From NCBI GenBank assembly GCA_019096195.1, contig JAGTXK010000055.1:1116001-1180000 (forward strand): a stretch of 64,000 nt of DNA. The letters run 5' to 3'. The notes beneath the pieces are model-generated. The model saw only the letters and a program-made list of their open reading frames with translations, had not been told where the DNA came from and did not search any database. Origin of the DNA: Boletus sp. NGJ. Lineage: Eukaryota > Basidiomycota > Agaricomycetes > Boletales > Boletaceae. Both the position numbers and the translations under genes were made by a program. Within the stretch, counting starts at the first letter, position 1. Each line of letters starts with the position of its first letter. Positions 1 to 64,000 of the stretch are shown in pieces.

Positions 1-136
1 ACATATCATGTAATTCGGACCGCGACAATTGTAACTACAACCCTTGGCCGAAAACCTACCAGTGCGCCACTGCCATTGAGCATAAGATCGCCGCTCAGCA
101 AGACTCGTAGTACCACACCGACGATTAGGCGTCAGA
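1..136. other. Upstream flank of the glutamyl-tRNA synthetase gene
   Basis: No gene is seen here. The stretch lies directly upstream of the ATG at 137 and presumably holds part of that gene's promoter and 5' leader. No clear TATA element or other defined site was recognised. Confidence 0.4.
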
Positions 137-2868
137 ATGTCGTTAACACTGTCGACAAAGACATCTCCATTTCCTTACGCTGCCCTCGCGATTGCGATAT
201 ACACCCAAAAGGCCGAGCTTAACTTCGATGAGACGGCGACAGGAGTTTCACTAGATCTAGACAGTGATAAATATGCCACCGAAGAGGAGATAGTCTCGAT
301 CCTTGCCAAGATCGCAGGTATAGATGGGCAGAGTACAAAGGTTCACTGATACGCTCCCGATACCTCTTGAAGCTGATCATGCCGCCAGGTGTCAACATAC
401 TTTGCATTAGCAAAGGTATTGCCCACAATAACGGCGGTTCCCGATATCCTCAGTGCTCTTGATTCATTGGATGATCACCTCGCATACCGTACATTCCTTG
501 TTGGTCACGAAATCACGGCAGCAGATTGGATGCTCTGGGGAACCATCAGAGGTACGTGACACCCTACGGTATCGTCGTGAGTATTCAAGTCCCTTTCTCT
601 TAGCATCCATCAAAATATTGGGTCTGCTCAAAAATGGTCAACACGTTCATGCCCTGCGGTGGTTTTCTCACCTGGAAAGCCTTGAATCCACACAGGCCGC
701 TCTGGCTAGTATCGTAACAGCCAAGTCAAACAAGGCGCGGAATACAAAAACCGCTGCAAGCTTTGCCCTGGGCCTTCAGAACGCCAAGGAAGGCAAGGTC
801 GTGACGCGCTTTCCTCCCGAGCCCAGCGGGTACTTGCACATTGGTCACGCCAAGGCTGCGGTATTAAACCAGTACTTTGCACAAATGTACAAGGGAAAAA
901 TGATCATCCGATTCGATGACACGAATCCGACCAAGGAGAGGGTGCGTGTCCGAGTCTACACTTGACCAGATTGTCTGCAGCTTATTTTTGGACTAGGCCG
1001 AGTTTGAACAGACTATCCTAGAGGATTTAGAGTTGATGGGCATTAAAGGAGACACTATAAGCCACACCTCGGACTATTTTGATCAGATCTACGAACTTGC
1101 GATCAAAATGATTGAAACTGGCAAGGCATATACCGACAACACGGAACAGGCTCAAGTACGATCCTTACGCACTGTCTTTCGTCGTTGCTCACATTAGGGT
1201 AGATGCGCGACGAACGGGGCAAGGGGATCGCTTCGGCACATCGCGATGACTCAGTTGAGGACAATTTGAAGCATTTTGCGGAAATGAAATCTGGCACGCC
1301 GGAGGGTATCCGGTGGTGTCTGCGTGCAAAGATCAGCGTGGATGATCAGAATAAAACTCTTCGTGACCCAGTCATCTACCGGTGTAACATGACTCCTCAC
1401 CATCGTACAGGGTTAGTTGTTTCGTGCATTTTTGTCGCGCGCGTATGCATTCATTCATTCATTATAGTGAGAAGTGGACGATCTACCCCACTTATGATTT
1501 CGCATGTCCCATCGTCGATTCCCTCGAGGGTGTCACTCATGCACTGAGGACTATAGAATATCGCGAGAGGAATGCTCAATATTACTGGATGATCGAGGCA
1601 TTAGGTCTGTGCCCTGTCTCTATCTGGGACTTCAGGTCCGGGATTTTCTTCCATATCCCCGTCTGTCAGTCTGACCACTGTTTCAAGTCGGTTGAATTTC
1701 ATCTATACCCTATTGTCTAAACGGAAATTGCATTGGTTCGTTGAAAACAAAATCGTCAAAGGGTGGGATGACCCACGGTTTCCTACCGTTCGAGGTCAGA
1801 ATGACAGAATCCGTACATTAATCAGACTCACTTTTAAAACAGGGATTCGTCGCCGTGGCATGACGGTAGAGGCACTGAAGCAATTCATGCTTTCCCAGGG
1901 GCCCTCACAGTCCCTCGTTTCTCTGGAATGGGATTCTATCTGGGCTCTCAACAAGAAGATAATAGATCCAGTTGCTCCCCGGTTCTGGACGATTCTCAAG
2001 GAGAAATGGTACGCTACCGCGTATGTGTGTATAAGGACTTTTGAGAAATTTACATTGGGCTTTCTCAGCGTACCTGTAACAATCAGCGGCGGGCCTACCG
2101 TAGTCGAGGTTAAAACACTGCCTCTCCATAAGAAGAATCCAGAGGTTGGCGAGAAGCAAACAGTCTACTCGTCCACGATCTTACTCGAGCAGGAGGATGC
2201 TACTTCATTTGAAGATCAAGAGGAGGCAAGCCTATCCTACTTATGAGTTGATTTTAAATAACATGCTCCATCAGATCACCCTAATGGATTGGGGTAACGC
2301 CTTCGTGCGTTCAAAAGTGGTCGGAAAAGACGGTGAAGTAACCTCCCTCGTTATGGAGCTGAACCTCGGTGGCGACTTCCGCAAAACGAAAAAGAAAATA
2401 ACCTGGCTCGCGAAACCCACGGACGCCCACCCAGTAATCGAAGTCACCCTTCTGGACTATGACTACCTGATTACAAAAAAGAAGCTTGAGGAAGAAGACG
2501 ACGTAAAGGATTTTGTCCCACCAGTAACCGAGTTTCGCGAAGAGGCACTGTCGGATGCGAACGTGAAAACGCTTGAAGCGGGTGATATCATCCAATTCGA
2601 GAGGAAAGGATATTACATCTTCGACGGACGCACAGGAGACGGAAAACTTGAATTTATCAGGATCCCGGATGGACGTGCAGCCGGTTTAGCGAGCAAGGCA
2701 GGCAAGGACGTCGCAGCCGCCGAGTGTTCTAGTCTTGCTACGCCCCCGTCAGGAGTTGGTCTTCAATCTATGTTGAAGGTGTATGATGTAGACCGGGTAT
2801 ATGGAGAGGATGGAGTATCGCCCGTGTCAGGAAGTAAGATGTACAAGGTAGAGAACGTGTACACGTAG
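137..2868 (+). CDS. GUS1: Cytoplasmic glutamyl-tRNA synthetase
   Basis: This class I synthetase charges tRNA-Glu with glutamate in the cytosol. The spliced model has nine introns (341-388, 552-603, 942-996, 1156-1202, 1412-1467, 1636-1687, 1795-1842, 2009-2068, 2226-2274) and gives exactly 754 codons plus a stop, close to yeast GUS1. The N-terminal part is GST-like ([12 protein letters not shown]). The catalytic core has the [18 protein letters not shown] motif containing the HIGH signature, and LLSKRKL as the KMSKS-type loop. It continues through [16 protein letters not shown] to the C-terminal anticodon-binding barrels. The ninth intron has a GC donor (gcaagc), required by the phase of DQEE|ITLMDWG. 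In yeast the GST-like domain contacts the cofactor Arc1; whether that holds here is not visible. Identification is very secure. Confidence 0.96.
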
Positions 2869-3355
2869 ATTACTGGCTAATTATGTAATTAGCTAAAATA
2901 TTTACATCTTCCTTCACTTTTAGCTCTTTGCTTCACTCCGATAAGCGAGACAAAGGAGGTCCCATCTTTGGAAATCACGCGAAGCCTTTTCTGCAGGACA
3001 CGCCTCGCCAAAAAATATCTTGAGCTGAATATTGAATCCTGATGGCATTGACAATGACTAGATAGATATTGCTACGCGTGGCTACAAAATTAGTTACAAT
3101 GGAGAAGACGAACAAATAGGTGTAAAAGAAGCATTTATCAACACCCCACGCACTGCTCACTAACTTCACTATCCTTATATCGTACCGCGTCGTATTCGTT
3201 TGCTAAGATTGGCAAAGGATGTATTTTGCCAAAGTTTTGGCCGATCAAGAGGATTTAGATGTTGATTGAATTTCCCTCGCCGTAGTACTTCCATGAGTAT
3301 GAAGGTGACTGCGAGCGTAGTGAACAAGGACCGTAGCGCGTCATTGGGACAAAGA
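2869..3355. other. Intergenic region between convergent genes
   Basis: This stretch lies between the 3' ends of the glutamyl-tRNA synthetase gene (+) and the DUF6593-like gene (-). Short open frames are present but none has recognisable protein character or consistent splicing. It probably holds the two 3' UTRs. Confidence 0.5.
2876..2893. repeat. Perfect 8-bp inverted repeat just after the GluRS stop codon
   Basis: The arms GCTAATTA and TAATTAGC are separated by TG and begin eight bases after the stop codon at 2868. The resulting AT-rich hairpin would lie in the 3' UTR. It may be chance or a minor 3'-end element; there is no further evidence for a function. Confidence 0.4.
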
Positions 3356-3996
3356 TTATTCACCTATGAGTTCGGCTGTTGATGCTAGCGGATGGGGTTC
3401 GAATTCAAGGTAGTGATGACCAAAACCCGATAATGGTGTCGTGATAAAATGTTCGCCAACGCGAAGACTGTTCAAGTGAAATTGTCCTTTGATTTGATTC
3501 GAATCATAGTCCAGGAGCTGTGGTATTCTTGAGTTTGGCTCACATATTTTTGGATTTCCACTCACTGTAAGTCCGTCTGTTCCAGCCAACCAGAAAAATT
3601 CAGTGTCAAAGCGTGCAGGCAGTCCGAGGACATTATGTCTAGGAAGGATTTTGTGTCGGAAGAGACATGAAGGGATACAATCGGGGGGGGGGGGACTCAC
3701 GACAAGATGGCGCTCTGGGATCCAAACATTTCTTTGACTGTGACTTTTTCCTTGCTGATGATGACCTCTACGGGTCGTCGCCCGTTCCATCCGATTTCCG
3801 CCACAGTAGCACCGCGCTTATCGACGATGATGGTCCTCCGAGTTACCGTGGCCTCACTCTCGCTCTCCGTGTCGGAATCCTTTTCTCCCGCACGAATAAA
3901 ATGCGAACGTGTAAGGATAGTAAAACCGAGGGCACCAGTCTCAGGGTATACCAGAGATGAGTCTAGGATGTCTGACTTGGAAAACTTGAGTAACAT
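3356..3996 (-). CDS. DUF6593-like protein
   Basis: A small two-exon gene with one 62-nt intron (3639-3700) carrying a run of 12 G on the plus strand. The spliced frame from the ATG at 3996 is 192 codons plus stop. The protein starts MLLKFSKSDILDSSLVYPE and has the alternating beta-strand pattern of the fungal DUF6593 family: an early FTILTRSHFIRAG strand, an acidic Ser/Glu linker, RRTIIVDKRGATVAEIGWNG, and later VTVKEMFG and FFWLAGTDGLTVSG segments. That family is expanded in agaricomycetes and has no known function. In-frame ATGs also exist at 4047 and 4194, so the N-terminus could be longer. The family call is from pattern resemblance and is moderately secure. Confidence 0.62.
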
Positions 3997-4384
3997 CGTG
4001 GGTGTAGAAACAAGTACTGAAAGATTGAGCATATGACGCCGTGACATGCAATATCTCCCTTTTTGGAATCTTTCTGTAAAGATTTCCGTGCGAACTCTCG
4101 AGGAAATTATTGCCGTCCGCGCCACTGTTTTCTTTGCGCTTGTTTTTGTTGTGGCAATAAGAGAGGGACAAACAGGAACCAATAAACCGAACATTGAGGT
4201 CTACAGCGACGACGACTCCAAGGACACGACGACGTCCTGCACGGCGTTAGCGACGAGAACCAGAAACCCTCTGTGAAATTGGTTGTCTTCGTCGAGTTAG
4301 GTAAACGTTGACCGAACGTCGACGCGAGTCATATCTGCGAACAGGGCTCAGAACTCGACCGTCATCATCGTCCCCGTTCTTGGC
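3997..4384. promoter_or_regulatory. Divergent upstream region of DUF6593-like and SAP-kinase genes
   Basis: This region of about 390 bp lies between two divergently transcribed genes and should contain both promoters. A frame in phase with the minus-strand gene stays open to 4194, so part may be coding if that gene starts farther upstream. No specific element was recognised. Confidence 0.4.
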
Positions 4385-7300
4385 ATGGCTCAACGTCGTT
4401 CGCCACACAGACTCTCGTCGCCATCAAGTAGTAATCATCGGAAAACAAAGTCTTCGCTTCGTCATTCGTCCGCTGCAAGACGCGCTCTCGCTTTCGTTAA
4501 TAGATTCCAGAGGTCAACCGTTGGTTCCCACGCCTCGCGCGCGTCCGCACCCTCCTCCTCAGACACAGTTTCAGTTCGCCCTATCCTTGCCACTTTACAG
4601 CCAAATCTACGCAGGTTGCCTAGTCGCCAGTACCTCCTACAAAAAGATAGCATGCGCGATGTGAGCCAGAATTTCGATGTGCCCGTCGGTTTGAAGAGAA
4701 AACGCGTCGTTTCTGTCAACGAGAATACTCACGCGAATGGTCGTCCAATGCGCGGGTCCGGAAGACCCAAGAGGCGAAAACCGGTTTCGGTAGATTCCGA
4801 AACCGACGATACGGCGATTTTGATGGATGTCGACGCGCCCCATCGGTGGAGTGGATCGGATGACTCCGAAGTGGGCAGCGACCAAGAGGAATCATGTAAG
4901 CCATGCTTGCACCCGTCATCACCTGACGCTTATTGGTGAAATAGCGGATGAATTTCTTATCAATGAAGCATCCGTCAGGCAACTGTTACGGTTGCGCAAG
5001 GATGAACTTGTGCGCCTCTATTTCGCGACTGGCCTTTCGGATGATACGGAGTCCCTAACAAAACCCGAACTGGTCGATTCTATCATTTCCGCGCGCGACG
5101 ACGTTGCTTCACTTCCTCCTTCCAGAGGAGACGGCAATTCCAGTGATTTTTCGTCTGATGACGGGAACATTGCCGGTGATGAGGAGACAGATGTCGGTAC
5201 CAAGTACACGGCAGCTTCTAGTCTTAGGCGGCGCGTAACTGTCAGTGGTATGAGTCAGATAACCACGCGTGCCCTGAAGACACGTAGTTTGTCTTTGGGT
5301 CAGTTCAACACGCATTCGTGTCCTGTCGAACCGAACGTGGTTCCGCAGCAAAAGATGGAACTTGAGGTTGTTACTAGGTTAGTACACTCTGGTGCTGCTG
5401 CTCTTATCCGAACATCCGACCAACTTTGGTAGACGACGAAATACACGATTGACATCGAGTCGATCCTCTCCAACGATGCCGTCTTCCTACCCTCTTCCGT
5501 CGCCGCCTGTCACACGTCTCCGTACGCGTAAGGGTTCTGGTGAACACCCACCGTCACAAATTGTCCTTCCGAAAGCCAAGTCCAAACCTAGACAAGTTGA
5601 GTTCAGTGAGGATGTTCAAGCACGATCCCTTCCAGCGTCCAGTGACGAAAGTGAACTGACCGACCTCGCTGAGTTGGAGGCAAAGATTGCAGCTACTTCA
5701 CGCAGCCCTCGTCGGCTCCGCAGTAGAGACAAGGTCAATGGCAGTGCCTCCACCCATGATCAGGACGCAACCCCGAGGCAAAGAGCAAGATGTAAGGGTG
5801 CTATCGAACAAGAAGAATGTGAAATGGAGGAGAATCAGTCTATGGATGATGAAGAAGAGGTCGATGAACTCATTTCGTCACCTTCCCCTTCACCACCGCC
5901 GGGGAACGGTCGGCGTACGCCTGTTAAGCGACGTTTGCGACCGCGGAGGATGCAGACGCACACGCCCCCAAGGGATGATGGTAGCGAAGGAGATGATGAG
6001 GAAGAAGAGGACCAAGTCCAGGAGGATGTAGTGGAGGAAATGGACGACGAAGATATTGAGAGTCGTCACGAGGACGAGGATGTTTACGTGGACAACTCCT
6101 TGTGTCCAGTGGAGACAGCGCCTCGGAAGTTGCGGAGTGGGAAAGTCGTTGGTGGCGAGGATCTCAACGGGGATGGGGATGGGGATGGGGAACAGGAGGA
6201 ACAGGATGACCAAGAGATCGACTTGGAACTTGAATCAGTTGATGTGGACGCCGACGGCGTAGAGGATGCTGATGTTGATGAAGCCATGGAAGAAGAGGAT
6301 TGTAGGTATTCATCACCTTACACGCTCAGCATGCTGATGGTCGATGAAGTTGATCTTACCCTTGCCACCAAGAAGACGCTAATCCGTCTCCGCCGTGATG
6401 ACCTTGTACGACTCTGCGAAACACGCGATCTCGACGTAGCTGGTACAAAACCTCAGCTCGCGCAATCTCTGCTACAGTGGCGCGATCGTCATGCGAATGG
6501 GTTTTCTTCGCCATCCTCAACGGGTACTGTGCGACCTCCGTCAACAATCCGTGTTCGTGGCAGTCGCCGCAGAACAAGCAGTCGCAGTCACAGTGCTTCT
6601 CCATCCATACTTATGCGCCAACACCGTGTCCATCAGGATGAGCCCTGTACACCACCGATATCGAATGAGCAACAGAATCAACCGGAGCCAGAGCTAGAAC
6701 TCGACCTGGAGAGTTTGGGGCTTGATGATCGCGAGATACCCCCGGACAAACTAACGAAGTTGGAAAAGATTGGGAGTGGCGGTTTCAAGGATGTCTACAT
6801 TGGGAAGTTCAAAGGTAGACGGGTTGCAATCGCTGAATTTCGGGATCAGCTCAGTTCAAGTTTGTTATTGACGCGTCTTGAAGAAGCTCTTACTGATCAC
6901 TGCGGTAGTGGACATCAAAGAGCTCAAGCTACTTGGAGCATTTGACCATCCGAACATCGTACGATTCGTGAGTGTCTCCCGCAACTCACTACACTGGACC
7001 TAAAAGCAATGTTGTAGCTTGGTGTCAGTATACCGGAGAATACGCGTGAGACGCCAGTGATGATCGTCAGCGAGCTTTGTTCGAATGGTGACTTGTTTGA
7101 CTACATCCGAAATGTCCCAGCGCCATCGCTATATAAAGTTGTACGTATATATTTCTTGTCTCGTTTGATGTACCTAGAGGTCTCTTTCATAGCTGAGCAT
7201 CATGCTCGATGTCGCCTACGGACTGGAATACCTTCACACCCGCAAGCCTTCGATTATTCACCGGGATTGCAAGTCCTCAAATATCCTCATTACCTCTCGC

Positions 7301-7815
7301 GGTGCTGCAAAGATTGCGGATTTTGGACTAGCAAAGGTCAAGCAGTCGACACGATCGATGGTTCGAAGTGTTGTTGGTACAGTGAATTGGCAAGCCCCGG
7401 AGCTTTGGCACGCACATCCCAAGTACAACCATAAAGCCGATGTATTTTCCTGTGCGATGGTTTTCTGGGAGATACTCCAGTGGCATTTGCCGACTAAGAG
7501 GTTTCCGTGGGAGGTAGGCATCCTGTCCTTGTTGAGTGGTGTGTCGCTGAATGTTTTCGAAAGGGAATGAACGAACATGCCATTTACGAGACAGTGGGTG
7601 CCAAGAGACAACGGTCAGTTTTTATGCTGTGGTATTTTAGGCGAACTGCTTCATAGCTTTGTTGTTACAGACCTTCTGTAAATGGATTGCGAAAACAGTA
7701 TTGTCCGGAAGTTGTTGGACTCATCGAATGCATGTGGGCTCACGATCCCGCGGAACGACCCACAATGTCCGAGGTCGCCCAGGAACTTGAACAATTTGTT
7801 GCAGCTTATCGATGA
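4385..7815 (+). CDS. Two-SAP-domain protein kinase of the tyrosine-kinase-like group
   Basis: Seven introns (4896-4944, 5378-5432, 6860-6908, 6968-7017, 7141-7192, 7514-7563, 7614-7670) leave an exact 1022-codon frame. The N-terminus is Ser/Arg-rich with basic nuclear-localisation-like clusters (GLKRKR, RPKRRKP). Two SAP-like helix-turn-helix segments follow: LLRLRKDELVRLYFATGL and, about 400 residues on, LIRLRRDDLVRLCETRDL. SAP motifs typically bind AT-rich or scaffold DNA. Between them lies a very acidic, low-complexity linker. The C-terminal 300 residues are a kinase: glycine loop IGSGGFKDVYIGKF, IIHRDCKSSNILI catalytic loop, DFGLAKVK, a WQAPELW motif and a C-lobe ending AERPTMSEVAQEL. The beta3 segment reads RRVAIAEFR, so the usual VAIK lysine is not at its standard place. 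An in-frame ATG at 4651 is an alternative start. The combination suggests a nuclear, DNA-associated kinase; that role is inferred. Confidence 0.85.
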
Positions 7816-8193
7816 TGCCGATGATCCAAGAGAGTGCAGCATGAAGCGACTTCGGTTAGGCGATAGGCGCCATATGGATGCGCGTTATACTGTAAGACTT
7901 GATATCAAGATTCGATTCGCATTGGACGATTGGCCGCCTCTCCTCATCTCCTTACTGTTTATGATTGGTGGCAAGCGTACAGTGTCTTCGTTATTGCATT
8001 TGTTAACAAACTATATCCGCATTGTAACCTAGTAGCGTAGTAACAATCCAATTTGTGTTCTTACACTAGCACGACTGTGGACTCCCTGGACAAGGAGTGA
8101 TTCTGAACAGGAGCAGCAAGGAGCACACCGCAGAGTCGCGACGCCCAGCTCCACTGCCATCTCTCGCGTAAACCACCGTCGTTCCCAACGAGC
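7816..8193. other. Intergenic region upstream of the NADH dehydrogenase gene
   Basis: Between two plus-strand genes. No coding frame with protein character was seen. It should carry the 3' end of the kinase transcript and the promoter of the dehydrogenase gene. Confidence 0.45.
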
Positions 8194-10907
8194 ATGCTCA
8201 AACTGTCGCAGGTCTTGCGACCTCTCAGGGCTGCCCACGGCCTCACGAACCGCTCGAGCCCGTTCCAAATATCGCTCATTCCACGGCCAGCCCTGCGCCT
8301 TACACGTTCGTTTGCAGCTGAATTATCCCCAGAGCGAACCAAGCCCGTCATTCCCCTAGAGCCGCGTCCTAGATCTCGTTTCCTCCGCCGTTCCTTTCTC
8401 GCTGTGAAGTACACCTCTTATCTTCTGCTGTCCGCCGCAGCTGGCACGTTCGCACTCGGAGCAGCCATATTCATACACGATGCATTCACGTACACGGACA
8501 AACACGTCGAACGCGTTCCTGTGTCTCCCCTAGCACTGCACCCTGAGCGTGGTGGTCCGAAACGTCTGCCCGTGGTGAACGCTCTTCTTGCGGACGAAGA
8601 AGACGAAGAATTCAGAAAATTGAATGAGAAGCCCAAACTCGTCATTGTTGGAGGGGGGTGGGGGGTAAGACTCCGTGCCTTTTCAATCCATTCGTTACTC
8701 AACAACTCTGACCAAGGCCATCTCTGTCTTACAAAACTTATCGCTGGGTGACTACCATGTAACCGTCGTCACCGCGGAAACGTTCACTACATTCACTCCT
8801 CTCTTACCATGTAAGCTCACTTTTGGAATCACATTGTTTGCGCCTGCTTGATTTTCCCCTCGCAAAGCTGCTGCCGTAGGCACGGTGCAGGTTCGCAGTC
8901 TTGTTGAGCCGATACGCAAAATCATTGCTCGACTCCGTGGTCAAATGATTTGCGGAAAGGCAACAGATTTGGTGATGTCTGAACGGTTACTGGAAGTCGA
9001 AACAGCCGGTCCTGATGGGGACGTCCAAAGAATATACGTACCGTAGGTCTCGGGTTCTGAAGACTTCACGAAGCTAAAGTCATCTTTCTGGTTTGCTAGT
9101 TACGACAAGCTGATCATTGCAGTCGGCTCCGTCTCCAGCACGCACGGTGTAACCGGACTAGACCACTGTTTCCAGCTGAAGACTATATCGGATGCACAGA
9201 CCATTCGACGCCGAATTATGGGTGCGCCGATCCATACTAGACCGGTCATGATTTACTGGAATACCGCCTTCAGACAACTTCGAGGCAGCCACTTTACCAA
9301 CCACGACCCCAGAAGAGCGAAAGCGTTTGCTGAGTTTTGTGGTTTGTGGAGGAGGACCCACAGGTGTGGAGACAGCTGCCGTGTGTATCCTGGGTCTACT
9401 CATCTCTCTCTTGGGCTCTGACTGTTTTTTTTTTGTTTTTTTTTTTTTTTTTCAGGAAATCTACGATTTTTGTCAGGAAGACATCATGAATTACGTATGT
9501 TCCTTTATTTTCATGTACTTGCCTTCCTTGTGCACCCATGTGTTGTCTCTAGTTTCCGAAACTATGTCGGGAAGAGGTTTCGATCCATGTCATCCAGTCA
9601 CGCGAACACATTTTGAACACAGTATGTTGAGTGGTACCCAGTCGAGGAACGGTAGTCTCATGTTCGCAGTATTCCGATGCCATTTCCAAGTACGCGGAGG
9701 CACGTTGACTCTTCTGGCCTTACTTTTTCTGGAGCTCACGCTGGCCTTGTCACAGGACAAATTCAGGCGTGATAAGGTGGACCTTATCACTTCGGCTCGC
9801 GTTCACTCGGTACATCATGACCATGTCGTGTATACCGTGCGGTCTCCGGATGGGACGATCACCAAACATGAGATCCCTAGCAATCTCGTGTTGTGGTCGA
9901 CGGGAATAGCTATGAACGCGTTGACGAAGCGAGTCTCGGATCTTCTACCCAATCAAGTTCACAAGAAAGCCATCGAGGTTGATGCACATCTGCGCGTAAA
10001 GGGTGCGCCACTCGGCGAGGTCTATGCCATCGGTGATTGCGCAACGGTGAGTGGTCGAGACAGTTCCAGGCTAGTTGCATGTCGAACAGGTCGCGCTGCG
10101 GAATAGATCGAAACTTCCCTTGTGAGCCACCTCCTGGAGCTCGTAGACGAGGCCGACAAAGACAGGAATGGCAAAATTGACTTTGATGAATTTGATTTCA
10201 TGGGTGAGGAGCCGCTGGTCAATTCCTTTGTGTCTCATTGTCCTTATGGTGTGGCAGTCTCCAGGATTAAACAACGTATCCCTATGGCAGAATCCCATTT
10301 GCAGAAGGTCAGCGTTGAACATGCGGTAAATTCCGTTATGTATGACACGTTGCCAGGTCCGCATGCTATTCGACTTGTACGACTCCGACGCAGACAATAG
10401 CTTGACGCTGAACGAGCTTTGCAAGCTTCTCGAAGAGATAGGAAACAAGATAACGGCGTTGCCCGCTGTCAGTCAGGGCTCACTGAAACAATACCTGTAG
10501 CTGACACCGTTATCTACTGCAGACGGCGCAGGTCGCTTCTCAGCAAGGCAAGTATCTTGGAAAGAAGCTTGGCAAACTTGCTTCGCAACACGAGGTGCTG
10601 GAAGCGAACAGCATCAAGGACCTGGACGAAGCTGTTAGCGGACCGTTTCGATACAAACACCTCGGCAATCTGGCATATATTGGCAATGCTGCTGTGTTTG
10701 ATTTGGGAAATATGTCGGTCATGGGTGGTTTGGTCGCAATGTATGCATGGAGAAGTGTATACTGGAGTGAACAGGTGTCTTCCCGGACAAGGGCGTTGCT
10801 CATGATTGATTGGATTATTAGGTATGCCCGGGTCGGTCGTTCTCTGGTTACGAGCTCACCCTCACTTTGGCAGGGGTGTTTGGGGTCGAGACCTTTCGAG
10901 GTTGTAA
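8194..10907 (+). CDS. External alternative (type II) NADH:ubiquinone oxidoreductase with two EF-hands
   Basis: A rotenone-insensitive single-chain flavoprotein that passes electrons from NADH to ubiquinone at the mitochondrial inner membrane. Thirteen introns leave exactly 662 codons. The sequence shows a basic Ser/Arg-rich presequence, a membrane segment near residues 70-90 (YLLLSAAAGTFALGAAIFI), an FAD dinucleotide fold starting KLVIVGGGWGAISVLQ, and a second NADH fold with FVVCGGGPTGVETA. Further on are GEVYAIGDCAT and the C-terminal membrane anchor region around RYKHLGNLAYIGNAAVFD. An insertion carries two canonical EF-hand loops, DKDRNGKIDFDE and DSDADNSLTLNE, so calcium control is likely as in fungal NDE1-type enzymes. 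The N-terminal membrane segment and EF-hands point to the outward-facing form. The intron at 9700-9755 needs a GC donor to keep frame. Confidence 0.95.
9381..9455 (+). other. Intron with an extreme poly-T tract at its 3' splice site
   Basis: This intron of the NADH dehydrogenase gene ends with T10-G-T17 followed by the cag acceptor (T tracts at 9425-9434 and 9436-9452). It is the longest of the 13 introns in this gene (75 nt; most are 48-60). Such a homopolymer may vary in length between strains or be mis-sequenced, but it lies in the intron and does not affect the frame. Confidence 0.7.
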
Positions 10908-11075
10908 CATGATACTGGTTGCATGTTTCACTTCACGTTTGAACCCTGAATGCATGCAAATTTTGGGTTTTGAAAGTTTTTTCGCATGTCCTGTATAGAA
11001 ATATGACAACGTTTCATGTCAACCCTTCGGCCCGCTATTGGTACTGCATCTCGCAAAAATAGTTCATCGTTACCA

Positions 11076-12972
11076 TCATTCCGTCCATTCAAATGAACCA
11101 ATGATAGCTGTACCCCCCACAATTGGACCCTGGTTCGGTGCAAGTACTGTCATCTTCCTGTTTGGCGTGTCCAAACCAGTTCTAGAGCGATGCGACAGAG
11201 AGTGAGGTGTCAGAGAAGATTCGCTCCGTGAAACGCACATGACAAGGAAACCTATGGCGGGTAAATCGAGAATTTCTTCGTCGTATCGCTCGTTTTCATC
11301 TTCATTGAAGGGGGCAAGCAAGGCAAGGACCTTGTTGAATAATCTTGCACTGCTAGATACTGGATCTAGCAATGTGGGTTGCATTTCCGATAGAGTGCGT
11401 GCAGCTCCGATGGGCAAAGCCGAAGAGGGCGCCATGGACTCTGAACGTGGGGGTTCAGTCACACGCCTTGGATGGCAGGAGAAGCGAGGAGTGATGTATA
11501 GGTGATTCACCTGGGCCAATGCGGTAGATCGCAAGGTCGGCAAAGTTGATGATCGTTGAAGAGGGGGAGAGGATGAGTTCCGTAGCTGCTTCGCCTCCCA
11601 CGAGGCCCGAGGACACGCCAGGCGGGGGGTCGATCGTTTGGCCGTACATGTACGCGTGCAGCTGGCAGTTGTGTACACGCTCGCGGTAAGCGTGATCGAG
11701 CTCGACAACCTGGAGTGGCGGAATTAGAAGAGGGAGGAGAACGGGAGATTGTGGAGTACCCCTCCGGACTTTGGGATTTTGACGACGGAGAGTTGATTGC
11801 CGTAGAGACGTTGCATCTCGACGTTGAGTTTTTCGTGACCGACGACGAGGATGACATTTACTAGGAGGGTAGCAGTGTCAGCACGAGAGGAGAAACAAGG
11901 AGGTGCAGATACTTCGGAATGCGTCGACACAGGCTTTGACGAGGGAGTGGCGACTGTCTGCGCTGGAGCCAGAGCTGGGACCGGAGGCAAATGAAGAGGG
12001 GGTGTCGACGATCAAGCCTGAGACGCGTGCTATACACGCTTGATCAAGTTGTCAAGGAAGGAAAGGGAGGTGCACACCTTGATGGTCCACGTCATGTCGC
12101 TCGACGACATTGATTCCGAGGTTGCGGATTAAGCGCTCGAGGAGGTGGAGATTGCTTTTTGTGTCAGGGTGACCGTACCAATAAGTCAACGGGATGAGTG
12201 CATTGGAAGCGAGGGCAGTGGGAGCCGATGTGGCCGCGGAACCCAAAGGATTAGCAGGGGAGGCCGTTCCGATGGGGCTTCTCACTACGGCGGCAGAGAT
12301 TGTCCCAGGAATTGACCACGCGCCCTGGGGGGAGGTGAGGCGCATGCGGGAGAGGGGGATGAAAGGAGGGACAGACCTGTGCAGGGTCGAGATTGACGAG
12401 GAGCGGAGACCAGTTTTGGGCGACACGGACGGTGTAGTTTGTCAGGATCTTTGATATGGAGGTCTTTCCAGAGCTTTCGGGACCTAAAATGAGGACTCTG
12501 GGCGGTTCTGTATTTGCGTGATGATGATCGTCGTCGGAAGGAGGGGATCCATGAAGGTCGCGGAGGGCGCGGACACGCATCTGCTCGAAAGCGAAGTGGA
12601 GGTTTGCATACGTGGACATGGGTGTCTCGTCGGAGACATACTCTGTCGAGGGGACGGCCGGTGACGTGCAGGGGGGTTGAGCGGGGAAATGGAGGAGGGG
12701 AGAGAGGGAAGAGACTCATCTGGATGGTGCAGCCGTGCCAGGTGAATACGGCGGCCTTGCACTCTGAGGCAAAGAGATATGATTTGGCCTCTGCGAGCTC
12801 TGCGCCAAAGATCTCTGCATGGCCACGGAGGAGCTGGTGGGGTTCAAGTTGTGTGGTGAGCTGGGGGGGGAATGAGTTTGTGCACCTTTATCTGGAGGGA
12901 GGCAGCGGTGTCGAGCTCGAAGCGATACTCAGTTTCTGGGTTGAGATGCCATTCTCTGCTTTCGGGCTGCAT
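11076..12972 (-). CDS. CLP1: mRNA cleavage/polyadenylation factor subunit CLP1
   Basis: A P-loop polynucleotide-kinase family protein of cleavage factor IA (CF II in animals), acting in nuclear pre-mRNA 3'-end formation. The model starts at ATG 12972 with MQPESREWHLNPETEYRFEL, the conserved N-terminal beta domain opening. It continues with RGHAEIFGAELA and, on the next exons, Walker A GPESSGKTSISKIL followed by LLVNLDPAQ. Downstream segments include GAWSIPGTISAA, PLTYWYGHPD, SRLIVDTPSSF and INVILVVGHEKLN. The C-terminus KMTVLAPNQGPIVGG...GSFEWTE matches the family's final beta domain. Several short introns interrupt the gene and their borders were not all fixed. Its start is only 85 bp from that of the divergent transporter gene, so they probably share a promoter. 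Yeast Clp1 binds ATP but lacks kinase activity; activity here is unknown. Confidence 0.92.
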
Positions 12973-13057
12973 CTGTGATCACGTCTCGAGTTTAGATTCT
13001 GCCGTCATGTGCTCACTTTATAACACGCCCTTTCCCGTCCCCCCGTGGCCCCCCCCA
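12973..13057. promoter_or_regulatory. 85-bp bidirectional promoter between CLP1 and an MFS transporter gene
   Basis: The two start codons (12972 on minus, 13058 on plus) face away from each other across only 85 bp. A palindromic TTATAA lies within TTTATAA at 13018-13024 and could serve as a TATA-like element for either side. The stretch next to the transporter ATG is very C-rich. Both 5' UTRs must be very short or overlap. Confidence 0.6.
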
Positions 13058-15426
13058 ATGGCCACCACTGACTCTACCGACCACAACTCAAACGAAAAAC
13101 ACCTTCCATACCCCCATGGTGACCTCGACGCCGCTGCCTCCCTCGTCGCCGGCACACATGTCCTCCTCACCCCAGAGCAGGCCCGCCATATCAGGTACCT
13201 CCCCCCTCTCCTCCCTCTCCTCTCCTCACCCCCCATCCCAGGCGCAAGATCGACTGGCACATCATGCCCTTTATGTGCAGTACGTCCCACCCACCTCTCC
13301 CCGTCCCGTCCCTCACCATCTCCCCCTAGTCATGTACCTGTACGTCCATTATTGCTCTCCTCTCTCCACCTCTCCCATGCTCTGCAAGGATCACCTTCAT
13401 GGACAAAACTACCCTCGGCGAGGCAGCCGTCCTCGGCATCGAGTACGTCCCTTCTCTTTGCGCTCATATCATACCCCCACACCCGTCCCGCCAGGCAAGG
13501 CGCACACTTGACCGCCACCGAGTTCAACTGGCTCGGCACCATCTTCTACTTCAGCTATCTCATCTTTCAATACCCTCAAAATCTCGCCCTCCAGCGCTTT
13601 CCCGTTGGCAAGTGGATGAGGTACTGCCCGTCCTTCCATCCTCAGTCTACCCACCCCGCTGACCGCCCACAAGCATCAACATATTCCTTTGGGCGGTCGT
13701 CCTCTGTTGCCATGCAGCTTGCACCTCTTTCGGTGGTCTCTTTGCCGTTCGCTTTCTCCTCGGAATCTGTGAGGGTGCTATCACCCCCGGATTCATGATC
13801 GTCACCTCCATGTTTTACACACGCGCTGAACAGACCCGTCGTGTCGGTTATTGGTGTCAGCTCTCCCCTCCTCGCCATGCGACTCGTCTCACTTCCCCCA
13901 TCCAGTCCTTATGAACGGCTTCGCCGTCATCATCCTTGGCTTCGTGGCCTTTGGCGTCCTTCATACCCATACCCCCAACTTCATGCCCTGGCAGTGGTGA
14001 GCACAGCATACGCCCGTGATCCAACACACCTCATTTATCAAATCAGGCTGATGATCATTACTGGCATTATTACCCTCTTCACCTCGGTTCTCTTCTGGTG
14101 AGCATCTCCTCCAACCGGCTGCTTTACTTCCTCATGTGTTGTCATCCCTCCCAGGTTCCTTTTCCCTGATTCTCCAACAAATGCGTGGTTCCTAACTCCA
14201 GAAGAGCGCATTGCCGCCGTGCAACGCATCCAAGTGAATCAGACCGGCGTGGAAAACAAATTGTTCAAGATAGAACAGTGTGTAGCTTCTATCCCAGCCC
14301 TACTCCCGTCTGATCATTGTCCCTCGAGATTCTACGAAACGGTCAAAGATCCCAAGACCTGGCTTCTCGCATTTTTCGCAGCTGCTGCGTGCGTCCCATC
14401 CATTCATTTGCGTCACTACATTCTCACTCGAAACCCGTCATTCAGTAATATCGTCAATTCCGTCCGTCCCCCGTCTTACCATACATGGATTCCACGCTCA
14501 AATAACCCCATTTCCTTAGCTCACTAATCAACGTCAGCTCATAGTTGCCCAGTTTGGTTTCAATGACCTCCAAACAACTCTCCTTGGTTGTGTGGACGGC
14601 GTCGTCGAGAGTGCGCTGACCCCTGGAATCTAACCTGATTCGACCTGCTGACCGAACGTTCCAATAGTCTTGACCATCTTCCTCGGCGTGACGCTTGCAT
14701 CGCAACCCCGCATTGGGCGTGCTAATGCTGGCGTGCTGATGTATATTCCCGCCATCCTCGGTGCAATCTTAGTCAGTGCCCTCCCATTCTCGAACAAAGT
14801 TGGCCTGCTCTTCTCCTATTGGATATCAAGTGAGCCCCCGTGTGACGTGCCTCATAATTCACTACATCTCATAATCACCCCTCAGTTTTTGCCATTTCTC
14901 CGTTCACGATATTCCTAGGATGGGTCGCTTCCATAACAGCTGGCCATACCAAACGCGAGCTCATCTTGTCTTTGACCTCCAGTCGTCGTCTGACTGAACG
15001 CTTTTGCAGGTATCACCACGAATGCCATCGTACTATGTGCTTATGCGATCGGAAACGCCGTCGGTCAGTTTATGTGGAAGTCGCAGTACCAGCCACAGTA
15101 CGGTTCGTTCAGCTGTCCTGCCAACTGAGCTGATTATGTTATAGGAACCATGTCCCGTGGGGTGTCATCACCGCCACCAATTTTGCTTCTGCAGTCACCC
15201 TCCTAGTGTTGCGCTACCTGTACTCGCGTGAAAACCAAAGGCGTGACCTCGAAGTTCGGGATGATACGTACGACGCCGTTTACATCAAGACCGAGTCTGG
15301 GGAAGAGAGGCAGGTTGACAAGGCAAGCATACAATGAGCACTCCATCTGGGTGATGTTGACCATTGTCCGCAGGCTTTCCTCGATCTGACCGATAAGCAA
15401 AACCACGATTTCCGCTATGTCCTATG
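13058..15426 (+). CDS. MFS transporter, allantoate-permease/anion:cation symporter type
   Basis: A 12-helix major facilitator superfamily carrier of the plasma membrane, resembling fungal Dal5-type transporters. It begins MATTDSTDHNSNEKHL and carries the family's early motif KIDWHIMPFMC followed by ITFMDKTTLGEAAVLGIE. Further segments are TEFNWLGTIFYFSYLIFQYP, RFLLGICEGAITPGFMIVTS, WFLFPDSPTNAWFLTPEERI, QPRIGRANAGVLMYIPAIL and VLCAYAIGNAVGQFMWKSQY. The C-terminal tail (DKQNHDFRYVL) ends at TGA 15424-15426. Many short introns fall in and between the helices. The substrate cannot be named from sequence; relatives carry allantoate, nicotinate, pantothenate, biotin or other organic anions. Confidence 0.88.
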
Positions 15427-15492
15427 AGCCTCCCCCTGTAATCTTCCTAGGATACCCGCCTGAAGACAGTGACAGTGTAGAGCTCATCATGC

Positions 15493-17365
15493 CTATTTGC
15501 GCGTACCTGATATAAAATTTGCGACCCTTTGCCGTTTAAGATGGGGATGGCAGATGACCATCTGGTACGTATCCTTTACGGGGTGTTCCGTCGGGATGAC
15601 TTGGCGTCCCCAAGCAACAATTTCCTGTCTTTTGGTCTCCGAGAGTTTGTTTGGACAAGGAACACTTTTGTTGCCTCCTTGTGAAAGAGAAATCGTGGAG
15701 GGTTCCATATAATCAGAGTTTGTGTTCTTGGAGTCCTCTGAGTCCAAGGAATCGGAGGTACTGCCGCTTTCCAACGAACTCAAACAGGTGCTGCAAAAAG
15801 AAGAGGTGAATGATCTACGTGATGAGGAAAACTCTTTCCCGCATTCCAGGACAGGGTCGTCATTCGGTTCGTGAGCGCGGACGCTGGACGGGCACGTCGA
15901 GTACTCAGAGCTGCAATGCTGACTCGAGCCAAGACTAGCACAACGATATAGTGACTCGGAATCGTCCGAGTGACGCTGGTCGTGAGCTGAACATCCAAGG
16001 AAAGATGGAATATTAATGTTGGTTTGTCCGATGTCGTCGATCGCAGAAAACAAGGACTTGGACAGATGATGTACATGTCGCCGAAGAGTGGTCAACGCCA
16101 ATACCAAGCGCAAGCGCTCGAGGGCCAGCCCACACGTAGGTACGCCAGCGACGGAACGAAACGAGAGCTCGTCCACGATGTAAACGGCGCATTCTATTAC
16201 GTCCAACGTGCGGCGACTCGGATGTGGCACGTACGCGACGACACGGACGTGATGCGCGTCATATATGAGACCAAACAATACCAACCACTCTGGAAAGGAT
16301 TTCGTGGTGGTTCCGACAGCTCCTCTCTTGATCAGCGACGCGAGGTGCGTGAGATGGAATTGCCCTTGGCTGGTTAACTCTTCGGGGATGGATGATGCCA
16401 ATGTGCGGGGGTCGAAAGACGTAGAATGGGAATGTTGCGTTTCAGCCGGCTCCCTCTTCCCGAGGAGCAAGCACCGCGTGTCACTTTCAAGAGGAATATT
16501 CTCGGTATCATTGCTGCCATGTCCCGGAACGAGCGCAAAGTCGATGCGCCGGGGAGTGCTCTGCGAGAAATGGCGTGTCGCGGGTATATCACTAACTTGC
16601 CTGTCTTAGCTGCATCGTAAAACATCGCTGGTGAACATACCTCATTAGCCTGGTACGAGGAATACCCTCAAACGCGCGAGGAATGAACGTCGCTAGACAA
16701 TCATCCATCCCATAGTCTGTCAATATCTGCGACACAGTGTCCCGTGGTAGTTCTTCGCTGGGTGCAACCAGACGTGTCTCTGCGTCAAACCGAACGTTGC
16801 GAAAGGGACAACATCGATCCACAAACGCAGTCCACTCCACAATTGTCATCGCCGAAAGCTAAGAACTCCTTTGAGGCGCATGACACTTAGCAAGGCGCTT
16901 GCACCGAAATTAACATGAACTAACCATCCACGAAGTGGGCACGATGAGTTTGGCGCGTCCGTCGGGTTTCCAGTAAGAGCGAAGATGGAGCACGTATGCC
17001 AATGGCTGCCTGAGTTCTGGCGGGCTCGTCTCGAGCGACCTCCTGTTCAGCAACAGTCTGTCTGCAATCAGCCAGTCTAAAGAAGATCTAACCTCAATGT
17101 CTCACCTCGCTCGCTCAGGCTTCCCCGTGCCTGTACGAAACATCTAGACCTGTAGAATGGGTCGAGGGTCCGTGGCGTATGGTTGCAAGGAAAAGAGTGC
17201 TGGCTTGTTGAAGGGCGCAGCTTGAGCGAGAACCTGTTACGTCCAGCTTACAGCCTCGTAACACGATTAATAGGGCCTCCTACATAATAACACGAGCAGT
17301 CAATCCTCCGCTGCCTCGCCTGTTGCGTTGGCGAGAGCGCGGTGGTCATCGAGTTCCGGGATCAT
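15493..17365 (-). CDS. Unrecognised multi-exon protein
   Basis: No known family was recognised. A coherent model can be read from MIPELDDHRALANATGE (ATG at 17365) through VLAQAAPFNKPALFSLQP, RGSLSERDRLLLNRRSLE, PLAYVLHLRSYWKPDGR, MTIVEWTAFVDRCCPFRNVR and FIPRAFEGIPRTRLMR to a long 3' exon whose last half is Ser/Cys/Asp-rich and low in conserved character. The exon joints LVPTSWM|LSAMTIV and LSER|DRLLLN fit the reading frame well. Two joints are odd: the first intron appears to need a GC donor, and PRPILQ to ARGSLSER can be joined only by removing 19 nt (17131-17149). Its ATG lies 89 bp downstream of the CTF18 stop codon on the same strand. The internal exons are credible; the 5' end is tentative. 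Confidence 0.55.
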
Positions 17366-17454
17366 GGTCAGGGAACGAATTCATGAAATTAGCCAACTCA
17401 AACACCAGAACCGTGTACTAATCATAACCGCCCAGTACGTTATCTAGCCGAACA

Positions 17455-20400
17455 TTACACAAATGAAGCCACTTTCACTGCTTTTCGAACAGCAGCCGAA
17501 TTACCCTCAAGATATCGATACGTTGTCTGAAATACTTGAGTCATTTGGTGTTTTGTCTTGGAGGCCAACGAGGGTGCAGCCTTGGGTATTGTGATAGGTC
17601 GTCCAAAGAAGTCAACCGGCGGCTGAGTATGTGGAGTTCAGGTTAGATTAGCTCAAAATTGAGTACTGGCCCCTACCTTGTCTGCAATGTCGGTGTGTTT
17701 TTGTATACGAGCCCGTTTGTTGACAGGGCCAACATCAGAGCCGGATGGTTGGGTTCGCTTCAAGGGACTTTCCTCTTCCGCATTGCCTGTCGCGTCTCCA
17801 ACACCGTCGAGCTCTTGTGCAGAGGCCCTGCAACGACGCTAAATGAAGGATACCGAAAAGATGGCCCAGACTAACCCATTGCGAGCTAGGTTTCTTGGCC
17901 CAACATTCACCCTCCCGGCCACGACCGCCTGTCGTGTGACCAGGGCAGCGTCGATCTATGACTAGGTCAGTTGGACGGATTTAAAATGGGAAAAGGCACG
18001 GACCTCTGTAGCGATAAGGTGACGAACAGCATATCTCGAGACTGCGATATCAGGTGCACGCTTCCCGTCATAGGTCACGAAAACATCTATTGGCCTGTGT
18101 CTTTTCGAGATGGCAACCAAAGTATTATTGTGGCGGTACGCACGGGTCGAGTCTGTAAGCCACTTGACCGTCCTCTGCTCTTTCTTGAATGAATCGAAAT
18201 TCGAGGGAAACCATGATCTCAACAAGACGTGCGAGCAGGGCACGTTCATCAGGTTTGACAACCTGGCTGTTCACCTGCAACAAGGCAAAGACAAGCTCAA
18301 CTCGGATTCTGATTGTGGACAAGTGCACTTACAGGTCGCAAAGGAGGTGAGATTATTCGATTGATGTACGGAACGAATTCTAGGTGGAGAACTTGACCCA
18401 TGATCAGATGTCGGTTGGCACCTGTATTCCTCCCGGAAGCACAAATTCCATCAGAAAGTGATTTCAGAATGTCTTCATTGGTGCGTGTGATCAACAAGTT
18501 CTACGTTCAACGTCAGTGGCTGTAAGGCACAATATTTGAAGATACTTGCATCCCAATCCGTAGAGTCCCTCTCAACTCGTTTTCCCGCACGCTCTCGGCA
18601 AAGTGAGTGGAATGGAACGAGAAAGTACGGGAGGTATGCTTGCAGGCCAAAATCACCCTCGGTGTACATGACCGAGGAAAACACATCGAATGTTCCTAAC
18701 CACTCATTTGCCTTCTCATACCGAGTCATGTTTGCTTCATGCTGGTGACAGTTCATATAATGGGCAAAGGATCCTAAAAGGATTGAATAACGAGAGGTTC
18801 GTCTTGAAGAAAACATACCATTAGCGATATTTGGGAAGTTGTTGAGTGTTTCTATGGCTCGGCTGAGGCGATTTACATATCGTGCCTCCTCCATGTCACC
18901 CATCGCCAGCTCCCGGATTCGTTTGCGTGACAAGGGAGCAAATATCTCATTCAGGACTGCTGTTGCAGTAACATCTCCTTCCTTCATACCAACCGTGGCA
19001 CGACGAATCAATTCTTCTGTGACCCCTTCGTTGCGCGATTTTATAAACTGTTCTGTATGGATCAATAACACGACCAATGGACAGAACGACGTGGCAAACC
19101 TGTAGGGTGTTTAGACAACCTCTCAGATCGCCTTTCGCAACGTTGACCAAGGTGCTGAGTGCTCTTGTATCTGTGTCCAGCCCTTCGAGCTCGCAGATCT
19201 CCCGAAGCCGCTTGACTATGTGCACATCAGCTGGTCTTGTATACCTAATTTGCCTTGCATGTGGACGGAGTTTAGCTAGCGAGTGTGCGTTCTGGTCATT
19301 ACAGATGCAAATGATGGGCCGTAACAATGGTCGCTTGTCTTTCTGTACTCCAACCTTCCCTGTTAAGTTTAAGTCAAGGTATGAGTTAGATAAGAAGACC
19401 CGCCCACGTTTTTTCTTTGGTCTATCCATGGTCAGTGAAACGAGTTTCTGGACAAAACTGCTTGACTGCGAAGAAGATTTTACCTGTGTACTCGAAGATG
19501 GCTGAAACTATCACGTACATTGTCACCGCCACCACCAGTCGCCCCGTCAATTTCATCAATGATGAGCAGGACAGGTTTCGTGCTGCCAATTGTAGAACCT
19601 GATTCAAGTATGGGACGGACCCGGTCATCGACTGACTGTGCCGACCGTGTGTCACTATGGTGCGTTTGGTGAAATGAAAATAACTATGTACGACGGAATC
19701 ACCTGGCGTTGATTTCCACTACTTCATAGCCCGCCTGTGCAGCGATGACGTGGGCCAACGTGGTTTTGCCGAAACCAGGAGGACCGGATATCAAAAGTAG
19801 CTGGTGGCAGGGGAAGTTTGAAGATGAGAACGCGGGATCACGAACCACCTCACCTTTTCCCTTGGTCGATGGTATTCGTCCTCGGGATCGAAGTTCTGGT
19901 CGTCTTCTCTAGGCCTCTTCTTGTTTCGTCTTTTGCCGAAAACGCACCAGTCCCACTGTTTTACCCAGGTCATCACTTCCCTGGCAACCCTTTCATTACC
20001 CAGGAGTTCCGTGAAGCGCTGAGGACGATACTGATCAACCCATAACATGTCATCAAGCGGTCGATGAGACGCTTCCGATTTTGAAGTCCTATTTTTTTCT
20101 CTTGTGTGAGAACCATGTCTGACATATGGAAATGGTATCTGTGCATACGAAGTAATAGTATTTGAAGCCACGGATACCGAAAGTTCATCGATAAGCCTAT
20201 GGATAGGCACATCAAGCAGGTTTGCCATTGGCAATGTCGAAGACGACTGATAGTTAAATTAGTGGTGACAGACATAAAGTGCGATTGTGTACCTTTGGCA
20301 AAGTCATGATCCGTGGTTTGCGCGGGACAAACAAAGGTTTTCCGTCAAAAGTTGTCGCGCGAAGAGATGCACGAGGATGTGTCAACACCCCTCCGGGTGT

Positions 20401-20814
20401 AGGACGTATCGGCGACTTTGGGGTCTGTTTGGAATGATCGGGTCTGAGACCCAGAATATCTGAGATGGAAGGGAATGCATCATCTGATTTACATGAGTAA
20501 TGGCCCCTGCCTGGAGGCTGAACTACTGGCCTTGCGATGATGAGAGCGGTGCCGTAGACGGAACTGTAGTAATTTGTAGACATAGTCAGACGTAAAAGAA
20601 CACGACACGACCTACCATCGCTTTCCAAGCGCGATGTGTCGTCACTTGAACGGGGTATGCTGGTGTGGGGCGTGTCCGAAATGGGAGCGGAAGGTAGTTC
20701 CTTGAGCTCATCAGCGTTGAGCGTGATACCCAAGAGGCCATTGGATACAAAGGCAGGCGGTGAGATGGAGGGGCCGGGGCCGAGCAAACCAGTTGGAAGG
20801 AAACTGTCGTTCAT
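17455..20814 (-). CDS. CTF18: CTF18, large subunit of the alternative replication factor C complex
   Basis: This AAA+ ATPase joins Rfc2-5, Ctf8 and Dcc1 to load or unload PCNA and supports sister-chromatid cohesion. Visible elements in order: an N-terminal low-complexity region, MLWVDQYRPQRFTELLGN (the RFC entry motif), WDWCVFGKR, Walker A LLISGPPGFGKTTLAHVIA, EINASDTRSAQSVDDRV, Walker B VLLIIDEIDGA, sensor segment RPIICICNDQNAHSLAKLRP, and DTRALSTLVNVAKGDLRGCLNTLQ. The C-terminal extension ends PPVDFFGRPITIPKA...AVRKAVKVASFV with TAA at 17455-17457, matching the conserved tail that recruits partners. An in-frame GTG precedes the first ATG, but the first true ATG in this frame is at 20814, unless another exon lies upstream. 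The gene is head to head with ATP synthase beta. Confidence 0.92.
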
Positions 20815-22892
<2,078 letters not shown>

Positions 22893-22997
22893 AGAGCTAG
22901 ACACGATGCTACTTTGTAAACACCAAAAATCTTCTAATGATACCGGGTGCTAGAAATATCCTGCCTGATGTTCGTGCAAAGCTTGCTCGTTTTGCAA

Positions 22998-23091
22998 GGC
23001 GCTATAGCCAAGTGGTTACGGCGACAGATTAGAACGTCGCGAATTCATCTGTTACTCTTTGAGTGCGCAGGTTCGAATCCTGCTGGCGTCG
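22998..23091 (+). tRNA. tRNA-Ser(AGA) with a 12-nt intron
   Basis: A class II tRNA folds from 22998 to 23091. The acceptor arms GGCGCTA and TGGCGTC pair (with two G-U pairs), followed by discriminator G, a serine feature. The A box (TAGCCAAGTGG) is at 23005-23015 and the B box (GGTTCGAATCC) at 23070-23080. The anticodon stem ACAGA/TCTGT is perfect. The anticodon AGA is at 23031-23033, and a 12-nt intron (23035-23046) follows A37 at the canonical position. A long variable arm (ACTC-TTT-GAGT) agrees with Ser. The gene sits between ATP2 and a DUF1776 gene, all on the plus strand. Confidence 0.95.
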
Positions 23092-23093
23092 TG

Positions 23094-23106
23094 TTTTCAG
23101 CTTTTT
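23094..23106 (+). terminator. RNA polymerase III terminator of tRNA-Ser
   Basis: A TTTT run begins three bases after the tRNA end (23094-23097) and a back-up TTTTT lies at 23102-23106, the normal arrangement for polymerase III termination. Confidence 0.85.
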
Positions 23107-23185
23107 ATTTCTTGTCAGTCGAGTGCCGTCTTGAAATGCTGTGCTCGGAGTTGCTGCTCAATCTCTGCGTCCATCCTCCACAACA

Positions 23186-25066
23186 ATGGTCCCTACGATT
23201 GACGAACTAGAACAATATTTCGACTATGTCAACCGCCTCGTCGCGCACGCTTTGACTGCTGCATCGCCTGATCTTCCAAGCATCCAAGAAGCCTTAAACC
23301 GTCTCTGGCTTGACATTTCTCGCTTCGGTCCTCCTGGTCTACCTTCTCTTCCGAACATCCGTGTCCCTGCACTTGGGGCATTCGAGGTACCCCCTCCACC
23401 CCCTCCACCACCCCCGCCAAAATCTCTGGTTAACAATGCCGGAGACTATATTGTCCAGCACCCATGGAAAACATCAGGCATGGTCGTTTCAGCTCTCGGA
23501 GCAGGCTTGCTTGTGGGATACGGGGTCATCCACATGAGGTCTTTTAAAGGGAGACGAGGCAAGGTGACGTCTCCCCAATCCGAGAGACGCCAGGCTATTG
23601 GTGCGTCGTCTTGCTTGCAGCTTATGAAACTTGGTAACTTGACATGTCGTCAAGTTATTTTGGGCGGTGACCATCCTTTGGGACTTCCTTTGATTATAGA
23701 ATTTGAGAAACAAGGCTATATTGTGATCACCAGCGTTTCATCCCCGGAAGCTGTCAGTGACATCGAGGGCAAGGGGCATGGCTACATTCGCGCCCTCGTC
23801 CTGGACCCTAACGAGGTATGCTCTTACATGCCCCCCTCGAAAAATTTGACTGACCATTTCATGCCAGCCGGGGACAATCCCTATTTTCCTGCGATCTTTG
23901 GCATCTACACTGTCCCGACGGTTTCCTATAACCGCTGCAGGTGACCCATACGCACCCACTCCTTATCATCCCCTGGTACATTCTGTGATATCGCTGTTGA
24001 CCATGCCAACTACCTCCATCCACTGTGCACCAGCACCATTTGAACAAATCTCCCTGCGCAGTACCTATCTTCCCCATCTCCTTTCCACACACGTTGCACC
24101 GCTTCAAATAATTCAGGCGTTGTTGCCGTTGCTCCGCGCAGACGCGCCACGTGCACGTGGTCACAAGTCGATTATTCTATGCTTGCCGGCTTCTGACGCA
24201 CGTGTGGGACTACCATTTGGCGGTGTGAGTGCCATGAGCGCTGCTGCCACTCTCCGTGCGGCCGATGTTCTCCGCCGGGAAATTGCTGCCGCGCAAGGGA
24301 TGAGCGCGATCCGTATCGTGACCGTTGATGTAGGGGCAGTTGGCTCATCGACGAGTGACCCCGGTGTTGGAGTCAACGCGGACGATTGGACTCCTTCGCA
24401 GAAGACCACTTATGGGACGGCAATCAGTACGCTCAGAGAAACCCGAGGTTCGCGTGTTCCAGTGGACGTGTCTGTTTTTGTCGACAATCTTGTCGGCGTG
24501 GCCAGTGCTGGAACTAAAGGAAGGTGTTCCGGTAAAGTCATTTTTGGTGTTAGTCTCGGTCTCGTATACGAAAAGGTCAAGGACTGGATACGAGGTGATA
24601 GGTTTTCCGTCGGGGCAGGAGGTCAGTCGCACCGCTAGATCGCCGCTCCGTCAGTTTAATTCATCCTTCGTTAGCTAGTACGTACGCAATTGCATCATAT
24701 CTTCCTCCCGTACTCCTGGACAAACTTCTGGTCCTTCCTCACCTCCTGGTGGACATTCGGAATCGCCTTGTACCTATCCCATCTCCCGGGGCCGACCCTG
24801 CCAGTAATTGTACTGTCAGATCCATGACCGCCGCCTCTCACCCAGAGACTGCTTCAGGCACTAGGACGACTCCTTTGGCTCGACAACAGTCTATTGGACA
24901 CGTCCCTGCGGTTTCAACAGCCGCGGTAATTTCCGAGTCACATCCTGATCCCGACGAACAAGAGGTGGTTTCCGACGCAGACGCGGAGAGTAATGACGGG
25001 GACCTTGAGAGTACCGGTGTTGGAAGTAGTTGGGTGAGTTTGGGACCGCGCGAGTCCCCCGAGTGA
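23186..25066 (+). CDS. DUF1776 family membrane protein with short-chain-dehydrogenase-like fold
   Basis: Introns at 23601-23654, 23816-23867 and 24622-24674 leave exactly 573 codons. The protein begins MVPTIDELEQYFDYVNRLV, contains a run of ten prolines, then a single membrane segment (SGMVVSALGAGLLVGYGVI). A Rossmann-like stretch follows: ILGGDHPLGLPLIIEFEKQG then YIVITSVSSPEAV, and later KSIILCLPASDARVGLPFGG. The C-terminus is acidic. This matches the fungal DUF1776 family (yeast Pbr1/YNL181W), which resembles short-chain dehydrogenases. The biochemical role of the family is not settled, and the normal SDR catalytic residues are not clearly present. Confidence 0.75.
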
Positions 25067-25250
25067 CCTGCGGATGCATCCAAACGTATTAGTCGGGAGG
25101 TTTTGTAGTCACTGGTCTGCGATGCTATGAAGTGATTGTCGTTTGTAATCGTTTGTTCGTTTTTCTGACATATTTAGTTTGTTGTAATCTGATTGATACA
25201 ACACTTCTCCCAACAGACACCCGCAACTAGTTTTCTTTCTAATTCAAAGG

Positions 25251-25918
25251 ATGGGTAAGGTCCAAAGCCGAAAGCACATGAAAAAGGATGTCATCCTTAC
25301 CCACATTCATTCTCTTCAGGTGTTTCTCTCTGGCTTGTGCCTGGGGCAGCACACATGGATGTGATCAAATCTAGTTTCCCGGGACGTCCATCGATAGGTC
25401 ATCCTCGCTCCCCGAGTTCCTATCCCGCTATCCTTCCCCACATAACTCTCGCAACGGTCCCCCTTTCGGATGCCGGGATCTCCAATATGCTCCTTGATGC
25501 CGTTCCAGAGATTCAAGTGCCACTCCGCATCTATTTTCAGTCCCTTTCCGTCGGTGACCACTACTTCCGTTCTGTGTTCATCGACATCCTGCGTACACAA
25601 GAGCTCGTCGGTTTCCAGAACCAGATATTGACTAACTTGCATCGCTGTGGCCTTGAACCCAGTGCGCCGAGGTTCCCTCATATGTCGCTGTGCTACATCG
25701 CGGACGAAGACAAGAGCGATCGCGATATGACAGCACAAGCGTTGAGAGACACGGGTGCTATTCGCCCGACTGCTGACATGCAGTACATCGCACTACAATG
25801 TGGTGATGTCGGTCTAATAGGCTTCGACGGTGTGGAGGTTTGGTTGGTCCACTGCGAGGGTCCTGTAGAGACCTGGGAAGTGGACGAGAGAAAGGTGAAA
25901 TTGACTCCAAAATCGTAG
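25251..25918 (+). CDS. 2H-type cyclic nucleotide phosphodiesterase (CPD1-like)
   Basis: The first exon codes only ATG plus one base; a 65-nt intron (25255-25319) follows and the rest is open, giving exactly 200 codons. The two motifs of the 2H phosphoesterase fold are present: HITLAT near residue 45 and HMSLCY near residue 125, each with a His followed one residue later by Thr or Ser. The start GVSLWLVPG is typical of the fungal cyclic phosphodiesterase family, which opens ADP-ribose 1'',2''-cyclic phosphate left over from tRNA splicing. The function is inferred from the family. The presence of an intron-containing tRNA 2 kb upstream is suggestive but not evidence of linkage. Confidence 0.83.
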
Positions 25919-26846
25919 TGGGGTACGAGGAAGCGAAGTAAGTCGTATGCTTAAGAGATACTCAGGGGAACCTTTAATCGCAACAGGTCCCATAAAGACA
26001 GGAAATTTTGGCAAGCCAGCGTTATTGAGACGAGTCGTGAAGGACAGAAACTATAAGATATATCCAAGCGACATGAAAGAAGATCACCAAAGCTGTTGTA
26101 ATTTGTTGCGGGGTTGTCCAACTGCAATCTCATGATATCGTTTTTCCTGCCTCTATCATTCGAGTATGTGTTGTGGCAGTGGCTCACAGGACTCCATTCA
26201 ATGTCGGCTGCCACCCAGTCGATCCATATTCGGATCAGATAAAGGTAGATTTTCCCTGTACGCGCGGTCAAGTATATTCAGATAAAATAATTAATAGTGC
26301 GTATGTCACTGATTTCTCTAGCATCCTGACAGGAAGCGAGGGGAAATGCCAAGGCTGCTAACAGGGGCTTTTAGGCATTTTTTTCTTGCCGAGCCAACAT
26401 ACGCGAGTAGCAGACACCGACAGCGAAGAGCCGACCATCGTATCGTGAATTATGAGTCAGCGTCCATAAAGTGGGGACTGATCTCGCAACTTGGTTTCTT
26501 GGGAAGTCGAACGAAGAACGATAAACTTGCGTGGGGCTTGTTCTTTGGCGCGTTGCTGTGAATGAATGAAGTGGGTGATAAGGGCTACTAGGAACTCGTG
26601 CTAGGGTTACAATATTTATCGTAAATGTATATTCAATGTTGAACCTCGAAGGTGGTGAAAGGGTAGGTGATGCGGACTGAGTCGACGCCAAAAAAATTAT
26701 GATATGACACCATTATGGACCAGGGAACGGAGAGTGCATGCGAAGAGTGTAGTGGAGATTACTGAGTGAGTGGCACAAGCACCACGATCTAGTACGACAA
26801 GAATAGATTACAACGTCCGTTGTTGATCTGATCCGATTCCAGTTGT
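25919..26846. other. Gene-free region between convergent genes
   Basis: About 930 bp between the 3' ends of the phosphodiesterase gene (+) and the arrestin-like gene (-). Only short frames with no protein character were seen on either strand. No repeat, tRNA or mobile-element signature was recognised. Confidence 0.5.
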
Positions 26847-28431
26847 TCAAGACGCTGATGGAGGCTCGTAGAGGGGTAACGGAATCGAGTAGTCGACCTT
26901 CCGCTCGCCATTTGAGTGAAAGAGCTGTGAATACGCTGGAAGAGTTTGCGCGCAAGGTAAATTCTTCTGCACATCTTCACTCTGGTTCTCCACAGTAGCA
27001 GTTCTCGAAGGTATCGTAACTTCGGGTACGTTGACATGCTTCACTGGAAGAGAAAACTGGAGACGTTCGAGTATCGTTTCTCCAGAATCGGCGGTGTTAT
27101 ACTCGCAGCAAATCACAACATGCATGTAGTGCGCAACGCTGAAAAGCGGACTACTCTCGGTGATCCGTCGCTTTTGCATGCCCGCCCAATCGCACATATG
27201 GGGCTCCGTAGAAATAGGAATCTTGGTCTCCAGAGTGTACCAGTCGTCTTCAGGGGACGCGCTATGGCCCAGAGTGAAGATATGGCCATCCCCAGAAATG
27301 ATGTATCTACCCGATTCAGTGGGAGGAAGGATAGAGAATGATCGTTTTATACTTGATCCAAATGTCCCGAGCAAGCCGGTATCGTAGAGGGTATGGGTGG
27401 GGTGAGGGTTTCGCAGCGGAATGCGAGGAGGCTGGCGACTTTGCGGGGGGATAGGATACTCGTCGACATCGCCCCGACTCGAGTGTGTCCTAGTCGATTG
27501 GGTATTAGACACTAGCTAGCGAAGCTCAGATGGGGCCAAACCTATACACCTCGATCTGCTCTACATCAACGGAAAATTCTGTTATCTTTAAATGTTTCCG
27601 CTCGGAGTCGTCCAAGTCTTTTCCGCGGATACGTAAGACAAAGGGAAGGGAAGTCTCATTCATTGTTGTAGCACTCGGTATGCTGGCGACGACCTGAATC
27701 TTCTTCAAAACGTCACCTGGGATAGACCTTCGAGATGAACCCTCTGAATCGGGTGCGTGATGTGCGTCCACGAAGTAGGCAGACATCTGGAACGTGCTGG
27801 AAGAGGGTCCAGGCTGGGGCTCGACGAAGCGCCGAAGAATGATTGAGCGTCGACGCGCATCGATCGTGCGTGTACAGGAACGGACAGGGCCACAAATGTT
27901 CGCAAAGGAAAATGAGGAATGACCTTTGTTCGTATCAACGAATGTAGCAGTGACATAAAGAGCGTAAGAAGTTCCGGCTGCTTGCAGCGAGGCATCCCCG
28001 TAGACCGAAGTAGTCGGCAGCCAGCCGGGAACAGGGATGTCAAAAACGACATTCCACAGGCAGGGTTTATCAGAGTCCTCGTGACCTTCGTTCGAGAGGT
28101 CTACAGGGCCGCCAGGCAGTAATTCGCGTGTGATCGAACAGAGACGGACAGGAGCATATCCGGTTGCAGGAGAGAGCGTTTCTGACTGGCCATCAAAGGT
28201 GATAGTCAAGGATTGCAACAGAACACGCGCTGCTGGTCTTCGTCGGACAAATAGCGATGAGGGAGAGACGAGTGAGACGGAAACATGACCTGAAAGCGAG
28301 AATGTCGATCTAATCAAGTATGATGAATCTCATGATTGCAGAAAATGGAGGAGAGCCTCTTACGACGAATCCGCATCCCCATATATGTCTAGGACGTCTG
28401 AGAATGGTTGGATGCTGAGCGCAAGGGACAT
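26847..28431 (-). CDS. Arrestin-like protein
   Basis: The 5' exon starts MSLALSIQPFSDVLDIYGDA and splices through acceptor gattag into SSSTFSLSGHVSVSLVSP. This is the usual opening of fungal arrestin-fold proteins, followed by beta strands such as PAARVLLQSLTITFDGQSE and CLWNVVFDIPVPGWLP. The C-terminal arrestin half holds SLPFVLRIRGKDLDDSERKH and ITEFSVDVEQIEVYRF. A last exon adds IPPQSRQPPRIPLRNP and a tail rich in Pro and Ser ending PLPLYEPPSAS. Such proteins often serve as ubiquitin-ligase adaptors for endocytosis of transporters; that is inference here. The joint before the last exon is unresolved: the neat option is a 34-nt intron. An upstream ATG at 28674 opens a frame that might be a 5' exon. 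Confidence 0.7.
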
Positions 28432-28880
28432 CTATGAAACAAGGAGAATGAACTCTCGTCAGGAAGTCAGGAGATGGATTAGCTTGCGCTACGACTCGTT
28501 ATATGAGGACACATGCCACTCGGTTACCTGGATTGGGGGAACAAAGGTAGACAGGCCAAAGGGTTGCTTGATATGATCGCCGCATGGTATTGAGGTACGG
28601 CTGGCAGAACACTTAAATTGCATCGTGCCCGCAGCCTTGTGCTGCGAAAGATCAATAGAGAAAAGTTGAGACATTCTCCCATTGTTTCATAACCTGGTGG
28701 GTTGCCTTTGTAGGAGCACAAAGGGACGGGTGATGTGGCCGAAGTAGGAGAACAATGGAGAACTCGCTTGGCAGGCGGGAGCTGGGACGACCCCATTGTC
28801 CCCCAAGACATCACGTAGCAATATTGCAAACTTTATACATTCGTAGCAGATCACACCAACAATACCGCCTGTAACTCCAC

Positions 28881-30000
28881 TCATCCAAATACCGTCGATA
28901 CTGCCAGCGCATCTTCTTCTTTCCGCCGAAGCGCCTTTCTCCGTGCATTATCTTGTTGAGCATCCTTTCGCTTGCCGTATCTGTCTCCTTTGCTTTGTTT
29001 GACTAGTCTCCGTATCGCCGTTGGTGTGATAAATTCTGCAATCCCTGTCAGAAATAGCGGCTTGACGCTAGGGCATGACAACAAACCCGGATTAGAATAG
29101 ACAGTGACACCGCCAAAGGCACCCTCGAATATCCGAATCGGTGTCAACACGAATCGAGGACCAATTTCAACCAACGATGTGCTCGGAGGGGCATTGGGTT
29201 GCTGGGGATCTTTTTCAAGGATCTGACGTGCAAGGCATTTAAAAACCGCCAAGGGAATATCAGCGCATGGAATTAACCTGAAAGTTTCGGAACCAAATCT
29301 TGTTGTCGAGTATGGTGAATGTTAGGACGTGGTCGATGAACGGTTTCGCTCTTCGAGCCGAAGGAGGAACACCGAAAATCTGGCAATTACGCGGTTAGAT
29401 AGACTATTGGATAGAGCCGATTCTCGCACATGCGTGAAGATCTCTTTTGTCAGCTTACCCCACTCGCTCTCGTCAAATGCCTTGTCGAAACTGAGTATAC
29501 CCCGACACCCTTTGAGGCAATTACCCGTCATCTTTAGTTCGTCCATCGTGTGCACGTTTTGTACGTGTAGTTTTATGCTGGGTCCGTTGGGAGTCTTCGC
29601 CACCCACATATAAAGATCTTCGTGTCTTCGTGCCTCAAAGTACACAGTATTATTGCAGTTATGAAGATCTGCTAACTCCGGGAGGAGATGCAGTTGAGAT
29701 TTCGAATCTAACTTGGATTCTGCGAATAAGGCATGATGTGAATCTCTAGTTAAAAGGCATGGTTCAGCACGACGGCACACCTTTTTTAGTGTGAGGCAAG
29801 AGAGCTTCCAGGTCGCTCATGAGATGCCTCATGCGGTGGGTGACACCACGGGAAGAGAGCAACAGGACACGCTGCCTGTTCCTCTTTTTTGGTTGGACTG
29901 GTGTGTCGTCGACGTCCATGTCGTCTGCCTTGCGTTTGGGATTACCTTTTGCTTCGGCTTTTGCAGCATTGGCCTTCTGCGCTCTCAGTATAGACGGCAT
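28881..30000 (-). CDS. BRX1: Ribosome biogenesis protein BRX1
   Basis: A Brix-domain nucleolar protein needed for 60S subunit assembly. The ATG at 30000 begins MPSILRAQKANAAKAEAKG, followed by a basic region and KKRNRQRVLLLSSRGVTHR, the characteristic opening of the Brix domain. Then come MRHLMSDLEALLPHTKK, NTVYFEARRHEDLYMWVA, PNGPSIKLHVQNVHTMDELK and LKGCRGILSFDK. Later exons give IDHVLTFTILDNKIWFRNFQ, GPRFVLTPIRIFEGAFGGVT and a Lys/Arg-rich tail. Five or so short introns interrupt the gene. Length (about 300 residues) is normal. Confidence 0.93.
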
Positions 30001-30264
30001 TAAATACAACAAAAAGTTGATCACTCGAGCTGAGCAAACACATTTGGTAGCAATGAATATTACGTAAATGCGTTCAGCGAGATGACAAACTACTACCAGC
30101 ACAACTTCACTTAGACAGTTCAGAGGAGCGAAATAAAGTCGGCCTTACGGGTACAAAACTGTGCTTCCTGAAACAAGCGAAACAATAGACCTCACCGGCA
30201 ACAAACGAATGCTGGAGGGGAAAAGAAGGAGGAAAAATCACAAGATCCACACACAATAGTGATC

Positions 30265-31685
30265 TCAGGAGGAGGATGGAGCTGTGGCCCGGAGTTGCTT
30301 TTGTTTCTCTTGTTCCAATCGCTATTCAATAAATGTGTCAAGACGAGAGACAAACCTGGGAACATGCACATACGTGGTACAATAGTTGAACCGCCATTTG
30401 GATATTGGCGGGCTGCCCGGTGATCACTACCAACCTTTCGCCTTCCGAACCGGACGATGGCGCGCCGTTCAACCCAGCGCCAGGCTCCATGATTTTGATT
30501 TGGCTGGCACTCATATGCCTTATCTCATTAATTTTGCTGCCACCCTTCCCGATGATGCATCCTACAAGATCGTTTGGAATGTAGATTTGCTGCGTTTGCA
30601 ACTGTTGAGGTGGGTTGTGAGATGGAGCATATGGATGATGCGATGAATAACCCGGCACGTAAGATGACCCTGTATACGGTGGACGTCGAGTGTAGCTCGA
30701 GGGACGATAGCTTGAATGGGTGGACGATGATGGCATACGGTCTTGTGCCTCGATAAGTATATTGCCGATATAATACGTCGCGATGTGGATGGCATCCGCA
30801 ACCCCTGCCACACTCAGGACACGCTATGGTTATTAAATTGCATATAAGGCTTCGATGCCAAAGTTGGTTTGCTGCATGATGCTTACTTCCGTCGAGCCGG
30901 GGAGCATGCCCTCGCTCGCGTTCAGCCGAGCACCGCTGGCGTCTTGGATTTCCTTGATTTTGGATCCTTGCTTGCCTATCACTGACCCCATACGGGAATT
31001 GGGAATCATGAATTTGATAGTGACTGCGCGACTTCCAGGAACAGAGGGGACGTCAAATGGTTCGTCATTGATTCTCCGCACGATAAGGCCAAAGGCCTGA
31101 TGATGAAATCTATGAGGGCTATTCGAGCCAAGAAAAAAAAGATCAAGTACTTGCCTTGGACACTGCATCAAGGGGCCCGCTAACGTTCAGAATTCTCTCT
31201 GGGTTGCCAGGGATACTCTCTGAGACCATGACGCGGGCACCACTCTTGTCGCGAATCTCATTGACGTGTGAACCACCCTTGCCGATGATGATTGATGCAT
31301 CTTGAGTGACGATCAAGCAACGCATATGGATCATCGCCGAAGGTGGGGGAGGGGCACTGGAAGAAGAGAGTGCTATGGAGGTGGTTGCATGTGAGCTGCT
31401 AGCTTCGTCTGACCTGGTGCGGGAATCACCACTCTTATTGTCCGATGACGAGGGCTTGGGTGAGGGAGTAGACGCCGTCGTATCTGCTACAGAGGCGGGG
31501 CCTTCTGCCATATTCACATCATGAGTCATAGACGGGTGAAAAGGTGGGCCGGAATCTTGGGTCTTCTGAGCTCGTAAGTCATCCGGGGATGCCGTAGCGC
31601 CTGTGTTTGCACGCTTGTGATGCTTTTTTTCGTCCGAGTCTGAAGGAGAACGGGACCGTTTGCGGTTAATGTCAACTTCTGCCAT
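30265..31685 (-). CDS. Three-KH-domain RNA-binding protein (PBP2/HEK2/Rnc1 type)
   Basis: The start is the ATG at 31685 (MAEVDINRKRSRSPSDSDE). A Ser/Pro-rich N-terminus precedes three KH domains, each with its GXXG loop: IIIGKGGSHVNEIRDKSGA, SVIGKQGSKIKEIQDASGA and CIIGKGGSKINEIRHMSAS. Between the second and third lies a Ser/Tyr/Pro-rich linker. A small last exon (RLEQEKQKQLRATAPSSS) ends at TGA 30265-30267. This arrangement matches fungal poly(C)-binding proteins such as yeast Pbp2/Hek2 and S. pombe Rnc1, which control mRNA stability, localisation or telomere length. Which of these applies here cannot be told from sequence. Confidence 0.9.
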
Positions 31686-32056
31686 TACGAATTCAGCCAA
31701 AGAACAAGAATGAGATGTGAGTTTGGGGATGAGGGCTTGAGAGTGATGATGATATGGAAGATGGTTTGTAGTGGGAAGTCGGAGGGACGGATTTCTGACG
31801 GGGAAGGGGTGGAGGAGGTAAGGAAATGGTGGATCCGAGCTGGGTAATCGCCAATGAAGAACGAAACGAACATACCTTGCAACTATCTATCGGGCAAAAA
31901 ATTCAAGTCAAACTAGGGAGAGGAGGGGAAGGGTTTAGCACCAGCTACATAAACATATCACAATACAACGACACAGCCTCAACAAAATCATCCCACCGCT
32001 GTGCATCATGATTTCCCGGAGGTAAGCCTTTTGACATGTATCTGACTCTGACGGGC
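31686..32056. other. Upstream region of the KH-protein gene
   Basis: About 370 bp between the KH gene start and the recognisable end of a degenerate adenosine deaminase copy. It should hold the KH gene's promoter. No gene was seen. Confidence 0.45.
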
Positions 32057-32830
32057 TACTTTGCGTCGGTTATCGTAAATGTGCCTTCAAATTTCTGCCA
32101 GATCTGAGCAATACCGACTCGTTCGGGCAACTACGCAAGGTCCGACGGGTCTTACCTTGCTCGGGGTATTGTGTGATCCGTACTATGCTTCGCTCGGGTT
32201 GATCACAAAAGTAGTACAAACGATCCATTTATCGAAGCCTTCTGCACCACCAAGAGAGGGATCGAATGTTTCCCGAGCGGTCCGCATCTTTACCCATGTG
32301 TTTGGTACACTGGCATACGCCGCATCCGAGTCGGTAATCCCACAGCTGCCTGTGTATCATGTTCCTTTGGAATAGGCCTGATCTCAGGTAACGTTCTTGC
32401 AATCGTTGGACTATCGATCACATTCGGGGCACTGGATATGAATGGCAGGTTGTTGCAGGGCAAGCTCCAAGAGGAAACCAGCCTCGACTGTCACGTATTG
32501 ATGGACATGTAGCAGTACGCCTTTTGGCATCCGTGCTTGCGGAATGAGTTACTGGAGAGGTTCCATGAAATTCCGCTCACCGTGCGGAGGATCTTGAAAA
32601 GCCTGCTCGTCATTACTGTAATCTTTGTCCTGTAAAAGAGGACGTTGCACAACTACGTGTTAAGTCATAACGTTGTGCAGACCTGTCAAGAACGAGTCCA
32701 TACCAGGGCTATCGTCTCAGCTTCCTTGACGCGAATAGCTCTCACTACTCGATCTGCCCAGAGTTCTGCAGATGAAAAATGTTGATGTCACGGTCAATTC
32801 TGAGCGCGCGATCTTCGTCGATTGGGTTGA
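32057..32830 (-). pseudogene. Degenerate partial tandem copy of the ADGF-type adenosine deaminase gene
   Basis: Segments in shifting frames match the N-terminal half of the intact ADGF gene just upstream on the same strand. RALRID (about 32792-32810) matches RALRVD. MPKGVLLHVHQYVTVEAG (32411-32530 region) matches MPKGALLHAHLDLTVGAR. FDPSLGGAEGFDKWIV and INPSEA (about 32180-32290) match FDSTLGGPDGFDRWLI and INPSDA. IWQKFEGTF at about 32060-32103 matches the next family block. The frame changes between blocks, one block is followed directly by TAG, and the entire catalytic C-terminal half (HAGE, RIGHG, SSDDP) is missing. It is therefore a decayed partial duplicate. Amino-acid divergence from the parent is considerable, so it is not recent. 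Confidence 0.8.
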
Positions 32831-33087
32831 AGCGATTCTGTAGATAGGTTACTGAGAGCTGGGCTAGACATGGTGAAGTTGTTCGCAAGGGTCCCAAGTC
32901 GGCTATCGCCATACCGAACTAACTGATCGAGTTCATCATGCACCAGTACTTGCAATTTTGTTCGGGATTCTACTGATTACACTGGATAAGAGGACATGGA
33001 TAACCTGGTTGAGAAAAGGGTACCGCGACGCAAATCATTGCGGTATGAAAGATCCGCTGTTTCCACGTACAAGACGAGGTCCATGCT

Positions 33088-35308
33088 CAGTTTCTGTTGG
33101 AGGCTACCAATTCCTTGATGAATCCCTCCCAGCGGGTTTCCCAATATTTCATGAGTCGTCTTTTCTCGGTTTCCCCGAGCATTGAATGCTAAAGAAGGAA
33201 AATTTTACTCATCTGGGACTAAAGAAGGGCGAGGAATATAAACCACAATGCTGTCACGGGCGAGATGGCCAAGTGTCAGGAGACCTGTCACCTCGCTTGC
33301 AACGAGGACCTGACACACTCAGTTGTCATCCACAAACGGAGGCAGATATCATAGTTACCTGGTAAAAATCATAGGAGAGGCCCATATTCTGAAACATCGC
33401 AGGATCATCGGAGCTAAGGGCTACTGGAACTCCGTGATTCAGAAGTATGGGCAAGGGATGCATGGGCATGGAAGCAGTAAGACGCTATCCCAGGTGCAGC
33501 GTGAGTTACGAATGGCGAAACGATGTTGAATTATTACAAGTATCTCATTCCTAACGGCAAAGAATCAGAGCCATTGGATTCCAGGGCGATGTCAAACTCA
33601 CGAAATAGGGCAGATCTCTAGGGCTATTCCTTTCTCTCTGCATATCTGCATCAATTTAGGATGCTTTACCAAAGAAAAGCTACAACGTGTGAATGAACCG
33701 ACGACGACACAAGTAGTCTGTCGAATGGTACCCATGTCCTATACGCCTCGTCCCGAGCAGGATTGCATCGTAAAGGTTCTCGTCAGCATGCGTACCATCG
33801 CCACAAGTTTCTCCGGCGTGAAAAATGAAAGGAATCTCAACATCTACTTCCTTTTGTCGCTGCTTGAAGGCCATCAGTTGGTCCAGGTAATAATGTAAAG
33901 GGTGAAGAATATTTTCGTCTCCCACAAGGTCAAAACCTAAATACACCGCAGCAACTTATAATTACAACATGTTTGTCGTGAGAAGAGGTGAAACCCCGCA
34001 CCAACAATTAATTCAGGAAATGTTTGTTTCATCCGTATGCAATCCTCTAGGTGATCTCTCAGCGTGTCACCGTCACAATCTCGAATAACTGTGTAGATTA
34101 TCTGAGTGAAGCATAATGAGTGAGTATAAGCACTATTCTGCCCCCCCCAAAAAAAAAATCAAACCTTTGCGCCAAAGAAATCAGGATGCTCTTTCTTGAA
34201 CTGATTGACTACCAGATTGAATGTCCTTAGCCAGTCAACATGCGGGACATTCTCCTCTCCGTCTGCACCGATCATGAATCTGAGAAACAGTTGCGGTCAA
34301 AGAATTCTGTGTGAAGTAACAGTACTGCTTACTTGGGACTGAAATTGATCCGTGCTTCAACGTAGGATACCCCATCCTCGAACGTTTCTTGAAGAAATTG
34401 TCTGATATACTCTCCCCATATGGGGAAATGATAGACAAGGCTCTGTAGTTATTAATTACCCATCAACACCTTCATTCGACTGGGAAGGGCCTCAAGAGAA
34501 CGAACGCGAGTTAGTTCCGTAGCAGAGCGAAATACATCCCAGATCTAATCTGGGTAAGCATGATGTGGCAGCGTTGCCCGTGGTCTGTTCGCACCCTAAT
34601 ATTATTATTATGAGTGGTGTATGCATCGCTTGGGTTGATAGACATCTTGCTGATGAGCCACCGATCAAATCCATCTGGCCCTCCCAAGGTCGAGTCAAAC
34701 CTTTCGCGGGCCGTTACAAGAGGTATCCAAGAATCAGGATGATACGCCAGATCTGTAAGTGACGTTATACTGGCGATCAAATTAGTAGGAGTTGGTCTCA
34801 AGTTTGGCCGGGTGAATGTTATATTGGCTGAGGTGATCGGCTCCGGAGAAGAAATGTGAATGGTTGGGTAGCGCAGTGCGATGTCAAGCAGGGTTCTTGC
34901 CCCAACAGTCAAATCAAGGTGAGCGTGAAGCAGGGCTCCTTTTGGCATCTGTGGGGATGCGAAAATTAGAATCCAAAGCGGACTGACTGAGGTGAGTGGG
35001 AAACCTTGGAAATGATTTGAAAGAGCTTCGTTTTCTGGATGATGCTCTTGCCTGATATTCTATCAGTACACGAGCCTAGGTTGTACGGCATACAAACCAG
35101 TGAGAAACTCCATTCCAGGAAACGGATGCGGGACCTCGTCTTGTTGCACGCTCCACACGGATGCAGCATCGTCGACGCGGACACGGCGGGTAATCTGATC
35201 CGCTTGGCTCTCTAAGATAGAGCTTGGGCGAATATAATCCACACGAAGCGCTCTGTCGGCCTTGATCAATGCAGCACGCTCTGCGTGGTAGTCTTCGAGG
35301 GAGGGCAT
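33088..35308 (-). CDS. ADGF/CECR1-type adenosine deaminase
   Basis: A zinc adenosine deaminase of the growth-factor (ADGF) subfamily, converting adenosine to inosine. The model starts MPSLEDYHAERAALIKADRA and runs through MPKGALLHAHLDLTVGART (metal-binding HxH), FHAGETCGDGTHADENLYDA (catalytic Glu with its His), RRIGHGFSLVKHPKL, ALEICPIS, then MPMHPLPILLNHGVPVALSS followed by DDPAMFQNMGLSYDFY. The C-terminus is RRLMKYWETRWEGFIKEL ending at TGA 33088-33090. All expected active-site blocks are present and in frame across about ten short introns, so this copy looks functional. No obvious secretion signal is seen at the chosen start. It is divergent from the Csm1 gene across about 100 bp and followed by its own degenerate duplicate. 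Confidence 0.9.
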
Positions 35309-35410
35309 GACTTGGAGATACGGAGCGCAAGTGAACTTAGTGAAGTACTCCTGGCTATCATAACGCGTGATCAATTTCTCACGTGACCTGTTCAGTCCCT
35401 TCTAACCATC
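35309..35410. promoter_or_regulatory. 102-bp bidirectional promoter between ADGF and Csm1 genes
   Basis: Start codons at 35308 (minus) and 35411 (plus) are separated by 102 bp. A palindromic E-box CACGTG lies at 35380-35385, inside TCACGTGA, a candidate site for a basic helix-loop-helix factor serving one or both genes. Confidence 0.6.
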
Positions 35411-37081
35411 ATGTCCTCAGAAGACGAAATGAGTAAGGACGTTCGCGTCTTTTACCGAATGCCAGACATTCATCTAAAACAGCTACATCGCAGACAACTG
35501 GGAACAACGCCCTCTACATGCGCATCCACCTAACGCCACCCGCAAGAGAACAAAAGCCAGCTCACCGGCCCGGCCGAGCGATGCACCCTCCTCGAAACGC
35601 GCGCCACCCACCCATCCGGACTCGGGTGATGACAATGGCGACATCGTGTTAGATGCAGCGATCGCAAAGCCAGGACCAAAGGCCAAACCTCGCTCCAAAG
35701 CATCGACCGTCGTGAATAGCCAACAGGATCATAAAGGCCAAGAGAAGGCAACAAGTTCGAAATTAGCCAAAAAGCCCCAACCTTCCGACGACGCAATGGA
35801 AGTGGATCATGGGGAAAGCGAAGTTAATGTACAGACAACCTCCCATTCTACTACAGCAGGAGCGGGCAAAATTCACTCTTCCTCTGAGTTGAAAAGCCGA
35901 AAGGAGTTGGACCGGTGGAAACAGAAAGCCAAAGATGTGCGTTCCCTCCTCACTCCTTTCTCGTTTGCAACCTAACGACATGGGTTAAAGCTCGAGGTTC
36001 AGCGAGACGCATTATCGAAGCAATTAGAAGAACTTTTCCAAATACGCAGGACGGAGCCAGAGCAAGTCCTCGAACAATTACAAATACAGTATGAAGAGCG
36101 TGCTAAAAGTATATTGGGACTTGTCAATCTGTTGCATCTAATGATTAGCCGTAGCACAGGACGCTCTCATCAAGGAACTTACTTCCCAGTTAGCGCGGGT
36201 TGAGCCACTCTCTCGCACAGGTCAAGCAGTCGCACTTCATTTTCTCACAAGAGAAGCAGCCGACGAGGAGAAACGCGCGGCAGAGCAAGACATATCACGC
36301 CTTCAAGAGGTTATCAAGGCGAAGGATAGCGTGATTGACGAAAAGACAAATCGTGTTGCAGAACTAGAACAATTAGGTCAGCCCACTGTTACTCTTCTTT
36401 GATCCAATACCTACTCCAGATGTCACGATAGTTCAAGATGCCATTCGTGAGCGCGACGCCGAAATCGAGAGATCAAAGGAACTGCTTGCTCGAGTTGCAC
36501 CCAAGGGTACTCCGAATTCGCGTTCACACACTAAGCGGCCGTTCGGCATGGATGACCCAAAGATGACTGAAGTGATCAAATTCTATGAAGACATGTCTAA
36601 CCTTTTGGTCACGAATGTCAAATTCGAACATGCACCAGACTCGGAAGAGCCTGAAGTCATATTCCACTGCATATACACATACTACGAAATGATACGTCGA
36701 GCCGACGACATCGAAGGAGAACGTATAGGTGAAAAAAGTTAGTTTCTCAAGTGCTTTGTGCCGGGCCTGCTCATTAAAGTGACACTGATAGGTATTGTCT
36801 TTACCATGCGTATATTCAATGGTTTCGGAGGTCCAAATGGCGAACCCGCATCCGAAGATGACTTCATACATCGCCGGATCAAATACACTCCCTTACATCT
36901 CGACAAGGAACCGGAAGCCTTTGTCAAGGGGCTGGAATATATGGGAGAGTCTTTTACATTTGCTTGTGCGCAACAGGGGTTGTTCCTTAACTCGCTTCGC
37001 GAAAAGATAAGAGATGCTGCAAAGGATGCAAGCGAATCTGCATCTGATATAGGGGAAATGGATCGCGACTCGCAGCAGTAA
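35411..37081 (+). CDS. Monopolin subunit Csm1/Pcs1-like chromosome segregation protein
   Basis: The first exon is short (MSSEDEM), followed by NNWEQRPLHAHPPNATRKR and a Lys/Pro/Ser-rich stretch. The middle is a long coiled coil spread over several exons (SRKELDRWKQKAKD, LEVQRDALSKQLEELFQIR, SRLQEVIKAKDSVIDEKTN, DAEIERSKELLARVA). The C-terminal globular domain begins PKMTEVIKFYEDMSNLLVTN and continues FHCIYTYYEMIRR, FTMRIFNGFG and FTFACAQQGLFLNSLREKI. Coiled coil plus this globular domain is the design of Csm1/Pcs1, which clamps microtubule attachments at kinetochores and acts in nucleolar rDNA silencing in yeasts. The family call rests on domain pattern. Confidence 0.82.
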
Positions 37082-37155
37082 CATGCACTATTGTCGACGT
37101 TAGTTTACTCGTATACCTTACTATGTATTGATTAGCGTTCTCAATTTGTCTACAC

Positions 37156-39648
37156 TCAACTCCGATTAGCCGTTCCCATCCCGGTTTTGCCCCAAATTTC
37201 GATAGCATTTTGGTCCCCGGAATTGAGCGCATTTTTGAGAGACAGTTCGGCGTATCCGGCCTCATAATCTAAACCTCCAAGGTTGGCTCCAGCACCCACA
37301 AGGGTATCTACAATATCCTCGTGTCCCTGGCGAGCCGCCTACAATGAGTTGAGTCTAATCAGCAGAACGCAAGCTACAGCAGAGAATGCGCTGACATAAT
37401 ACAAGGCAGTATGTCCAAGAGCATCTCTGAGGTGCACGAGTGCGCCGGATTTTAGCAACCAAATGACGCTGGCGGTATTCCCGATCAGTGCTGCCACCTG
37501 TAGAGGAGAACGACCAGAGCCAGCTTCAAGGCAATTCACAATGCCTCCTGGAATAGAGGCTGGTGTTATATCTTCCGCCTCCCACGTAGCCGCGGTGGAT
37601 ATGCAAAACTTTAAGCTCTGTATGTCATTGCGGGCAGCAGCAAGGTGGATAAGCAAGGGAAGGAGGGCTGCTTCAGTCGATGCTGTCTCGCTAGCGGTGT
37701 CAGACCATGACGCAGCAACATCCTGAGCATCGTCCCCCACGGATGCAGAGAATGTGATTTTTGGTATTTGGTGCACCGAACTTGAACTAGAAAGTCGTAC
37801 AAATTGTGTTAAAAGTTCTTGAATGTTCGGTAGGTCAGGTGCAACCGTCGGCGGTCGGTTTGGCGGCGAGAGTGTGGGACGGGTGAGTTCACCGCGTAGT
37901 GGCATGCTGATTAGTTCCCTAATTTGATTAACGCTAAGTTCGGGCTTGGATAAAAGGTAAGCGAGTTTCGTGAGGGCGCACTGTTGATCAAGTCCTTAGC
38001 GTTGTAATATAAGTATAAGTGCAGTCTGAGGGTTGTGTTACCTCTGGTGTCATATCCCCACCCGCAACAACGCCCACCTTCTGGAGGGTTCTGCCAGTCT
38101 CATATGCGCCGGAGACAGAACCCTTCAAACACTGTGTTATCGCAACAATGACAATTCCCGAGTCGCATGCCTGCTTGAGAGCTGCCATCAGATCGGACCT
38201 CTGTGGTGCATTGCCGGCGCCAAAGGTCTCGAGTACGATACCACGGGTTGGCGGAGCTAGAAATGCATGGATAGTGGCATCACTCATTCCGGGGAACAGG
38301 CGGAGATTCGCTGCAATGCAATAAGGAATGAAAATTGGTAAGCTGGTTTGAGCACCTACCAACGTAGGGACTCATTTCTGCAAACGCAGATACAATCAGT
38401 AGGGCTCATGATGAAAGATAATTAAGCAACCTTTATGAGCTCTGAAGCGACGTAAGTTCGTTTGTCTCAACACTTCATTCCAGTTCACCACGATATCGAT
38501 CCCAACTATATTGGAGGGCATGAAAATATAACATCAGTGAGTATAGACCAACGAAATACGAGACAGACCATTGACTAGGGGAGGAAAGTCTGGACTGTGA
38601 AAAGCGTTCAGATCGTAGGAAGATATTTTCGAGACTCGATTCCCGCGATAAAGAGTATGATTAAAGTATAGGCTACACTCTAGAAACGATGAACATACAC
38701 ACATGACCGGACGATGGAAAGTACCTGGTATAATATAATGCCCTGCGATAGTCAATGCCCCGAGAAGATTATCTACAGCATCGTTTCGAAGCTGGGAGAG
38801 GGATATTTGCGCGCCAGTTAGAATCTATGACAAAACAAACAACGAGGGCTTTCGTGGGATCCTTCATCTGGGACAGCTGGGAGGGAACTGACCACAGTTT
38901 TTCCAAGGTCTTCGAGCAAGAAACTCAGCGCGCTGGATGAATAAGACATGGTATCTGTTCCATGAAGAACCACGAACGCATCGAAATCCATGTAGTTGAG
39001 CTCTATCTCCGTCGCTATACGAATCCAGTCTGCGGGAGGTCAGGGGAGAGCTGTGCTTCGCAAGAATGAATGTCACATGCACCATTGATCTCGATATTGC
39101 TGCTATCCAGCAGAGGATCCCACTGACGTCCTTGTTTGTCATTGGATTGTCTCATCAACCCTATCACATACCTCGAGAATAGCATACCGGATGCGCTTCC
39201 CACTACTGAGGCCAGGCGCAACACTTCTGGGAGTAACCAAGCAAGGAAGCCTTGCTTGATAGGTATCGTCTGAAATCCTTTCGCATTGAATGGTATCTAT
39301 GGGCACGTTACTCGCGTCGGGAGCAAGTGTTGGTACTCTGCCGATAGGACGCGATGACTTGACCCATAGGGTGGGGTGGGGGACACCGGAAGTGGGGGGA
39401 AGAGGTGTCTCTGTGACGGATGGGCTGGACTTGCCACTGGTCGACCATTCTCTGTAGCCTTTGACGGAGCTTGCGTGTGAAAAGAGGGAATCTTGGAGAG
39501 GATCATGAAACCGCTTCTGACTTCTGAGCGTCTCTGTGAGGAAGAAGGGTTCGGGTACGTATCCCTGGGCGCCAACGAGCATTCCGATTGTTCCACCGGT
39601 GTATATGACGAGCACCCTGGCCTCGTCTGAGGAATGTGAAAGCTCCAT
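37156..39648 (-). CDS. Cytoplasmic type I L-asparaginase with C-terminal ankyrin repeats (ASPG-like)
   Basis: The ATG at 39648 gives MELSHSSDEARVLVIYTGGT, with the catalytic threonine motif YTGGTIGM. A second active-site block, FVVLHGTDTMSYSSSALSF, follows, then GKTVILTGAQ-type sequence, SLYFNHTLYRGNRVSKISS, GIVLETFGAGNAPQ and GVVAGGDMTPE. After the catalytic domain come ankyrin-like repeats (GRSPLQVAALIGNTASVIWLL, DALGHTALYYAARQGHEDIV). It ends GTANRS at TGA 37156-37158. This fusion resembles human ASPG, which shows asparaginase and lysophospholipase activity. Hydrolysis of asparagine to aspartate and ammonia is the likely reaction. The gene is divergent from TRP5 with 103 bp between starts. 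Confidence 0.9.
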
Positions 39649-39751
39649 GATGGTATGTATGTGCAACGAGCATCTGGCACAAGCAAACTAGAGCATTGAA
39701 AGATGGTCCAATCAAACTCCGACAAATAGTACTAACTGTTACGACGACTCC
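39649..39751. promoter_or_regulatory. 103-bp bidirectional promoter between asparaginase and TRP5
   Basis: Start codons at 39648 (minus) and 39752 (plus) leave 103 bp. A CCAAT box lies at 39708-39712, 40 bp before the TRP5 ATG. CCAAT boxes in fungi are bound by the Hap/CBC complex, which can act in both directions. Confidence 0.6.
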
Positions 39752-42404
39752 ATGGAAGCCATCAGGTCTGTTTTCGAATCCAAAAAGACCAATGTACATC
39801 TATTTCGTGGGACATAGTAGGGAGCACCACTAACCAACGGGACAGGGGACTTGTGCTCTGGTGACCTTTGTCACCGCAGGGTATCCGAGATCAGCCGACA
39901 CTGTTCCCATATGTCTCGCCATGCAAAAGGGTGGAGTAGACATCATTGAACTTGGGGTTCCTTTCTCAGACCCAATCGCCGATGGCCCTGCCATTCAAGA
40001 GACTAACACGGTTTGCCGAATCTCCTTTTGCTTCTCTACTTTCGTATTGAAGTTGCCAGATTGCGGTTCACAATGCCATTGATTATGCTACCGTGCTTGG
40101 TCAAGTTAGAGAGGCACGTCAACAGGGTCTTACCGTTCCCGTATTGCTCATGGGTTAGTTGCTACTCCCACCCACTCCAAATCGTCATGTCGCTCAATCC
40201 TGTGGCCTGCAGGTTATTACAATCCCATGATCGCCTATGGGGAAGAAAAGGCCATTCATGATGCAAGAGAGGCTGGTGCCAATGGCTTTATCATGGTAGA
40301 CCTCCCACCTGAAGAAGCCATCAGCTTCAGGGGAAAGTGCCAAAGAGCCGAGTATGTCACCCGACCGCCCTCCAGGTCCTACACTTGAATGATAACGATG
40401 ATTTCTAGCATGTCCTATGTCCCACTTATAGCTCCTTCGACATCCTTGAACCGCATTAAATTTCTCGCATCCATTGCGGACTCTTTCATTTACGTAGTTT
40501 CCAGGGTATGTCTGATCTATATTTCGTCACTGATTCTGAACCATCCACAGATGGGTACTACCGGATCGTCTGTCCAAGGTAGTATCAATAGCAAGCTCCC
40601 TGACATCGTCGCCCGTGTCCGAGAGTATACCTCCATTCCTATCGCGGTTGGTTTCGGTGTCGCCACGCGGGCCCACTTTGAGTATGTTCAGAGTGCTGGT
40701 GCCGATGGCGCGGTCATTGGTAGTCGTCTGGTCTCTATAATCAAGGAAGGATCTTTGGACGACATTCCACACGCGGTAGAATCGTTCTGCCGTGAAATCA
40801 GCCAGGGTGGATCTTCTCCACCAGTGCGGGCCCCGCCAACCACATTGACATCGGCTCCTTCCCACTTGGAGAAGATAACCTTTCAAGTTGCAACTAATTC
40901 CCTCCCACCAAGGTTCGGGCAGTTTGGGGGGCAATTCGTTCCGGAGGCATTGTTTGAATGTCTCCTCGAACTCGAGGAAGCACACAAAACAGCTCTCAGC
41001 GATCCCGCATTTTGGAAGGAATTTGAAAGCTACTATGATTATATGAATCGTCCTTCGAAATTGTATTTTGCAGAGTCCCTGACAAAGCATGCCGGTGGTG
41101 CTCGAATCTGGCTGAAACGAGAAGATCTGTACGTACGATTATAGCTGCCTATATCTTTCAGCTGACAATTCACATAGTAACCATACAGGTTCACACAAGA
41201 TTAACAATGCCATTGGCCAGGCAAGTGGCCCACTCTGGACGATCACTGTGGTGTTGAGATTGACAATACACAGATACTGCTCGCCAAACGTTTGGGCAAG
41301 AAGCGAATCATTGCAGAGACCGGTGCCGGACAGCATGGTGTCGCAACTGCGACTGTGTGCGCCAGATTCGGATTGGAATGTGTCGTGTACATGGGTTCGG
41401 AGGACGTAAGACGTCAGGCACTGAATGTCTTCCGGATGAAAATGCTGGGTGCGACGGTGAGTTATCGGTCCCTTGGCCGTGCTTAATCCCTGGATGTTCG
41501 TTTCAAAGGTTGTTCCAGTTGAGTCGGGATCTCGGACGCTCAAGGACGCAGTCAACGAAGCATTGCGTGACTGGGTAACCAACTTATCTAGCACACATTA
41601 TCTCGTTGGGTCATGCATTGGACCCCATCCTTTTCCTACCATCGTTCGGGATTTCCAAAAAGTAATAGGCAAGGAAATCAAGTCGCAGCTTCACGAAAAC
41701 AGAGGAAAACTTCCCGATGTCGTTGTCGCGTGTGTTGGCGGTGGGAGTAATGCGATTGGCACATTCTATGACTTTATACCCGACAAGGACGTCCGATTGG
41801 TCGGTGTGGAAGCTGGTGGAGAAGGTTTGTATTCCAATATGTTTTGGCGAATCGCGAACTGACAACAGGAGGACAGGTCTCGATGGAGATCGGCACAGTG
41901 CCACGCTTTCCAAAGGAAAACCTGGCGTGCTTCATGGCGTGCGGACGTATATCCTACAGTCTAACGTAGGTCAGATCATCGAGACACACTCCGTCAGTGC
42001 GGGCCTGGATTACCCCGGAGTTGGACCAGAGCACGCTTGGCTGAAGGAATCTGGCCGCGCAGAGTACGTAGCTGCGACAGACGAAGAAGCATTGAGAGGG
42101 TTCCGCCTTATCACGCAACTCGAAGGAATTATTCCCGGTCAGTCGATGTCTCATGTCGTTGAATGATCGCTAAAGGGAGGTTAAGCGCTGGAGTCATCGC
42201 ACGCTATCTGGGAAGGGGTTCGCCAGGCGAAGATGCTCACGAAAGAGGCGGATTTAGTTATAGTGAGCTGTTTTTTGAATCGATGTGGTGGACTAAGCTG
42301 AATTTTGCCGGTAGTGTCTGTCTGGGAGGGGTGATAAAGATGTTGAACAGATTTCTGAGTTGCTTCCTGGGAAGTGGGCAGATAAACTGGACTGGCATGT
42401 TTGA
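39752..42404 (+). CDS. TRP5: Tryptophan synthase (fused alpha and beta chains)
   Basis: The bifunctional fungal enzyme for the last two steps of tryptophan synthesis. The first exon is [14 protein letters not shown]. The alpha part has [64 protein letters not shown], then [20 protein letters not shown] and [15 protein letters not shown] linker leads to the beta part: [19 protein letters not shown], then [14 protein letters not shown] holding the pyridoxal-phosphate lysine, [34 protein letters not shown] and [19 protein letters not shown]. The last exon ends ADKLDWHV at TGA 42402-42404. About nine short introns. Alpha-beta order and length (about 700 residues) are standard for fungi. Confidence 0.96.
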
Positions 42405-42579
42405 GCGAATCGTCGGAGGGTAGCATATCATAGAAATTTAAGTCTGCCAGACGTCCTTTGTCGTTGACCACGTTGCTCTTTATGGAAAGTTAGGGGATTA
42501 CTAGCACTGGCAACAGCGCCGCTGGCCGTGACTCATACCTTGCGAATTCCCCCATCTGAGCCCAAGAAGTTCGTAGACA

Positions 42580-43993
42580 ATGGCCACAGATCCTTCAGTC
42601 GCAGCAAGTCAAAGAGCTGTTGAAAATCTTGCAGCTAAGCTTCGGAGACGGTCGGTAGAGTTCTTCTGTTCCAGAACCCCAAGTTCCGAACCCTCTCTGC
42701 TCCATAGGCAGGTTGTCGGATCCCGAGAAACAGCGCTAGAAACCATCCTCGTCCTCCGTCAAGTTGTCTCCAAGGCTCGGTTTTCCAATATCGACCAGCT
42801 GGTTGAAATCATCCGCTCCGTGGGCCGAAAATTAGTGGATGCCCAGCCCAAAGGTATGTATGGTCCTCTCCGTGCATACGTAGGATCGAAATCTGACCTT
42901 TATTTTCCATGTCAGAGTACACGGTAGGAAACACTGTTCGGAAAGTTTTGCATCACATCCGAGAGGAATATCATACGGCATCCCAAGGGACTACAGCCCC
43001 GCCGACCTCGAAACCTACGTTTTCGATTGCAAAATTTGTCTCCCAAGGACAGCCCCGTAAGCAGGCTACCCCTCAAAAGACTTCCCACGAGGAGCGAGGT
43101 ACCTTAAAGGAAAACAACCCTGATGATCCCGATGCATTTGCTCGAACGCTGAAGCCTGTACTCATGGAGGCTATACAAGATGTCTTTGACGAGCTTGAAA
43201 CCGTATACGATAACATATCCAAGAATGCAAAAGATCACATACACTCCGAGTATGTTGTCCCTTTATTGATCTCTTGGTGCACGCCGGGCTCAGATAGCAT
43301 GTCTCCAGTGAGATCATCCTCACAATAGGAAAGTCAAGCACAGTAGTGGCATTCTTGAAGTCGGCCGCTCCTCATCGGAAATATACTGTAATCGTCGCAG
43401 AGACCGCTCCAACGTCAGTACTTCCTCTGTTTTATTGCAATGCGAATTCCGACTCTTGCCTGGTTGATAGATACAGCGGCCACGAGATGGCCGAGTCACT
43501 CTCGTCGGCAGGCATATCCACAGTCCTTGTTCCCGATTCTTCGATATATGCTCTTATGTCGCGAATAAACAAGGTCATACTTGGCGCGCATGCCATTCTT
43601 GCTAATGGCGGGATGTTCGCCATTACAGGATCACTCATGGCCGCTACGGCTGCTCGCGCGCACAGCACCCCGGTCGTTGTCTGTGCAGGACAATTCAAGC
43701 TTACCCCTCAGTGGAATCTATACCATGAATATGGTGCACTTGATTTTGGAGACCCCAGTAGCGTCCTTGGATTTGAAGAGGGCGATTTGGTGGATAAAGT
43801 GGATGTCATAAATCCATTCTATGACTATGTGCGACCAGAGATGATCGATGCATATGTTACAAACGAGTCAGTCTCTTGTGCATCTGTCTCTACTTTTACT
43901 TGTACCAACCATCTTCGCAGTGGCGATCATCCACCGTCATCGGTTTACCGACTCATCAAGGAGGCTTACGATGACGAAGACTATGAGCTTTAG
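42580..43993 (+). CDS. GCD7: Translation initiation factor eIF2B subunit beta
   Basis: The regulatory beta subunit of the eIF2 guanine-nucleotide exchange factor. It starts MATDPSVAASQRAVENLAAK. The first intron (42652-42710) joins KLRRR to QVVGSRETALETILVLRQVV. Later blocks are EYTVGNTVRKVLHHIREEY, DEIILTIGKSSTVVAFLKSA, VIVAETAPTYSGHEMAESLS, MSRINKVILGAHAILANGGM then FAITGSLMAATAARAHSTPV, FGDPSSVLGFEEGDL and INPFYDYVRPEMIDAYVTNE. The tail is SSVYRLIKEAYDDEDYEL. These are the family's shared C-terminal Rossmann domain features (alpha, beta and delta subunits); the closest resemblance is to beta. It follows TRP5 in the same direction. Confidence 0.92.
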
Positions 43994-44050
43994 CAGAGCT
44001 GTGGGATATGAACCTTCCAGTACATTGGAGTACTGGTCAATCCTGCATGA

Positions 44051-46983
44051 TTACTTTGCTTTGGTGCTCAAAATGTCGAAGAAGGCTTCCTGTGGCAGAT
44101 CCACACTACCTATCCGCTTCATACGACGCTTGCTTTCCTTCTGGTTCTCGAGGTGTTTCATCTTGCGTTCGTAATGACCTGTAGAACAATACTTTAGCAG
44201 GGCAACCAGTCCTCACCTAATAATGCGCACCTCCATACAAACCCGCCGTGACATCGGCACGCAGTGCTTTCAATGTTTCGCGAGCGATGATCTTTTTCCC
44301 GATAGCTGCCTGAATTGGCACCTCAAACAGTTGACGGGGAATAACCTTGTCTAGTTGTAATCAACGTAGGAGCGAGCTAACCAAAAATATGAGCACTCAC
44401 GCAACTTCTTGACCCACGTCCTTCCAACTTCTTGCTGGGCAGATCGGTGCACGATTAACGCAAGGGCATCCACTGGTTTTCCGTTCAGGAGAAAGACCAT
44501 CTTGTTTGAAATCAATCGAGCTGAAGCCATAACACCCGGTACCTTTCTCACCTTGGATAAATTGCTCTGCTTATACCCGACATTTTCATAACTGTGATTG
44601 TCAGTTCATGCCGGTCTAGAGAACTAAAAAAATGCAGGGGTTACACACTCGAAACTTGCGTATCCCGAACTCTTGCTCTTCAGTTTGTCGAAGAAGTCGG
44701 TAACGATCTCGCTCAAGGGGACTGTGCATGTCAAGATAATGCGAGCGGATTTGGTTGCACCAGCGTCTAAATAACGATGATCCAAGTCTTCTGCACGGTG
44801 CGCAAAACATAGCTCCATCATCTCGCCAAGGTAATCTGTGCAAATTCAGCAATGACAGAAAACATAGGACAAACGATGCAAACCTTCGGGAACAATGATT
44901 GTTGCTTTGACCACTGGTTCTTGAACCTCTTTGACGCCTGAGGAAGAGTCTGAAAGTTCCGGGAACTCCGTAGGATTGCTAACGAAGACGATCTTGTCTT
45001 TGTAAATGACTGTCAAATCTCATTATTAGCTGCCGTAGTCTAGGTGACAGGGACAGAACACCTTTGTAAGGTACGGTAGGAGCGGTAACGATAATGTTTG
45101 CGTCGTACTCATCCTCCAGACGCTGGCGGAAGACGTCCATGTGCAAAGTCCCGAGAAATCCGAGACGGCAACCTTGCCCCAACGCGGAGGATGATTCACG
45201 TTGGACCGAGACACTTCGGTCAGTAAGCGTTAGCTGGACATAATATACTTGTTGAGAGGTGAAGTGAAAAGTGTAAGAGTCAGTTACGCACGCGTTTGAC
45301 AGATTCTTCGAGTTTGATAAAGTCGTTCGTGTCTACAGGAAAGATGCCGGCATAGACCTGGGGGCTGTGAGTATTAGGTTGCGGGAAGCAAGGCGTGCCT
45401 ACCATGGCCTTCGCAGGTCGAAAACCCGGCATTGGGTCCACTGGCGCACCGACTCGGTAGAGAGTATCTCCGACATACGCTTGATGATCACCTGAGTGAC
45501 AACTCCAGTAAAAAAGCAGCTCCACCAACCTTCCGACGATTCTTTCATGTTACAAGCTATGTAACCGACTTGTCCAGGTCGCAAGCTCGCGGTAGGAAGC
45601 TCTTCCGGGTGCATGATACCAACTTCCTGTACTTCATATTTCTTCCGAGTGTGGCAAGACGCAATTTTATCACCTGTCAGCACGAAAACAAGATCCCAAA
45701 TATTGAACATAGATTTTCAAGTGTATGTTATCCTGTATATACCTTTACGAATCGTCCCATTGTGAAGGCTCACGAGAGAGATGACGCCTCGATATCGATC
45801 ATAACTAAAATGGTTTCATGTCGGCAAGTAGAATCACCGATCAAGTACTCACTGAGAGTCAAATAACAAAGCCTTCAGAGGTCTCTCCACGGATGCGGAT
45901 GGAGGAGGTATTCGTTCAACGATAGCTCTAAGCACGGCCTCCACGCCCTGACCAGTTTTCGCTGAAATCTGCAATATATCAACAGGATCTACACCAAAAG
46001 TAGACTGCAATTGTAAAGCGACGCGTTCGGGTTGTGATGCAGGCATATCTATCTGCGTTGACGTCCGTTGAGGAGCATGAATGACCAATGGGACTCGAAA
46101 ACGCGGACCTTGTTGAGAACAGGGATGATAGTCAGGCCTCTCTCCTTGGCGATGTGAAATACGGAGATGGATTGCGCCTGAACACCTTGCGTGGCATCTA
46201 CCAGCAAAAGCGCGCCTTGGGAAGCTGCCAGAGAACGGGAGACTTCCCATGAAAAGTCAACATGTCCCTGATGCGAGGTCAGAGGAAGTTTTAAGTATCC
46301 TCTATGGGAAACTTACGGGGGTGTCAATGAGATTGAGAAGATATTTCTTCGAATTGACGGCATGCATCATACTGACGGAGAAAAATGAGGTAGCTCCCTT
46401 GCACGTGAAATGGATATTCACCTCGCCGTCTGAGCCTTGACTATGCGCTACATGAGTGAGCTTGATTTCTCACCGAATCTAAGGTACCTCACCGGTAATT
46501 CCGCGCTCTCGCTCGACTTTGAGTTTGTCCAGAACTTGCTGGTTGGAACCAAAGGTTTTCTTTGGAATGGTGCCTGTAAGCTAAACGTGTGTTGACAGAA
46601 TGACATGCGGGGAGCTGCGCGCGATTGTACCTCTAGTAGTCTGACCACAGAGGTAAGGTGAGCACGCCCATGAGACGACAAAGTTGACTGACCGGTCGGC
46701 CAAGGTGGATTTACCATGGTCTAGAGTGAGTGTGAGTGAGTATGACTACACAGATGTGACAGAAGAAAGATACCGATGTGAGCAATGATGGAAAAGTTCC
46801 TGCAGGAACGGCGTGTTTCGCTGACCGTAATTTGACCGAGGAGACATACCTTATGGAGTCGCACGGAAACTGAGCGGTATCAATAGCCCTCTGGATGTCA
46901 GCGAGGATGGATGAGGAGAGGGAGAAGGAGCGAGATAAAGAGAGGTGTGGATTGAAGCAGCGTTGGCGGCATACCGGAAGCAT
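44051..46983 (-). CDS. GUF1: Mitochondrial translation GTPase GUF1 (EF4/LepA)
   Basis: A ribosome-back-translocating GTPase that supports mitochondrial protein synthesis. It starts at ATG 46983 with [19 protein letters not shown], an import presequence, then the switch region [10 protein letters not shown] (G1), [27 protein letters not shown] (G3) and IPVLNKVDLP (G4). Later are [57 protein letters not shown] and [18 protein letters not shown]. The LepA-specific C-terminal domain ends [17 protein letters not shown] and [10 protein letters not shown] with TAA at 44051-44053. About a dozen introns. The tail contains the family's basic residues. Confidence 0.94.
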
Positions 46984-47064
46984 AGCACGACTCGGAGATG
47001 GTCGATGCTAACCTACTTGAACTAATATACTCAAAAGTATACTATTGCTTAGTCAGACACCACC
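46984..47064. promoter_or_regulatory. 81-bp bidirectional promoter between GUF1 and CWF18
   Basis: Start codons at 46983 (minus) and 47065 (plus) leave 81 bp, the tightest head-to-head gap in the window. It is AT-rich in the middle (aatatactcaaaagtatact), but no firm element could be assigned. Confidence 0.55.
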
Positions 47065-47734
47065 ATGTCTCTCCAAGAGGCGTCCGAGGCGCGCAAGGTG
47101 CGGCTGGTGGCACTCAGAAACAGAAAGGAGGGACGCTCAGAAGCTGACAATGGGTACGAGGCTGGACGTCGCTCTGCGACCAGCGTTTGCTAACGCGTGT
47201 GTGCAGTGGATCGGTGCTACTGAGCCGAAACTTTGACCCAGAAACACGGACGCTGAGGAAGCACACACAAAATGGAAGATTGACCCAAGATACTGTCGAA
47301 AGGAACGTTGAAGGTATGGCGGAAAGGGTCATTGCGGAGGATGAACAACGCAGAGCACAGGAGCTTGTGGGTGGTGACACACGCCAAGACTGTGCACAGC
47401 TGAGCGTTTGCAGGACGTGTTCAACATTGCGCCGAAACGGCCGAACTGGGATCTCAAGAGGGAGACAGAGAAGAAGCTTGCGAGGCTCGAGAGAAAGACA
47501 CAAGAGGCAATCCACACGCTGATCAGTGAGTGGCTGCTTCGAACACTTGACACGATATGACATGGGCGAGCAGGACAACGACTAGCGGCACAAAAGGGGC
47601 AATCGGAGGACGTGCTGGGGGCGATGAATGCGCAGGAACGGGCATTTGAGGAGGAGGAGGAGGAGGAGAGGAAGAGAGGAGGAGGAGGATTAGTAGCAGT
47701 GTGGACTGATTGTGACTGTGTTTGGCACGTGTGA
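47065..47734 (+). CDS. Cwf18-type spliceosome protein (CCDC12 homologue)
   Basis: A small NTC-associated splicing factor. The start MSLQEASEARKVRLVALRNR is charged and helical; FDPETRTLRK is the family's core motif. Next exons give VERNVEGMAERVIAEDEQRR and DVFNIAPKRPNWDLKRETEK followed by KLARLERKTQEAIHTLI, the conserved Cwf18 pattern. The C-terminus is Gln-rich then a run of seven Glu residues, ending at TGA 47732-47734. The gene is followed after 20 bp by the start of elongin A on the same strand. Confidence 0.88.
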
Positions 47735-47754
47735 TCGTATTAAAAGCAGCGTCA

Positions 47755-49018
47755 ATGCGCTCCAACTTGCCTTCCCCAATGGCCTCAGACTCTGAACCCG
47801 CTCTCCGTCGAGTCCCTTCTCTCGTATCTTACTGCCAGCGTGGTGAGCAGCCCATCTCCCGCTCCTACCTCGCCCCAGTGCTCACCCCTTCTTCTCCTTA
47901 GTCCTTTCGGCCCACGCGGACGGTATGTCCTTCCCGCTCTGCTCCTCCTCTTCCATCTCATCACCTCAGCAGCCATAACTTGTCTCGGCGACGATGTACG
48001 GTACGATGTTATTAAACCCGTGCTCGAGTGCTGCTCTGCAGATACCTTGCTCCGCTTGGAGCAATCCTCTCCGGTCAGTGCGTCTCGCTTCATCACAGCC
48101 TCATCTCATCCTTGATGCAGTATCTTGAACAAGACACCTCAGGCACGTTCTCGCTCAGCGCTAAATTCGCTTCCTTTCGTCTCTGACTTGACTTCATCAG
48201 ACCTCTGGGAACGTCTGTGCTTCAAGTCTTATCCTTTGCTTGCCGAACAACTCGCACGAAATGTTGACGAGCAACCTGAATCTTGGCGCGATCAATATTT
48301 TGTATGTTCCCGTCCCAACATAGGTCTAGAACACCTTCTCACACACCCGCACACAGCTTCTTCGCGAGGCCGAGGCCCACCGACTTGAAGAGGTTGCGTC
48401 AAGGCTCAGAAACCAGCGCATGGAGGCAGCTGAGCGGAAGAAGGAACGGGAGGTCAAATTGACCGACAAGTTACCACCTACTAGGCGCGCGCGCACTACA
48501 TGTAGGCGTTTCATTCTGCTGGCTTTTGCCCAACTGACACACACCCTCCAGGGGGAACATCTAACCAGCCAAAGTCTCTGTTTCAGAAAACGAAGAGCGA
48601 AGCGACTAAACTCCGAAGGTCCCTGTATGCTCCCCGGCTAGCCCCCCAAACACACCACAGCAAGGTACACCGCCTTACCACAGCAAGCCCACTTGCGGCT
48701 TCGTCGACGAAACCTGTCAATAGTCGGATAACTGTCAAAACCGTCTCGGTCAGTCGCCCCTCGGTTTCGACGCCACAAACGACATCTCGTCCTGTTCAAT
48801 CCATGAACTCGGCAGATCCTGCTTCCCAGAAGGGCCATCTTTCACCACAACCGCCATCTCCTGCTCGCATCCCATCACAGGCCACTGATCCTCGTCCTTC
48901 CAAGCCACCGATACAAAAGAAGGATCCAATGGCAACGTTATTCATGCCAAAGCACCGTGCCCTCTCACAGCTCCCCTCTCAAGCGGGTAATAATAGTCGC
49001 AGCGTGCCTGCTCGGTGA
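47755..49018 (+). CDS. ELA1: Elongin A (RNA polymerase II transcription factor SIII subunit A)
   Basis: The start is at ATG 47755, or at the in-frame ATG 47779. The elongin A domain is clear after joining short exons: RRVPSLVSYCQRVLSAHADA, DVRYDVIKPVLECCSADTLL then RLEQSSPYLEQDT, and DLWERLCFKSYPLLAEQLAR followed by ESWRDQYF. The rest is a Lys/Glu-rich helix and a Ser/Pro/Thr-rich disordered tail ending NNSRSVPAR. Elongin A pairs with elongin C (Elc1) in fungi and promotes ubiquitylation of stalled RNA polymerase II. The first coding exon lies only 20 bp downstream of the Cwf18 stop, so its promoter must overlap that gene. Confidence 0.87.
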
Positions 49019-49181
49019 CACGATCGCATGTGATGTTACCATTGAACACGCCCTGAATATACCGGTGTACTACTTATTGGGGGTGTCGTAATGTCCATGT
49101 GTCGCCAAGAAGTAAGCGTTTAGATTTTGTTGTTGTATCCTATGTAGCACCATAGATTTATGCATCCCTAGCTACGGTATT

Positions 49182-49193
49182 CCCCCCCCCCCC
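49182..49193. repeat. Run of 12 C
   Basis: A homopolymer tract of 12 C in the gap between the 3' ends of elongin A (+) and ADE4 (-). It has no apparent function and may vary in length. Confidence 0.7.
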
Positions 49194-49282
49194 TTCTTCG
49201 TATTACTATGATTTTTATTGAGAGGCAAGGAGACTTCTAAGTTGGCGCATATAAAGCATAGATGTTGCTTATTCTACGGTCA

Positions 49283-51342
49283 TCAGCTGGCGTTCCAAGT
49301 GTTGTGTAGGCCAACAGTAGCATCGATTGCCCCGTTCGCAGCCATATTCGAATCAGTCACAGGCTGTCCGTCGTAACCATTCGAGCCATTCGTGTCCTTG
49401 GTTTCCACAGCTTTGCGGCCAGTTGGAACCGCCTTGTTCTTCACATGGTCAGCTCTCAGCGACTCGATGTGGGCCAAGTATCCTTCATCAACACCTCCTG
49501 TAACATATTCTCCCGTAAAGACCGAACAGTCAAAGGTTTCGATTGACGGATTAAATTGACGGACAGAGGCGATCAAGTCTGGGAGCTTCTGAAAGATGAC
49601 AAGATCAGCACCGATGACCTCTGCGATTTCTTCGGTCGTCCGATCATATGCGACGAGTTCTGAGCGCGAGGGCATGTCGATGCCGTATACATTGGAATAC
49701 CTGCGCAGCGGATAAAAAAACGGACAGTTAGAGATAATGGTAGGTCCTACCGAATTGGGGGAGCACAACTCGCGACGACGACTTTCTTTGCTCCAACGTC
49801 TTTTGCCATCTGAATAATTTCCTTGGAAGTTGTGCCTCGCACGATTGAATCTGAAAGAGGCGCGCGATAATCGTACAGTCTGGCTATCCCAGGACAGTGA
49901 GACATACCGTCAACTAGTAGGACAGCTTTGTCGGCGAACTCGAGAGCCATAGCGTTAAGCTTCTTCCTCACATTCTTCCTCCTGGATATCGTCAGTATCG
50001 TCAGTATCGACCATTCGGTGAATGACTGGGAACATGCCTCATTTGTTGTCCGGGCATGATGAAAGTTCTGCCAACATACCGATTTTTAATGAATCCCTCC
50101 CGGTAAGGAAGCTGAAGCTTCTGGGCCAAGTTCAAGGCAGCGACACGGGATGTATCAGGTACCTAATGTTGATGATCGTATCGCAAATCAGAGCGTTTGA
50201 AGGTAGAGCGAACCAACCGGAATGACGACATCTATGGTGATCTCCTTCTCTAACAAAACCTTGCTTACTTCCTCCGCGAGGGCATCACCCATGGCCATCC
50301 GGCTCCGGTAGACGCTCACGCCATCCAATACGGAATCGGGTCGAGCAAAATAAACGTATTCGAAGATATCGGGTACAAGCTCTGCCGATTCGGCAACAAC
50401 GCGTCTCGATATCCCGGAGCGAGTGACAATTATAGCTTCGCCTATGAGGAGATTAGTATCCCTGGACTACAGTGGGGATTCATCAAACGTACCAGGTTTG
50501 ACATCCTGCCAGTCAGTGAAACCACCAGCATCGGCCACGATACTCTCGCTCGCGAATAGCCAATCCTTACCAGTAGCAGCTTTCCGAGATGCCATCCCAA
50601 TAGGGCGGATCCCATTCGGGTCCCTGAAGGCGATGATTCCGAACCCTGCAATCATCGCGACACAAGCGTAAGCACCCTTGCATTGCTTCATCAAACCTCC
50701 GGTGGCAGTGAAAATGTCTTCCTCATTTATGCGAAATTTTCCGGTTTGTTGAAGATTGTCGGCAAAGATGTTCAAGAGCAGTTCGGAATCGGACGAGGTG
50801 TTGATGTGCCGATGTGCTGTGGCATCCATATATTGCAATAAAGTTGCACTGTCGATAAGATTTCCATTCTGTGGAAGAACGCTGCGTGAAGATGTCATCT
50901 CTGGGGATCATCGTAAAAGTGGACATACATGAGCAAGTACGATACCATAGGGTGAATTAACGTAGAAAGGTTGAGCTTCAGCGTGGTTGGAACTGCCAGC
51001 TGTCGGGTATCGTACTTGGAAACGTCCCGAGGATTAGATATGAACAACCCGCTTATAGAAGAGGCTCACCGTGCCCGACTCCCATCCCGCCGATCAACCT
51101 TCCAAGAGAGTTGCCATCGAATACATCCCGGACCATTCCATTCGCCTTACATTGATAGAGACGGCCTTTGGGGCCGCAGGTGACGATGCCACATGCATCC
51201 TGACCACGGTGCTGTAACAAAGAAAGACCCTCGCAGATTTCGGCAGCCGCGTCGATGGTGGGATCGTGCAACAGTAGACCTAATATGCCACACACTAGAG
51301 TTTATCAATTTGTGAAGGTCGTGAGTTGCAATGAGACGTACT
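49283..51342 (-). CDS. ADE4: Amidophosphoribosyltransferase (first step of purine synthesis)
   Basis: Transfers the glutamine amide to PRPP to give 5-phosphoribosylamine. The N-terminal nucleophile hydrolase domain requires Met-Cys at the start: [19 protein letters not shown]. In the genome the codon before this Cys reads GTG. An ATG forms only if a 47-nt intron (51295-51341) is removed, joining A at 51342 to TG at 51294-51293; donor gtacgt and acceptor tctag are good. Later blocks: [92 protein letters not shown] and the PRPP site [18 protein letters not shown]. The tail is a variable Asn/Gly-rich stretch ending HNTWNAS. Confidence 0.95.
51295..51341 (-). other. Intron that splits the ADE4 start codon
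   Basis: On the minus strand the exon ends GCGCCA, the intron begins gtacgtctc and ends aactctag, and the next exon starts TGTGTGGCATA. Splicing creates ATG-TGT-GGC (Met-Cys-Gly). The catalytic cysteine must directly follow the initiator Met in this family, so the position is strongly constrained. See the finding on this intron. Confidence 0.85.
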
Positions 51343-51805
51343 GGCGCGGCGTGTGGATGAGGGAGGTGAACGTGTTGATGGAAGTTGTGCTATTGGTCGC
51401 CTTTAAATCGACAATGGGACCTCCATGGTGCAGTGAGCATTACCTCGGGTACGGCCGGATAAGCCAAGTTACTTGTCCTACTGATCAAATGTCTAACTCT
51501 TAGGCAATTCCTCAACTGACACCGCGCTCACACAACGCGCTAGTTTCGGTGTAATACGCGGTTGAACGCGGGTTGTATTCTTCAATACTACGATAGGGAT
51601 ATATGGGGTTCTACGTATGTCGTTAGCATGTAGCAAGTGATGGGCTACTGCCCGGGTAGTAGGTTGTGGTTGTGCTAGCTCAGTCTCTGGGCAAATGCTA
51701 CAGGATAAAGAAGAGTCAGAGAAACGTGCGTTCTACGGACGTGATGTTGTAAGAATGAGCGGAAGGATGAACTTCCGATGCCGGACGACAAAGGATCAAA
51801 GGCAA
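51343..51805. other. Intergenic region between SAM synthetase 3' end and ADE4 5' end
   Basis: About 460 bp. It should hold the ADE4 promoter, its 5' leader and the SAM synthetase 3' UTR. No gene was recognised. Confidence 0.45.
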
Positions 51806-53240
51806 TCAGAGGACGAGCTTCTTGGGCTTCTCCCACGTATAGTCCGGGTTACCGAAATGGCCGTAGGACGCAGTGCGTAGGTAGACAGGCTTCTGCAGTT
51901 CAAGCTCACGGACTGTGCATAGTGTTACAAGTGCGAACAGCTAAGCAAGACACCAAACTCACCCATGACTCCAGGTCGGAGATCCCAGTTCTTGCGGATA
52001 ATCGCAACAAGCTCGTCATTCGATTTCTTGCCAGTGCCATAAGTATCGACATAAATAGACAAGGGCTCGGCAACACCAATAGCGTAGGAGAGCTGAACGA
52101 GAACACGGCGAGCAAGACCAGCAGCAGCGAGCGACTTGGCTGAAATGGTCATCAGTATGCAGCTCACTCAAAGTAGTAGGGTATTGTACCAATCCAGCGA
52201 GCCGTGTAGGCAGCCGAGCGGTCAACCTTCGAAAAGTCTTTGCCGGAAAAGGCACCTCCACCGTGCGCTCCCCAACCGCCATACGTGTCAACAATGATCT
52301 TGCGGCCAGTCAAACCAGCATCACCCTGGGGACCGCCGATAACGAAGCGGCCCGAGGGTTGAATCTGATGCGATCGTAAATAAAATGAATACGATACCAC
52401 GAGCAAGGAGCGACGCTTACGTGGTAAGTGGTGTTGTCATCAAGGAGGTTGGCGGGAATAACTCCCTTGACGATTTTTTCCAAAATTTCCTTCCGAAGCT
52501 GCTCCGTTGAGATCTCATCAGCATGTTGCGTCGAGATGACAACGGTGTCTACTCGAAGAGGAATCATGGCACCGCCATCATTCTTGTACTCAACGGTGAC
52601 CTGTGTCTTGGAGTCAGGTCGCAGCCAGGGCAGTAGTCCAGAGCGACGAGCAGCAGCCATTGCTGCATTGAGCTTGTGGGCAAGCGTAATCGTCAAGGGC
52701 ATGTACTCCTCAGTCTCATCAGTAGCATAGCCGAACATGATGCCCTGGTCACCGGCACCATGCTCCTCCAGGGAGCCGTGATCAAGACCCTGGGCAATAT
52801 CAGGCGATTGTTGTTCGATTGCAACGAGAATGTTGCATGTCTTGTAGTCAAAGCCCTTGGACGAGTCGTCGTAGCCAATTTGCTTGATGGTGTTGCGGAT
52901 GACCTTCTGGTAGTCAAGCTGGGACTTGGTACTGATCTCACCAAAGACCATGATCATCCCGGTCTTGGAGGCCGTCTCACAGGCGACCTTTGACCAGGGA
53001 TCTTGTGCGAGACAGGCATCAAGCTAATCAAGCAAATGAAAAGGAATTTTCAAGATATGTAGTATGAGGCACTTACGATAGCGTCAGAGACCTGGTCACA
53101 GATTTTGTCTGAGGAACGTCAGGTGCGGAGTGTTGGAAAGTCGCGTAGGACACACCTGGGTGGCCTTCACCAACAGACTCGGATGTGAAGAGGAAGTGCC
53201 CTGGGGCAAGGGGCGGGCGTGCGCTACCGTTGGGAGACAT
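51806..53240 (-). CDS. S-adenosylmethionine synthetase
   Basis: Makes SAM from methionine and ATP. It starts [20 protein letters not shown] at ATG 53240, followed by ESVGEGHP with the catalytic His. Next come [78 protein letters not shown] then [17 protein letters not shown]. The C-terminus has [19 protein letters not shown] and WEKPKKLVL, ending at TGA 51806-51808. The two signature blocks GAGDQGxMFGY and GGGAFSGKD are intact. Around four introns. Homotetramer formation is expected from the family. Confidence 0.97.
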
Positions 53241-53435
53241 TAAGGACGGTGGAGGAAAAAAGAAAACAAGGGACGTGGTGTTCAAAATGTTTCCAGATCG
53301 GCAATTATTAAAAGGACTCGCTCGCTTACTAATCACCCAATCACGCCACTGTTGCTGCATGGGATATCAACCGTGTCTCCGCGATTGGTTACATGCAGAG
53401 TTCATTGGCCATTAAACGTACACCCACACTTGAGA

Positions 53436-56320
53436 TTAAAACAATCCAACCCCGAGGGGATCTGTATTACTCATGGGTCGTTTCTGCTCCTGATCGATTT
53501 TCCTCTCACCGCTCAACCGCGTGGGAGGACCCGTCCCCACACCGGGACTCCGGTTTGCGATGCGAGACGGACCAGTTGTGGTTCGTCCATGTGGCGGACG
53601 TGCAACTGTCAGCTCCGCGTCGAATGGTCCTGGGTCCAACTGTCTGGGAGAGCGCGAACTTGCGGTGCTCCAGGGATTGTCGGTCGGTAGTGTCGGTATA
53701 GGCTTCCTCACGCTGTCCCAAGGGTTATACGATGATCCGGAGACGGTTGACGGTGGTTGCCCATCGTCAACGTCACGAGGCTGGAGTTCAGATGCCTTCC
53801 CAATATTTTCCTCGTCTCTAGATCCACTCGAGGGAACTTTTGAATCCTTCGTAACTCCGTCGTATGCTTCTTGCACGGCTGAGAATGCTGCGGTGGCATT
53901 CGACGATAACTTTCCCCAAACGGACTTCACTCCATTGCTAGAAAAGAAATCTGTGGGATTCGAGTTTCGCGCGCGGCCCTGTGGCGACGAATCGCTACCA
54001 AGTATGATGGGTTGTGCTGGAGGCCAAGAAGCCTTTAGAGTGGTCGAAGCCCCCACGTTTGTAAAACCTTCGGCAACTCTCTGGGGAAGGTCAGGTAAGG
54101 ACGACCACAACCCCTGAAAACCGGAAGACAGGCCCTCGGTAGCGGTAGATCTGGAGGGTGACAATGAAGGAGAAGAGGACAGCACGATTGAGGGGGGGTC
54201 AATAGTTGGTGGGAGTGGGGTATCTCCACGCGAGCTTGCAGCGTCGTCGTCGACACCTTCTGTCGAAGCGGGGGATTCAGACTCGTCCTTGACCTGAGAG
54301 ATAACGACTCTCCCATTCATTTCCTCGTCCGTGCGGCCATAAAGTTCGTACCAAAAGCGAACGTCCTTGGGATTGGGAAACAGCACTCCCATGTCCGCTT
54401 TGCCATCTCTGCGAGCTGGATCATCCAATGAACTGTCGTACAAGGGATTCTTGTGCTTTTCCATTTGTGGTGACGAGCTTATGAAGTCCCAGAGGCTTGC
54501 AGTGCTTTCCGACGGGACCATTCCATCTTCTCCATACCTGCGTTCCCGCTCGCAGTTATATAAAAACGTCCCAAATTGGCAGGAATAAAGATGATAGTGG
54601 ATCGTACGTAGGAAGCACTCGTTGAATTCAAATCGCTCAGGAAACTGCCGCAGCAGTTGACGAACGCATTCGAGGAATTGATGGAAAGAAGGACTCGTCT
54701 CCTTGATATGATGTTGGGACACAAAGCGGCTTTGAACCGAAGCCAGAAACGCTTGTGCAGCGTCGGCACCACCACTGCCATTCGCTGTGTCCGCCAAGGA
54801 CGTGAAAAACTTTTCGGATGATAGATGACCGGATCGATCCAAGAATCGGTGTCCAAAAGATATCCAGTCCTTTTCGACGAGTATCTGAAACCCACGCATC
54901 GTGCGATAGTATGGGTCCAAGCAGAGTTGAGCGAGAGCAGATAGTTGAGAAGTCCGATCCCACCCATCCGAGCAGTGAATCAGAACATGAGACGAGTTGA
55001 CATGTATATTTCGGACGATGAGAACCACGGCTTCCATTATATTAGACATATGACGGAGCCAACCGGATCGGCGCAGCGCTTGGCGGTCCAAGATAGCAAG
55101 TTGCTGCGCTTCTCCAGGGAGATATCCGCTCACACTAGCAGCCACGGTATCTGCTTCGCGAAGAGCATCCACAACTTTGCCTAGAGATTCGCGCATTGCG
55201 TGGATATGGTCGATACCAGAATAGGTCTTCTTTGCGTCCTTGTAATATTCCATATTTTCTGTGCCAGCGCCTCTGGCAGTGTTCGCAACGGCATTAGCAG
55301 TTGGGCGTGCATCTACAATCAGATTTGTGGTGGTTGCACCATAAACTGGGACGGTTGGTGATCGAGATTCGGGAGAATGATGGGTTTGAAAGATAGCCTC
55401 CACAAGTTTTTCATCCTGGACAGAGCGGTTCTGTTTAATTCCGACCATAGGTTGACTCGAGCGAGTTATGCTAGCCTGTGCGCGAATTGTAAGAAATCTT
55501 GTCTCGTGAACAGAACAGAGCTCATTACGTAGTTCGCCCAGTGCAAATAAGTCAGAGCGGGAATTCTACATTTGCTCCTGTGTTTTGATGCATACTGAAG
55601 TGTAGAATCACTTATCCGTGTCGGGACAACCAAACGCGATGGGTAAGATGGGCTAAACTACAAACGCAATCAATTATTATCTTTGGTTAAACAGATAAAA
55701 GACTTTACCTGGTAATCTTTGTTGATGTCTGTAAAGCGCCAAGTCTTCGTTCGGGTACCAACACCCATTCGTCCAAACTCTTCCCGCGGAGAGTACATCG
55801 ACCATCCTCCAACAGAGTCCAGGGGTGGGTTTGGAGAATAGAAGAATGCATAGAGCTGATTGACGGAGGCTATTTGCTTGTTGGTTACAACACTTGCTGG
55901 GGAACGAGTGCAACCTACTGCACACCGTCAACTCTCTGACGCTTTCGAAAACGTCGATAGCATCGCGGTCGCTCCCAAAGGATATGGAGAACGTCTCGAA
56001 CGTTCGTGTATGAAAGGTAATCGGACTCCGCCCATGCAAAGTGTGCGGGAGCTGCATGACGAGCGAAATCAATGGATATGGAACCTCAAATTGGTCTCAG
56101 CACAGAGATGAGCGGTAAGATGAAAGAGAACTCGCCCACATCTCCTCTTTATCTGGATCTTCGTAACGAAATATCAGGTGGTGTGCTGTCAGGTGCAGGG
56201 AGCCATACTGGACGCTCCCTGATTTACCGCAGAGAACTTTCTCGACCTGTGAATTCGTAAGCTTGGATCCAATGACCTTGGTGTCTGCATACTTGCCTTG
56301 GAGATGCGGATCGCGTCCAT
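53436..56320 (-). CDS. YMR1: Myotubularin-type phosphoinositide 3-phosphatase
   Basis: Removes the 3-phosphate from PI3P or PI(3,5)P2 on endosomal and vacuolar membranes. The ATG at 56320 gives a short exon MDAIRISK, then a GC-AG intron (56247-56296, donor gcaagt) required by phase. Next is VEKVLCGKSGSVQYGSLHLT, part of an N-terminal GRAM/PH-like domain. The phosphatase domain includes TTTNLIVDARPTANAVANTA, the P-loop HCSDGWDRTSQL (CX5R: CSDGWDR) and ALAQLCLDPYYRTMRGFQIL then VEKDWISFGHRF. After that come FHQFLECVRQLLRQFPERFE and a long Ser/Pro-rich tail. All catalytic residues are present. It is the only myotubularin in the window and corresponds to yeast Ymr1 by family. Confidence 0.93.
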
Positions 56321-56461
56321 GTTGACAACGACTGACCACAGTCAGTACATCTTCGGCCTGGGATGAATGTTTGTCGATATTTGCATGCCACCACCTTAAG
56401 TAAAAAACTTGACAAGTATATCGACCCAGTGTTAACTACGGAGAACCGGGAGTAGCTAGTG

Positions 56462-58625
56462 TCACCCAAAAACCCAGAGCTCGCTCATTGCATCCAGTCC
56501 ACTTTCTACGACATTCTTGACATCCTCGTCCGAGGCAAGCGGGAATGGATTTTTAACAAGCTCCATCGCTAGAGCGGGTTCCTTTTTGATCTGATGCTTT
56601 GTCTCTCCTTCAATGAGCTGTTTCAATCTTACTCAGCGAAACCGGCGACAGAGTATGCTCCAGCAACCCACCGTCCCGTACGTATGGTCCAGAAAATCTT
56701 CCATAGAGTAGCCTGGCTTTGTGAACGCTTCTTCGAGTATCCGTGCCAATGTAGACACCGCAGAGTCATAGTGCTGTTTATGTGAATAAAGCTCCCACAA
56801 TGACGAATCAATCGCATTTGTGATGTTGGGGTTAGCTTCGTCCGCCACGAAAGGGTCTATGTAACTTGTCAGTAAGTTGTGCCACGAAGCAAGTCGCAAC
56901 TTGCCGATAAAGGCGCCATCCACGTCTTGCATCCGATGGATCATCCTCATGAGGGCAGGATGTCGTTTAAGGAGGTTATAAGTCAATGGTATGATCATGA
57001 TGATAGCAGCAGGTGGTGCAGAGAGAGAAAGCCGGGACAGTCTCTTGATAAATGATGCAAGAAGTGAAGCCGGTAAATGACTGGATACCAAGTCAGTATT
57101 ACTCATGGATTCGGGAAGTGGTAACAAAACTCACGTTGAGCTCAAAAAAAGCTCAGTTAATCGGAAGAACCTCGCGCGGTGTTTGAGATGAAGGATGCCT
57201 CTATCAAGGAAAGCGTAAAGTCGGGTATAGAACGAAGGGTAATCTCTGAAGACGACAGGTCAAATAAATGCTGGAGACGACAAGTAACTACTCCCAAGTT
57301 GTAATCTTTGATCAAGGTGAACAAGGCGTTGAGCGCCAGAAGGCCCACAGTCCCCCCTGCTGAAATATGAACATGCAACTCTCGATGAGTGACACTACTT
57401 ACCAAAGTCAACGCATGCGCTTATCCAGTCCATTACCAGGATCGGCCTAGTCAGGTGTGGAAGCACACCCCTATGCATAATATTTAGAGCTCGCGTCGTA
57501 AATACGCGGTTGGAGCTAGTCGAGAGATGAGGCAGAAAGGTAAGCCATGTTCGCGTGAACATAGCGCGGTGAGCTTGCAACGAGTGGAGTGATTGGTGGA
57601 AGGTCAACTGGTGAGTCCTGCCTTGCACACCCATCGACCTTTTTTATGTGTTTGGCATTCGGTTCTTCGTCGAAAAACTTTTTCCAGTCATTGTGCTCAT
57701 CTTCGTCCCCCACATCACGTAGTTCCTCGTCTTCTCCATCGATCTCATCCGCTTTGCCGTTCTTGGGTTTCGGAGGTTTCTTTCCAAGTTCTTCTACCCA
57801 CCACGCATTCAGCTCCGAAGGATCGGTTGGAAAGGTGGTCAATTTCTCCATGATGGACAACAGATTTCCGAGTAGATTGGGATGGTCAGTGGACGAGTAT
57901 TTTGAAAGTATGAAGCTAGCAAAGGATTATGAATTACAAGAATATTCCAAATCACGAGCCTGGGTGCATACGTCGCCTCCCGGAGGAAACACCACCGGAT
58001 GTCATCATGAACGGTGAACCAGGTGCCCACAAAGTGCTCTCGTACATCTGGAGCTGTCTTGCCCGCGAAGGACGCGGTTGATCCATGACGGGTAGAGGGA
58101 GGACAGAGGAGAAGTGCTTGCGCGACATGCTTGAAATGCGAGAAGTGGAAATGTGGTTGGTTGTCGGGGCTCGACTTGGTTAGTGAAGTCGAGAGATGTT
58201 TTAGCAAGGAGAAGAGGATTTCCAGAGCGGAAATCTGGTAGAATGTGAGAGAAGAAATGAAAATATTATTAGCGTACCCTTAACGTAGCTTCCTCGTCCT
58301 GCAGTAAGCCAAGGAGGAGGTTGACATAGGCATCAAGCCGCTCCCACACCCACTTCCGCACAATCTTTGCGGCATCACCTCCCCCAAGCGCAAGCTTGTT
58401 ACTGGATATAATAATGACGAACACGCGATACAGGCTGTAAACTGTCTTTGACGTATCCTTCGCGCCTGATACATTTTGAGCAATATCCAGGAGATCCGAA
58501 AGACAGTTCAAGGATGCATTGTTGGCCAAAGCAGCTATGATTTGGAGCTCGAGATCCTTGATGGCATTTTCGTTGCTTTTTGTCTTTCGTCTCTTTGCTG
58601 GAGGCGGCAACGAGCTAACTGGCAT
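56462..58625 (-). CDS. NOC4: Nucleolar complex protein 4 (NOC4)
   Basis: A CBF/MAK21-family nucleolar factor that, with NOP14, guides 40S pre-ribosome maturation and export. It starts MPVSSLPPPAKRRKTKSNEN, a nuclear-localisation-like stretch, followed by helical blocks DLELQIIAALANNASLNCL and VWERLDAYVNLLLGLLQDEE. An acidic stretch (DEIDGEDEELRDVGDEDEHN) precedes DWKKFFDEEP. The conserved C-terminal domain gives FTRTWLTFLPHLS, TRALNIMHRGVLPHLTRPIL, GLLALNALFTLIKDYNLDYP then FYTRLYAFLDR, PASLLASFIKRLSRLSLSAP then PAAIIMIIPLTYNLLKRHPA. The tail is SELWVFG at TGA 56462-56464. Length and order fit. Confidence 0.9.
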
Positions 58626-59824
58626 AGTGGCCGTCTGACCAGGTATCGGTTAAGAAAAAGACGCAAATACTGCAAACACCATAACGGGCAACACCCCTGA
58701 CTCTGCATACTGGTACTTGCTCTAGCGAGCTGCCCTACTCGTTCTCAAACCACGAAGTCCCGACCAGCTTCGGCGATGCTGCTGCTTAAACCGATTGCAC
58801 AATTGCTTTTCAAAGGTCGATGTCATGCATGGACAGAGGTCTGATCAAAGCCAGCGACCATACTAATTTTGCCTGGAACATAGCTTGCATGGAATTCAAC
58901 CTACTGATCCTTGGCACTTTTTCATGGGCAAGACCGCCCCCTTTTGGCAATGGCCGGAAAGCGAGTTAGTCGCATACCTTGATCAGTGCCAGTGCTATGA
59001 CTTACCCTACTTGTCGAATCTGTCGTGCTGTCGTGTACTTGAACTTCATCGGCATTGTAGCATTAGACACAGGCATGTATCCAAAGTCAATCCACATTAC
59101 TCACAGTGCAGCAAAAAGCGACCGAGCACTGAGCGACGGTCTAACCAAGACGCGTTGAGTCAGTATAACGATCCACGATATTGTGGTGCAGTGCTGTTGA
59201 CCCACAGCTCAAAGATAAGAGTATCGCCAGTAGTTCCATTCATACTGTCAACACGGTTAATAAAACTGGTCCTGCTCAGTGATGGTATGAAGGAGAATAG
59301 ATGACTCGTATCTTCTTCGTGGATCAGGGCCGCAAGCCAAGGCCCTTTAACGGCACTGACAAAAGAACACCAGATCTAGTCCAGACCAGTGAGTTGCTGA
59401 AAGGGGCAGGAGAAATGACTCACTGACTGAGGCTCTGAACGGAGTGTCGTTGTCAACCTTCCGGGCGCGCGTTACTACGAGATATGGCAGTACTCACTCT
59501 GCTCGGTGAACAAGAGGATGGTCCGCCTTTTTGTCCGTGCATCCTGTTTCCTCGCCGACTACATAAGAGCTCGTTCGAACTCTAATAACTGTCCATCCCA
59601 AGCTGCTCATTGACAACAATGTCACGCATTCAGTGCGGTTTCTTGACAAGCCTGGTTCGTGACCTGCACGAACAGTAGGAGAATGAGAGCAACAGGAAAT
59701 GCATTTGTCGCCCCGGGAATCACCTTCGTAATAGGTAGAACCGACATGGACATGAAAAGAACAGGTCACCAAGTGTGATGTGGACACCAGGTCAACTCGT
59801 AACTGCTTCTTCGGCTCAACGGTC
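58626..59824. other. 1.2-kb gene-free region between NOC4 and a thioredoxin gene
   Basis: The longest stretch in the window without a recognised gene. It lies upstream of NOC4 (-) and of the thioredoxin gene (+), so it contains two promoters. Frames up to about 140 codons exist (for example 58885-59304 on plus), but their sequences show no family motif, no plausible splicing and no codon pattern like neighbouring genes. No repeat, tRNA or transposon signature was found by eye. A non-coding transcript cannot be excluded. Confidence 0.45.
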
Positions 59825-60442
59825 ATGCTCTTCCACGTCCAAAAGGCCCTCGCCTTGACTCAACGACGCGCGGACCTTGCCAGCAAAGCAAGGTCGTGGA
59901 ATATACGTGCATTGCATTCATCACAACGGTGTCGCGAGCAATATCTGGATGCCAGTCAGAAGGTATGGGTACTTGATGTGTTCGGGTAACGAAAACAGTG
60001 TCCCAATCCATTGCCCTAGACCTTTAACGAAGTCGCACTGAACGAGCATGCAAGTGATAGAGTCGTCTTGGTCGATTTCTATGCCGAGTACGTAACTGCA
60101 TGCTCTCGTGTCGCGGGTTCTGACTGTATCTGGCGTTCAGCTGGTGTGGACCATGCAAGATGATCTCGCCCATATTGGAGAAGCTTAGTGAAGACCCTAA
60201 TATCAAGACTGGGAGCGGACGTTCTCTTGATTTGGTCACCGTCGACACAGACAAGGAATTTGAGCTCGCCCAGAAGTATCGAGTCAGTCTTCCGCTTTGC
60301 TGTTCATGGCTTCACGGTCGAACAAGGCTTACAGGTACGGTCACTACCGACGGTAATGGCCTTCAAAGGCGGAAAACCGGTCAACCATTTCATTGGTGCG
60401 CTCAGTGAGGGAGATGTCAGGAAATTCTTGCGACAACTGTAG
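59825..60442 (+). CDS. Mitochondrial thioredoxin
   Basis: Four exons. The first codes an import-like presequence MLFHVQKALALTQRRADLAS followed by KARSWNIRALHSSQR, with no acidic residue before position 17. After splicing the frame gives TFNEVALNEHASDRVVLVD then FYADWCGPCKMISPILEKL, with the redox site WCGPCK. It ends VRSLPTVMAFKGGKPVNHFI followed by GALSEGDVRKFLRQL, including the conserved cis-proline (LPT). The intron within YAD|WCGP leaves GA|C. The protein fits a Trx3-type mitochondrial thioredoxin that reduces matrix peroxiredoxins; targeting is inferred from the presequence. Confidence 0.9.
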
Positions 60443-60714
60443 AGGCCCTGGCCTCGTTTTTCTGATCTTGCCGCCGAGTAGCCTCTAACACGCAGACACG
60501 TACTCTCCCAGACGATTCGGTATCGTAAAACGTTGGAAAAAAAAAAATCAAGCACCGAATCTAGCTTGATGGGTAACGCAACACAGGGCAACGACTATCC
60601 GAAAACGCGGTGGATGTAGTACAGACCAATGGTATATGAATCATCATTCGAAGGGATGTCCGCGATTGTGTGTCAACGTACGAAGTCATAGAAGTCGAGC
60701 TCGCTCAAGGGAAA

Positions 60715-61077
60715 CTATTGTATGCTACAGCAGTGGGGCCTACCCGAGCCTTGGGGTGCATAAGGATCCTCAGCTTTCTGGACTGGGCCCCATACGGATG
60801 GAACCTGACACAGGGTGAGAGACTATCAAGTTTGAGAGCGAAAATGAAGGTGGTACGGACGAGGTGGTCTTCGGTGGTTTTACAATGTCTAATTAAACTG
60901 TAGATGCGGATGTGTGAGGATGGTGTGTCTGGAGATAGATGCCATTACGGACCTTGCACTTGCTTCACTCACGCGAATTCGCGGCCTCGCCAAATCTTCG
61001 CGTAGGCGCTGGTTATGCTCCAAAAGACGACGATATCGCAGCTCGGACATGGACTGTCTGCCGCCTCGGCTGCTCAT
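60715..61077 (-). CDS. Heterotrimeric G protein gamma subunit, copy 1
   Basis: A prenylated partner of G-beta in pheromone or nutrient receptor signalling. Three exons (61077-60953, 60897-60861, 60804-60715) give exactly 83 codons. [20 protein letters not shown] starts the N-terminal coiled coil, followed by [20 protein letters not shown], then [20 protein letters not shown] and a short tail ending HCCSIQ. CSIQ is a CaaX box, with an adjacent Cys that could be palmitoylated as in other fungal gammas. Intron positions and phases are identical to those of the second gamma gene (62330-62681), so the pair arose by gene duplication with introns retained. Confidence 0.88.
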
Positions 61078-61419
61078 GTTGACTCGAAGGGGGATGGGAA
61101 ACAGAGGAACTGTGAAATATGTGTCAGAGAGCATGCACTGGATTTTTTCCAGCGACTGACTTGACACTGAACAGTGTAGAAAAGATAGCAGACGAGGGTA
61201 TGTCAGATGAGCGATGACGGTGGTGGCACCGAAACAAGCCGTGCACGACTGGATTTCCAAGTCGGACTACACCAGCCCTGACGGACACTTTCCACACGTC
61301 GACATTCATTCAATTCGATCAACTGAGCACGGCGAGCGAGACGGCTCCTAAAACATTGTGTTACAGCTAAGTCTACAGCGCAACAGGTTGTACGATGATA
61401 AAACAAAGCACGTCTGTGG
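61078..61419. other. Upstream region of G-gamma copy 1
   Basis: About 340 bp between the start of G-gamma copy 1 and the stop of the helical protein gene, both on minus. It should hold the promoter of the gamma gene. No gene was recognised. Confidence 0.45.
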
Positions 61420-62153
61420 TTAATACTTTTCGAGGATACCGCGGAGGAGGTTTTCCTTGGCCTTTGCATGGTCTTCGGCACCGAGATGCTTTGCCTTCTT
61501 GTCCAGACTGGCTATCAGTCGCTCGGCATCGACTGGCATTTGGTCGGCACAGCGGCGAAGAACTTGGACTGGGACACAGTGGTGTTAATAGGGGCGTGGT
61601 CAAGGACAATCACGGTGTACCGTGCTCATGCATGGTCGTCTTGAACGTCTGGAAGAGCAGATCGCTTTGACGGACGAGGTCGTCGAGGGTGGAGAACAGA
61701 TTGTCAAGGGAACGCTGTGGGTAAAGGCAAGGTCAAGAGAGCGAGCAAAGGACGCGATAAACACGCCTTTGTGTCATCATAGACGGTCTGGGCGGCGTTC
61801 ATGTCGCGGCGGGCTGCGCTTTCGAAGCGGAGAGTGGCATCGTCGAAAAGGGCGAGGCCATGGGTACGCCTCGGGAAGATGTCGTTGTGGATGGCGTCGT
61901 GGAGTTGCTTGGTGTGCTTTAAGACGGGAATAAATGCGTGCTTGATATACTCCTTTCCCTGGCGGTTGTGGGCGGCGAATACGGGTCCGAGACGGTCGAC
62001 GAGACTGGTCCTGTCGACGGGGGTGAGGTCGTCTTCGCTGCGGTGGTGGGCTGTTAGCGGTACGTGGATAAGAAAAGGCGGGGGTTACTCGTCGAGAAGG
62101 GCGACCCAGGAGGTGTGCTCGTCCCAGTCGCTGTCGTGGTCGTCGTCGGACAT
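61420..62153 (-). CDS. Unrecognised helical protein
   Basis: The ATG at 62153 starts [20 protein letters not shown]. An intron ending ccaccgcag joins to [20 protein letters not shown], and the frame continues [40 protein letters not shown], then [40 protein letters not shown], and [14 protein letters not shown] with TAA at 61420-61422. The protein is about 190 residues, acidic at the start and almost wholly alpha-helical with leucine-rich heptads, like a coiled-coil subunit. No family was recognised. One internal joint (between AAQT or YDDTK and RSLDNL) may use a weak GT or a GC donor. It lies between two G-gamma genes and diverges from the second across 176 bp. Confidence 0.65.
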
Positions 62154-62329
62154 GGTCGTCGTTGTGTCGTCGCCACGGACGTGGTTGTGATGATGAGACA
62201 CAGGTGATTGAAACTCCGACTGCGATATTCCCATGGTACACCAGTCTGCTCGCACTCGGCCACCTCCACCTCGTCCTCGTCGTCCTCATCGCCCTTGTCG
62301 TCGTCCCCTCCTTTCTGCGCACGCACATA

Positions 62330-62681
62330 ATGAACGCTCGTCCCCATAAACAGTCCATGTCCGAGCTCAAGCTTCGCCGTCTCACAGAGCACAACCAGCG
62401 TCTCCGTGAGGACCTGGCACGACCGCGCATGAGAGTCAGTGAGGCCAGTGCAAGGTACGTCTCTTTCCCCACCCTTTTCTTCCTCCTTGCTCACCACACG
62501 CCACACAGCTTGATTCGCTACTGCAAAACGACAAAAGACCATCTGGTACGTCGTGCTGCCCACCTCCCCTCCACGCATCGTCTCATCTCCTCCAAAGGTT
62601 CCGTCTGTCTGGGGTCCTGTCGGGAAGGGCGAGGATCCATATGCACCACCACAAACGGGCTGCAATTGCGTCGTGATGTGA
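62330..62681 (+). CDS. Heterotrimeric G protein gamma subunit, copy 2
   Basis: Three exons (62330-62454, 62509-62545, 62598-62681) give exactly 81 codons. The start [20 protein letters not shown] and [20 protein letters not shown] form the coiled coil that binds G-beta. [20 protein letters not shown] follows, then a tail ending GCNCVVM. CVVM is a CaaX box with Met at the end, typical for farnesylation, with a nearby upstream Cys. Exon lengths 1 and 2 (125 and 37 nt) are identical to copy 1. Agaricomycetes use such gammas in mating-pheromone signalling, and Cryptococcus has two gammas; which role each copy has here is unknown. Confidence 0.93.
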
Positions 62682-63212
62682 TGCGTTGTTTTCTATACCC
62701 TCGCCGCTCTGTCATACCCCTCTCCATTCCGGGGCTGCTCCCTTACCCCAGACGCACGCTGTGCATTCATCTCTGAACATCTTTACATCGAAACTTCCAC
62801 GTTCGTTATCACTCTACCATACACCCTCCATCTACCTCAACCTCCAAAATACTGGACGATGTTTCTGGTTTGCTGCATGTACTGTGCTTCCAGCACCCTC
62901 AGTCGTCTCCCATACAGAGTCTCGTTTTTCCTTCTTCCCTTTCTCTCGCTGCTCTTCTTTCATCTTTTCCTTTGTTCGTCTCTGCGTCATTCTTGGTTTA
63001 GGGCAATCATCGCTTGCATACTCTACCTTTATTTGTCTTTATCGTCGACGGGCAAGCTTGTGCGCATCTCTGCAAATGTATATGATTAGAACAACCACCG
63101 TATGGTTTCAAGTCCGGACCTTGTAGGACTTTGTTCGCCTCGAATTGTGTTGCATGAGGTAATGTGGTGCACGCCTGGTCTTGTCTTCCGTCCTCACCCT
63201 TGCACTCTGCCC
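62682..63212. promoter_or_regulatory. Intergenic region upstream of the TLC gene with a pyrimidine tract
   Basis: About 530 bp between G-gamma copy 2 and the TLC protein gene, both plus. It contains a long C/T-rich tract at roughly 62925-62995, a frequent core-promoter feature of highly transcribed fungal genes. The short frames in it are probably non-coding. Confidence 0.45.
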
Positions 63213-64000
63213 ATGATGATCCCCGAGCTTCGACAGTACGCACGCGACGCTGTTCGTCCTCTAGCTGCAAAATACGGCCTTAGCGCTCTCCCAGAGTTTG
63301 CTGACATCGTTGTCATCGCGTGGCTCTTTTTCACCGCCTTGCAAGTCAGTCTCTCGCCTGTTATCAGTAGGGCGGTCTTTCCAGTGTCATATGGCAAGGC
63401 CGACAAGAGGACACGTAGAAATTGGTATCACCATGTGCATCCAGCCCTCATCCCCGTCTCCTGACCTGTTCACAGGGACATGCATGTTGTTTCACTCGTT
63501 CACGCACTCGTCGCCGTCTTGCTTGCTTCACGGTGCCTCCAAGCCAAAAGTCTGGACGAAGACCGCGCCTTTGGGACCTACCCGGATGCTAGTTTCTTGT
63601 TGGCGATCGCCGTCGGGTGAGTGCTTTCTCACAGCAAATGTCTCTGCATCTCATGGCACGCACGATTCGTCAGATATTTCATCTGGGACGCAATTGAGGC
63701 CATTGTCCACTTTTCCGAGGTTGGGTTTGTGGTTCACGGTAAGTTGTCTGGTGCATTCCTCGGTCCTGTGTCTGGCTGACGTATTCTCCAGGCATAGCTT
63801 GTCTCACCATTTTCGTGCTCGGGACTGCGAGTAACTGCCTCTGTTGTTCGTGCATTGTCTCTAATGATATCTACAGCGGCCGTTCGTGCACTATTATGTT
63901 GTGCGTTTTCTGCTCTGGGAAGTGTACGTGGTCTCTTGCGCGACATGACACGTTGGTGTACTGACATGACTGTAGGAGCACGATCTTTCTCAATATAAAT
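63213..64000 (+). CDS. TLC-domain multi-pass membrane protein, 3' end beyond the window
   Basis: The protein starts MMIPELRQYARDAVRPLAAK followed by ALPEFADIVVIAWLFFTALQ, the first membrane helix. Spliced exons continue DMHVVSLVHALVAVLLASRC, DRAFGTYPDASFLLAIAVG, YFIWDAIEAIVHFSEVGFVV then HGIACLTIF and RPFVHYYVVRFLLWE. This is the TRAM-LAG1-CLN8 (TLC) layout, most like the TMEM56/TLCD4 group rather than ceramide synthase. Such proteins act in lipid sensing or membrane-lipid metabolism in the endoplasmic reticulum; the precise role is unknown. The window ends inside the gene (STIFLNIN). The joint before RPFVHYY has more than one possible donor. Confidence 0.8.

Follow-up and report, generated by a model that had tools for sequence, protein, structure and literature searches.

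A predicted 47-nt intron splits the start codon of an ADE4-family gene in Boletus sp. NGJ

Where does a protein begin when its catalytic cysteine must directly follow the initiator methionine, and the genome carries no ATG at that place? The question is raised by an ADE4-family gene in a 64,000-nt stretch of the genome of Boletus sp. NGJ (GenBank assembly GCA_019096195.1, contig JAGTXK010000055.1, positions 1,116,001 to 1,180,000), which is referred to here as the window and numbered from its first base. A preliminary description of this DNA had proposed that splicing of a short intron creates the start codon, and that enzyme output could depend on that event. The point bears mostly on annotation: a gene finder that demands an uninterrupted ATG would start ADE4 at the wrong residue, and in enzymes with an N-terminal nucleophile the active site is that very first residue. 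The case is a clean one, since catalysis dictates independently where the start codon must be, and a split AUG can therefore be called from DNA alone.

The ADE4 product and its gene model

By its predicted product, the gene is a fungal amidophosphoribosyltransferase of the ADE4/purF family, the enzyme that opens purine synthesis. Nine exons and eight introns extend along the minus strand from 51342 to 49283, the final base of the stop codon, and join into a product of 542 aa (Table 1). Residues 2-469 of this product matched TIGR01134 (purF) at 436.7 bits, above the equivalog cut-off of 350, and three solved chains of E. coli-type PurF matched it at 556-558 bits. In the alignment with 8w7d (558 bits), query residues 1-491 were paired with chain residues 1-488, residue 1 falling on residue 1, and in that with 1ecb (555.9 bits), residue 1 of the chain stood opposite query Cys2. 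Because the alignments start at residue 1 or at Cys2, homology independently demands a Met right before the Cys; the alignment by itself predicts an enzyme of the E. coli type, with Cys directly after Met and no propeptide. In E. coli-type PurF, removal of the Met exposes the Cys as the N-terminal nucleophile.

Splice sites were called by fixed consensus rules, and introns were verified by homology or by eye. Expectation-maximisation splice profiles, built from joined reading frames over 264 kb (31 groups in the first attempt), were rejected after they drifted to non-introns with a C-rich donor position +3. Introns 2-8 of ADE4 measure 50-60 nt, and six of the eight introns, intron 1 among them, contain a YTRAY motif placed so that its A is 7-30 nt from the intron end. 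For intron 6, a 98-nt model that took the GT at 50079 as donor (giving a product of 528 aa) was replaced by a GC-AG intron because it deleted a conserved stretch aligned to the PDB chains. As a separate observation, use of that GT donor, 42 nt upstream of intron 6, would yield an in-frame 528-aa form that lacks 14 of the residues in the conserved stretch.

Table 1. Features of the ADE4 gene, in window coordinates
Feature	Position	Strand	Basis
Coding exon 1, A of the start codon (predicted)	51342..51342	-	Donor scan, in silico joining, homology (Met directly before Cys)
Intron 1 (predicted), 47 nt, GTACGT...TTGAT...CTAG, A/TG split	51295..51341	-	Single GTRNGT donor, rarity count
Coding exon 2, start-codon TG, catalytic Cys TGT at 51292-51290, up to intron 2	51070..51294	-	In silico joining, alignment
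TAA in frame in unspliced RNA	51302..51304	-	Four codons 5' of the Cys codon
Coding exons 3-9 and introns 3-8	49283..51014	-	TIGR01134 436.7 bits, PDB alignments
Exons 3-5	51014-50929, 50868-50493, 50441-50218	-	
Exons 6-9	50162-50038, 49981-49908, 49850-49751, 49700-49283	-	
Intron 6, GC-AG, 56 nt, GCATGT...CAG, CTGAC twice	49982..50037	-	Preserves the aligned conserved stretch

The predicted split start codon and competing 5' ends

In genomic DNA, the TGT codon of the catalytic Cys is preceded by GTG and not by ATG, exactly as had been reported, and the position is now fixed to the base on the minus strand. Removal of intron 1 in silico fuses the single A of coding exon 1 with the TG that follows the acceptor, and the joined frame opens ATG-TGT-GGC. 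The signals described earlier, a gtacgt donor and a ctag acceptor enclosing 47 nt, are present as claimed. The donor hexamer GTACGT is common to introns 1 and 4, and intron 1 ends in CTCTAG; the A of a TTGAT motif is found 10 nt from its last base. Between 30 and 500 nt upstream of the acceptor, the proposed donor is the sole match to GTRNGT, and it yields ATG. Seven further GT sites in this range also give A joined to TG, none of the seven matching GTRNGT, and the introns they define would be at least 178 nt long. Given that the other seven ADE4 introns measure 50-60 nt, a 47-nt intron 1 is close to their range. In short, an ATG that is absent from the genome at the start defined by homology would arise once an intron bearing host-type signals is removed, as judged on the seven other ADE4 introns and on four introns, read by eye, of a glmS/GFA1-like gene (L002) of the same genome. 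These features argue strongly that intron 1 is spliced.

The unspliced RNA offers no equivalent start. Reading upstream in the frame of the Cys codon, the triplets are GTG, CTA, ACT, and TAA, and with a stop so near the Cys codon there is no usable in-frame ATG upstream. If intron 1 were kept, the first in-frame ATG downstream would be codon 54 of the normal protein, beyond the catalytic Cys. The earlier statement that unspliced RNA lacks an AUG for active enzyme thus holds in silico; like the splice signals and the full-length homology, this absence can be read directly from the DNA.

Two other readings of the 5' end were weighed. One would dispense with the intron and have translation begin at the genomic GTG, a near-cognate codon located exactly at the Met position. 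Near-cognate initiation has precedent in some fungal genes, in which ACG, AUU, and CUG serve as starts, GUG being absent from the examples in the available part of that report (PMC7049704). This reading, however, would make mere coincidences of a consensus donor, an acceptor, and a junction that places A precisely before TG, and we regard it as extremely unlikely. The other reading retains splicing but draws on a longer upstream exon, beginning at an ATG at 51440 and ending at a GTCGAT donor at 51412, with a 118-nt intron; about ten residues would then precede the Cys and be cut off as a propeptide. Such a propeptide is cut from the B. subtilis and vertebrate enzymes, and no upstream ATG except the one at 51440 can be brought into frame by any GT donor up to 500 nt from the acceptor. 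Yet the donor falls outside GTRNGT and the intron is roughly twice as long as the other ADE4 introns. Furthermore, the protein is far nearer to the propeptide-free E. coli-type chains than to its weaker matches, which include 1ao0 and 1gph (278-279 bits), presumably the B. subtilis enzymes, 9q0n and 9q0m (about 239 bits), and a plant chain (262 bits). A longer first exon therefore appears very improbable, and a one-base first coding exon remains the preferred reading.

How readily such a junction might arise by chance was gauged on both strands of the 264 kb that comprise the window and its surroundings. This DNA contains 37,451 TG sites, 926 of them directly after YAG. An A|GTRNGT donor lay 40-70 nt upstream of 19 of the 926 YAG|TG sites, and only four (4/926 YAG|TG sites, or 4/37,451 TG sites) combined the donor with a branch-like YTRAY near the 3' end, the ADE4 site being among them. 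Two of the four open onto a frame of 60 codons or more: ADE4 and C22:1008398, the latter seemingly a Met codon inside a hydratase-like gene, as judged by motif. Since C22:1008398 is probably internal, an A|TG junction by itself is no proof of a start. A looser A|TG scan of the same 264 kb, requiring 35 or more codons of open frame downstream, returned 23 sites including ADE4; no site besides ADE4 was recognised among these 23 as a split gene start, and two appear from their motifs to be internal codons of hydratase-like and kinase genes. The A|intron|TG arrangement is thus uncommon, and in ADE4 it falls exactly at the Met position that homology demands.

Intron retention and the question of regulation

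The preliminary description had gone further, suggesting that a start codon assembled by splicing ties enzyme output especially to intron 1. The assembly itself stood up in silico; the special dependence did not. When each ADE4 intron was retained singly in silico, introns 2, 3, 4, 5, 6, and 8 truncated the protein at 80, 110, 237, 313, 357, and 404 aa, respectively, and intron 7 kept the frame, adding 19 residues. Retention of intron 1 loses the start, whereas the other truncating introns gain a stop. Six of the seven other introns would therefore ruin the enzyme if kept. Enzyme loss through retention is thus general in ADE4, intron 1 does not stand out in this, and it was not found to have greater leverage on the protein than the other ADE4 introns. 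Separately, intron 7 (49907-49851, minus strand, 57 nt) contains no in-frame stop, and a transcript that kept it would encode 561 aa.

These results bear on a regulated switch, in which purine supply would set the retention of intron 1 and thereby control enzyme output. With plentiful purines, the intron would be kept, no AUG would be formed, and the committed step of purine synthesis would be turned off, perhaps together with two short upstream reading frames just 5' of ADE4. These frames, on the minus strand, begin at 51440 (16 codons) and at 51426 (7 codons, context CACCATGG), and they are relevant only if the transcript begins upstream of them. The loss of the AUG upon retention and the presence of the upstream frames speak for such a switch. 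Against it, six of the seven other introns also ruin the enzyme when any one of them is kept, and the RNA around intron 1 folds no better than shuffled sequence (z = -0.74, with 38 of 200 shuffles at least as good). In addition, the accessible text of a 2026 study (PMC13309789) describes 42 Yarrowia introns whose 5' splice site lies right after one of the start-codon bases (A, T, or G), and reports high splicing efficiency for these introns and high, steady expression, with low variability, for their genes. A regulatory role for the split start of ADE4 is not supported, and we hold purine-controlled retention, as well as the fuller scheme that enlists the upstream frames, to be most doubtful.

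We propose instead, with high confidence, that the ADE4 AUG is assembled by constitutive removal of a 47-nt intron whose position is accidental, with no dedicated switch. The first coding exon would consist of one base, the A of the AUG. The spliceosome would excise the 47-nt intron and join A to UG, opening the frame AUG-UGU-GGC, and the initiator Met would presumably then be cleaved off, leaving the Cys as nucleophile at the N-terminus in the manner of E. coli-type PurF. Intron 1 is most likely spliced constitutively, its place being an accident of where introns come to lie at the 5' end of a gene.

Related genes and known split starts

The split is no rule for this class of enzyme in the genome. 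Two further amidotransferase genes with a Met-Cys start, the glmS/GFA1-like L002 and the asparagine-synthase-like L003, have an uninterrupted ATG-TGT, so that one of the three such genes examined carries a split start. The tested exon of L002 best matched glmS (NF001484, 182.9 bits) and that of L003 best matched asparagine synthase B (157.9 bits); neither score reaches the cut-off set for the whole protein, as one would expect when a lone exon is scored. The four introns of L002 read by eye measure 51, 52, 53, and 108 nt. L002 may also have a 56-nt intron in its 5' leader (1098-1153, plus strand, gtatgt...catcag), which would end 14 nt before the intact ATG. Upstream of ADE4, on the same strand, lie a gene for S-adenosylmethionine synthetase (52313-53023, minus strand; PF00438 and PF02772) and, upstream of that, one for a myotubularin-related phosphatase (53439-55565, minus strand; PF06602, 370 bits). 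One scan of viral contigs for relatives returned none.

The available part of PMC7552465 names the Coprinopsis ADE4 gene without describing its 5' end, and that of PMC5851062 mentions neither 'start codon' nor 'ATG' nor 'AUG'. The arrangement itself has clear precedent. In the available text of PMC2911113, 47 genes of Yarrowia lipolytica are reported whose first coding exon consists of just the initiation-codon A. Since these have exactly the A|TG arrangement, the split start of ADE4 belongs to a known kind of structure; it is a real gene structure, mildly pretty, and no new mechanism.

In sum, three known systems frame the ADE4 start. As in the Yarrowia genes, a spliceosomal intron would divide A from TG and the start codon would exist only after splicing; however, Yarrowia belongs to another fungal lineage, in which introns have a median length of 204 bp and the branch point and the 3' splice motif are about one nucleotide apart (PMC2911113), whereas ADE4 has eight introns, the first of 47 nt with TTGAT 10 nt from its end. 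The survey of Nielsen and Wernersson (2006; PMC1626468), as far as its available text extends, described how phase 0 introns peak immediately downstream of the start codon in many eukaryotes, fungi included, and noted that an intron interrupting the start codon itself is relatively rare. ADE4 resembles those genes in having its first coding intron at the start codon, but theirs directly follows the ATG and the predicted ADE4 intron lies inside it. Lastly, the ADE4 product shares with E. coli-type PurF (1ecb, 8w7d) a Met-Cys start, an alignment free of any propeptide, and similarity over residues 1-491, and it differs from that enzyme in being fungal, in its eight introns, and in a C-terminal tail past residue 491.
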